In this document: positions 1-33,850 of the stretch, one piece after another
Layout: the number at the start of each line of letters is the position of its first letter
Position numbering within the stretch: the stretch's first letter is position 1
Translations under genes and position numbers: made by a program
IMG/VR virus record: IMGVR_UViG_3300031335_000006
Coordinates: 1-33,850 of that record
Reading direction: 5' to 3' (one strand)
Source of the DNA: a virus
Length of the DNA stretch: 33,850 nt
The notes under the pieces: model-generated
Seen by the model: only the letters and a program-made list of their open reading frames with translations
What the model was told of the DNA's origin: nothing
Databases searched by the model: none

Positions 1-86
1 AGGAGCACTTCCGCGCCCGCCGCTTTCGACTAGCATTCCACGAGCTAGTCAAGGCGGCTTTTCCGTCGCTGCGGTTGCCGCTGTGA
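1..86 (+). CDS. 3' end of small hypothetical gene, cut by window start
   Basis: These bases repeat 33577-33662, where the complete 42-residue gene lies. Only the last 27 codons and the stop are here, in the frame that reads EHFRARRFRLAFHELVKAA. This is the repeated contig end rather than a second gene. One base separates it from the convergent stop of the next gene. Confidence 0.7.
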   Translation, partial: EHFRARRFRLAFHELVKAAFPSLRLPL

Positions 87-87
87 C

Positions 88-327
88 TTACAGGTTTTCC
101 TCAATCCGCGCCATCTCCGCAACGCGTGACGGCTTATCAACCGCAAGCCAGAACGCCCGCGCAGCCCGCACGAAGGCGCCGATCCACGCCCACGTAACCA
201 CCGCCGAGAACTGCATGGCCTCGCCTGCTGTGTTTTCGCCGGCGAACACCAGCTCAATGCCGTCTAGGGTCAGCGTGAGCTTGGGCACGTTGACGCGCCG
301 GAATCTGTATTTGTGCGCGTCACTCAT
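88..327 (-). CDS. hypothetical protein, 79 aa, one hydrophobic segment
   Basis: No family is recognised. The N-terminal half is polar and strand-rich (KYRFRRVNVPKLTLTLDGIE). Residues about 37-62 form a Trp/Ala-rich amphipathic or membrane-like stretch. The start overlaps the end of the upstream gene by 8 bases, as expected for a translationally coupled leftward operon. The segment that encodes all but the last codons is absent from the second copy of this locus at the right end of the window, so the gene appears dispensable or variable. Confidence 0.65.
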   Translation of the reverse strand: MSDAHKYRFRRVNVPKLTLTLDGIELVFAGENTAGEAMQFSAVVTWAWIGAFVRAARAFWLAVDKPSRVAEMARIEENL

Positions 328-574
328 GTTCGCCCTCCGCGTCTAAGATCGCGTCAATATTAAACCGGCTCCAGCAGTCTAACCGATCAAGGGAGTCGTC
401 GCTTTCGGTAAGTATCCAGTCCATCCGCGCCCGCTCCGCAGCCAGCTCAGCCTCAGCGGCGTGCATGCGCAGCTCGATCTTGCGGCAAAACGCGACGTTG
501 ATCGTATGCGCATATCCGCGCCCCTCGTTGATAAGCTGGCGGTCGGTCAGCGGTGTGGTGGTTGGCGTGCTCAT
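320..574 (-). CDS. hypothetical protein, 84 aa, helical
   Basis: No family is recognised. The first 20 residues are polar, followed by a charged, Ala/Glu/Arg-rich helix (about 30-52) and an acidic C-terminus. It overlaps both neighbours (ATGA-type overlap with the gene starting at 870, 8 bases with the gene ending at 88), so it belongs to the same leftward operon. A variant with the same first 49 residues, but a Leu for Met change and a different C-terminus, is encoded at 33664-33831. Confidence 0.7.
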   Translation of the reverse strand: MSTPTTTPLTDRQLINEGRGYAHTINVAFCRKIELRMHAAEAELAAERARMDWILTESDDSLDRLDCWSRFNIDAILDAEGEHE

Positions 575-870
575 ACGGGGGTATCCTCTCCTGTAATGGT
601 TTTGTCTTCAATGACGGCTTGCGCTACTCGCAGCGTCGGAAACGACCATCCTGCGCGCCCCCACATGCTGGATGGAGGGTATGACTCCGACCCCTTAAGC
701 GTAACCGTGCCATTTGGCCAAGTGTGATCGGCCTTGGCGCGTTGAATCAGAATGACCTCGTAGCTAGTGTGGACTGCGCCCTTGCTTTTGCGGTAGAGCG
801 CATGAATTGCCGTGCGCTGGATCTGCTCAAGGTCAAAACCGTCATTGCGAATGTGGATGGGTAATTTCAT
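571..870 (-). CDS. hypothetical protein, 99 aa
   Basis: No family is recognised. The protein looks like a compact alpha/beta fold: KLPIHIRNDGFDLEQ at the start, a basic middle (ALYRKSKGAVHTSYEVILIQ), and a C-terminal part with W and PSSMWG residues. Its ATG overlaps the stop of the 44-residue gene upstream (ATGA). It is part of the leftward operon driven from near 1470. Confidence 0.7.
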   Translation of the reverse strand: MKLPIHIRNDGFDLEQIQRTAIHALYRKSKGAVHTSYEVILIQRAKADHTWPNGTVTLKGSESYPPSSMWGRAGWSFPTLRVAQAVIEDKTITGEDTPV

Positions 871-1001
871 AGTGATTTGAGGATCTCCTTGCGGTTAGTG
901 ATTGCGTGCGACATGGCGGCTTTCCACCCTGCGCGGAAGTGCTCTTCGCGGGGAAACGTATACGCGCCCCCATTTGAGTGAGCATTCCACGCCACATCCA
1001 T
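867..1001 (-). CDS. small hypothetical protein, 44 aa
   Basis: This short gene fills the space between two larger ones. It reads MDVAWNAHSNGGAYTF, then REEHFRAGWKAAMSHAITN. The EEHFRAGWKAA part resembles AKEHFRARRFRLAF in the 42-residue protein at 33534, so the two may be related. Its stop overlaps the next start (ATGA). The frame stays open and protein-like upstream to about 1070 (ASERIRAYEEPCA) without a usual start codon, so the true start may lie further upstream. Confidence 0.55.
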   Translation of the reverse strand: MDVAWNAHSNGGAYTFPREEHFRAGWKAAMSHAITNRKEILKSL

Positions 1002-1032
1002 CGCGCACGGCTCCTCGTATGCGCGGATTCGC

Positions 1033-1134
1033 TCAGATGCCCGCCCGCCACGACTTGACCACGACTATGAGAGCCGCGGCAGTAGGGGCTAGGAGGCACG
1101 CTGTGAGCGCGTAGAGTGAGAGTGTGTAGATCAC
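1033..1134 (-). CDS. small single-pass membrane protein, 33 aa, GTG start
   Basis: The GTG start overlaps the TGA stop of the HTH gene (GTGA), a coupling arrangement used elsewhere in this genome. The peptide is almost entirely a hydrophobic helix (YALTACLLAPTAAALIVVV) with a short basic tail KSWRAGI. This fits a one-helix membrane peptide with its C-terminus in the cytoplasm. A role such as pinholin or inhibitor cannot be assigned. Confidence 0.5.
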   Translation of the reverse strand: MIYTLSLYALTACLLAPTAAALIVVVKSWRAGI

Positions 1135-1388
1135 GACTGACCTGCTTTCTTCGCGCGGGCAATCCGGCAGTAGATAGTCTGCGGATGGATGCCGAGGTCG
1201 GCGGCAACAGCCGTAGGGCGTTCGCCTTGGCTGACGCGGCGCATAGCGGCTTCAACGGTGGCGGCGGTGGAACGGCTACGGTTGCCGTCGCAAATGTCGC
1301 CAGTGCGCATTAGCAGCTCCATCTTGAGCTTGAGTGAGTGGGCGTAATCCATGCAGTGGGATTCGCGGGAGTGATTCATATGTAGCAT
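1131..1388 (-). CDS. helix-turn-helix DNA-binding protein, 85 aa
   Basis: The C-terminal half reads as a homeodomain-like helix-turn-helix: AAMRRVSQGERPTAVAADLG then IHPQTIYCRIARAKKAG. This is the pattern of Trp-repressor/HTH_23-type or transposase-N-terminal folds. The start at 1388 follows the CACTACGAAA leader that precedes other genes here; Met4, Met13 and Met23 are alternatives. It is the first gene behind a family A promoter (-35 at 1465-1470) and heads the operon that runs to 88. It is a candidate for the protein that binds one of the two repeated operator-like motifs, but this is inference from its position and fold. Confidence 0.75.
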   Translation of the reverse strand: MLHMNHSRESHCMDYAHSLKLKMELLMRTGDICDGNRSRSTAATVEAAMRRVSQGERPTAVAADLGIHPQTIYCRIARAKKAGQS

Positions 1389-1454
1389 TTTCGTAGTGGT
1401 TCGGTTTGTGTGTGCGTCAGCTGAGTGCGTCCGCTGGTGTGACCCTGCGGGGTG

Positions 1455-1483
1455 TGTGCAGGTCTGTCAAGCAATTGTGTGCA
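1455..1483 (-). promoter_or_regulatory. family A promoter/operator upstream of the HTH gene
   Basis: On the minus strand the order is TGCACA (1483-1478), TTGACA (1470-1465) and CCTGCACA ending at 1455. The -35 is perfect. A weak -10 (CAGGGT) would follow after 17 bases. Confidence 0.65.
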
Positions 1484-1497
1484 AGTTTCGTATTTAT

Positions 1498-1794
1498 TTA
1501 CTGATAGCTAATATCCAGCCCCAACGACTGCGCGACTACGTGCTCAGCCACCGCGCCCTTAGAGTGCACCCACCCCCGCAGCATGTAGACGGCATCGACG
1601 CAGAGCAGCTGCGCGATCGACAGCCGCATATACTGCGCGTGGGCGACCGCAGAAGCGCTGTCGTAGTTGACCGCAGGGTCGATGACCGCGTAGCCTAGCA
1701 GCCGCCATTCGTGCGCAGCAGCGGCGAACGCGGGGCGATTGTGGAGCGTGATGCCCGTGATCGGGCCGCTGATGTAGATGATGCGTGTTTTCAT
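1498..1794 (-). CDS. DUF4406 family protein (nucleoside deoxyribosyltransferase-like fold)
   Basis: The N-terminus IYISGPITG and the later segment YMLRGWVHSKGAVAEHVVAQ are the two signatures of DUF4406, common in phage genomes and related to nucleoside 2-deoxyribosyltransferases. In this family the first motif forms the nucleotide-binding strand-loop, and the Glu of the KGAxxE motif (here E84) corresponds to the catalytic acid of deoxyribosyltransferases. A role in base salvage or modification is inferred. The 98-residue length is usual for the family. It lies downstream of the deformylase-like gene, and the leader before its start is AACACT. Confidence 0.85.
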   Translation of the reverse strand: MKTRIIYISGPITGITLHNRPAFAAAAHEWRLLGYAVIDPAVNYDSASAVAHAQYMRLSIAQLLCVDAVYMLRGWVHSKGAVAEHVVAQSLGLDISYQ

Positions 1795-1811
1795 AGTGTT
1801 GGTGCGCGTTG

Positions 1812-1982
1812 CTACCCTTTGAAATTAACCCGAGAGCTCGGCATCAGCCGCCCTTTGCCCTGCGCCTCCATGCGCTCGCTATCGCGGTCAGGCTCGCGCT
1901 CAATGAACGCGGGGCGGCCGTATTGGCTGAGGCGGGCGCAGTGTGTAGGCTGCTCGGTGGGGGGAGGCTGTTTGTCGGTCAT
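1812..1982 (-). CDS. small hypothetical protein, 56 aa
   Basis: The peptide is polar and Pro/Arg-rich (MTDKQPPPTEQPTHCARLSQ), probably with little stable fold. The chosen ATG is two bases after the stop of the deformylase-like gene. A longer form starting at 1997 would overlap that gene by 13 bases. No family is recognised. It lies in the middle of a leftward operon with the deformylase-like and DUF4406 genes. Confidence 0.6.
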   Translation of the reverse strand: MTDKQPPPTEQPTHCARLSQYGRPAFIEREPDRDSERMEAQGKGRLMPSSRVNFKG

Positions 1983-1984
1983 GG

Positions 1985-2377
1985 TTAAAAGAGGCATACG
2001 CCGTTTAAGTGGTCAAGCTCGCGCTGGAATACGATGGCAGGAAGGCCGACTAACTTCTTGTCTTTGCTCTTACCTTGTTCGTCAATGTAGCGGACTTCGA
2101 CGATCTTAGCGCGGCGCACTGTCGTAGTGCGCCCAGGGAAACTAAGGCAACCCTCCTTGGATGGCGTAGATCCGGTCTCACTAATAATCTCGGGATTGAT
2201 AACCATGCCGTGCTGCCAAACAAACCAGCGCTTATTATGTCCGACTTGGTTTGCGGCCAATCCGACGCCCTTTTGCTCCCACATAAGTTTGGCTGCCTCT
2301 TTGTAGAGCTTGCGCGTTTCGTCAATATCCTCGACCTTGCAGCTGCGGGTTCTTAGGTATTTCGGATCTAGTTTCAT
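1985..2377 (-). CDS. def: peptide deformylase-like protein with altered metal-site motif
   Basis: All three deformylase motifs are in order: GVGLAANQ (37-44), EGCLS (75-79) and QRELDH (118-123). Deformylases remove the formyl group from the N-terminal Met of new proteins and bind metal through the Cys of EGCLS and the two His of HExxH. Here the first His is Arg119 (codon CGC), so one metal ligand is missing while Glu120 and His123 remain. The protein is 130 residues and ends soon after motif 3, like other short phage deformylases that lack the C-terminal helix. It may be inactive, bind metal differently, or have another role. The leader is C/A-rich (CACGACAAAC) with no Shine-Dalgarno. Confidence 0.85.
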   Translation of the reverse strand: MKLDPKYLRTRSCKVEDIDETRKLYKEAAKLMWEQKGVGLAANQVGHNKRWFVWQHGMVINPEIISETGSTPSKEGCLSFPGRTTTVRRAKIVEVRYIDEQGKSKDKKLVGLPAIVFQRELDHLNGVCLF

Positions 2378-2379
2378 GT

Positions 2380-2700
2380 TTGTCGTGGTTGTCGTGTTCG
2401 TGTGAAAGTGTCCCCGCTTGCCTTATTGAGTTGCTGCACGGCGGGAGCGCGCACATCGCCGAAAGGCTCGGCCTTACCCTTAACATGCTTCGGGCTTCGA
2501 TTCACTTTATTTTACGACCGTCTGGTCATGGCATGGCAAAGTGTCCACCAACCGCGATCCCCCGCACTTCCTCGCGGTGTACTGCATATAGGACTATCAG
2601 ACCCTTCGGGGGGCTGCTGGTGGGAGCAAACGCAGACGGCGCGGTGTGCGCAGAGGGAAACAAAAACCTCGTCTGTGAATGCCCGTAAAATAGTGGAACT
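2380..2700. other. non-coding stretch with IS-end-like direct repeats
   Basis: No convincing gene is seen on either strand. AAAGTGTCC occurs in the same orientation at 2405-2413 and 2538-2546, about 133 bases apart, as in some insertion-sequence ends with internal repeats. No transposase is present. Open frames here are low-complexity; one ends in the VELEGIEP peptide typical of false ORFs antisense to tRNA 3' ends. Confidence 0.3.
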
Positions 2701-2728
2701 GGAGGGAATCGAACCCTGATGCAGCCCC
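2691..2728 (-). other. tRNA/tmRNA 3'-end-like element (acceptor plus T arm)
   Basis: Read on the minus strand this is GGGGCTG, CATC, a T arm with stem AGGG/CCCT and loop TTCGATT, then C, CAGTTCC, A, CTA. The 3' half is a normal tRNA or tmRNA 3' end. GGGGCTG can pair with CAGTTCC over seven positions, including a G-U at pair 3-70, with A at position 73; these are the known alanine identity features of tRNA-Ala and tmRNA. No D arm or anticodon arm lies between. It could be an attachment-site core derived from a host tRNA or tmRNA gene, or a minihelix RNA. Confidence 0.45.
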
Positions 2729-2788
2729 TATGTGATAAAGAACAATTTAATCAATAGTATATCCACGAGGCTCCACCTACTTACGTCG

Positions 2789-2833
2789 TCAACTGCTGGA
2801 GTGCTGGCAATTGTCTTTCGACTCGCTCGTCAT
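2789..2833 (-). CDS. possible 14-residue peptide with strong ribosome binding site
   Basis: GGAGG lies 8 bases before the ATG, one of very few good Shine-Dalgarno sequences in the window. The reading frame gives MTSESKDNCQHSSS and stops. It may be a leader peptide, the start of a decayed gene, or chance. Confidence 0.2.
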   Translation of the reverse strand: MTSESKDNCQHSSS

Positions 2834-2849
2834 ATCCAGATACCTCCTT

Positions 2850-3027
2850 TTATGCCAATGCGTCCATTGGGCGAACCTGACTCTTTTCAACTCCGTGCTG
2901 TTCAATCTTTGTAACGAACCAGCGGTGCTTGATCGTGAATGTCTCCACGTCGTAACCTGTGGCCGGTGAAGCCTCTCGGATATACTAATAACTGGTAAAA
3001 GAACGGTGCCGTCTCTCCGGCTGTCAC
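2850..3027 (-). pseudogene. possible frameshifted small gene
   Basis: From a GTG at 3027 the frame reads VTAGETAPFFYQLLVYPR and then loses protein character, stopping at 2902. A second frame becomes protein-like from the same place (EASPATGYDVETFTIKHRWF, then VTKIEQHGVEKSQVRPMDAL) and stops at 2850. A single-base frameshift near 2975 would join them into a protein of about 58 residues. Alternatively the second part alone is a 32-residue gene starting at GTG 2948. No family is recognised. Confidence 0.3.
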
Positions 3028-3052
3028 CCCTGTCTACGCTTGAGGTTTTGCG

Positions 3053-3075
3053 GCGTCAAGTCCAGCCCTTGACGC
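3053..3075. repeat. perfect hairpin with TCCAGCC loop
   Basis: GCGTCAAG (3053-3060) and CTTGACGC (3068-3075) form an 8-bp stem around the loop TCCAGCC. A closely similar hairpin with compensating stem changes lies at 10336-10356. Confidence 0.6.
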
Positions 3076-3080
3076 GGGCT

Positions 3081-3102
3081 CCTGACGGTGTGAGCCGTCA
3101 GG
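3081..3102. repeat. perfect 8-bp hairpin, tandem to the previous one
   Basis: CCTGACGG and CCGTCAGG pair around the loop TGTGAG. It lies just downstream of the leftward 74-residue gene, so it may end or protect that transcript, but there is no T run. Confidence 0.5.
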
Positions 3103-3114
3103 CGAGGGGAAGTG

Positions 3115-3339
3115 TTAAATTAAGACGCCATTACTATACACTTTTACACTTTCAATGTTAGTGCCTTTATTTTTAGCAAACCGAATCGCAGCGCGTTTGC
3201 TTGAAAATGTATGTTTTAGAGTTTTGCACATTTCCAGTGTGGTAAATAGTGGCGTCATGGTCTTGCGGTGCATTGACTGCGCAGCTGCAAGGGCGTCGGA
3301 TTTTTTAACTTCTGAGAGGGCTGTATATTTGTTTTTCAT
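3115..3339 (-). CDS. hypothetical basic protein, 74 aa
   Basis: The start at 3339 is chosen because it follows the AAGCTAAGAAAT leader, which resembles the leader of the gene at 6115; an upstream in-frame Met at 3399 would place the CA-repeat leader inside the coding region. The protein is Lys-rich and probably helical (KRAAIRFAKNKGTNIESVKV near the end). No family is recognised. It is alone behind a family A promoter and is followed by two hairpins. Confidence 0.65.
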   Translation of the reverse strand: MKNKYTALSEVKKSDALAAAQSMHRKTMTPLFTTLEMCKTLKHTFSSKRAAIRFAKNKGTNIESVKVYSNGVLI

Positions 3340-3416
3340 ATTTCTTAGCTTGTGTGTGTGTGTGTGTCGTCGGCTGATTGCCTTCGATACCCCCAACATG
3401 CGCCGACCTGCACAGG

Positions 3417-3435
3417 TGTCAAGCGTTTGTGTGCA
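3417..3435 (-). promoter_or_regulatory. family A promoter upstream of the 74-aa gene
   Basis: On the minus strand TGCACA (3435-3430) precedes TTGACA (3422-3417), followed by CCTGTGCAGG, a palindromic version of the CCTGCACA box. The following leader (3416-3340) resembles the leader of the gene at 6115. Confidence 0.6.
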
Positions 3436-3461
3436 TATTTATAAAATAAATATTCTTGCCC

Positions 3462-3704
3462 CTACTCAGCCGCCATCCCGCGCATCCGCAAAATCGCCGC
3501 CATTGCTCCAGCCCGCTGCCCAGCCAGCCGCGCTGCCAGCTTGCGCGCTGCCTTGACCTCGCTCGCCCGCTGCGCCTGGTAGGCTTCAAGGTCTCGGTCT
3601 ATGTAGCCATCGATGACCGGCGGCAGTCCACGGTCGGCTCGCTGCTGCTTGCGCTCGGCGGCCTTTGTCGCCTTTTCCCTGTCGGTCATTCGCGGTCGTC
3701 CCAT
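3462..3704 (-). CDS. hypothetical basic coiled protein, 80 aa
   Basis: The protein begins MGRPRMTDREKATKAAERKQ and is mostly charged helix, with an Ala/Arg-rich C-terminal half (KAARKLAARLAGQRAGAMAA). The GRPR start resembles a minor-groove AT-hook, so nucleic-acid binding is possible but not shown. It is the first leftward gene beside the switch region. A family B motif lies 71 bases upstream of its start. Confidence 0.6.
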   Translation of the reverse strand: MGRPRMTDREKATKAAERKQQRADRGLPPVIDGYIDRDLEAYQAQRASEVKAARKLAARLAGQRAGAMAAILRMRGMAAE

Positions 3705-3774
3705 AGGAGGGCACTTTCTAGCGTGGTATGCGCCCCGTCAAGCCCGTCTAGCAAGAAATATGGCAATAGGGCTT

Positions 3775-3793
3775 GTATTCATAATCTGGATAC
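3775..3793 (-). promoter_or_regulatory. family B 19-bp motif
   Basis: Reads GTATCCAGATTATGAATAC on the minus strand. It is the most symmetrical copy (GTATCC/GAATAC arms) and lies upstream of the leftward gene at 3704. Confidence 0.6.
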
Positions 3794-3842
3794 ACACAGT
3801 GACAGATGCAAAGACGGTTTCGTAGTCGTTTTCGTGTGTTAA

Positions 3843-3879
3843 GCGTCCCTGCCGTTTATTCGGTGGGGGCGCTTTTTTT
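3843..3879 (+). terminator. intrinsic terminator
   Basis: GCGTCCC pairs with GGGGCGC (one G-U), with an inner CCG/CGG pair, followed by seven T. It faces rightward although no clear rightward gene lies upstream, so it may end a rightward RNA made from the 3705-3840 region or insulate the RNA region behind it. Confidence 0.75.
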
Positions 3880-3890
3880 CGTATAGGGTA

Positions 3891-3920
3891 TTGACACGCG
3901 GGCAGATTGCTGCATTTGTA
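3891..3920 (+). promoter_or_regulatory. candidate promoter for structured RNA
   Basis: TTGACA at 3891-3896, then 17 bases to a weak -10 (ATTTGT) at 3914. It lies right after the 3843 terminator and points into a gene-free structured region. Confidence 0.45.
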
Positions 3921-3924
3921 GGCG

Positions 3925-4024
3925 TATCGAAAAGATTCGAAGCTTTGCAGGCACGAACAGTTTTCCCGTCCTAGTGACAATTTTAGAACCTCGGTTTTCG
4001 CCTGCAAAGCGCCGAGGTTCTTTT
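3925..4024 (+). ncRNA. candidate structured RNA with terminator and alternative pairing
   Basis: No gene is present. In order: a small hairpin TCGAA-AAGA-TTCGA (3927-3940), an 11-base segment GCTTTGCAGGC (3942-3952), and a terminator-like hairpin with a perfect 10-bp stem AGAACCTCGG/CCGAGGTTCT (3985-3994 with 4012-4021) and a 3' TTTT. The hairpin loop holds GCCTGCAAAGC (4000-4010), the exact complement of 3942-3952. The two pairings form either a pseudoknot or mutually exclusive states, as in an attenuator. The promoter-like sequence at 3891 would start the RNA near 3927. Confidence 0.5.
3985..4024 (+). terminator. terminator-like hairpin with 10-bp stem
   Basis: A perfect 10-bp stem (AGAACCTCGG and its complement) ends in TTCTTTT. 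The 17-base loop includes an 11-base segment complementary to 3942-3952. Confidence 0.6.
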
Positions 4025-4227
4025 GGTCTCAGTCAATAGGAGCAAGCGATGAGATCCATTAGCCCGAGTCCTACGGTGCAGTCGTCAACTCATAACTGGG
4101 GACTGCTTAATACGGATTCGATGACCGCTTCAGGAATGTCATCGCGTGCACTACCCTGCTATCATGCCTACTCATCGGGAACTGAGGCCAGCATCGGGGG
4201 TAGAGCGAAAAGCTTGGCCTCTTTTTT
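4025..4227 (+). ncRNA. second candidate structured RNA
   Basis: This gene-free segment has two good hairpins, GCAGTC/GACTGC (4078-4083 with 4101-4106) and CGATGAC/GTCATCG (4119-4125 with 4138-4144), and ends in a strong terminator at 4184-4227. An open frame of 73 codons from ATG 4049 has AGGAG at a suitable distance, but its Ser/Thr/Arg-rich product looks random and runs through the terminator. I favour an RNA, possibly with a short leader peptide. Confidence 0.4.
4184..4227 (+). terminator. intrinsic terminator
   Basis: GAGGCCA pairs with TGGCCTC, followed by six T (4222-4227). A further GC/GC pair inside extends the stem past a bulge. Confidence 0.75.
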
Positions 4228-4348
4228 AAGGACAGCACGATTCTCCCATAATTCAAGGTTTAGGATTTAGGCTTTGGGGTATGGGGGAACCGTGCCCGTA
4301 GCCCGGCGCAGCATTTTTAATAAGGTTTGCTACGTAGCATCCAGCCAC

Positions 4349-4367
4349 GTATCCAGAAACCAACTAC
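4349..4367 (+). promoter_or_regulatory. family B 19-bp motif
   Basis: GTATCCAGAAACCAACTAC, 17 bases before the ATG at 4385. TTGCTA lies 17 bases before its TATCCA. Confidence 0.65.
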
Positions 4368-4384
4368 ACTACCACGAAACGACC

Positions 4385-4759
4385 ATGAACGACCCCTACA
4401 CGATCACACTAGGATTCCCCGACATCGAAATGCTGAAGACTCCGAAAGGCGGCTACAAGCGCAAGACCCTCGAATACATCGGCGTAAGCTGGCCACCGAA
4501 AAAAGGCTGGCCTGCCCGCACCGTCGGAAACCGCGTGAATCTGTCCGCATACGAGGCCGCCTTGCATGATGCAGAAATTCTGGCAGGGAAGAAAAACCAG
4601 CAACCCGAGCCGAGGCACCCCGAAGCCCCGCGCTCACGTGGGGAAATGCTCACAGTCATTCAGCGGTGCCAAGCCGGGGACATTGATGCTCTCGGGCTGC
4701 TGCGGATATTTGAGCACGAGACTGACAAGGCGATTTCGGCTGTCTTGGCTGACTCGTAA
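4385..4759 (+). CDS. hypothetical protein, 124 aa
   Basis: This is the first gene of the rightward early region. The start MNDPYTITLGFPDIEML follows the CACTACCACGAAACGACC leader; longer forms from 4274 would place the family B motif inside the coding region. Residues 1-70 look like a compact domain rich in G, K and W (GVSWPPKKGWPARTVGNRVN). A helical C-terminus (LTVIQRCQAGDIDALGLLRIF) follows after a Pro-rich linker. No family is recognised. Confidence 0.7.
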   Translation: MNDPYTITLGFPDIEMLKTPKGGYKRKTLEYIGVSWPPKKGWPARTVGNRVNLSAYEAALHDAEILAGKKNQQPEPRHPEAPRSRGEMLTVIQRCQAGDIDALGLLRIFEHETDKAISAVLADS

Positions 4760-4763
4760 AATA

Positions 4764-4791
4764 TGCACACAGCTATTGACAGACCTGCACA
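4764..4791 (+). promoter_or_regulatory. family A promoter upstream of the methyltransferase
   Basis: TGCACA at 4764, TTGACA at 4776-4781, and CCTGCACA ending at 4791. The two TGCACA sites are 22 bases apart. Confidence 0.65.
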
Positions 4792-4822
4792 GATCCGCTC
4801 AAGATGCGGGAACGAAACCACT

Positions 4823-5461
4823 ATGAAAACCGACCTCCTAGACATCCGCCACGCCGACTGCATGGATCTCATGCGCGAATATCCTGATGGGCACTTCTCA
4901 CTTGCCATCGTAGATCCGCCGTACGGGATAAACGTGGCTGAAATGAACATGGGGGTTGGAAAAGGTAAGCGATGCGCTAAGATCGAAAACAGGAAATGGA
5001 AAATCAAGAAATGGGATAGTGATGCACCAAACGATGATTACTTTGAAGAGTTATTTCGAGTATCTAAAAATCAAGTTATATGGGGAGGTAATTATTTCAA
5101 TCTGCCTATTTCCCAATATTTTGCTATATGGGATAAGGGCGAAGGTATGCGAGGGCGTAGTTTTGCAGAATGCGAGATGGCATGGGTTAGCAACGGAGGG
5201 ACAAGAATTTTCAAAATGTCTCCAGTTGATCGTGAACGAATCCACCCCACGCAAAAGCCCGTCGCGCTCTACGACTGGATTCTCCGCAACTACGCCAAGC
5301 CCGGCGACACGATCCTCGACACGCACATGGGCAGCGGCAGCATTGCGATCGCCTGCCACTACGCAGGGCACCACCTGACGGCTTGCGAGCTGGACGCCGA
5401 CTACTACGCCGCAGGCTGTGAGCGGGTGATGCGCGAGACGCAGCAGACCACGCTGTTTTGA
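4823..5461 (+). CDS. DNA adenine methyltransferase (N6-N4 Mtase, beta-type order)
   Basis: The catalytic motif DPPYGI is at 31-36 and the AdoMet-binding motif is C-terminal (DTHMGSGS at 166-173, normally DPFMGSGT), giving the beta-class order seen in the N6_N4_Mtase family. HPTQKP (141-146) is also typical. It would methylate adenine (possibly cytosine N4) in phage DNA, probably to resist host restriction; no restriction gene is nearby. At 212 residues it is short, with a small target-recognition part. Bases about 4960-5220, between the two motifs, are clearly A/T-richer than the flanks, suggesting a mosaic gene. The start at 4823 follows AACCACT, matching other leaders, not the longer frame from 4763. 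Confidence 0.9.
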   Translation: MKTDLLDIRHADCMDLMREYPDGHFSLAIVDPPYGINVAEMNMGVGKGKRCAKIENRKWKIKKWDSDAPNDDYFEELFRVSKNQVIWGGNYFNLPISQYFAIWDKGEGMRGRSFAECEMAWVSNGGTRIFKMSPVDRERIHPTQKPVALYDWILRNYAKPGDTILDTHMGSGSIAIACHYAGHHLTACELDADYYAAGCERVMRETQQTTLF

Positions 5462-5468
5462 CAGCAGC

Positions 5469-5494
5469 CGCACACAGCCATTGACACCTGCACA
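5469..5494 (+). promoter_or_regulatory. family A promoter upstream of the RuvC-like gene
   Basis: CGCACA at 5469, TTGACA at 5481-5486, and CCTGCACA at 5487-5494. The sequence after it (CGCAGGGTG then ACGGAACCACGACACGACT) resembles that after the 4776 and 1470 promoters. Confidence 0.65.
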
Positions 5495-5533
5495 CGTCCT
5501 CGCAGGGTGGGGGCACGGAACCACGACACGACT

Positions 5534-6013
5534 ATGACCACACCCGAAAACATACTCGCCCTCGACATGGCCACGACTACCGGATGGGCTGAGCTCCGCG
5601 CTGGTGTCGTATCCTGCGGGCGCGTCAAATTCGCCCGACTGCCAGCCACCAAGAGCCGCGAGCAAGACCACGAGGGCAAGCGTCTGCTCGACTTCGAAAA
5701 GTGGCTCCACGGCGTATTGCGCGACCTACAACCGGCGGTGATCTATTTTGAGGAGGCCATTACCAACCGGCCGAATACTGCCCGATTGCTTTACGGATTC
5801 CGAGCTATAATGATGAGCAGGGCAGCGCATTACAACATACCAGCCGTGGGCTGTCACATCGGCACAGTCAAGAAGTTCGCGACCGGCCGCGGCAATGCGC
5901 AAAAGCACGAAATGGTGGCGGCGGCAAAATCGGTCTGGCCGCACTTGGATATTTGCGACGACAATGTCGCAGACGCTCTGCACTTGCTGAATTACGGGCG
6001 CGAAAATAAATAA
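5534..6013 (+). CDS. RuvC-like Holliday junction resolvase
   Basis: The RNase H-fold acidic residues are in place: D11 in ILALDMATTTGW, E73/E74 in VIYFEEAITNRP, and D142, D143 and D147 in CDDNVADALHLL. This is the phage RuvC-like family, which cuts branched DNA before packaging or during recombination. The 159-residue length is normal. The start at 5534 follows the CACGACACGACT leader; an upstream Met at 5507 is less likely. It lies with methylase, SSB-like and ERF genes in a DNA-metabolism block. Confidence 0.9.
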   Translation: MTTPENILALDMATTTGWAELRAGVVSCGRVKFARLPATKSREQDHEGKRLLDFEKWLHGVLRDLQPAVIYFEEAITNRPNTARLLYGFRAIMMSRAAHYNIPAVGCHIGTVKKFATGRGNAQKHEMVAAAKSVWPHLDICDDNVADALHLLNYGRENK

Positions 6014-6020
6014 ATAAATA

Positions 6021-6048
6021 TGCACAAAAAGACTTGACAACCTGCACA
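6021..6048 (+). promoter_or_regulatory. family A promoter upstream of the 119-aa gene
   Basis: TGCACA at 6021, TTGACA at 6034-6039, and CCTGCACA ending at 6048. The leader 6049-6114 (GCATGTT..TATCG.AGGCAATCAGCC..ACACACAC) is shared with the leftward gene at 3339. Confidence 0.65.
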
Positions 6049-6114
6049 GTCTCCCGCATGTTCTTGTTATCGGAGGCAATCAGCCCGAGACACACACACT
6101 AAAAACTACGAAAT

Positions 6115-6474
6115 ATGAAAATCACATACAAAACAGAGTCAGGCCACAAAGTCGAAATTACAGTTGAGTCTGAGTTTGGACTTAACCTTCAAGGCCGTCG
6201 CCGCACGGACGGCGAAAAACAATTAGTAATTAGCGTAAGCCTTAACGGTGCCGCTCATTACGCACCACAGGGATTGCAAAAGCTTTTAGTCGCTCAGCAA
6301 GGCTGCGTAGCTAAAATTGGTCAAATTGGCTTAAATGCGCATCGTCTAGCAATCGTAGAGTCAATGATTTGCGAAACTAAAGCAGGGTTCAAGGGTCACA
6401 ATGACGCTATCGCCGCGCAAACTCAATATGCTGGCACAGGCGACATAAATAAAGACTTTGGCGTAAATTGCTAA
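6115..6474 (+). CDS. hypothetical protein, 119 aa
   Basis: The start MKITYKTESGHKVEITVESE gives a beta-rich N-terminus. The middle has LQKLLVAQQGCVAKIGQIGL, and a polar tail follows. No family is recognised. The leader lacks a Shine-Dalgarno and is ACTACGAAAT after a CA repeat. Its 5' region resembles that of the gene at 3339, although the proteins are not alike. Confidence 0.7.
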   Translation: MKITYKTESGHKVEITVESEFGLNLQGRRRTDGEKQLVISVSLNGAAHYAPQGLQKLLVAQQGCVAKIGQIGLNAHRLAIVESMICETKAGFKGHNDAIAAQTQYAGTGDINKDFGVNC

Positions 6475-6517
6475 TAATAGCACTCTCCTCAATAACACAC
6501 TTAACCAACTACGAATT

Positions 6518-6733
6518 ATGAAATTTATCCACAAATTTACAAACGGATCACAGTCCACTACTACAGTCAACGGCCTTCGCTACGACGCTAATCGCGCAGT
6601 CCGCGAGTTTGGAAACCGTAGCGAGAACGGAGGCGGCAACGTATTTATTACCACCTCAATCGAAATGATGGAATCAGACGACTGCGTAGTTTTTAGCTGC
6701 ATCGACGGTGATTTTACCAGATTAATAAAGTAA
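6518..6733 (+). CDS. hypothetical protein, 71 aa
   Basis: The protein starts MKFIHKFTNGSQSTTTVNGL and contains SENGGGNVFITTSIEMMESD, probably a small beta-rich fold. It follows the 119-residue gene after 43 bases with an ACTACGAATT leader, and the pair ends in the terminator at 6764. No family is recognised. Confidence 0.65.
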   Translation: MKFIHKFTNGSQSTTTVNGLRYDANRAVREFGNRSENGGGNVFITTSIEMMESDDCVVFSCIDGDFTRLIK

Positions 6734-6763
6734 CCTGGACACAACCCCACTACCCCGCACACA

Positions 6764-6791
6764 GCCTGAGCCTAACCCGCTCGGGCTTTTT
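6764..6791 (+). terminator. intrinsic terminator
   Basis: GCCTGAGC and GCTCGGGC form an 8-bp stem (one G-U) with loop CTAACCC, followed by TTTTT. Confidence 0.8.
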
Positions 6792-6824
6792 GGGTGCCAG
6801 CATTCCGCCAGGCACCAACCAAAT

Positions 6825-7196
6825 ATGAGCACATTTACAATCCAAGGCCGCGTGACGGTCATCAAGGACGAGCAGACGTTCGACAGCGGCTTCAATAAGC
6901 GCGCATTTGTCATTTCAGACGGCGCGGACAAATACCCGCAGGAGCTCGAATTCGAGACTGTGAAGGACAAGACTGAGCTTGTCGCGGCGCTGAACGTCGG
7001 CGATCTTGTTGATATCGGATTCAACCTTCGAGGCCGGGGGTGGAAAGAAAAACACTTCATCAACTTAGAGGCGTGGAAGATCACCGTGCTGGAGTCGGCA
7101 AGCCCGGAACCGCGCACCGAGCAAGCGGCCAAGGCTGCACCCGAAGGCGACGGATTTGACCTCGACGACCCGCTCGACGAGGACGTGCCTTTCTGA
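6825..7196 (+). CDS. DUF3127 single-stranded DNA-binding-like protein
   Basis: The core (TIQGRVTVIKDEQTFDSGFN, then QELEFETVKDKTELV, then NVGDLVDIGFNLRGRGWKEK) matches DUF3127, an OB-fold relative of SSB. The C-terminus is an acidic tip ending DEDVPF, like the DDIPF tail by which SSB recruits partner proteins. It probably coats ssDNA during replication or recombination and works with the ERF protein encoded just downstream. A 6-bp hairpin (GGTGCC/GGCACC) lies in the leader at 6793-6816. Confidence 0.88.
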   Translation: MSTFTIQGRVTVIKDEQTFDSGFNKRAFVISDGADKYPQELEFETVKDKTELVAALNVGDLVDIGFNLRGRGWKEKHFINLEAWKITVLESASPEPRTEQAAKAAPEGDGFDLDDPLDEDVPF

Positions 7197-7252
7197 TCCG
7201 CCTCCGCACCCCGTAACCAACCACAGCAACCACAGCAACCACACCACACACC

Positions 7253-7444
7253 ATGACAGACCAACCAGCACCAACTAAAGAACCCCGCGTCAACCGCGTA
7301 AGGCTCAACACGTTCATAACGCCGACGACCCATTCGACGGTCAAACGGCTCAACCGCGAAGGCGTCGGACGCAGCGACGGCGCAGTCATCGACCTCGCCG
7401 TCAGTGATCTCGCAGACAAGGTAGCCAAAGGGGGCAGCGAGTGA
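7253..7444 (+). CDS. small ribbon-helix-helix-like protein, 63 aa
   Basis: After a polar start, residues about 16-52 (RLNTFITPTTHSTVKRLNRE, then GRSDGAVIDLAVSDLA) have the strand-helix-helix pattern of ribbon-helix-helix proteins, so DNA binding is likely. The leader is a repeated ACC/CAACCACAG sequence with no Shine-Dalgarno. Its stop overlaps the GTG start of the ERF gene. Confidence 0.6.
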   Translation: MTDQPAPTKEPRVNRVRLNTFITPTTHSTVKRLNREGVGRSDGAVIDLAVSDLADKVAKGGSE

Positions 7445-8241
7445 GCGCGGAAACAAAGGCCGGCAAGATCGCCCCCGCGCTGATTGCTATTATGCGCGAA
7501 ATCTCAGCCATTGATAAGGGCGGATACAACCAGCAACAGAAGTTCAAATTTCGTGGTATTGAGCAAGTGCTCAACTGCCTAAACGGCGTTTTCAAAACTC
7601 ATGGCGTAGTTATTCTGACAGACGTGTTAGCTCACAAAGTAAGCGAATTTAAAACAAAGCACGGCACGTCTGGATATCACCACCTGACAGACGTTCGATT
7701 TCGATTTATGGCTGAGGACGGCTCAGAGGTGGCAATGACATCGATCGGTGAAGCGATGGACTACGGCGACAAGGGCGCATCAAAAACGCTCTCAATTGCG
7801 CTCAAATATGCGCTTGTCAATATGTTCCTAATTCCGACTGAGGAAATGGCAAAGGACGATCCTGACGCCACGACTCACGAGGTGGCAAAGTCGCCTGCGT
7901 CAAAGCCAACCGCCCCGCACCCCGCAACCATACCGAAGACGCCCGCAGAAAAAGCCGAGGCATGGGCGGCCAAGCGTGCCGAGCTGAAATGGTTTGAGAT
8001 TACGAGTCCGCTGGCAACGCCCGCGAAGTGGAAAGGCAAGCAGCTCTCAGACATTGCCAGCGACGGCGACATTAAGAGCCTACAGGCAATCAAGACATTC
8101 TTCGGCAAGTCAGAAAGCGCTGACACTCCTGCGCTCACCGGGCTGCTCAAAAAGCTCGACATGGCTTTAACTGAGGCCAAGTCCAACGAGGTGCCGACAG
8201 CTACCGACCCGCAAGGCAAAGAGGTCGATGCCCCGTATTAG
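7441..8241 (+). CDS. erf: ERF-family ssDNA annealing protein
   Basis: The N-terminal domain (residues about 10-140) contains FKFRGIEQVLNCLNGVFK, SIGEAMDYGDKGASKTLSIA and LKYALVNMFLIPTEE, the signatures of the ERF superfamily. These proteins anneal complementary single strands in phage recombination and genome circularisation. A Pro/Ala-rich linker leads to a C-terminal helical domain (residues about 165-255) probably used for partner binding. The GTG start forms a GTGA overlap with the upstream stop. Confidence 0.92.
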   Translation: MSAETKAGKIAPALIAIMREISAIDKGGYNQQQKFKFRGIEQVLNCLNGVFKTHGVVILTDVLAHKVSEFKTKHGTSGYHHLTDVRFRFMAEDGSEVAMTSIGEAMDYGDKGASKTLSIALKYALVNMFLIPTEEMAKDDPDATTHEVAKSPASKPTAPHPATIPKTPAEKAEAWAAKRAELKWFEITSPLATPAKWKGKQLSDIASDGDIKSLQAIKTFFGKSESADTPALTGLLKKLDMALTEAKSNEVPTATDPQGKEVDAPY

Positions 8242-8262
8242 CTGAGCATAGACATCCCGACC

Positions 8263-8281
8263 GTATCCAATACTCAACTAC
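8263..8281 (+). promoter_or_regulatory. family B 19-bp motif
   Basis: GTATCCAATACTCAACTAC, 9 bases before the ATG at 8291. Confidence 0.65.
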
Positions 8282-8290
8282 ACTACGAGC

Positions 8291-8446
8291 ATGAGCGACC
8301 AGATCCCCAAGACCACATCACCCGACAAGGTGCAAGCGGCGAAAGATAAGAGCTTAGCCGAAGCCGCGCAGACGATCAGCCCACGTACTGCGCGGCTGGG
8401 ATGGATGCCGGACGAGTGCCGAAATTTCGAGGAATGGGACAGATAA
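8291..8446 (+). CDS. small hypothetical protein, 51 aa
   Basis: The peptide begins MSDQIPKTTSPDKVQAAKDK, continues as an Ala-rich helix, and ends in an aromatic/acidic tail (LGWMPDECRNFEEWDR). It starts right behind a family B motif with the CACTACGAGC leader. No family is recognised. Confidence 0.6.
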   Translation: MSDQIPKTTSPDKVQAAKDKSLAEAAQTISPRTARLGWMPDECRNFEEWDR

Positions 8447-8460
8447 CTGTTCTCCGACCT

Positions 8461-8484
8461 CACACACACACACACACACACACA
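8461..8484 (+). repeat. CA dinucleotide repeat in leader
   Basis: About twelve CA units lie just before the start at 8495. Shorter CA runs lie before the starts at 3339 (minus), 6115 and 10378. Confidence 0.85.
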
Positions 8485-8494
8485 CGAAAACGAA

Positions 8495-8830
8495 ATGAAA
8501 ATAAAAGAGCACATAAAGGAAATCATCAACCTCATCGCCAGTTCAATTATTGACGGAGATTACGAAGTTGTCCAGTTTACAGATCACTCAATAAAAATTG
8601 AAATTGACGAATCGAAATTTGAAATATGGACAGCTAACGGTGCTGAATACTTAGATTTTTGGGAATCTAAGGGTATGTTTGGCGAGGCGTTTGGCGACGA
8701 GTCAACGCGCAAGAAAATATGGGATTCGCTCGAATCTCACATACAGCTGCACCGCGCAACGACACTAAAGGACGAAAAGCTGGCAACTATTGCGAAGCTG
8801 CAAGCTGAACTCTCCGACCTCACCACATAA
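8495..8830 (+). CDS. hypothetical acidic protein, 111 aa
   Basis: The N-terminal helix (MKIKEHIKEIINLIASSI) is followed by a strand-rich, acidic middle (YEVVQFTDHSIKIEIDESKF). A C-terminal charged helix (TLKDEKLATIAKLQAELSDL) could form a coiled coil. No family is recognised. It reads into the next gene after 8 bases. Confidence 0.7.
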   Translation: MKIKEHIKEIINLIASSIIDGDYEVVQFTDHSIKIEIDESKFEIWTANGAEYLDFWESKGMFGEAFGDESTRKKIWDSLESHIQLHRATTLKDEKLATIAKLQAELSDLTT

Positions 8831-8838
8831 GGCACATA

Positions 8839-9720
8839 ATGAAAAAACCACACGAAATCACGATCCCCGAAATCGACGAAAGCGCACCGCTCGCCCTATT
8901 TAATGGCGACCGGCTGAAACTGGAGATCGATAAGATGGAGCTAGAAATTAACTCCCTTGTCCTCGATCCAACCAACCCCGCAGAGCACAAACACTATGGC
9001 AGCATCAGTCTAAAGATCGGCAAGTTCTTCGCTGCCATTGACCGAGCTGGAAAGTCGCTAGTCGATCCGCTCAAACAGGAAGCTAAAAAGGTTGACGCTC
9101 AGCGCAGCATTGCAAAGAGCCGAGGCGCAGAGCTCAAGGCTGACTTCCTGTTCCCGCGGACGCAATACGACGCCGAAGTCGCAGCACACGCCAAAGCGAT
9201 CACGGACGCGCTGGAGCTGATGCAGAACGGGCACCACCGCGTCGGAGAGTTTCGGACTACAACGCTTGCCGAGTGGGACGCGCATCTCGCAGCGATCAAC
9301 GCCGTCGAGCTGTCGGAGTCGTTCTTTGGCGATCGCCTAGCCGACGCTCGTGAGCTGCAAGGCACGGCCATCGAAATGAACACGGCACGCCGCGCTAAGT
9401 TTATCGAAGATCAAGCCGCACTGGAGGCCGGACGCGCCGCCCTCAAGGTGCAGCAGGACGCCGAGGCAGCAAAGCGCCATGCTGAGCGCGTAGCGGCGCA
9501 GGAAAAGGCTAAGGGTGATGCCTCGCCCGCAAGGCCGCAAGAGGCAGCGAATCCTTTGTCACTGAGAGAGTGGGAATCAAGTATGGAATTACTCGTAAAA
9601 AATGCAAAGAATAATATTTACGGGCATCTTGTAGCTTACGGAATGCCCAAAGAAAGCGCAATTAAGTTCATCGACGCGATCGCCGATGGACTTACTGAGC
9701 ACCTGAAAATCGTAGCTTAA
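8839..9720 (+). CDS. large helical (coiled-coil) hypothetical protein, 293 aa
   Basis: Most of the protein is predicted helix with long charged heptad-like stretches, e.g. LKLEIDKMELEINSL and FIEDQAALEAGRAALKVQQD. A C-terminal domain (SLREWESSMELLVKNAKNN, then DAIADGLTEHLKIV) is separate. Coiled-coil proteins of this kind (DUF1351-like) often lie beside recombinase genes, so a role with the ERF protein is possible, but no family can be asserted. Confidence 0.7.
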   Translation: MKKPHEITIPEIDESAPLALFNGDRLKLEIDKMELEINSLVLDPTNPAEHKHYGSISLKIGKFFAAIDRAGKSLVDPLKQEAKKVDAQRSIAKSRGAELKADFLFPRTQYDAEVAAHAKAITDALELMQNGHHRVGEFRTTTLAEWDAHLAAINAVELSESFFGDRLADARELQGTAIEMNTARRAKFIEDQAALEAGRAALKVQQDAEAAKRHAERVAAQEKAKGDASPARPQEAANPLSLREWESSMELLVKNAKNNIYGHLVAYGMPKESAIKFIDAIADGLTEHLKIVA

Positions 9721-9770
9721 TCAACCAGCCGACGCGCACCCACAGCACGCGCCAAGGCTCAATCAACGCT

Positions 9771-9789
9771 GTATCCACAATCCCACTAC
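9771..9789 (+). promoter_or_regulatory. family B 19-bp motif
   Basis: GTATCCACAATCCCACTAC, 2 bases before the ATG at 9792. Confidence 0.6.
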
Positions 9790-9791
9790 AT

Positions 9792-10325
9792 ATGGAAATA
9801 CTAAAATTCATACTCAAACCGAAACTCGTGCTTTCAAAGATTAACAATGACTCTGACCAAGGCGAGGAAACCCGCACGAGCGAGTCACCTGAAAAGCCGA
9901 TGGACGAATGCTTCACCGCAATGCAAGCGCTCTCTGACGTTGTAATCAGCGTGCTTGAACTGCCCACCACATACGCGGGCAAGAAAGGCGAGGAAACCCG
10001 CACGAGCGAGTCACCTGAAAAGCCGATGGACGAATGCTTCACCGCAATGCAAGCGCTCTCTGACGTTGTAATCAGCGTGCTCTTCAAGAAAGCGCTCCGG
10101 AACGGCAAGACGCACAAAGGCGAGACCCCGCTAATCCAGATCGACGAGCCAGCAGGCTCGGAGAAAGAAGAGCGCGGACTTGCTGCGGGCGAGGCGGCAA
10201 CTTGCAACCAGGCGATTGCCGCTGCTACCCTGTATATCGCTGGCACACGCCAACAGCAGACGATGGAGGGGATGATGATCGGGCGATTTGACCCCGACCA
10301 AGAAGACCTCGGCCTAGAAGATTAA
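9792..10325 (+). CDS. hypothetical protein with exact internal duplication, 177 aa
   Basis: No family is recognised. The segment GEETRTSESPEKPMDECFTA plus MQALSDVVISVL occurs twice, 42 residues apart, with identical DNA over 97 bases. After the repeats the protein has a basic stretch (FKKALRNGKTHKGE) and a helical C-terminus (AATCNQAIAAATLYIAG). Without the duplication it would be about 135 residues, so this copy looks recently enlarged, unless the assembly added a unit. Confidence 0.65.
   Translation: MEILKFILKPKLVLSKINNDSDQGEETRTSESPEKPMDECFTAMQALSDVVISVLELPTTYAGKKGEETRTSESPEKPMDECFTAMQALSDVVISVLFKKALRNGKTHKGETPLIQIDEPAGSEKEERGLAAGEAATCNQAIAAATLYIAGTRQQQTMEGMMIGRFDPDQEDLGLED
9859..10081 (+). 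repeat. 97-bp exact direct repeat, unit 126 bp
   Basis: Bases 9859-9955 and 9985-10081 are identical. The offset of 126 bases keeps the reading frame. Confidence 0.95.
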
Positions 10326-10335
10326 CCTGTGCGCG

Positions 10336-10356
10336 GCGCAAGTCCGACCCTTGCGC
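10336..10356 (+). repeat. hairpin related to 3053-3075
   Basis: GCGCAAG and CTTGCGC form a 7-bp stem around loop TCCGACC, just after the stop at 10325. The element at 3053 has the same layout with an extra T-A pair in the stem and the loop TCCAGCC. Confidence 0.55.
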
Positions 10357-10377
10357 TGCCACCAACACACACACACC

Positions 10378-11172
10378 ATGACTACGATCCACGAAGAATC
10401 CCGCGAAGTATGCAAACGACTTGCTCGGAGGTATAATGCCAGTAAAGACGAACTCGATAAACTGGCATACAATACACTGATTAAGGCGATAAAGCTAATA
10501 CCAGAGCGCAAAGCTGGCGGCCTACACCCGTTTCACAGCACTCTAATCAAGGGGCTCACCCCGAATTTTGACCCAAATGTCAAACGACCTGAGAGCGAGA
10601 CGAAGGCTTGGAAAAAGATCGAGTCACACGTTACTGCAACGGGCGCGGAAACCGTGCGCATGTTTATGCGGCTCCCGAAGCCGAAAGCGAAAGCAAACGG
10701 CGACTCATACGATGACCATCTGAGCAAGCGCCCTAAGTCTGCACAGCGGCTAATCAACGTCTACGCGGACATCCTAGCAACCGCAGACGACTATTTCAGA
10801 TTGCACCCGTCCAAAGGGCGGGGCCGCAACTCCACAGCGTCGAACACGCCATCCGCACCAGCCGACTGGGTTGACCGCGTGCCGGGCGGCTGGAAGCAAT
10901 TCGCATGGGTGGATTTTTGTCGCAAATACCCGACCGAATCAGCGCAGGTATTGCGCGGCGAGGATTTGACTGTCGGATTTGAGGAATGCACGCCTGCCGA
11001 TTTAGACGCGGCCTTACGCGGCGAGGGCATTGAGTTTAAGCCGCTGACGAAATGGCAGAAGACTGAGCAAATCGCCAGCCGGCTACGCAAGAACCAAGAT
11101 GACGAGGCGATGCAGTATGGCCGCGCTGAGCTAGAGCGGCGTGATGGGGGCGCTGTGACGAGCGGAATTTAA
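10378..11172 (+). CDS. hypothetical protein, 264 aa
   Basis: No family is recognised. The start at 10378 follows a CA-repeat leader; longer frames begin inside the hairpin. The N-terminal part is helical and basic (SREVCKRLARRYNASKDELD). A basic Lys/Pro stretch (LPKPKAKANGDSYDD) precedes a mixed C-terminal half with GGWKQFAWVDFCRKYPTESA and a final charged helix. The basic regions suggest contact with DNA or RNA; it sits between ERF and NinB-like genes. Confidence 0.7.
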   Translation: MTTIHEESREVCKRLARRYNASKDELDKLAYNTLIKAIKLIPERKAGGLHPFHSTLIKGLTPNFDPNVKRPESETKAWKKIESHVTATGAETVRMFMRLPKPKAKANGDSYDDHLSKRPKSAQRLINVYADILATADDYFRLHPSKGRGRNSTASNTPSAPADWVDRVPGGWKQFAWVDFCRKYPTESAQVLRGEDLTVGFEECTPADLDAALRGEGIEFKPLTKWQKTEQIASRLRKNQDDEAMQYGRAELERRDGGAVTSGI

Positions 11173-11176
11173 TATT

Positions 11177-11494
11177 ATGGATAAAAACGAAACCGAAACG
11201 AAGCCAGAAACCACAGCCAAACAAGAGACTAATGGGGATTGCCCAGCCGCATCTTGTGTTCGGCTTTATGAAATAACCGCGATGATCTCTCGTAGCGTGG
11301 TCATTGCGGCCACTTCAAAGCAGGACGCTCTTTCCCATGTCGAAACATGGGAAGACGCATGGGAGGCAGTCTCTGAACTTATTGGAGTTAGCGATGTTGA
11401 TCTCAATAATGTCCGCGATGTGAAAACGGACAATTGGAACGATGAGGCTAACCAAGCTACTTGCGCTGCTAACATCCTTTTGCGCGACAGATAG
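11177..11494 (+). CDS. hypothetical protein, 105 aa
   Basis: The first 25 residues are polar (MDKNETETKPETTAKQETNG), followed by a compact alpha/beta-like part (SCVRLYEITAMISRSVVIAA) and a Trp/Asp-rich C-terminal half. The leader TTTAATATT before the ATG is identical to that of the major capsid gene. No family is recognised. Confidence 0.65.
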   Translation: MDKNETETKPETTAKQETNGDCPAASCVRLYEITAMISRSVVIAATSKQDALSHVETWEDAWEAVSELIGVSDVDLNNVRDVKTDNWNDEANQATCAANILLRDR

Positions 11495-11499
11495 ATCTC

Positions 11500-11967
11500 A
11501 TGACACCAACCAAACAGACCTACCGCGTAATCCTACGCACGCCCCAAGACGTAGCCCGCACGCACGCGATCATTGACAACGCGCAGGTGAGCACCGACAC
11601 ACCTTACGAGGTCACGATCAAACCGTATGAGCTGACGCGCTCGCAGGCTCAGAACCGGCTCTACCGCAAATGGCTGGCGATCATCTGCGAAGAGACAGGG
11701 CAGGACACCGACAGCCTACACTTGCTCTTCAAGGAGCGCTTCTTAGTGCCGCTACTATGCGCCGCAGACGATACGTTTGCTGACCGCGTGCAGGCGGTCA
11801 AACAGCTACGGCGGGACGGGGCGCACGAGATGGCGGACTTCGCCAAGGGCATCATACTGGACTACGCCAGCACCACGTCCCTGAAAGTGCGCGGAATGAC
11901 AACATACCTTGACAATGTTTCGGTATTTGCGGCTGAATTGGGCATCACACTTTCGCAACCAGAATAA
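11500..11967 (+). CDS. ninB: NinB-like recombination protein
   Basis: The pattern EVTIKPYELTRSQAQNRLYR, then KWLAIICEETGQD, then a C-terminal RGMTTYLDNVSVFAAELGI matches the NinB/YbcN family of phage recombination factors, which bind ssDNA and help annealing-type recombination. The length of 155 residues is close to lambda NinB. It follows the previous gene after 5 bases and completes the set ERF, SSB-like and RuvC-like. Confidence 0.8.
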   Translation: MTPTKQTYRVILRTPQDVARTHAIIDNAQVSTDTPYEVTIKPYELTRSQAQNRLYRKWLAIICEETGQDTDSLHLLFKERFLVPLLCAADDTFADRVQAVKQLRRDGAHEMADFAKGIILDYASTTSLKVRGMTTYLDNVSVFAAELGITLSQPE

Positions 11968-11986
11968 TAACCACCAACCAACACAC

Positions 11987-12415
11987 ATGATAGACGAAAA
12001 CACGAAACTAGAACACGGCGGAAGCGTCAAAATATCGGGTTTATGGCACGCCGTAGGAAGCTCGGCGATGCCAAGCAAACTTTGGTGTAAAATCGGAGAT
12101 TTCCGCTATCCACTACGTCGAATGCTGTCGATCATCGAGGCTTACGAGCCGCCCGCACCGCCGCCGTTTAACTGGTCAACAGGCTGCGCAACGTTTGGCG
12201 ACGACATCAACGCTGCGCTAACCGCTCAGCACGGCGACCCGACGATCCACACGTATGCGGGTGAGGATGCAGAGCGGTATGGGCTGGCTGCGGGACATCG
12301 CGTGCTGGCTTGGCACTCTGATGGGAAAGGGTGGGTAAGGGCGAACCTCGAAATATTAACGCGTGGCACCCAATGGCGCAAGCAGCCCGCAGCACCGCAG
12401 GAGGCGACACCATGA
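11987..12415 (+). CDS. hypothetical protein, 142 aa
   Basis: The start at 11987 follows a CAACACAC leader; upstream frames run through the NinB-like gene. The protein has LWHAVGSSAMPSKLWCKIGD near the start, a Pro-rich spacer (EPPAPPPFNW), and a C-terminal part with AAGHRVLAWHSDGKGWVRAN. No family is recognised. Its stop overlaps the next start (ATGA). Confidence 0.65.
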   Translation: MIDENTKLEHGGSVKISGLWHAVGSSAMPSKLWCKIGDFRYPLRRMLSIIEAYEPPAPPPFNWSTGCATFGDDINAALTAQHGDPTIHTYAGEDAERYGLAAGHRVLAWHSDGKGWVRANLEILTRGTQWRKQPAAPQEATP

Positions 12416-12591
12416 GCGCGCTACCGACCGAGGACGGCTACTACTGGGCTAAGCTTGATGATGATGAACCTTGGGAAGTGATCGAAATATGGGACGGCCT
12501 CTCGTTTCGCACAGCGTCTACTCGCACAGAGACCGAATTCCACGAAATCCACCCAACCCGCCTCACCCCACCAACCCACACCACACCATGA
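12412..12591 (+). CDS. small hypothetical protein, 59 aa
   Basis: Reads MSALPTEDGYYWAKLDDDEP, then WEVIEIWDGLSFRT, a pattern of small phage proteins with a YYWAK.....W.V core. GGAGG lies 7 bases before the ATG, a rare clear Shine-Dalgarno in this genome. Both ends overlap neighbours by 4 bases (ATGA), so translation is coupled. Confidence 0.7.
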   Translation: MSALPTEDGYYWAKLDDDEPWEVIEIWDGLSFRTASTRTETEFHEIHPTRLTPPTHTTP

Positions 12592-12851
12592 GCAAACTAA
12601 AATACACAGCCTGTCAGCGCGTGAGATTCACGGCGTGCGAGACACTACGCGAGGGCGTGATCGACTTCGCCGTAAGCTACGGCACCGCAGACAACCTCTA
12701 CGACATACAGGACAATCACGGACGCATGTATCACGAGGTGCCAGAGGTGCAGGTGCATGGGCTGGCCGTGGTAAGGGAGCCCGACGATCTCGAAAAGGCA
12801 GTGCTCGACTTCGAGGGGCTCATTGACCAGCTGAGAGGGGGGCAACTATGA
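12588..12851 (+). CDS. hypothetical protein, 87 aa
   Basis: The protein is probably a small beta-barrel followed by a helix: KYTACQRVRFTACETLREGV, then SYGTADNLYDIQDNHGRMYH, then a C-terminal DDLEKAVLDFEGLIDQL. The middle resembles short SH3-like folds. No family is assigned. It is coupled to its neighbours by ATGA overlaps. Confidence 0.7.
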   Translation: MSKLKYTACQRVRFTACETLREGVIDFAVSYGTADNLYDIQDNHGRMYHEVPEVQVHGLAVVREPDDLEKAVLDFEGLIDQLRGGQL

Positions 12852-12973
12852 GCACGCCATCGTTCGCGGTCAGTGCCGCGCCTCCGGTGGTGACGCGGCA
12901 GGAGACCACTCAATCCGCCACACAGTCAACGCGTTACGCCGCCTCGCCCCATTATGAGCTTGACGGATTCTGA
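12848..12973 (+). CDS. small hypothetical protein, 41 aa
   Basis: The ATG overlaps the previous stop. The product is Thr/Ser/Ala-rich (MSTPSFAVSAAPPVVTRQET) and ends YAASPHYELDGF. It is the last gene of the rightward early block; a promoter-like TATAAT follows at 12981. No family is recognised. Confidence 0.55.
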   Translation: MSTPSFAVSAAPPVVTRQETTQSATQSTRYAASPHYELDGF

Positions 12974-12986
12974 GCGGCGTTATAAT
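12960..12986 (+). promoter_or_regulatory. candidate promoter before the packaging genes
   Basis: TATAAT is perfect at 12981-12986. TTGACG at 12960-12965 gives a short 15-base spacer. It lies just upstream of the 270-base gap before the small terminase gene. Confidence 0.45.
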
Positions 12987-13244
12987 CCGAAGCGTAGCAA
13001 GGATGTGGACAGCGTGCGAGGCGTGGAGCGGTGGGTGGTAGGATCACCAGCATGCGCTCAGTTTGCGCGGATGGGGTGTAGGTATGGGGGAGTGTGGTGC
13101 AGGGGCGTGGTGAGTGCATGGGGCACCACGGTGGGGGGTTACAAGGAATCTTTTACGTTGCAACGCGTCCAAAGTGAGTGTCCCAGACCCACCTCCTTTC
13201 TCGCAAACTTTCAAATTACTAAATCTAATCCCCAAACAACCAAC
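12987..13244 (+). other. G-rich non-coding region before terminase; candidate packaging site
   Basis: No gene is seen. Bases about 13020-13140 have a strong excess of G on this strand, with GTGGTGC (13094-13100) pairing with GCACCAC (13123-13129). Bases 13180-13244 switch to C/T- and A-rich sequence. A strand-biased gap immediately before the small terminase gene is the usual place for a cos or pac site, but no site can be proven by eye. Confidence 0.3.
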
Positions 13245-13892
13245 ATGAGCAAAACTAATACAGCCGCAACCAACGAGACCTACACCACGCAGGGCGCCGT
13301 CGCGAAGTCGCTCGGCGTCACCGGCCGCATGATCCGAAAATGGCGCGAAGACCATCACGACGCCCCCGCCAAAGTAGACAAACAGGAGCCGCTGCACGCA
13401 TGGCAAGCGTTCGTCGAGCGCAAGGGTCTGAGCGGATTACAGGACGAAGCGAACGCATCGCTGGAGGCCATGAAGATCGAAGAGCAACGGCTACGGAATC
13501 TATTCCGCCAAAGCCAGATCGACCTGAACACGGAGAAGCTGTTGATAATGACCGGCGCTTACATTCCGCGTGCCGAGATTGAAGCGCAGCTCGCGCCGCT
13601 GATCGCAGAGTTCCAGATGCTGGTGACCGAGCGCGATATTGAAATGTCCAACTGGTCACCCGGCCACACGACCGGAGAGATCCGCGTCCGTCAGCGGACT
13701 ACCCTCGACGCCGTGTTCGACGCGATTCGCTCTGGAGCTGCCGACCTGATGGCGACCGCGCAGAGCAACACGAAGAAGATGCTCGCCAACGAAGCCACGC
13801 CAATTAACGCTCCCGGGCAAGGCCGTCCCAAATCCGCAACCCGCAAGCCAGCGAAGAAAGCGGCGAAGCGGAAAACCAAACGCACCAAATGA
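13245..13892 (+). CDS. terminase small subunit-like protein
   Basis: The N-terminus holds a helix-turn-helix (TTQGAVAKSLGVTGRMIRKW), as in small terminases that bind the packaging site. A long helical middle (EAMKIEEQRLRNLFRQSQID) probably forms the oligomer, and a Lys/Arg-rich tail (KSATRKPAKKAAKRKTKRTK) could contact DNA. The start at 13245 is preferred to the open frame from 12954, which runs through the G-rich region. It overlaps the large subunit gene by 4 bases. Confidence 0.8.
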   Translation: MSKTNTAATNETYTTQGAVAKSLGVTGRMIRKWREDHHDAPAKVDKQEPLHAWQAFVERKGLSGLQDEANASLEAMKIEEQRLRNLFRQSQIDLNTEKLLIMTGAYIPRAEIEAQLAPLIAEFQMLVTERDIEMSNWSPGHTTGEIRVRQRTTLDAVFDAIRSGAADLMATAQSNTKKMLANEATPINAPGQGRPKSATRKPAKKAAKRKTKRTK

Positions 13893-15769
13893 CCAGCCTC
13901 GAAACTATCTGGCGCGCCGCCTTCACGACCCGTGACAACCGCAGCATTACGGACTGGGCACATGAGCACATCAAGTTCGGCTCAGATTCGCCGTTTCCTG
14001 GCCTATTCGACGCGGACAACGTGCCGTGGACACGCCGCATCTACGAGGCATGGCAAGACCCGAGCGTCAGGCAGATCATCATCTCGGGATGCCCGCAGCT
14101 ATCGGGCAAGACCATCGCGGCGCAAGTCTGCATGGCTCACACGCAGGTCAACGACCCAAGTCCGATGGGATTCTACGCCGACACAAACGGCAAGGCTGAG
14201 CGGTTTGAGGCTACACGCTGGCGGCCAATGCTGGACAAATGCCCTGCGCTGGCTGACCGCGTGCGCACGGCCACGAAAGGGCGCACGATCTTCAAAGACG
14301 GCTCGTTCCTGATCATCCTCGGAGCCGAGGCAGAGGCGAATCGCCAGTCGGACACATTGCGTCACATCGTCAAGGACGAGGCATGGCGCTATGGTGCAGG
14401 ATGGGGCAAGCAGATCGACAACCGCAAGGAGGCGTTTGACCGCACTGGCGACTGGAAAACGATGGCACTCGGCACCGGCGGCACTAAAGGCACGGAATTT
14501 TCAAACGATCACGCGTCTGGCACCTGCGAAGAATGGCACGTGCCTTGCCCGCACTGCGGAGGGATGCACGACTACAAGTGGGATCACAGCGACGGCGGCG
14601 TCTTCGAGAAAGAGGATGTGATGAAGGCGGACGGCTCGCTTGACTTCCGCGCCACAGGGCAGACCACCCACATCAAATGCCCGCACTGCAAACAGCGCAT
14701 TGAATACGACCGCGAGGAACGCGCACGCGCCAACCTGAGCGGCGAATGGATCGCGACGAACGAGGACGCTGACCCGAGCATTGTGTCGATTACGATTTCC
14801 GCTTTCGTTGTCGGCAAGGATTGGCGCGATATCATGGAGCGTTGGATTCGCATAGGCAAAGGACATAACGTCGGTCAAAAGCAGGCACTCAAAGATTTCA
14901 TTCGGTTTGTTCTTGCTCAGTTCTGGGAAGACCGCCCCATAGTAGTCAAGCAGGAGATGGTAACAGGCGACTACACACGCGCGGACATGCTCGACGGCAG
15001 GATGGATGGGGAGTTTACGCGCCTCGCTGCAATCGACTACCAGCACGGATTACGGGGCGACCGCGAGCACTTCTGGTTCGTCGTTCGCGCCTATCGTGCA
15101 GACGGCTCTTCGCGCCTCGTAGACTGCGGGCGGGTTGACGAGGTGGCTGACCTCGACGATCGGTTAATCGCGGCAAAAGTCGAACGCGTCAGTAATGCAG
15201 ATCACAAGTCTAGCCGCGTGACGATTGACTGCGCGTTTAAACCCGATGTGATTTATGAGTTTTGCTTGCGATTTAATTGGGTGGGCGTGCGCGGGGAAGA
15301 CCGAGACATGCGGCAAAATGGGGGGCAGTATCTTCACAAAATACCAGTTAAAAAGGGAGTAGAGTTTCGGGTGTATAAGAATTTCAGCGATCTAAAGAGT
15401 GGGCAAATCGGCGTTGGTCGAACGTCGAAATACAACGGGCTATATGCGCCGTGGCGGGCGATCAATAACCAAGCAATCGAAGACCAGCTCTACGAGCTGC
15501 GCTCTGGTAAGGCTATGGCGTGGGAGGTGCCGAGCGACATAATGGACTTTTGCCCCGAGTATGGGCAGCACATCAACACGCACGCAAAGCTCAATGTGAG
15601 CAAGGATGAGTCACATGAGAACTACCGCTGGACGCTGGTCGGAAGCCAAGAGCAGAACCCCGACCACCTCTACGCCTGCGAAAAATACCTGGTGGGCAAG
15701 GCCATCGAGGCCGATCTAGTCACGGACATCAGCGAAAAGCAGGAGAGCGAACAGCAAGATAGCGAATAA
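13889..15769 (+). CDS. terminase large subunit, GpA family
   Basis: This is the ATPase-nuclease that cuts and pumps DNA into the prohead. The Walker A-like loop is GCPQLSGKT (67-75) and Walker B ends in DE (163-164, HIVKDEAWRY). Two CPHC pairs (220-223 and 264-267) form the zinc site common in GpA-type enzymes. The nuclease domain starts near D383 (AAIDYQHG), followed by an acidic strand TIDCAF. The 626-residue length is normal for lambda gpA relatives. It overlaps the small subunit gene by ATGA. Confidence 0.95.
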   Translation: MTSLETIWRAAFTTRDNRSITDWAHEHIKFGSDSPFPGLFDADNVPWTRRIYEAWQDPSVRQIIISGCPQLSGKTIAAQVCMAHTQVNDPSPMGFYADTNGKAERFEATRWRPMLDKCPALADRVRTATKGRTIFKDGSFLIILGAEAEANRQSDTLRHIVKDEAWRYGAGWGKQIDNRKEAFDRTGDWKTMALGTGGTKGTEFSNDHASGTCEEWHVPCPHCGGMHDYKWDHSDGGVFEKEDVMKADGSLDFRATGQTTHIKCPHCKQRIEYDREERARANLSGEWIATNEDADPSIVSITISAFVVGKDWRDIMERWIRIGKGHNVGQKQALKDFIRFVLAQFWEDRPIVVKQEMVTGDYTRADMLDGRMDGEFTRLAAIDYQHGLRGDREHFWFVVRAYRADGSSRLVDCGRVDEVADLDDRLIAAKVERVSNADHKSSRVTIDCAFKPDVIYEFCLRFNWVGVRGEDRDMRQNGGQYLHKIPVKKGVEFRVYKNFSDLKSGQIGVGRTSKYNGLYAPWRAINNQAIEDQLYELRSGKAMAWEVPSDIMDFCPEYGQHINTHAKLNVSKDESHENYRWTLVGSQEQNPDHLYACEKYLVGKAIEADLVTDISEKQESEQQDSE

Positions 15770-15772
15770 ACC

Positions 15773-15800
15773 TGCACACAGCCCCTTGACAACCTGCACA
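15773..15800 (+). promoter_or_regulatory. family A promoter of the 34-aa cassette
   Basis: TGCACA at 15773, TTGACA at 15786-15791, and CCTGCACA ending at 15800. Confidence 0.65.
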
Positions 15801-15821
15801 CATCGCGGCAAAGTCACAGAA

Positions 15822-15926
15822 ATGAAACGTCCATACAAATCACACTTCGAACAAGACGCCCTCGGCGGCTGGCGTCGAGTCCTCTGCTACGTGCAGCGGG
15901 CAGGCGTCCGCAGGAAAGCGAAGTGA
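15822..15926 (+). CDS. small basic protein, 34 aa, in its own cassette
   Basis: Reads MKRPYKSHFEQDALGGWRRV, then LCYVQRAGVRRKAK. It has its own family A promoter and is followed by a strong terminator at 15983, so it is a separate unit between terminase and the connector genes. No family is recognised. Its position suggests a recently added cassette. Confidence 0.55.
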   Translation: MKRPYKSHFEQDALGGWRRVLCYVQRAGVRRKAK

Positions 15927-15982
15927 CAGTGCAACAAGCGGGAACGTCGCGAAGCCAAAACCGCGTAACACACACACACCCG

Positions 15983-16011
15983 AAGCCCGCCCTAACACGG
16001 CGGGCTTTTTT
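15983..16011 (+). terminator. intrinsic terminator
   Basis: AAGCCCGCC and GGCGGGCTT form a perfect 9-bp stem with loop CTAACAC, followed by six T. Confidence 0.85.
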
Positions 16012-16042
16012 GCGTCCGCACCGAAGCATTGACAAGCCGCGC

Positions 16043-16061
16043 GTATCCAGATACTGAATAC
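16043..16061 (+). promoter_or_regulatory. family B 19-bp motif
   Basis: GTATCCAGATACTGAATAC, 4 bases before the ATG at 16066. A TTGACA lies at 16029-16034. Confidence 0.65.
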
Positions 16062-16065
16062 AGGC

Positions 16066-16302
16066 ATGGCAATTCCTGACATCAGCTTTTATACGACCGC
16101 CGAAGTCGCAACCCTGCGCACCGCCGTCGTCGCTGAGCGTTTGCGCCGGGCTACAGGTGGCACGATCACCAGCGCGAACAAGAACGGTCGGCAGTTTACC
16201 GTTGAGAGTGCCAGCGAGTCAGAGCTTGCGGGGCTGGAGCAAGCATTAGCGCGTCGGCTCAACACTGGCGGGGCGAACAAGCGGCGTATTTCATTCAATT
16301 AA
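16066..16302 (+). CDS. gpW-like head-tail connector protein
   Basis: The pattern (DISFYTTAEVATLRTAVVAE, then NKNGRQFTVESASESELAGL, then EQALARRLN) matches the gpW/connector family: two helices around a hairpin, 60-80 residues. In lambda, gpW joins the portal to the tail. It lies directly before the portal gene, as in lambda-like phages, and behind a terminator and a family B motif, so it begins a new transcription unit. Confidence 0.8.
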   Translation: MAIPDISFYTTAEVATLRTAVVAERLRRATGGTITSANKNGRQFTVESASESELAGLEQALARRLNTGGANKRRISFN

Positions 16303-16311
16303 CCAGCACAC

Positions 16312-17850
16312 ATGGGACTACTTTACAACTTTCTCAGCGGCAAGCTCACAGCAGACCGCGCCTCAAATTCCCTCATCGTAGCACGCGCCAAGGAGATGAC
16401 GAATCTCTACGAAGGCGGCCAGCGCAGCCGTAACCGTGGCAACGCATACGGAACGTTCCAGTCGCCCGAGGGCGCAACGGCAACGACCGAGCGGCTACAG
16501 ATGATACTTGAAGCCCGAGACCTAGAAGATAACTTCCCGATCGCTGACATGATCTTAAACGTTTACGACGTTTACGCATTCGGAACCATCCGCTACCAGC
16601 CGATGACCGGCGACGTAAATTTCAACAACGAGATCAGCGAATTCCTCAAGGAGTGGTTTGCTGAGTGCGAATACACTGGGCGATTTGATTTTCAGAAAAC
16701 GGCGCAGATGGCGCAACGCGGCAAAAAGCGCGACGGTGAATCTGGCATTGTGCATATTATCGACGAAAACGGAGACTACAAGATTCAGCTAATTACTGGA
16801 GACCGTATTGGAAATCCGAATACGATCCTTTCCAATAATCTCAACGACCAGAACGGAATCCTAGTTGACGACGGCGGTCGCGTGCTAGGGTATGAACTTT
16901 ACAGCCGCAGGTCGAACAGCAGCGTTTACACTTTCGACAAGTTCATTCCGCAAGGCCACTTCTCGCACGTATTTGACCCGACACGTGCAGACGCTTACCA
17001 CGGAGTAACTGCTTTCAAATCCGTGATTACGCGGATGCGCGACATGAAGGAAACGCTCGAATACTCGCGCATCAATATCAAATACCGCGCCACTCAGTTG
17101 CCATACATGAAGACCGACGACGGCGAAGTGCCTAGCGACGTAAACCACTTCAGGGACAACCAGCCGCCAAAGCCAACGCATGACGAAGCGGGCGTAAAGC
17201 TAGAGCACGTCGAAGGCGGCGAGCAGCAATACATGCGCACGACTGAGGGCGTGTTTGAGTTTCCGAACGACTTCCCGAACGGAACATTCCTGCCCGTAAT
17301 CGAAACGCAAGCGAAAGAAATCTTCGCAGGCGTAGGGCTGTCTTACGATTTCAGCTGGAAAGTGGACAAACTTACCGGCACAGTCGGCAGGCTCGTAGTT
17401 GAGCGCGAAGACCGCGTGATGCAGATCGAAAGGTCTAACTCTGAGCGGCAGTGGATGAACATGGCCATTCGCCGTGCCATCCAAAACGGAATCGACCAAG
17501 GCCGAATCAAAGGCGACAGCGCAACCAAATTCAAGGGAGCGTTTTTCTACGGTGCTCGCATCACAGCCGACTACGGACGGGACGCAAAAGCAGACATTGA
17601 ACTCGTAAACGCGGGGCTACTGACAGAGACCGAATATCAGCACATACACGGCCGCCACCCCGAGGACGTGCGCACGACTCGACTAGAGGAAACACTTGGA
17701 TTGATTCAGGACGGCAAGAAAGTTGCTGAAAAATCTGGCCTGTCCGTAGACAACGCGACAAACCTAATCCGCAAGGTGTACCCACAGCCGCCAACCATTC
17801 AGAGCGTATCCGAGACAACGCAACCCGGCGCTGAGCTTGAGCGGCGTTGA
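16312..17850 (+). CDS. portal protein, lambda family
   Basis: The sequence contains GKKRDGESGIVHIIDENGDY, LITGDRIGNP, then VGLSYDFSWKVDKLTGTVG and RLVVEREDR. This is the phage portal family of lambda gpB, the dodecameric ring through which DNA enters the head. The length of 512 residues is usual. It follows the connector gene after 9 bases. The C-terminus is a Thr/Gln/Pro-rich tail whose codons overlap the next gene. Confidence 0.93.
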   Translation: MGLLYNFLSGKLTADRASNSLIVARAKEMTNLYEGGQRSRNRGNAYGTFQSPEGATATTERLQMILEARDLEDNFPIADMILNVYDVYAFGTIRYQPMTGDVNFNNEISEFLKEWFAECEYTGRFDFQKTAQMAQRGKKRDGESGIVHIIDENGDYKIQLITGDRIGNPNTILSNNLNDQNGILVDDGGRVLGYELYSRRSNSSVYTFDKFIPQGHFSHVFDPTRADAYHGVTAFKSVITRMRDMKETLEYSRINIKYRATQLPYMKTDDGEVPSDVNHFRDNQPPKPTHDEAGVKLEHVEGGEQQYMRTTEGVFEFPNDFPNGTFLPVIETQAKEIFAGVGLSYDFSWKVDKLTGTVGRLVVEREDRVMQIERSNSERQWMNMAIRRAIQNGIDQGRIKGDSATKFKGAFFYGARITADYGRDAKADIELVNAGLLTETEYQHIHGRHPEDVRTTRLEETLGLIQDGKKVAEKSGLSVDNATNLIRKVYPQPPTIQSVSETTQPGAELERR

Positions 17851-18103
17851 CGGGAACGGCAACTTAGTAACCGAAGAAATAAAAGCAGATCCGTTGATTG
17901 CATCGATTGGCGTTGGCGGATCTCAGGCAATGACGCAAGTTATTGAGGGATTCGGAACCGGTGTAATACCCAAAAGCGCAGCTAAGATAATGCTGGTCAA
18001 CGTTCTCGGCCTCGCGCCTGACCTTGCCGATGAGATGCTCGCCAGCGCGGAAGTGTCGCCACTTGTCGCAGACGGACTCGATACCACCGTAACAGGCGAA
18101 TAG
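17837..18103 (+). CDS. hypothetical protein after portal, 88 aa, TTG start
   Basis: The TTG start overlaps the portal gene by 14 bases. The C-terminal two-thirds is a compact helical domain (AMTQVIEGFGTGVIPKSAAK, then IMLVNVLGLAPDLADEMLA) of a kind often encoded right after, or fused to, the portal C-terminus in related phages. A role at the portal vertex is inferred from position. No clear Shine-Dalgarno is seen. Confidence 0.65.
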   Translation: MSGVDGNGNLVTEEIKADPLIASIGVGGSQAMTQVIEGFGTGVIPKSAAKIMLVNVLGLAPDLADEMLASAEVSPLVADGLDTTVTGE

Positions 18104-18138
18104 CGTCAATCAAAACGATGTTGACCTTTTCAGTTTGT

Positions 18139-18157
18139 GTATCCATAAACTGAATAC
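18139..18157 (+). promoter_or_regulatory. family B 19-bp motif abutting a start codon
   Basis: GTATCCATAAACTGAATAC ends at the base before the ATG at 18158. An 8-bp inverted repeat (TTCAGTTT/AAACTGAA) overlaps it. Confidence 0.65.
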
Positions 18158-19195
18158 ATGGCAGAATCTTTTCAGTCGCAAGTAGTAGCATTTGACCAGT
18201 CACTCGGACTGGCACTGCTTGACAACGCCATCGACCTTACAGCCGGAACCATCAAAGGCGTAAGCCTTGCGACCGCAGGCGTTGAGGCCATCGGCCACGG
18301 CGAGTATGACGAGACCACGCAAGAGCTGATACGCGAGTTCTGGACAGACGCTACCACGCTTGAGACGATGCTTGTTGCCTGCCTTGCAATCGGACAGCCG
18401 CTCAAAGCCAAGCTTGAACACGGCACCGGACTCTCCGAAGTCGTTGGCACGTTCGACAATTTCCGTATCGATGGCGATCACCTCCGCGCAGACTTTACAG
18501 CGATTCCAACCTCAGCGGGCGTAGCGCATTTGTTTTCGCTAGCCGACCGCATCTCTAGGCAGTTCGGCGTATCCGTCACAGCACTACTGCAAAAAGTAAA
18601 ACAGGGCGGGGTCGATCTAATGCGCTGCATGAAGATAGAGTCGGCGGACTTTGTGGACGCGCCCGCAATCAACGCGGGCTTATTTTCCGCTAAAACTAAA
18701 TTTAGCAAACTCACCAAAAACCAAACACAGATTATGACAGAAGAAGAAATCAACGCACTGATTGCCGAGGCATTAAAGCCCATGCAAGAGCAACTTACTA
18801 CACTCGTGGAGGGTATGCCCGAAGAGCTATCAGCCGACGAACTCGAAGCTGAAGCGACCGCCGCTGCTGCACTTGAAGCTGAGGGTGAAGCAAGCAAAGC
18901 TGAAATGTCTGCGCTTAAAGCCAGCATGACAGCACTGGAGACTAAAAACTCCACGCTCGAAGCTAACCTTGCTACGGCAACCGCCGAATCGAAAAAGCTC
19001 GGCATCTCGTTCGGCGCATCCTTGCAAGTGCAGGAAGCACAGACCAAACAGACCGACTCGTTCTCCGCCGAAATGTCCAAAAAGACCGGCGAGGGCAAAG
19101 CTTACCACGTCGCGCTTATGGAGCTTACACGTGAAAATCCAAAACTCGTAAATGCAGAGGCCGCTCAGCGCGGAGTCTACGTTTCTCAACTCTAA
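18158..19195 (+). CDS. prohead protease-scaffold fusion protein
   Basis: Residues 1-185 look like a phage prohead protease: a candidate His in LKAKLEHGTGLSEVVGTFDN, the strand pair GDHLRADFTAIPTS, and a candidate Ser in RQFGVSVTALL. After a Lys/Thr-rich linker (FSKLTKNQTQ), residues 193-345 are acidic coiled coil, as in scaffolding proteins. Protease and scaffold in one frame is the lambda C/Nu3 plan. It lies between portal and decoration/capsid genes. The exact protease family is not certain. Confidence 0.7.
   Translation: MAESFQSQVVAFDQSLGLALLDNAIDLTAGTIKGVSLATAGVEAIGHGEYDETTQELIREFWTDATTLETMLVACLAIGQPLKAKLEHGTGLSEVVGTFDNFRIDGDHLRADFTAIPTSAGVAHLFSLADRISRQFGVSVTALLQKVKQGGVDLMRCMKIESADFVDAPAINAGLFSAKTKFSKLTKNQTQIMTEEEINALIAEALKPMQEQLTTLVEGMPEELSADELEAEATAAAALEAEGEASKAEMSALKASMTALETKNSTLEANLATATAESKKLGISFGASLQVQEAQTKQTDSFSAEMSKKTGEGKAYHVALMELTRENPKLVNAEAAQRGVYVSQL
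18734..19195 (+). CDS. internal-start scaffold protein (nested)
   Basis: The in-frame ATG at 18734 begins MTEEEINALIAEALKPMQEQ and is preceded by an A/C-rich leader ending CACAGATT, like independent gene starts here (AACATT, AATATT, GAATT before ATG). The 153-residue product would be only the coiled-coil scaffold, as lambda Nu3 is made from within gene C. Confidence 0.5.
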   Translation: MTEEEINALIAEALKPMQEQLTTLVEGMPEELSADELEAEATAAAALEAEGEASKAEMSALKASMTALETKNSTLEANLATATAESKKLGISFGASLQVQEAQTKQTDSFSAEMSKKTGEGKAYHVALMELTRENPKLVNAEAAQRGVYVSQL

Positions 19196-19215
19196 TCCAC
19201 AAACAGTAAAACATT

Positions 19216-19602
19216 ATGGCAGGATCAACTACAGTTTTTAACGTCGCCGGGGTCGTAACAGGTCTAGCGGACGCAGACCTCGCGCAATTCATTCGCGTGA
19301 AAATCACAGCAACCGGTTACGCAGTAGCCGCCAAAGCTGACCGTGCAGACGGCATCACTCAAGAGGCGATTGCATCTGGTGCTTACGGCTCCATCAAACT
19401 TCTTAGCGGGGCCGACGTGAACTTCGGCACCGCTTCGGGCGCAACCATCGCAGCAGGCGTTAAAGTCTACAGCACGTCTGCTGGCGAGCTTTCCTCGACT
19501 AAGGCAACCGGCTCTTTTGAAGAGGGCGTATCGATCACAGCCGCAGGCGCTGACGAAATCTTCGAGTGGCGCTACAAGCCTTCATCCGTTGCCGAGTCCT
19601 AA
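19216..19602 (+). CDS. head decoration protein-like (DUF2190-like)
   Basis: The protein is small, beta-rich and Gly/Ala-rich (VTGLADADLAQFIRVKITAT, DGITQEAIASGAYGSIKLLS, VKVYSTSAGELSSTKATGSF), the pattern of DUF2190 capsid-stabilising proteins. It is directly upstream of the major capsid gene, where lambda gpD lies. It probably binds the expanded capsid surface. Leader AAAACATT before ATG. Confidence 0.75.
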   Translation: MAGSTTVFNVAGVVTGLADADLAQFIRVKITATGYAVAAKADRADGITQEAIASGAYGSIKLLSGADVNFGTASGATIAAGVKVYSTSAGELSSTKATGSFEEGVSITAAGADEIFEWRYKPSSVAES

Positions 19603-19609
19603 GCTCTGC

Positions 19610-19628
19610 GTATCCAATAACCAACTAC
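19610..19628 (+). promoter_or_regulatory. family B 19-bp motif upstream of the capsid gene
   Basis: GTATCCAATAACCAACTAC, 10 bases before the ATG at 19639. Confidence 0.65.
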
Positions 19629-19638
19629 ATTTAATATT

Positions 19639-20595
19639 ATGTCAGTCTCACAAGCATCAATCTCACAAGCCTTGACGTCCTACGTTCTACAAGGTCTCGC
19701 AAAACGAACCGACTTTGTCGGCCTCGAAGTTGCTCCCGAACACGGGCAAGATAAACTCGACGGCGAGTATCCAGTCGTTGCACTCGCAAACGGCGAAATG
19801 CTTCGCAACAACACCGCACCGCGAGCACCGGGTGCCCTGTTTAAGCGGATCGAAGCAAAGATCGGACTTGAGACAACTAAGCTGTCTGGCGACGGTTTGG
19901 AAATCCCAATCCCTATCGAAGTCGCTCGCAACTCGGACATCCCAATCATCGGGGTGTACGCCGAGGAAGCCATGCTCAACAGCATGCGCTTGCACGAGAC
20001 CCGCGTAGCCGCAATCTCTCAAGGAACCGGCTTTGACACGGTAGCCTCTACCGCTGCCTACACTACTGCGAACATCGCGACGAGTGATCTGGCTATGGAC
20101 ATCCAACTCGGCATTGACCGCGTGCGTGACCGTGGCGAGTATCCTGACACGATTGTCATCCCGCAAGCCGTTTGGACGCGTCAGCGCTTCTCGACTAAGC
20201 TCGCCGCGTTCATCGTTGGCGCAAATGGTGCAGGCGCAATGGTCACAGTCTCAAATCTGCAAAAGGCATTTGCCGATGAAGGCATCAAGCGCGTCTTGAT
20301 TGGCCGCTCGCAGATCAACACTGCCGCAAAGGGCAAGGTGGACATCGGTCAGATTTGGGCAAACACTCACATCTGGATCGGCGCAGGCCGCGACGCCGAC
20401 ACCAATGCACCTGGCGACTCGATGCGCACCGCGATCAAGACCTTCTTCTGGCGTGAGATCTTTAACGCGCCGTTCTTCGTTGAGCAGTATTTCGAGAAGA
20501 AGATCGAAAGCGACATCATCCGCGCTTGGGGCTACACCAACGAGAAGCTAGTCAACGCCCGCGCTGGCACCCGCATCACCACGCAATACTCATAA
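19639..20595 (+). CDS. major capsid protein (HK97 fold)
   Basis: The 318-residue protein has an N-arm (SVSQASISQALTSYVLQGLA), an extended region with GEMLRNNTAPRAPG, a spine-helix region (EEAMLNSMRLHETRVAAISQ), and a C-terminal domain ending TNEKLVNARAGTRITTQY. Size, position after the decoration gene, and a dedicated family B motif plus terminator identify it as the major head protein. Low sequence similarity to model phages limits the family call. Confidence 0.85.
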   Translation: MSVSQASISQALTSYVLQGLAKRTDFVGLEVAPEHGQDKLDGEYPVVALANGEMLRNNTAPRAPGALFKRIEAKIGLETTKLSGDGLEIPIPIEVARNSDIPIIGVYAEEAMLNSMRLHETRVAAISQGTGFDTVASTAAYTTANIATSDLAMDIQLGIDRVRDRGEYPDTIVIPQAVWTRQRFSTKLAAFIVGANGAGAMVTVSNLQKAFADEGIKRVLIGRSQINTAAKGKVDIGQIWANTHIWIGAGRDADTNAPGDSMRTAIKTFFWREIFNAPFFVEQYFEKKIESDIIRAWGYTNEKLVNARAGTRITTQYS

Positions 20596-20623
20596 GTTTT
20601 CATTAGGGGTAATGATATAGCGG

Positions 20624-20654
20624 AAGGGGCGTCTCGAAAGGGGCGCCCCTTTTT
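20624..20654 (+). terminator. intrinsic terminator after the capsid gene
   Basis: AAGGGGCG and CGCCCCTT pair around a 12-base loop, with five T. Confidence 0.75.
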
Positions 20655-20667
20655 GTGTCTACAGGCC

Positions 20668-20682
20668 TTGACAACCTGCACA
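20668..20682 (+). promoter_or_regulatory. family A promoter of the membrane-protein cassette
   Basis: TTGACA at 20668-20673 followed by ACCTGCACA. The upstream TGCACA site is absent here. Confidence 0.6.
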
Positions 20683-20815
20683 CGCGCAGCAATGTCGAGC
20701 TGTAGCAATTCCGCTGCACACACCAGCACCGACGCAAGAGCAATCCGAGCCGCTATCATGCGTGCTCGCAGCTACCGAGGAACCATCCCGCCGACAACAC
20801 CTAACCCGCACAGCC

Positions 20816-21001
20816 ATGAATCCGATCATCACGATAATCGCCGCCAACATCGTCTCAATCATCTGCACCATCGGAGCCGTGACGCTCGCCCTAAACGGCA
20901 TCGAAAGCTGGGTATGGTTCCTGGCCGCGGCTGCGTGGTGCGCAACGCGGGTTGACTTCCGCCGATACCGAGAGGCCAAGCGCAACCGTCCTAACCTGTA
21001 A
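20816..21001 (+). CDS. small two-helix membrane protein, 61 aa
   Basis: Residues 3-28 (PIITIIAANIVSIICTIGAV) and about 31-43 (WVWFLAAAAWCATR) are hydrophobic helices, and the tail is basic (DFRRYREAKRNRP). This topology fits a class II holin but also other envelope proteins. It is in a cassette bounded by a family A promoter and the terminator at 21180, outside the late operon. The 120-base leader holds no convincing gene, although a frame from 20692 is open. Confidence 0.55.
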   Translation: MNPIITIIAANIVSIICTIGAVTLALNGIESWVWFLAAAAWCATRVDFRRYREAKRNRPNL

Positions 21002-21144
21002 CGCCGACCTACCACCTAATCTTACAGCTAGCGTTCTGCGGTTTCGGCCTAGTCGCCGCCTGCGTATTTTCCTACGGCTGTTTTCTGCTGGCGGAATCCA
21101 TCGGCAGCATTTACCGGATTGCTAAGGATCGATTTCGGCGATAA
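21001..21144 (+). CDS. small membrane protein with no standard start codon, 47 codons
   Basis: The frame directly after the previous stop reads YHLILQLAFCGFGLVAACVF, then SYGCFLLAESIGSIYRIAKD, a convincing membrane peptide with a basic tail. There is no ATG, GTG or TTG: the first codon after the upstream in-frame stop region that could serve is ACG at 21001, which overlaps the previous stop (TAACG). It may use ACG or another rare start, or be a decayed partner of the upstream gene. Confidence 0.4.
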   Translation, partial: TPTYHLILQLAFCGFGLVAACVFSYGCFLLAESIGSIYRIAKDRFRR

Positions 21145-21179
21145 CACCTAGCTAGTAAACTCGTTTCCCTAGCGACTCC

Positions 21180-21208
21180 ACAGCCCCGCAGCAATGCGGG
21201 GCTGTTTT
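21180..21208 (+). terminator. strong intrinsic terminator
   Basis: ACAGCCCCGCA and TGCGGGGCTGT form a perfect 11-bp stem with loop GCAA, then TTTT. Confidence 0.9.
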
Positions 21209-21209
21209 G

Positions 21210-21251
21210 TGCACACAAACACTTGACAACCTGCACACACAACGCACTATC
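21210..21251 (+). promoter_or_regulatory. family A promoter of the DNA ligase
   Basis: TGCACA at 21210, TTGACA at 21223-21228, CCTGCACA ending at 21237, and a -10 candidate ACTATC after exactly 17 bases (21246-21251). Confidence 0.7.
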
Positions 21252-21257
21252 TACCCC

Positions 21258-21971
21258 ATGACACACGCCCCCCAACTCGCTACAGACTACTACGGCCAAC
21301 CGATCAAAGGCTGGCTGCTTTCCGAAAAGCTGGACGGCATCTACGCAGATTGGACAGGATCAGAGCTTCGCACGAAGACAGGCAAGCTCATCCTATGCCC
21401 TACGAGCATCACAGACAGCCTTCCAGCGTTTCCCTTAGCGGGCGAGCTATGGGCGGGGCGCGGAGGGTTTCAGCGCGTTCTATCCGCCCTCAAATCTGGC
21501 ATCTCTGGCGACTGGGCAAGTATTGAGTTTGTGGCATTTGACGCGCCCGGCTCACTTGCCCGCGCATCAACTCGGATGGAGATAACACAAAGCATCCCTA
21601 GCGTTAAAGCGGTATCCCAAACCGTAATTACCGACAAGCGCCACATGAAGCGCCTAGTCAAAGAGATACTAGCCACCGGCGGAGAGGGCGCAATCCTGCG
21701 CAATCCAGCATCACTATACACCGCTGGCAGGTCTGACGACTACGCCAAGGTCAAGCCCGTGCTATGCGACGAGGCGACCTATACGGGCAAGACAGTGACC
21801 ACAGCGACGGGAAAAACTTCATTAATCTGCGAGTATCAAGGTGAGACCTTTAAACTCCACACCAACACGCCAGCAACTAAAGGCCAGCTAGTCACGTTTG
21901 AATATTACGGACTGACAGACAGTGGCAAACCTCGGCACGCTCAGTTTATTGCAATCAGAGACTACGAGTAA
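21258..21971 (+). CDS. ATP-dependent DNA ligase
   Basis: Motif I with the adenylated Lys is KLDG (24-27), motif III GELW (62-65), motif IV EGAILR (143-148), and motif V YAKVKP (162-167). A C-terminal OB domain (LVTFEYYGLTDSGKPRHAQF) closes the protein. The 237-residue length matches minimal viral ligases. It seals nicks in phage DNA. It is placed between head and tail genes with its own family A promoter and terminator, so it is a self-contained cassette expressed separately from the late genes. The start is only 7 bases after the -10 candidate, so the leader must be very short. Confidence 0.93.
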   Translation: MTHAPQLATDYYGQPIKGWLLSEKLDGIYADWTGSELRTKTGKLILCPTSITDSLPAFPLAGELWAGRGGFQRVLSALKSGISGDWASIEFVAFDAPGSLARASTRMEITQSIPSVKAVSQTVITDKRHMKRLVKEILATGGEGAILRNPASLYTAGRSDDYAKVKPVLCDEATYTGKTVTTATGKTSLICEYQGETFKLHTNTPATKGQLVTFEYYGLTDSGKPRHAQFIAIRDYE

Positions 21972-21986
21972 AATCTAGCGCCTCAC

Positions 21987-22014
21987 AGCCCCGAGTAAAC
22001 TGCGAGGCTTTTTT
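21987..22014 (+). terminator. intrinsic terminator after ligase
   Basis: AGCC-CG pairs with CG-GGCT (one mismatch), followed by six T. Confidence 0.65.
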
Positions 22015-22034
22015 GCGCCTTGCCATTTACATCT

Positions 22035-22053
22035 GTATCCATTAACTGAATAC
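22035..22053 (+). promoter_or_regulatory. family B 19-bp motif
   Basis: GTATCCATTAACTGAATAC, 2 bases before the ATG at 22056. TTGCCA lies at 22020-22025. Confidence 0.65.
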
Positions 22054-22055
22054 AA

Positions 22056-22385
22056 ATGAACGCACTAGACATCTTCATAGAGCGCGGTAATACGCAGTCT
22101 GCGCCCGTCATAGGCGAGACCTTTACGTGGGCATCAGCCGAATACGTTGGCACCGTCAGTGACCTCGTAAAGGATGAGTTCTTTGCTGACGACGGCATCG
22201 GATCAAAGCTCAATGCAGAGCGGTTACTTGAATGCGCCGTGTCGGTATTTGGTGGCGGTGGGATGCCGCAGATCAAGGATACGATTACTTACCTTGCGGT
22301 CATCTACCAGATTACGGAAATCGAGTCACAGGACACCACGAATATCGTGTGGAAGATCCGCGAAAAGATGGGGGTCGCTACATAA
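22056..22385 (+). CDS. putative head-tail joining protein, 109 aa
   Basis: The protein has a small beta-barrel pattern at the end (DTITYLAVIYQITEIESQDT, then NIVWKIREK), as in lambda FII-type attachment proteins. It is the first gene of the tail unit and overlaps the next gene by one base (TAATG). The assignment is from size, pattern and position. Confidence 0.55.
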   Translation: MNALDIFIERGNTQSAPVIGETFTWASAEYVGTVSDLVKDEFFADDGIGSKLNAERLLECAVSVFGGGGMPQIKDTITYLAVIYQITEIESQDTTNIVWKIREKMGVAT

Positions 22386-23047
22386 TGGCAAAGCCAGTAA
22401 AAGATTTCTCGGTCGAGTTTGACCAAGTGCAGATAAACAAGCTCTTCAACGAGCTACTGCGCAACGTGAGCGCGGTCACGCTCAAAAACATCGTGCGCGG
22501 AGAAGCGGCAGCGGTGCTACTTAGCGCGGCGAAAAAGACTCGGATTGCTAGCAAGAAACTCATAATCAAAACCTCGGGAATGGAGAAGGCGGCAAGGGTT
22601 TACAAAAATCGCAATCCTAGATGGATCACTAGATCTGCGGAGCTACTAGCAAAACGAAAAGCCCGGCTAGCCGAAAAACTGCGAAGGATCGGGAGTGCTC
22701 GTGACGCATGGCTGGCGATTATCCGCAAACTCAACCTCAAACCCGCGAACGCCAACCAGGCCAAAGGTCTAACGAAACTCATGGGCAAAAAACGCCCACT
22801 AGTAGACGGTAAAATAATCTATCATAAAGAGACGGGTGGCCGTGAGATCGTTAGGGGCAAGGGTTCTTACGCGCTAGAGATCAAATACGGAAACCCTATT
22901 GGAAGATGGACAGGCGCAAGCCCTGCGCTAAAAAGCGCCGTCCTCGGCCGCAGGAAGTTCTTTCGCTCAAACCTCCGCGCAGGCGTGTTCAACTCTGCCA
23001 AGGAAACCGCCGCTAAGTATCCCGGCATCCAGATCAACAAACTGTAA
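22385..23047 (+). CDS. basic tail-completion-type protein, 220 aa
   Basis: The start MAKPVKDFSVEFDQVQINKL overlaps the previous stop (TAATG). The protein is very basic (KKTRIASKKLIIKTSGMEKA; LLAKRKARLAEKLRRIGSAR) and helical at the start. It resembles HK97 gp10-like neck/tail-completion proteins in pattern and position, but is longer than usual. It overlaps the next start by TAATG. Confidence 0.6.
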   Translation: MAKPVKDFSVEFDQVQINKLFNELLRNVSAVTLKNIVRGEAAAVLLSAAKKTRIASKKLIIKTSGMEKAARVYKNRNPRWITRSAELLAKRKARLAEKLRRIGSARDAWLAIIRKLNLKPANANQAKGLTKLMGKKRPLVDGKIIYHKETGGREIVRGKGSYALEIKYGNPIGRWTGASPALKSAVLGRRKFFRSNLRAGVFNSAKETAAKYPGIQINKL

Positions 23048-23577
23048 TGGCAAACGAAAACTCAGTCTACTCATACGAGACCAACTTCATCGCCGCGCTG
23101 GAAAGCATCCTAGACGTTGCACTGACGCAGACCGTCGCGTTTGGCGACACTACGGCGCACCAGGCGCCGCGCATCGAGGTTGGCTTTACCTACGGCGGCG
23201 CAGGCATCATTGACCGTGGGCGCACCGCCACAGGCGAGCAGTATCTACGCAAGCACAATGGCACGATCAACCTGACGGTATTCGGCACGGTCAAGTCCGA
23301 TCACCTCGCGCTCGTTGGAAAGGTGCGCACGTTTATGGCGTGGAACGTCCCGACGCTGATTTCGCCCGCGCTGGCTTACTACCAAGTGCAGAGCCTGTTT
23401 GAGCAGGCGGGCAGCAACGAGGCAGGCGATGAGGAGGGCGACTTTGAGATCAGCTCGGAACTTAACTTTGACGTCGTGTTTTTTATTCCTACCGAGGCAT
23501 TCGACGCATCAAACATTATCAAATTCAGCCAAACAGCAATCTACTTTGGCACCGATCAACTATTTTACGGAGACTAA
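23047..23577 (+). CDS. putative tail terminator protein, 176 aa
   Basis: N-terminal helix NFIAALESILDVALTQTVAF, then a beta-rich body (IEVGFTYGGAGIIDRGRTAT; GTINLTVFGTVKSDHLALVG) and a C-terminal strand region (SELNFDVVFFIP). This fits the fold and place of tail terminator proteins, which end the tail tube next to the head. There is no strong motif, so the name rests on position. Confidence 0.5.
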   Translation: MANENSVYSYETNFIAALESILDVALTQTVAFGDTTAHQAPRIEVGFTYGGAGIIDRGRTATGEQYLRKHNGTINLTVFGTVKSDHLALVGKVRTFMAWNVPTLISPALAYYQVQSLFEQAGSNEAGDEEGDFEISSELNFDVVFFIPTEAFDASNIIKFSQTAIYFGTDQLFYGD

Positions 23578-23582
23578 ATATC

Positions 23583-24668
23583 ATGAGCAACAACAACCTA
23601 GAAAACGGCAACAGCAACGAAATCGACGCAACGCGCCGCGCAAGCATCCGCGCCACGATGGAAGTTTACAGCCAAGACGAAACGGACGCTCGGCCTACGC
23701 TTATCGGCAACACGATATTCGTCGCCAAGACTGGCACCGACACCCGCACCGGACTCGACGACCACGACATCCGTAAGCCGTTTCTGACAGTCAACGCAGC
23801 GCAGGCAGTGGCGGTGAGCGGCGACACGATCATGGTCTTTGCTGGCGACTACAGCGCAGAGACCGCGCTCGGCGGCGTGGATGGCGTAGCTTACGTCGGG
23901 CAGCTCGGCGCGACGTTGCCAGCGTTTAACGTGACTACGGGTATTACCATTTACGGCAGCGGATTGGCGCAGTCGCTCACTTGCAATCATGCCAGCGCGG
24001 TCATGAATTTTGCGCGGATGGATACTGTAACATTTATTTTTTGCATCCTCGGTATTCAAACCGCAGGGAACGCAGGCACTATCATTGCGAGCGAGGGCGG
24101 TATTCAAACCGCAGGAAACGCAGGCACTGCCATTGGGTGTGATGGCGGTATTCAAACCGTAGGGAACGCAGGCACTTACATCGCGTGCGGAGACGGTATT
24201 CAAACCGCAGGGAACGCAGGCACTTACATTGAGTGCGAGAGCGGCGTGCAGACCGTCACTCACGCAAACTTCACCTCAACAGACCGCCCCGTAAGATTGT
24301 CAGGATCAGGCAGCCTCACCATCACAGGCCGCGTCGAGTCCACCGAGTCAAACGGCGTGATCGTGGACATCTCAAACAACTGGAGCGGCACACTCAACGC
24401 CGTTGACCTCGACCTCACAGCGACAACCGTCGCCACCAACGGCGCAACCAAGGGCATCAACTACGGCACCGGCGTCACGGGCAATGTGCAGCTCAAGAAC
24501 TGCACTATCATCACGGCCAAGAACGGCACAGGCACCGCCAAGAGCATCGACGCGCCCGCCGCGCAAGCCGTCTACGTTCAGGGCTCGCTCAACCAAACAC
24601 ACGCGGTTGATTCCGACATCACGCTGGCGGGCGGCGCTGCTATCACCAACACGTCATTCACCGTGTAA
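23583..24668 (+). CDS. right-handed beta-helix protein with 16-residue repeats, 361 aa
   Basis: The N-terminal part (GNTIFVAKTGTDTRTGLDDH, then PFLTVNAAQAVAVSGDTIMV) is the start of a pectate-lyase-like/DUF1565 beta-helix. Residues 157-220 are four tandem 16-residue repeats beginning GIQTAGNAGT. The rest is Thr/Asn/Gly-rich strands (DISNNWSGTLNAVDLDLTAT). Such proteins are usually fibres or tailspikes. Here the gene lies between tail terminator and tape measure genes, where a major tail protein is expected, so it could be an unusual tail tube or a surface-decoration protein. Confidence 0.65.
   Translation: MSNNNLENGNSNEIDATRRASIRATMEVYSQDETDARPTLIGNTIFVAKTGTDTRTGLDDHDIRKPFLTVNAAQAVAVSGDTIMVFAGDYSAETALGGVDGVAYVGQLGATLPAFNVTTGITIYGSGLAQSLTCNHASAVMNFARMDTVTFIFCILGIQTAGNAGTIIASEGGIQTAGNAGTAIGCDGGIQTVGNAGTYIACGDGIQTAGNAGTYIECESGVQTVTHANFTSTDRPVRLSGSGSLTITGRVESTESNGVIVDISNNWSGTLNAVDLDLTATTVATNGATKGINYGTGVTGNVQLKNCTIITAKNGTGTAKSIDAPAAQAVYVQGSLNQTHAVDSDITLAGGAAITNTSFTV
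24051..24242 (+). repeat. four tandem 48-bp coding repeats
   Basis: Units start at 24051, 24099, 24147 and 24195, with a fifth degenerate start at 24243. The first 30 bases (GGTATTCAAACCG.AGG.AACG.. etc.) are nearly invariant, and the last 18 vary. Confidence 0.9.
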
Positions 24669-24706
24669 ACTTTAGTCATTGCGATTTGCTCAAAACTTTG
24701 CAATGT

Positions 24707-24725
24707 GTATCCAGAATCCAACTAC
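24707..24725 (+). promoter_or_regulatory. family B 19-bp motif
   Basis: GTATCCAGAATCCAACTAC, 25 bases before the ATG at 24751. A 6-bp inverted repeat (CATTGC/GCAATG, 24677-24705) lies directly upstream. Confidence 0.65.
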
Positions 24726-24750
24726 AACACAACCAAACCACTAAAACATT

Positions 24751-25125
24751 ATGACAACAGAATACGAAGACGGCGCACAATTACTTGACGCATTCGAGGC
24801 TCCAATCGCTACGCAAGATTACATTTTTAACGATTGGAGCGTGACCCCCGCGACACTCATGGCGGAGCGCAACGACGAAAAAGGCCGTCTTGCCGCAAAG
24901 CGCAACCTCGACGATCCCGGTCGTGATACTGCAACAGCAACGATTCAGATTTCAGTTTCGGCGATGAATCAGAAACTGACTCACGAAACGTTCATCTGCC
25001 CTGCCGGTGCGCACTACGACGGCAACGCTACAACTTACGTTATCGAATCTGAAACTGCACCAGTGACAGTCAACGAGTCCCGCATTCGCACGATCACCTG
25101 CCGTAGAATCCTCACCCAGCCTTAA
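24751..25125 (+). CDS. tail protein-like, hypothetical, 124 aa
   Basis: No family is recognised. The protein has an acidic start (MTTEYEDGAQLLDAFEAPIA), a central DEKGRLAAKRNLDDPGRDTA, and strand-rich sequence to the end (TATIQISVSAMNQKLTHETF). It has its own family B motif. Lying three genes before the tape measure, it may be a tail tube or chaperone-region protein. Leader AAAACATT before ATG. Confidence 0.55.
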   Translation: MTTEYEDGAQLLDAFEAPIATQDYIFNDWSVTPATLMAERNDEKGRLAAKRNLDDPGRDTATATIQISVSAMNQKLTHETFICPAGAHYDGNATTYVIESETAPVTVNESRIRTITCRRILTQP

Positions 25126-25127
25126 CC

Positions 25128-25757
25128 GTGCGCAACGTCAAGGCCAGCATCCCAGGATGGCTTGACGCGATCCAACATGAGGCCGAGTGTCACGAGTCGG
25201 CAATCGCACACCCTCACGATGGAGTCTGCGGCGTGCCTATTCGTCACCTCAGCTTGATTGACCTCGCTCGGATGCGCGAGCCGTCGATTGATAACTGCTT
25301 TTTTAACGGCAATTATCCCAGCGAATTTGAGTTCATGGCGCTGCCTCAGCTACAGGCTCACGCCGTGGACTTTCTCGTTTATCAACACGTCAAGAGCACG
25401 ACTAACTCATTCGTCAACACGTGCCGCCGCTACAGATACCGCCGCCTAGACATGGCGACCGTATACGCCGATATTACGCAGCTCCTGACATCTACCTACC
25501 TTGACGCGCTCGGAGCCTCTGACGAGTCGCACGGGCGCACGGCAATAAGCTTCTGGGCGGGATCAGTGGACTACGTTGACCTGATCGCGACAGAATACGG
25601 ATGGACTGACACGCACATCGAAAACATGCCCTACCGCAAGCTGATTCAATGTGTGCGCAAGATCCTAAAGCGGCGCGATCCAAAACAGATTATCAGCTCG
25701 TCGGCTGATCGCGTTGTATCGCGGTGGCAGGAGCATAAAGCAAAGGAGCGTAACTAA
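25128..25757 (+). CDS. putative tail assembly protein, 209 aa, GTG start
   Basis: The GTG at 25128 is two bases after the previous stop. The protein is mainly helical, with SEFEFMALPQLQAHAVDFLV in the middle and YGWTDTHIENMPYRKLIQCV, KRRDPKQIISSSADRVVS at the end. The gene immediately before the tape measure usually encodes a tail assembly chaperone. No slippery sequence for a frameshift pair was identified. Confidence 0.5.
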   Translation: MRNVKASIPGWLDAIQHEAECHESAIAHPHDGVCGVPIRHLSLIDLARMREPSIDNCFFNGNYPSEFEFMALPQLQAHAVDFLVYQHVKSTTNSFVNTCRRYRYRRLDMATVYADITQLLTSTYLDALGASDESHGRTAISFWAGSVDYVDLIATEYGWTDTHIENMPYRKLIQCVRKILKRRDPKQIISSSADRVVSRWQEHKAKERN

Positions 25758-27556
25758 TGGCATTTTCACTTAAGGCAATTTTAGGGCTGGAAACTTCGCA
25801 GTTTGAGCGTGGCGTCGGCAGGGCTAAAGCAGGGATTAAAAAGCTCGGAGCCAGCGCGGGCGCACTTGCGAAAAAGTTCAGTAAGATAGGATTTACCGCA
25901 GTCGTCGCTGGGTTTGCATTGCTGACGAAAAACGCCATCGCGTTGGGTTCTGAGCTTTCTGACATTGCAATCTCTACGGGGTTTGCGACTGAAAAGTTTC
26001 AGGTATTTCGGGGAGCTTTACTTGATGCGGGTGGAGAGGCTAAGAGCATGGAGAAGGCCATTCTAATTATGCAGAAGGCCGTAGTCCAAGGCTCCGAGGG
26101 GTTGACTACATACATTCGCGCTTTTGAGCGGCTCGGACTCAACGTAGAAAACCTCAGAGCGATGAAGCCCGAGGAACAGTTTGAGACTATCGGCAAGGCT
26201 ATTGCGGGCGCAGAGGATCAGCAAGGCGCCCTCACGGCAGCTATTGAAATCTTCGGCCAACGTAGCGCACCGCGACTAATCGAGGTATTTAAGCGATTGG
26301 ATCAAGATGGCTACGGCAAAATGGCCAAAGATATTGAAGAGGCTTATGGCGTGATGGATGCGCAAACTCAGAAGGCCCTGGACAAAGCTTCTGACACGAT
26401 TGAACGGTTTAAGAATAAGTCTACGATCTACGTAGCTGACCTGATTAACGGTATTGGGCTAGAGGCAAAACTAAAGAAAATCGCACTTCAGTTGTCTCAA
26501 TTCGTGGGCAACCTTACGGTTGAGCTTCTTACCATTGGGCCGAGTCTCATTCCGGATTCATGGTTTGACAAATGGAAAGATGGCATCAATGACGGTCACG
26601 CTACATTGATAAAAGAGCAGGATGCCTTAATATCAAAAGCAAAACGACTAGCAGAAGAGAAGGAAAAAGCAGCAAAAGCCGCTGCGGATGCACAAAAGCC
26701 AGTCATTGAAGCAATTGTTGAAACGACAGAATCAACCGAGGATCAAGAAAAAGCATTAAAAAAGTTAAATAAAGAACAGGAAGAGCAATATATAACTGAA
26801 AAAAAGTTAGAGGCCCTTCGTCTCCGTGCTGCCGGAGACAATAGTGCAGCCGACGCTTTAGATTTACACATACAAAACATTAAGGAATCAATCCGGATAT
26901 CAGAAAAGTACAATATCACCATCGAAGAAGCTATAAGCTTGGTCAACGCCCTTAATAAAGCTTCAGAAAAAAAACCAGAAGACGATGGAGGCGAATTAGA
27001 ACGGCAAAAAAAGATAACGGAAATGAAGCTTGCCGCACTCAAAGCGGAGACGCGAGGGGAAGACGCATTGGCCGAGGCACTGAGAAACCGCATAAAACTA
27101 GCCGAGCGAATCCTCGAAATCATGCAAGAAACTGGCGCGACCCAGCGCGAGGCTACCATCATAGCTAACAAACAGGTCAAGGCTGAGTTGGCGGGGGATA
27201 GCGGATCAACAGGCGGCGGCGATGGTGGCGGATCAACAGGCGGATCAACTGGCGGCACCAACACGGGCAAGCCATCCATCGGCAAAGACCGCGTTGGCGG
27301 CGTGCAGGGCAACTTCGGCGGCTATGGCTCCCGCTTTGGGCCTAAGCAGACAATGGACGAGCGCGAACGTGCAGCCGGTCTCAACCTCGCCGGCAACGAC
27401 ACTTTAAGCGGGCGCAGAGGCCCCGAAAGCCTCGGAACGGCTGGATCAAAGGCTAAGAGCGAGTTTGGGGAAGCATTGACTCCGACGAATAAGGAGCTGA
27501 GTGAAATGAATCGCTCGCTGAAAACAATCGAAACCGAACTGACCAATGGCAACTGA
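25757..27556 (+). CDS. tail tape measure protein
   Basis: The N-terminus (LKAILGLETSQFERGVGRAK, AGIKKLGASAGALAKKFSKI) and the hydrophobic segment FTAVVAGFALLTKNAIALGS are typical of TP901-type tape measures, which set tail length and guide DNA ejection. A later ATEKFQVFRGALLDAGGEAK block also fits. Long charged coiled coils fill residues about 310-480, then a Gly/Ser linker and a disordered C-terminus. At 599 residues the tail should be fairly short. It overlaps the upstream stop (TAATG). Confidence 0.88.
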   Translation: MAFSLKAILGLETSQFERGVGRAKAGIKKLGASAGALAKKFSKIGFTAVVAGFALLTKNAIALGSELSDIAISTGFATEKFQVFRGALLDAGGEAKSMEKAILIMQKAVVQGSEGLTTYIRAFERLGLNVENLRAMKPEEQFETIGKAIAGAEDQQGALTAAIEIFGQRSAPRLIEVFKRLDQDGYGKMAKDIEEAYGVMDAQTQKALDKASDTIERFKNKSTIYVADLINGIGLEAKLKKIALQLSQFVGNLTVELLTIGPSLIPDSWFDKWKDGINDGHATLIKEQDALISKAKRLAEEKEKAAKAAADAQKPVIEAIVETTESTEDQEKALKKLNKEQEEQYITEKKLEALRLRAAGDNSAADALDLHIQNIKESIRISEKYNITIEEAISLVNALNKASEKKPEDDGGELERQKKITEMKLAALKAETRGEDALAEALRNRIKLAERILEIMQETGATQREATIIANKQVKAELAGDSGSTGGGDGGGSTGGSTGGTNTGKPSIGKDRVGGVQGNFGGYGSRFGPKQTMDERERAAGLNLAGNDTLSGRRGPESLGTAGSKAKSEFGEALTPTNKELSEMNRSLKTIETELTNGN

Positions 27557-28268
27557 ATATTTAGACGGCACCGCCTTCACTACTGCCCGCCAACACGGCG
27601 ACTTAATCCTCGATCGCCCATTGACTGACGTGGGCGACGCGACAGCTCTGGTTATCTACCGCACGATGCGGATTCTAAGCGCCGACTACGCTCCCGTTAG
27701 CAGGGGCACAGCGTTAGCGGGATTTACTGGATCTCGACTCATTCGCGAAACGCAACCCGAAGAAATCAGCACGGGAGTGTGGGAATTTAAGCAAATCTAT
27801 GCAACAAAGCCAGCGAACCGATCAGACGTGTTTTCAGGCTCGATCAGCTTTCCATTTCCATCAACTCAAGGCGTATATTACACGCCTCCTGCGACTGCTG
27901 AGTCTGCTGATGAAAGTGATGATAACCTGTGGGAATATCGCGAAGAAAAAACGGCTGTCACGAATCCCGGCGTTTTGTATATTGATTACGTTTACTTCCT
28001 CGAAGCTTCACCTCCGACAATAGCCACAGTGTTTAAGTCATCAGAGCCCGGATTCGTTTCTAATGGCGGTTCTGGCTCGGTAAATAATGCGAAAGCGTTA
28101 AACGGAGATGTATTTACTGGAACATATTCAGTCAGTGCCACCACGCCATCCGCTACAGCTTACGCAACATCAATAACGGATGGCGATCTGTTAAATGTTG
28201 ACGTGCGGATTAGCAGATACATGGGCGACATTTTCGTCATGGAAACCCACAAGACAGCCGCAAAATGA
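27546..28268 (+). CDS. hypothetical tail protein, 240 aa
   Basis: The start lies inside the tape measure gene (11-base overlap). The protein is beta-rich: HGDLILDRPLTDVGDATALV, EISTGVWEFKQIYATKPANR, then a C-terminal VDVRISRYMGDIFVMETH. Distal tail proteins occupy this position in siphophages, but no motif confirms this. It overlaps the next gene by ATGA. Confidence 0.6.
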   Translation: MATEYLDGTAFTTARQHGDLILDRPLTDVGDATALVIYRTMRILSADYAPVSRGTALAGFTGSRLIRETQPEEISTGVWEFKQIYATKPANRSDVFSGSISFPFPSTQGVYYTPPATAESADESDDNLWEYREEKTAVTNPGVLYIDYVYFLEASPPTIATVFKSSEPGFVSNGGSGSVNNAKALNGDVFTGTYSVSATTPSATAYATSITDGDLLNVDVRISRYMGDIFVMETHKTAAK

Positions 28269-28840
28269 AAATAAAACCCGAAGAAGTTAAAGGCTGGGGC
28301 ACCTTTCGGCGTGTATTGAAAAAGCTGATACACTCCGCCAACCGCACCGAAAACATTTCGATTAGCCGAAATAGTTTCACCGACGGCGTGACCTATTCAG
28401 GCGATTCGATCATACTTAATATTTCAAAATCGAAACCAAGTCTCGGCGGCGTCAGCTCTGGAAATTTAGGCATTCACGCCTTTCAGTTAGTTGAAGAGGA
28501 TATTACTACGCTTTGCGTTCGACAAGGAACCGTTGGCACTATCATTCCGACTATTACAGGAGGCAGCGAACTTGAACCCGATTACACCGAAAACGTGTTA
28601 TCACTACCGGGCACAGGAACCCGAGAATACTGGCTCAAGATTACAATAGACTCAAGTGGCTATATTACAGCCGTCACCATCGAGGATGGTGAGCCAGGTA
28701 ACGTCAGCGCAACTCAAGCTGAAATCCTACTTGGAAGCGTTGAGACCGATAGTGGCGATATAGTCGTGTTTAACTCAAACCTTAGCGGCTCACAGGCACT
28801 AGCCTCTTGTGGCGCAAATCACTTTTTTGGATTCGTCTAA
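28265..28840 (+). CDS. hypothetical structural protein, 191 aa
   Basis: The protein begins MKIKPEEVKGWGTFRRVLKK and continues as beta-rich, Ser/Gly/Thr-rich sequence (SGNLGIHAFQLVEEDITTLC, TREYWLKITIDSSGYITAVT), ending GANHFFGFV. It is probably part of the tail tip. Both ends overlap neighbours by 1-4 bases. No family is recognised. Confidence 0.6.
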   Translation: MKIKPEEVKGWGTFRRVLKKLIHSANRTENISISRNSFTDGVTYSGDSIILNISKSKPSLGGVSSGNLGIHAFQLVEEDITTLCVRQGTVGTIIPTITGGSELEPDYTENVLSLPGTGTREYWLKITIDSSGYITAVTIEDGEPGNVSATQAEILLGSVETDSGDIVVFNSNLSGSQALASCGANHFFGFV

Positions 28841-30093
28841 TGGGAAACCCGTTCAACATAGGGCCGTTTAATTGTTGCTCCTGTCCTGAGCCTCCAGACT
28901 TCGATGCCGAGGTGGACGATCCGATGGCTAAGTATATCAATATGTGCGGTTGCCCGACTGTCGCGATATTCTGCGTGAGCGAGGAAAAGATCGCTACGCT
29001 CTGCGGCAAAATGGAATTTCAAGACCTCACCGCCGATCCCCCCGTATTGCGGTCTTCACCGCCCGCAGTGTATAAGTCAAAGGAAGTTGAGACTGTCACC
29101 GTCACACCCTCTGTCACCACAAGTTTCCCGCAGCGCTGCTGGCAAACAGGGATCACTGGTGACTCAGATGTTACTACAATAGATTATACGGCCACGGCAG
29201 TTACGACAAGCCGGCACTTTACTGAAAAGACAGTAACAAGTCTATCCACCGAAGTGTGGGATACGGAAACATGCTCAAGCTCTACCTCAAACGATCCTGT
29301 TTCCATTGTAGGAGGTGTAGGCAGCACGTCTGGCGAGCTTGATTGCTCTAGCTATAATGGCAACAACCCCCCCGGTTGCGGCCCAATAGATCCACCCCTC
29401 ACAACACGGGGTGCTGTAATACCCGCTGTTGTGCCAGATGATCCGTCCGACTTGGTTGGAAACGCATTAAAAATAAACGTATCTCATACATTTGTTAATA
29501 GTGGTAGAGCCGCAGGCACCTATGAATACACATCATCTCGGCAGGACACAGAAACTTTCGATGGGCTTGAGTTAGTGGATTCGGATTGCGGAATTGATTC
29601 TAGATCAACTTTAGATATACCTGGGTATGCTGCTAGATACTCCACTACCACAACAACAACTACATTATCGTTGCCAGACTCCGAGGAAGAAGCATTAGCC
29701 CGCGCTACGGCCAAAGCAGGTTCAGATTGTTCCTCTATCGACGAGCTCCGCACCGACTCCTACGACATAACCCAGCGCACCGCCACTTACACGGCTACAG
29801 CTAGCAACCTCGTGATCGGCGTGCCCTACAAGGGCTGCGTGCGCCTTCGTCGCCGCAAAGCCTACAGCGGCACCACCCCCCTCGACCCCGAGACGGAAGT
29901 CACCGAAGTTATCGCATGGGAAGATGTTGAGCCCGACACCATTGCACCTTTTACGCCAACAGAAACAAGCGAGGAAGTCGCGACCGATGAAGCCCTGCCC
30001 ACCGCCAAGGGCTATGAATACCAAGCAGTCAGCGCCCACGTCTGGCCAGTCTCCGCAGGTTGCGATTGCCCTACATCTTACGTAACCCCATGA
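28840..30093 (+). CDS. hypothetical Cys-containing tail protein, 417 aa
   Basis: The start MGNPFNIGPFNCCSCPEPPD overlaps the previous stop (TAATG). The first 50 residues hold seven Cys (CCSC, CGC, then single Cys), suggesting a metal site or disulphides. The long Thr/Ser-rich middle (STTTTTTTLSLPDSEEEALA) is probably extended strands. The C-terminus has another pair (GCDC). It is likely a tail-tip or fibre-attachment protein; no family is recognised. Confidence 0.6.
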   Translation: MGNPFNIGPFNCCSCPEPPDFDAEVDDPMAKYINMCGCPTVAIFCVSEEKIATLCGKMEFQDLTADPPVLRSSPPAVYKSKEVETVTVTPSVTTSFPQRCWQTGITGDSDVTTIDYTATAVTTSRHFTEKTVTSLSTEVWDTETCSSSTSNDPVSIVGGVGSTSGELDCSSYNGNNPPGCGPIDPPLTTRGAVIPAVVPDDPSDLVGNALKINVSHTFVNSGRAAGTYEYTSSRQDTETFDGLELVDSDCGIDSRSTLDIPGYAARYSTTTTTTTLSLPDSEEEALARATAKAGSDCSSIDELRTDSYDITQRTATYTATASNLVIGVPYKGCVRLRRRKAYSGTTPLDPETEVTEVIAWEDVEPDTIAPFTPTETSEEVATDEALPTAKGYEYQAVSAHVWPVSAGCDCPTSYVTP

Positions 30094-30317
30094 TTACTCG
30101 AAACCATAAACCGACACCGCTCGTGCTGACCGAGGCACAGAAGGCCAGCTTGCAAAAGCCACAGTCGCGACCCAAGCACCACGGCTTAGGCGACCTCGTT
30201 GAAAAGCTCGCGAAGCCCATCGCCAAGGTGATCGACCGCGTGGCAGGCACAAACATTCAAGGATGTGGCGGGTGTCAGAAGCGCAAGGAATGGCTAAATG
30301 ATAATTTCCCGAAGTAA
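30090..30317 (+). CDS. small protein with C-terminal CGGCxKRK motif, 75 aa
   Basis: The start overlaps the previous stop (ATGA). After a polar, basic first half, an amphipathic helix (LGDLVEKLAKPIAKVIDRVA) leads to a C-terminal CGGCQKRKEWLNDNF. Short phage proteins ending in a CxxC-KR-LN motif are frequent beside tail genes, and their function is unknown. A zinc or redox role for the CxxC is possible. Confidence 0.65.
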   Translation: MITRNHKPTPLVLTEAQKASLQKPQSRPKHHGLGDLVEKLAKPIAKVIDRVAGTNIQGCGGCQKRKEWLNDNFPK

Positions 30318-30357
30318 CCGCAAAATTGACCCATCCCAGCCCGCTTCCAGTCGGCAC

Positions 30358-30386
30358 TTGCCAAAACGTATCCAATAACCTAATAC
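30358..30386 (+). promoter_or_regulatory. promoter-like site with embedded family B motif
   Basis: TTGCCA at 30358-30363, a 17-base spacer and TAATAC at 30381-30386. The 19-bp motif GTATCCAATAACCTAATAC (30368-30386) ends in the -10, 6 bases before the ATG at 30393. Confidence 0.6.
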
Positions 30387-30392
30387 ACTACC

Positions 30393-30809
30393 ATGAGCAC
30401 GACACTATTAGACACAACCGCAGACGGCTCGCCGTTAATCTCAGACGGCTTTCGAGTCGCCCTAACCGCAGGGGGTGCCGTAGGCATCTCCTGCCGCGTC
30501 ACGACTGGCGGCGCGGCCTTGACCAACGCAGACGGCTCGCGGCTTAGCTCAATGCCGTGCTCGCTGATCATCACGTCGTCGAATTTTACCGATGGCGCAG
30601 GCGCAGGCACGGTGGCCGCAACCACTCAAGCCCAGTTCGGCGGCGCGGGTAGCGTGTCGATCCCGCTGGAGATTTCGGCAGTCGCGTCGGACGTGCGACA
30701 CACTGAGGTTGTCACCATTGCAGGCGGGCCGGTGATGTATGGCTTTTTGTCGTTCCCCGCCGAGCTCAGTGCAAACGTCACCATCCTGATCGAAGCCCTC
30801 GAACTGTAA
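30393..30809 (+). CDS. hypothetical structural protein, 138 aa
   Basis: The protein is Thr/Ala/Gly-rich and probably a beta-sandwich (DGFRVALTAGGAVGISCRVT; GSVSIPLEISAVASDVRHTE; FPAELSANVTILIEALEL). It opens the unit with the fibre gene that follows and has its own family B motif. No family is recognised. Confidence 0.65.
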   Translation: MSTTLLDTTADGSPLISDGFRVALTAGGAVGISCRVTTGGAALTNADGSRLSSMPCSLIITSSNFTDGAGAGTVAATTQAQFGGAGSVSIPLEISAVASDVRHTEVVTIAGGPVMYGFLSFPAELSANVTILIEALEL

Positions 30810-30812
30810 TCG

Positions 30813-32090
30813 ATGCTATTGCACAATCAGATACTGCCCCGCGAAGGTAGCCGCTATACACCCGCGCAGTTTCTTGCGCTGTTTGGCGCAAAGAAATTTA
30901 TACAGCGCTTCGGCACTGGCCTTACCGCAGCCTACTTTTTAGCCGACCTCGGCAGCAGTCGCGGGACGGTTGATGGCGTGCTAAATCCAGTGGTTCGGGT
31001 GCGTCGTAGTAGCGACGGTGGTTTGCGTGCGTTTACGGCAGCGGATATTAAGAGCGGCACGGCTTTGGATTACGTAAACAACGGGACTAGTGCGCTGTAT
31101 AATAATGCAATGTATTTTGATGGGGTGGATGATTATGTTAAAAAAGACGTGAGCAATTTTAGGTCTGGCGATTCCTCTGGCTCTGTCACCATAGATTTTG
31201 CTATTACCAGCTCCGGCAATTTTATTTTTGTGGCCTCAGCAAGCACACCAACCGACGCCAAGCGCATTGCTTTTGGAATTAATGCTGGTAAGGTCAGGAT
31301 TATAACTAGAGACTCTGCCTTCAACGCGGTTGAGACGACATCGCTTTTCAACGACGGGCAATTACACACGGTAAAATTTGCATCTAGCGGAACAGCTTGG
31401 TCGATTGAGATTGATGGAAACTCTGAGTCGCTACAGGTTGTTACTGGCTCAAACACTGGCGGTTGGTTTGCGGATATACCAGATCGAGGTAACATAGTAG
31501 TTGGCGCGCTGGTTGACAACTCCACGGGCGGTTTCTGCGATGGCTTATTAAAAAACCTTATCATTAAAAACGGCGCAGGGACTTCGGTGCTGGCGTGGGC
31601 GGGCGACGGCAACCAAAACTCTAATTGGTTAGACACCTCTGGCAACTCTTATAATCCTACAGTATTTGGCTCTCCCGCGCTATACTCAGGGCAACCGTTT
31701 GGCAGCGTGCAAGCCAAGCTTTACGACGGTCTCGTAGGAGCCAACGATGCCACGCAAACAACCGTAGCGGACATGCCAAAGACTGTAGTGGCTGGCGCAA
31801 GAGTAGTCGATAACAACGGCAACGCATCAACGCTATGGGAGGCCACGGACAACCTCACATTTACCACTGCATTCACTGGCCTGACATCGGCCAACGTTTA
31901 CGCAGTCACCGACAACGCTGGCACTGTCACTCTCAACACGATCACGGCATTTGACATTAGCGCCATCACGACCATGACGGCTCTGCTCACGTCGCTAACC
32001 TATACCAAAGTCACGGCGGTAATCATCGCGCCAGACAACGCAAATCAAGCCGCCATTCAAGCTGAGCTCAACCGCCTCTTTGGAATCTAA
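30813..32090 (+). CDS. LamG/concanavalin-like tail fibre protein, 425 aa
   Basis: Residues about 98-250 form a LamG-like jellyroll: AMYFDGVDDYVKK, TIDFAITSSGNFIFVASA, LFNDGQLHTVKFASSGTAWS, DGLLKNLIIKNG. Such domains bind sugars and are common in phage fibres. The N-terminal 90 residues (FGTGLTAAYFLADLGSSRGT) would attach to the tail. The C-terminal 120 residues form another Thr-rich strand domain. It is a likely host-recognition protein. Confidence 0.75.
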   Translation: MLLHNQILPREGSRYTPAQFLALFGAKKFIQRFGTGLTAAYFLADLGSSRGTVDGVLNPVVRVRRSSDGGLRAFTAADIKSGTALDYVNNGTSALYNNAMYFDGVDDYVKKDVSNFRSGDSSGSVTIDFAITSSGNFIFVASASTPTDAKRIAFGINAGKVRIITRDSAFNAVETTSLFNDGQLHTVKFASSGTAWSIEIDGNSESLQVVTGSNTGGWFADIPDRGNIVVGALVDNSTGGFCDGLLKNLIIKNGAGTSVLAWAGDGNQNSNWLDTSGNSYNPTVFGSPALYSGQPFGSVQAKLYDGLVGANDATQTTVADMPKTVVAGARVVDNNGNASTLWEATDNLTFTTAFTGLTSANVYAVTDNAGTVTLNTITAFDISAITTMTALLTSLTYTKVTAVIIAPDNANQAAIQAELNRLFGI

Positions 32091-32368
32091 TGAATCTACC
32101 ATTCCCAAACGTCACCGCAGCCCAAGCCCGCAACCACAGCGAATATCTACGGCGATGCGGGCTGACCGCAGCCATCCCTGGCGACCCGCTTTATTGGTGG
32201 TCAATGTCCGTTGCAGACGACGGACGCGCCGCGCTAATGGTAGATGCCGCAGACCTGCCGACAACCGACGAGGATGGCGTGGTAACGCATCACAGTTTGA
32301 CCGCTGCCGAGGTGCGGGCGCTAAAGCAAAAGCTGCCCGCACGGTGGATCAAGAAGCAAACAATTTAA
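32090..32368 (+). CDS. hypothetical protein, 92 aa
   Basis: The start overlaps the fibre gene stop (TAATG). It has DPLYWWSMSVADDGRAALMV and a basic, helical C-terminus (TAAEVRALKQKLPARWIKKQ). Small proteins after fibre genes can be fibre assembly chaperones, but nothing specific is seen. Confidence 0.6.
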   Translation: MNLPFPNVTAAQARNHSEYLRRCGLTAAIPGDPLYWWSMSVADDGRAALMVDAADLPTTDEDGVVTHHSLTAAEVRALKQKLPARWIKKQTI

Positions 32369-32372
32369 GACC

Positions 32373-32657
32373 ATGCCAAACCAATCCGACACGACCCAAA
32401 TCCCGAACAAATACGCGAGCCTATTGCTGGTAGGATCGCTACTATTTTTGGGGATGGTGTCGATCTACGCAGGCACCGAAGCCCGCGACCTCAAAAAAGC
32501 CGTGCAGGCAAGCAGCATGGCAGACGAGCGACAAGACGCGACGATTGACGCGATCCTGCAAACGCAAGCGGACGGCAAAAAGGCCACTGAGAAACTGACT
32601 GATGCCGTGATCGGGCTGACCGTTGAAATCGCCAAGATACCGCGAGACAACCAATGA
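32373..32657 (+). CDS. membrane-anchored coiled-coil protein, possible i-spanin or holin
   Basis: One N-terminal transmembrane helix (YASLLLVGSLLFLGMVSIYA, residues about 14-34) is followed by a charged coiled coil to the end (EARDLKKAVQASSMADERQD, then TEKLTDAVIGLTVEIAKIP). The next gene overlaps by 4 bases and encodes a short lipoprotein. That pair has the layout of inner and outer spanins, which fuse the membranes at lysis. An XhlA-like lysis accessory role is also possible. Confidence 0.55.
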   Translation: MPNQSDTTQIPNKYASLLLVGSLLFLGMVSIYAGTEARDLKKAVQASSMADERQDATIDAILQTQADGKKATEKLTDAVIGLTVEIAKIPRDNQ

Positions 32658-32884
32658 CCGACCGTATCATCACCGCCCTCCTCGCTGTATCCGTAATCCT
32701 AATACACTGCGCAGGGTGCGCGTCGCGACCACTTCCGACGCCGATGGCAACGGTTGATATTTACGTGACCGACGAGGGATTCTTCGTGATCACCGAGCGC
32801 GGCTCTGACGAGTCTATCGCCTACAGATTTAACGTCACAGAGATCCACCCAATCGAACCGCCAACACCAATCCCAGCGCCATGA
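32654..32884 (+). CDS. short lipoprotein, possible o-spanin, 76 aa
   Basis: The signal peptide (RIITALLAVSVILIHCAGC) ends in a lipobox-like CAGC near residue 22. The mature part is short and strand-like, with a Pro-rich end (EIHPIEPPTPIPAP). Overlap with both neighbours and small size fit an outer-membrane spanin. The signal peptide is clearly related to that of the next gene. The coding DNA of VSVIL is also a family B motif. Confidence 0.6.
   Translation: MTDRIITALLAVSVILIHCAGCASRPLPTPMATVDIYVTDEGFFVITERGSDESIAYRFNVTEIHPIEPPTPIPAP
32687..32705 (+). promoter_or_regulatory. family B-like 19-mer inside coding sequence
   Basis: GTATCCGTAATCCTAATAC lies within the signal peptide codons. It may be a true site or a by-product of the VSxIL codons shared with the next gene. 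Confidence 0.35.
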
Positions 32885-33534
32885 CACTCCGAAACATCAC
32901 AACCCTTTTTACTGTATCCATAATCCTGATACTGGGCGCGGGTTGTTCGAGTGTCGGACTCCAGAGCAAGCGCATTTTCCAAGAAAACGTCGCCGCGCCC
33001 GTGGTCAAGGAGGTTACCGAGGACATCCGCCAAGCCGCCGACTACTTGTCAAAAGCCGTAGAACAGCCCGCAGAGGCAAAGGGCGTAGCGATAGACCTCT
33101 CGCAGCGTGTTGGCTCTCCTGAGCGTCCTATCGACGCAGCAAACGACGTTTCCGCCGCATTGACCAAGGGCAACCGCGCACACCAGAACGACCTTGCCGA
33201 CCTCATGACATGGCTGGACAAGCGCGAAGGCACCGCGCTGGAAGGCACTGGGCTGTCAGTATGGGGCACAGGCGGGTTCGTCGTCGTCTTGCTGATCGTC
33301 GTCGCGTGCGTGCTCATGCCCGCGCTAATCCCGCTCGTCATACAGCTTGTGCAGACCATAGCAGGGACATCACGCGCAGTGCTAAAACAGACAGGCGCGG
33401 CCATGGTATCGGCCATCAGCGAATGGGAGACCGAAAACCCGACCGAAGCCGAAGAGCTAAAAGAGATTATGTCGCGCAAGATGGACACCAAGAGCAAGAC
33501 CATCGTCAAGAAACTCAAAGACGGTCAGCTTTAA
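32881..33534 (+). CDS. lipoprotein with central transmembrane helix, 217 aa
   Basis: The N-terminus (LRNITTLFTVSIILILGAGC) is a lipoprotein signal with lipobox GAGC. A helical domain (residues 25-120) precedes a strong hydrophobic segment (FVVVLLIVVACVLMPALIPL, about 132-155). A basic coiled tail follows (LKEIMSRKMDTKSKTIVKKL). Lipid anchor plus internal membrane helix is the layout of a unimolecular spanin, though those have the helix at the very end. It is probably an envelope or lysis protein. Confidence 0.6.
   Translation: MTLRNITTLFTVSIILILGAGCSSVGLQSKRIFQENVAAPVVKEVTEDIRQAADYLSKAVEQPAEAKGVAIDLSQRVGSPERPIDAANDVSAALTKGNRAHQNDLADLMTWLDKREGTALEGTGLSVWGTGGFVVVLLIVVACVLMPALIPLVIQLVQTIAGTSRAVLKQTGAAMVSAISEWETENPTEAEELKEIMSRKMDTKSKTIVKKLKDGQL
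32914..32932 (+). promoter_or_regulatory. family B-like 19-mer inside coding sequence
   Basis: GTATCCATAATCCTGATAC lies within the signal peptide codons of the 217-residue lipoprotein, at the equivalent place to the copy at 32687. Confidence 0.35.
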
Positions 33535-33662
33535 TGCCAGCGCCCACGCAGCGAGAACTGCACTGGCAATGCGCTAAGGAGCACTTCCGCGCCCGCCGCT
33601 TTCGACTAGCATTCCACGAGCTAGTCAAGGCGGCTTTTCCGTCGCTGCGGTTGCCGCTGTGA
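33534..33662 (+). CDS. small basic hypothetical protein, 42 aa
   Basis: The ATG overlaps the lipoprotein stop (TAATG). The protein reads MPAPTQRELHWQCAKEHFRA, then RRFRLAFHELVKAAFPSL. The EHFRA segment resembles the leftward 44-residue protein at 867. It is the last rightward gene and converges with the leftward operon. Its 3' part is repeated at 1-86. Confidence 0.65.
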   Translation: MPAPTQRELHWQCAKEHFRARRFRLAFHELVKAAFPSLRLPL

Positions 33663-33850
33663 CTTACAGGTTTTCCTCAATCCGCGCCCGCTCCGCAGCC
33701 AGCTCAGCCTCAGCGGCGTGCAGGCGCAGCTCGATCTTGCGGCAAAACGCGACGTTGATCGTATGCGCATATCCGCGCCCCTCGTTGATAAGCTGGCGGT
33801 CGGTCAGCGGTGTGGTGGTTGGCGTGCTCATACGGGGGTATCCTCTCCTG
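33577..33850. repeat. terminal repeat of the window start, with 319-bp internal deletion
   Basis: 33577-33688 equals 1-112 and 33689-33850 equals 432-593, joined at a 9-base direct repeat ATCCGCGCC (104-112 and 423-431). One base differs (left 466 T, right G). The contig therefore overlaps itself. Confidence 0.9.
33664..33831 (-). CDS. fused variant of the 84-aa gene, 55 aa
   Basis: The start and first 49 codons match the gene at 320-574 (with one Met to Leu change). The deletion then joins it in frame to the last codons of the gene at 88-327 (ending ARIEENL). The two source genes are in different frames, and the 319-bp deletion restores one frame exactly. It is an intact small gene in this variant. 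Confidence 0.6.
   Translation of the reverse strand: MSTPTTTPLTDRQLINEGRGYAHTINVAFCRKIELRLHAAEAELAAERARIEENL

Follow-up and report, generated by a model that had tools for sequence, protein, structure and literature searches.

The non-coding region in front of the early operon of this phage raises the question of what a terminator-like hairpin might do when its loop can pair, base for base, with a segment made earlier in the same RNA. The window, i.e., the whole stretch of DNA that was analysed, is a virus record of 33.85 kb with a GC content of 54%, and its terminase, portal, major head protein and tape measure identify it as a tailed phage. A leftward block of small genes terminates at 3704 and a rightward early operon begins at 4385; in the latter, the first ORF is followed by an N4/N6 methyltransferase, a RuvC-like resolvase, a DUF3127 SSB (single-strand-binding protein) and Erf. 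The 680 non-coding bases in between hold three rightward terminator-like hairpins (T1, hairpin 2 and T3; Table 1), the second of which has the complementary loop. A coding origin of the region was rejected: the ORFs at 3738-4007 (minus strand) and 4049-4270 (plus strand) have no gene-like signs, and the alleles described below are wholly different at 3930-4024.

Table 1. Features of the leader and its surroundings, in window coordinates
Feature	Position	Strand	Details
T1, upstream terminator-like hairpin	3841-3881	+	14 pairs, T7
Candidate promoter	3891-3919	+	TTGACA 3891-3896, 17-nt spacer, TGC-ATTTGT (weak -10)
Hairpin 1	3936-3957	+	TTCG-AA-GC[TTTGCAG]GC-A-CGAA, segment A in loop; from partial transcript folds
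Segment A	3942-3952	+	GCTTTGCAGGC; exact complement of 4000-4010
Hairpin 2, intrinsic-terminator-like	3985-4024	+	perfect 10-bp stem 3985-3994/4012-4021, then TTTT
Segment B	4000-4010	+	GCCTGCAAAGC; in hairpin 2 loop
Non-coding segment	4025-4192	+	98.8% identical to L005
T3, third terminator-like hairpin	4184-4228	+	100% conserved
First ORF of rightward early operon	4385-4759	+	124 aa, no family

The preliminary description had reported a terminator-like hairpin with a perfect 10-bp stem and a 17-base loop, in which an 11-mer is the exact complement of another 50 bases upstream. Both the hairpin, whose stem reads AGAACCTCGG/CCGAGGTTCT, and the exact complementarity of segments A and B proved correct, with a measured distance of 47 nt between the arms; the U tract in the window is short (four T). 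The TTGACA promoter candidate fared less well: the hexamer is there, but the ATTTGT 17 nt downstream is a poor -10 sequence, and a sigma-70 promoter scan did not report the candidate at 3891. Its downstream half (GCTGCATTTGTAGG, GTATCGAAA) is kept in two related contigs, L005 and L007, and the spacer is variable.

Within the loop of hairpin 2, an inner stem (3999-4001/4009-4011) closes an apical loop, CTGCAAA (4002-4008). Read with the inner stems, the 11-mer becomes a pair of 7-nt loops, with GC[UUUGCAG]GC in hairpin 1 facing CGC[CUGCAAA]GCG in the terminator. G-C flanks lengthen the loop-loop match in both hairpins, the loop pairs themselves comprising 6-7 nt (UUUGCAG/CUGCAAA in the window, CUGCCA/UGGCAG in L005). 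Hairpin 1 is weak, with 4 bp in the window and 3 bp in L005, where the layout is alike (UCG..CGA). The A/B pair occurs once in the window and in none of 100 shuffles.

In IMG/VR, six relatives contain the region in whole or in part, and five carry the leader (the contigs of L003/L008, L004, L007, L005 and L006); no DNA similarity to the region was found in INPHARED and PLSDB. The module of the window is present in L003, L004 and L007 and a different one in L005 and L006, two window-type alleles thus being known. The preliminary description had named variation without compensation in relatives as the outcome that would tell against pairing, and the opposite was found. In L005 and L006 the stem AAAACCGAGA/TCTCGGTTTT replaces that of the window (with a T7 tract in L005), the loop word has become TGCTGGCAGGC and the upstream word GCCTGCCAGCA, and these two are again exactly complementary over 11 bp. 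The gap to the terminator hairpin is 32 nt in the window and 30 nt in L005. Between these two contigs the module is only 55% identical, whereas the flanks of the swapped module are 87-100% identical to the window; the differences amount to 2 of 168 positions in the segment at 4025-4192, 5 of 39 in the promoter and 13 of 243 in the neighboring gene (94.7% identical). In L007, by contrast, segment A and the hairpin are 100% identical to the window, with a neighboring gene at 86.8% and more diverged flanks. Because L007 combines a diverged gene with an identical module, and L005 a closer gene with a replaced one, the module moves between relatives as a unit, taking its complementarity along. Judged by this comparison, the complementarity of A and B is not a product of chance, and their pairing is strongly supported.

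Downstream of the module, the non-coding segment at 4025-4192 is better conserved between the alleles (98.8%) than the neighboring genes (94-95%). At its 5' end lies GGTCTCAGT (4025-4033), able to base-pair with the 5' arm of T3, ACTGAGGCC (4181-4189), and the segment and T3 together possibly form a second attenuator. A second kissing pair at T3 (GGGTAG in the loop with CTACCC at 4151-4156) was rejected, its 6 bp being within chance, as matches at the 6-mer level are not significant. Upstream, L005 has an extra hairpin inserted at T1 (an insertion of about 60 nt, L005 5440-5505). Its loop contains CTTTGCA, which complements TGCAAAG, a motif conserved upstream (window 3807-3813), as well as part of the loop word of the window; this hairpin may be a relic or a second kissing pair.

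The same architecture recurs in other phages. We defined the class by complementarity of at least 6 bp between the loop of a 5' hairpin and that of a terminator hairpin lying 15-45 nt further downstream, as seen in the window, and complementarity is kept under sequence change both between the window and L005 and in other members. The terminator follows the 5' hairpin after about 15-35 nt, the gap varies among elements (about 10-36 nt) and the words are unrelated. L027, an AT-rich phage found by scanning loci fetched via the methyltransferase, has no similarity to the window leader and carries a hairpin, CTATTG[TTCGGGCAGGCT]CAATAG, followed after 28 nt by a terminator whose loop contains CCTGCCCGA. 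A pattern fixed on the arms of this terminator, with the loop left free, matches 29 IMG/VR contigs. When L027-type sequences were aligned with Flavobacterium phage 11b (25 sequences), 96.8% of the pair cells held standard pairs and 11 pairs were changed on both sides (57 cells), a result seen in 0 of 500 shuffles, with no slid register comparable; the kissing helix itself shows G-C to A-U and G-C to U-A changes. A 1.58 Mb scan yielded further elements with unrelated words, e.g., L034, in which GAATTATTCTTG[AGGTGAGAGG]CAAGAATAATTC faces CTCTCACCT in the terminator loop. Members of a second group have a common AATGAA/GGATTT inner loop and a word that differs in almost every phage (among them CGTCTCAC, CTTCTGAC, GGTTCGAC, GCTTCAAC, AGTCCTAC and GCTCTCAC). 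Here 87 of 88 word positions are complementary, which none of 5000 row shuffles equaled, and the kissing helix is 100% paired, with five of its eight pairs double-changed (0 of 500 shuffles).

Five cultured Bacteroidota phages carry an element, i.e., 11b, elemo, Harreka_1, tooticki6-1 (twice) and phi19:3, the last with a 9-nt word and the element 22 nt before a DUF6291-like gene. The genes downstream of elements are often replication genes (DUF6291/DnaD-like, DEAD helicase; named from reading the translations). Covariance models of the L027-type (R1) and AATGAA-type (R2) found no match in the window, L005 or L007; the window element may be analogous or homologous to these flavophage families. 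The exact L027-type pattern was absent from 84,980 GTDB genomes, and model R2 gave nothing in 296 genomes of the Epilithonimonas family in a search run without a positive control. Matches of 7-14 nt in L011, L030, L054, L070, L072, L074, L116 and L139 were set aside as looking like chance, coding or repeat matches. Two kissing-loop terminators were present on each of nine contigs (L035, L022, L110, L109, L117, L182, L137, L193 and tooticki6-1 (L210)), with different words where both could be read.

For a systematic comparison, 905 non-redundant terminator hairpins from 185 loci were tested against permuted upstream regions; the loci had been gathered by gene similarity or pattern, and the frequencies therefore do not describe phages in general. 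Matches between the terminator loop and an upstream hairpin loop numbered 45 at 7 bases or more (10.4 expected), 19 at 8 or more (2.95 expected) and 8 at 9 or more (0.5 expected). From these counts, about a quarter of the 7-base matches are expected by chance, and those of 8 bases or more are mostly real. A Bacteroidota-type promoter box, TAnnTT[TA]G, precedes the terminator by 25-75 nt in 27 of the 37 best elements versus 23 of 247 control terminators. Similarly, an ATG frame starting within 40 nt downstream, and open through the 60 nt examined, follows 32 of the 37 best elements versus 68 of 247 controls. An ORF begins no more than about 30 nt from the end of most other elements, whereas in the window the ORF at 4385 starts 360 nt downstream.

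In folds of successive prefixes of the window transcript, A:B pairing was predicted to form once B is made, before the 3' arm of the terminator exists. The A:B fold can, by prediction, extend to that arm and the U tract in both alleles. The predicted energies of the A:B and terminator states are -32.5 and -26.9 kcal/mol in the window and -32.2 and -23.4 kcal/mol in L005, so that the A:B state is the more stable by prediction; the programs used cannot score both states together. Such an antiterminator-like fold exists in both alleles, and most other elements have a different minimum-energy fold. For 24 of 37 elements that fold already contains both hairpins, and their pairing therefore does not have to compete with the terminator.

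We favor, with a probability of roughly 0.55, a promoter-proximal attenuator in which loop-loop (kissing) pairing tunes read-through into early or replication operons while the RNA is being transcribed. A leader RNA of about 100 nt would end in the intrinsic terminator, and its 5' hairpin would display segment A, which would pair with B in the terminator loop (as a loop-loop complex or pseudoknot) as the terminator arm is made. Such pairing can occur during transcription, since the polymerase makes A first and B becomes accessible ahead of the 3' arm. It would then either delay the terminator stem, with the 3' arm and U tract paired and read-through favored, or lock the finished terminator, and so set the amount of transcription entering the early operon; binding of a protein, a further RNA or a second copy of the leader to A or B would shift the switch. 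In the window and L005 the modeled A:B fold can act as an antiterminator, whereas in most other elements the predicted hairpins coexist, so kissing may gate timing or stabilize the finished terminator. That the leader is transcribed, that transcription terminates at hairpin 2 and that A:B pairing controls termination, in whichever direction, is what we infer. The attenuator reading given in the preliminary description thus stands in part. The anatomy of promoter, 5' hairpin, terminator and ORF is common to many phage elements, but control of the early operon in the window can only be inferred, because the ORF is so far downstream, behind the conserved segment and a further terminator-like hairpin.

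Does the element belong to a system already described? Rfam 15 gave no match at gathering thresholds in the window and, at relaxed thresholds, only weak, generic terminator-like ones with E values of 0.026 and above; over A:B, a relaxed search returned nothing except rne5 at E 3.4. Nor did any family match the elements at L027, L021 or nine other loci, and no description of this architecture was found in open-licence papers. The c4 antisense RNA of P1 and P7 (Rfam C4) is a phage antisense RNA of exchangeable specificity, the target of which is a downstream ribosome-binding site; the window differs in having no Rfam C4 match, at gathering or below. The put RNA of HK022 has two hairpins. It is reported to belong to phage early genes as a promoter-proximal leader RNA, and to act on termination by suppressing it (PMC9378689). 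However, it acts on distant terminators via RNA polymerase, whereas here hairpin 2 is the terminator and pairs with hairpin 1. In pT181-type attenuators, the leader of a replication gene, which contains an intrinsic terminator, kisses with a separate antisense RNA (PMC4878617). The likeness lies in a leader before replication genes, a 5' hairpin plus intrinsic terminator, and loop-loop kissing, which decides the outcome there (PMC4878617) and would do so here, but the pT181 partner comes from the opposite strand, whereas here both loops lie in one transcript and the partner is the terminator's own loop. No conserved minus-strand promoter was seen at the leader; a -35/-10-like match on that strand (4008-3980) is, as read by eye, not kept in L005. 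The CI immunity RNA of P4 shares an untranslated leader before replication genes, a segment complementary to one upstream, and premature termination, and acts in trans on seqA and seqC (PMC4825925). It is a processed trans-acting RNA with a second, downstream target, seqC; in the window, the only other exact copy or complement of the segment is its upstream partner. As a control, a kissing-loop scan over P4 7000-10000 found no kissing-loop terminator. By the features tested, the element is attenuator-like and a member of none of the pT181-type, P4 CI, c4 and put systems. New here is the regulating partner proposed for the terminator loop, the 5' loop of its own transcript, and the element appears to be a new type of RNA switch governing the reading of downstream genes.

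A tentative alternative, to which we give a minor but real chance, is that the element yields a trans-acting specificity RNA. Terminated leaders would accumulate and pair, by B or A, with nascent leaders of other genome copies or of incoming relatives, feeding back on read-through as do P4 CI RNA (PMC4825925) and plasmid antisense RNAs. Self-recognition would account for the divergence of words between close relatives and for their exchange as a unit, and the hypervariable yet always compensated words, the exchange of modules and the position of elements before early or replication genes fit it. Nevertheless, A and B are parts of a single RNA and would pair with each other in cis, there is no third copy like seqC, no integrase or repressor was recognized in the window, several phages have two elements with different words, and the words of the L027-type scarcely vary. 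A speculative, and at present rather improbable, generalization is a widespread class of self-recognizing attenuators, each combining a private hypervariable word with the matching complement in the loop of its terminator, in which terminated copies, proportional to genome copies, would act only on nascent leaders of the same phage. If true, this would amount to an RNA-word sensor of copy number or superinfection, selected to differ between phages.

We consider it unlikely that the kissing is purely structural, i.e., that it only makes a compact, stable terminated RNA (for 3'-end protection, or as a protein-binding phage sRNA) and leaves downstream genes uncontrolled. The coexistence of the hairpins in the predicted folds would suit such a role, as would the joint conservation of stems, inner loops (AAGUAA/UGAAA and AAUGAA/GGAUUU) and kissing helix, but the excess of nearby ORF starts over controls points to a leader and not to an independent RNA gene. 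Much less probable still is that a phage repressor recognizes the inverted words as paired operators in the DNA, with their location in loops incidental: promoter-adjacent inverted repeats replaced like cassettes do resemble operators, but the words lie in the loops of two covarying RNA hairpins, whose inner stems covary too, and their spacing is variable. Chance complementarity can practically be dismissed, since, although 11-mers arise by chance somewhere in large data sets, two independent alleles (window and L005) each match over 11 bases, 20 x 905 (18,100) permuted trials never produced 10 or more matching bases between loops, and the compensated allele already refutes it.

If confirmed, the attenuator would represent a common, RNA-only control of early and replication operons in phages, especially phages of Bacteroidota, a phylum of hosts in which little has been learned about phage regulation. 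Rfam 15 has no family for the elements, cultured phages in which they can be tested carry them, and they would offer a natural set of orthogonal kissing pairs for RNA engineering. The rule that a terminator loop is complementary to an upstream loop finds structured leaders that sequence searches miss because the words vary.

Several other features of the window were observed. It encodes a peptide deformylase (1985-2377, minus strand), a nucleoside 2-deoxyribosyltransferase-like protein (1498-1794, minus strand) and an ATP-dependent DNA ligase (21207-21971). At 5749-6093, inside and after the RuvC-like gene, there is a cluster of mismatches with the otherwise identical L003, as from recombination. 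A promoter-like element, (TGCACACA..)TTGACA-(N0-2)-CCTGCACA, recurs ahead of genes on either strand, lacking a canonical -10, at 1470 (-), 3422 (-), 4776 (+), 5481 (+), 6034 (+), 15786 (+), 20668 (+) and 21223 (+), one near-match being CCTGTGCA; it looks like a phage-wide class of early promoter. Finally, the minus strand at 2691-2728 holds a tmRNA/tRNA-like minihelix, GGGGCUG-CAUC-AGGGUUCGAUUCCCUC-CAGUUCC-ACUA, in which a tmRNA acceptor stem is closed directly on the T arm and the entire mRNA part is absent (a local search with Rfam tmRNA gave E 2e-6, a hit that stays below the gathering threshold). The stretch holding it is missing from L005, and a weaker tmRNA-like match occurs in L137 at 1786-1862.
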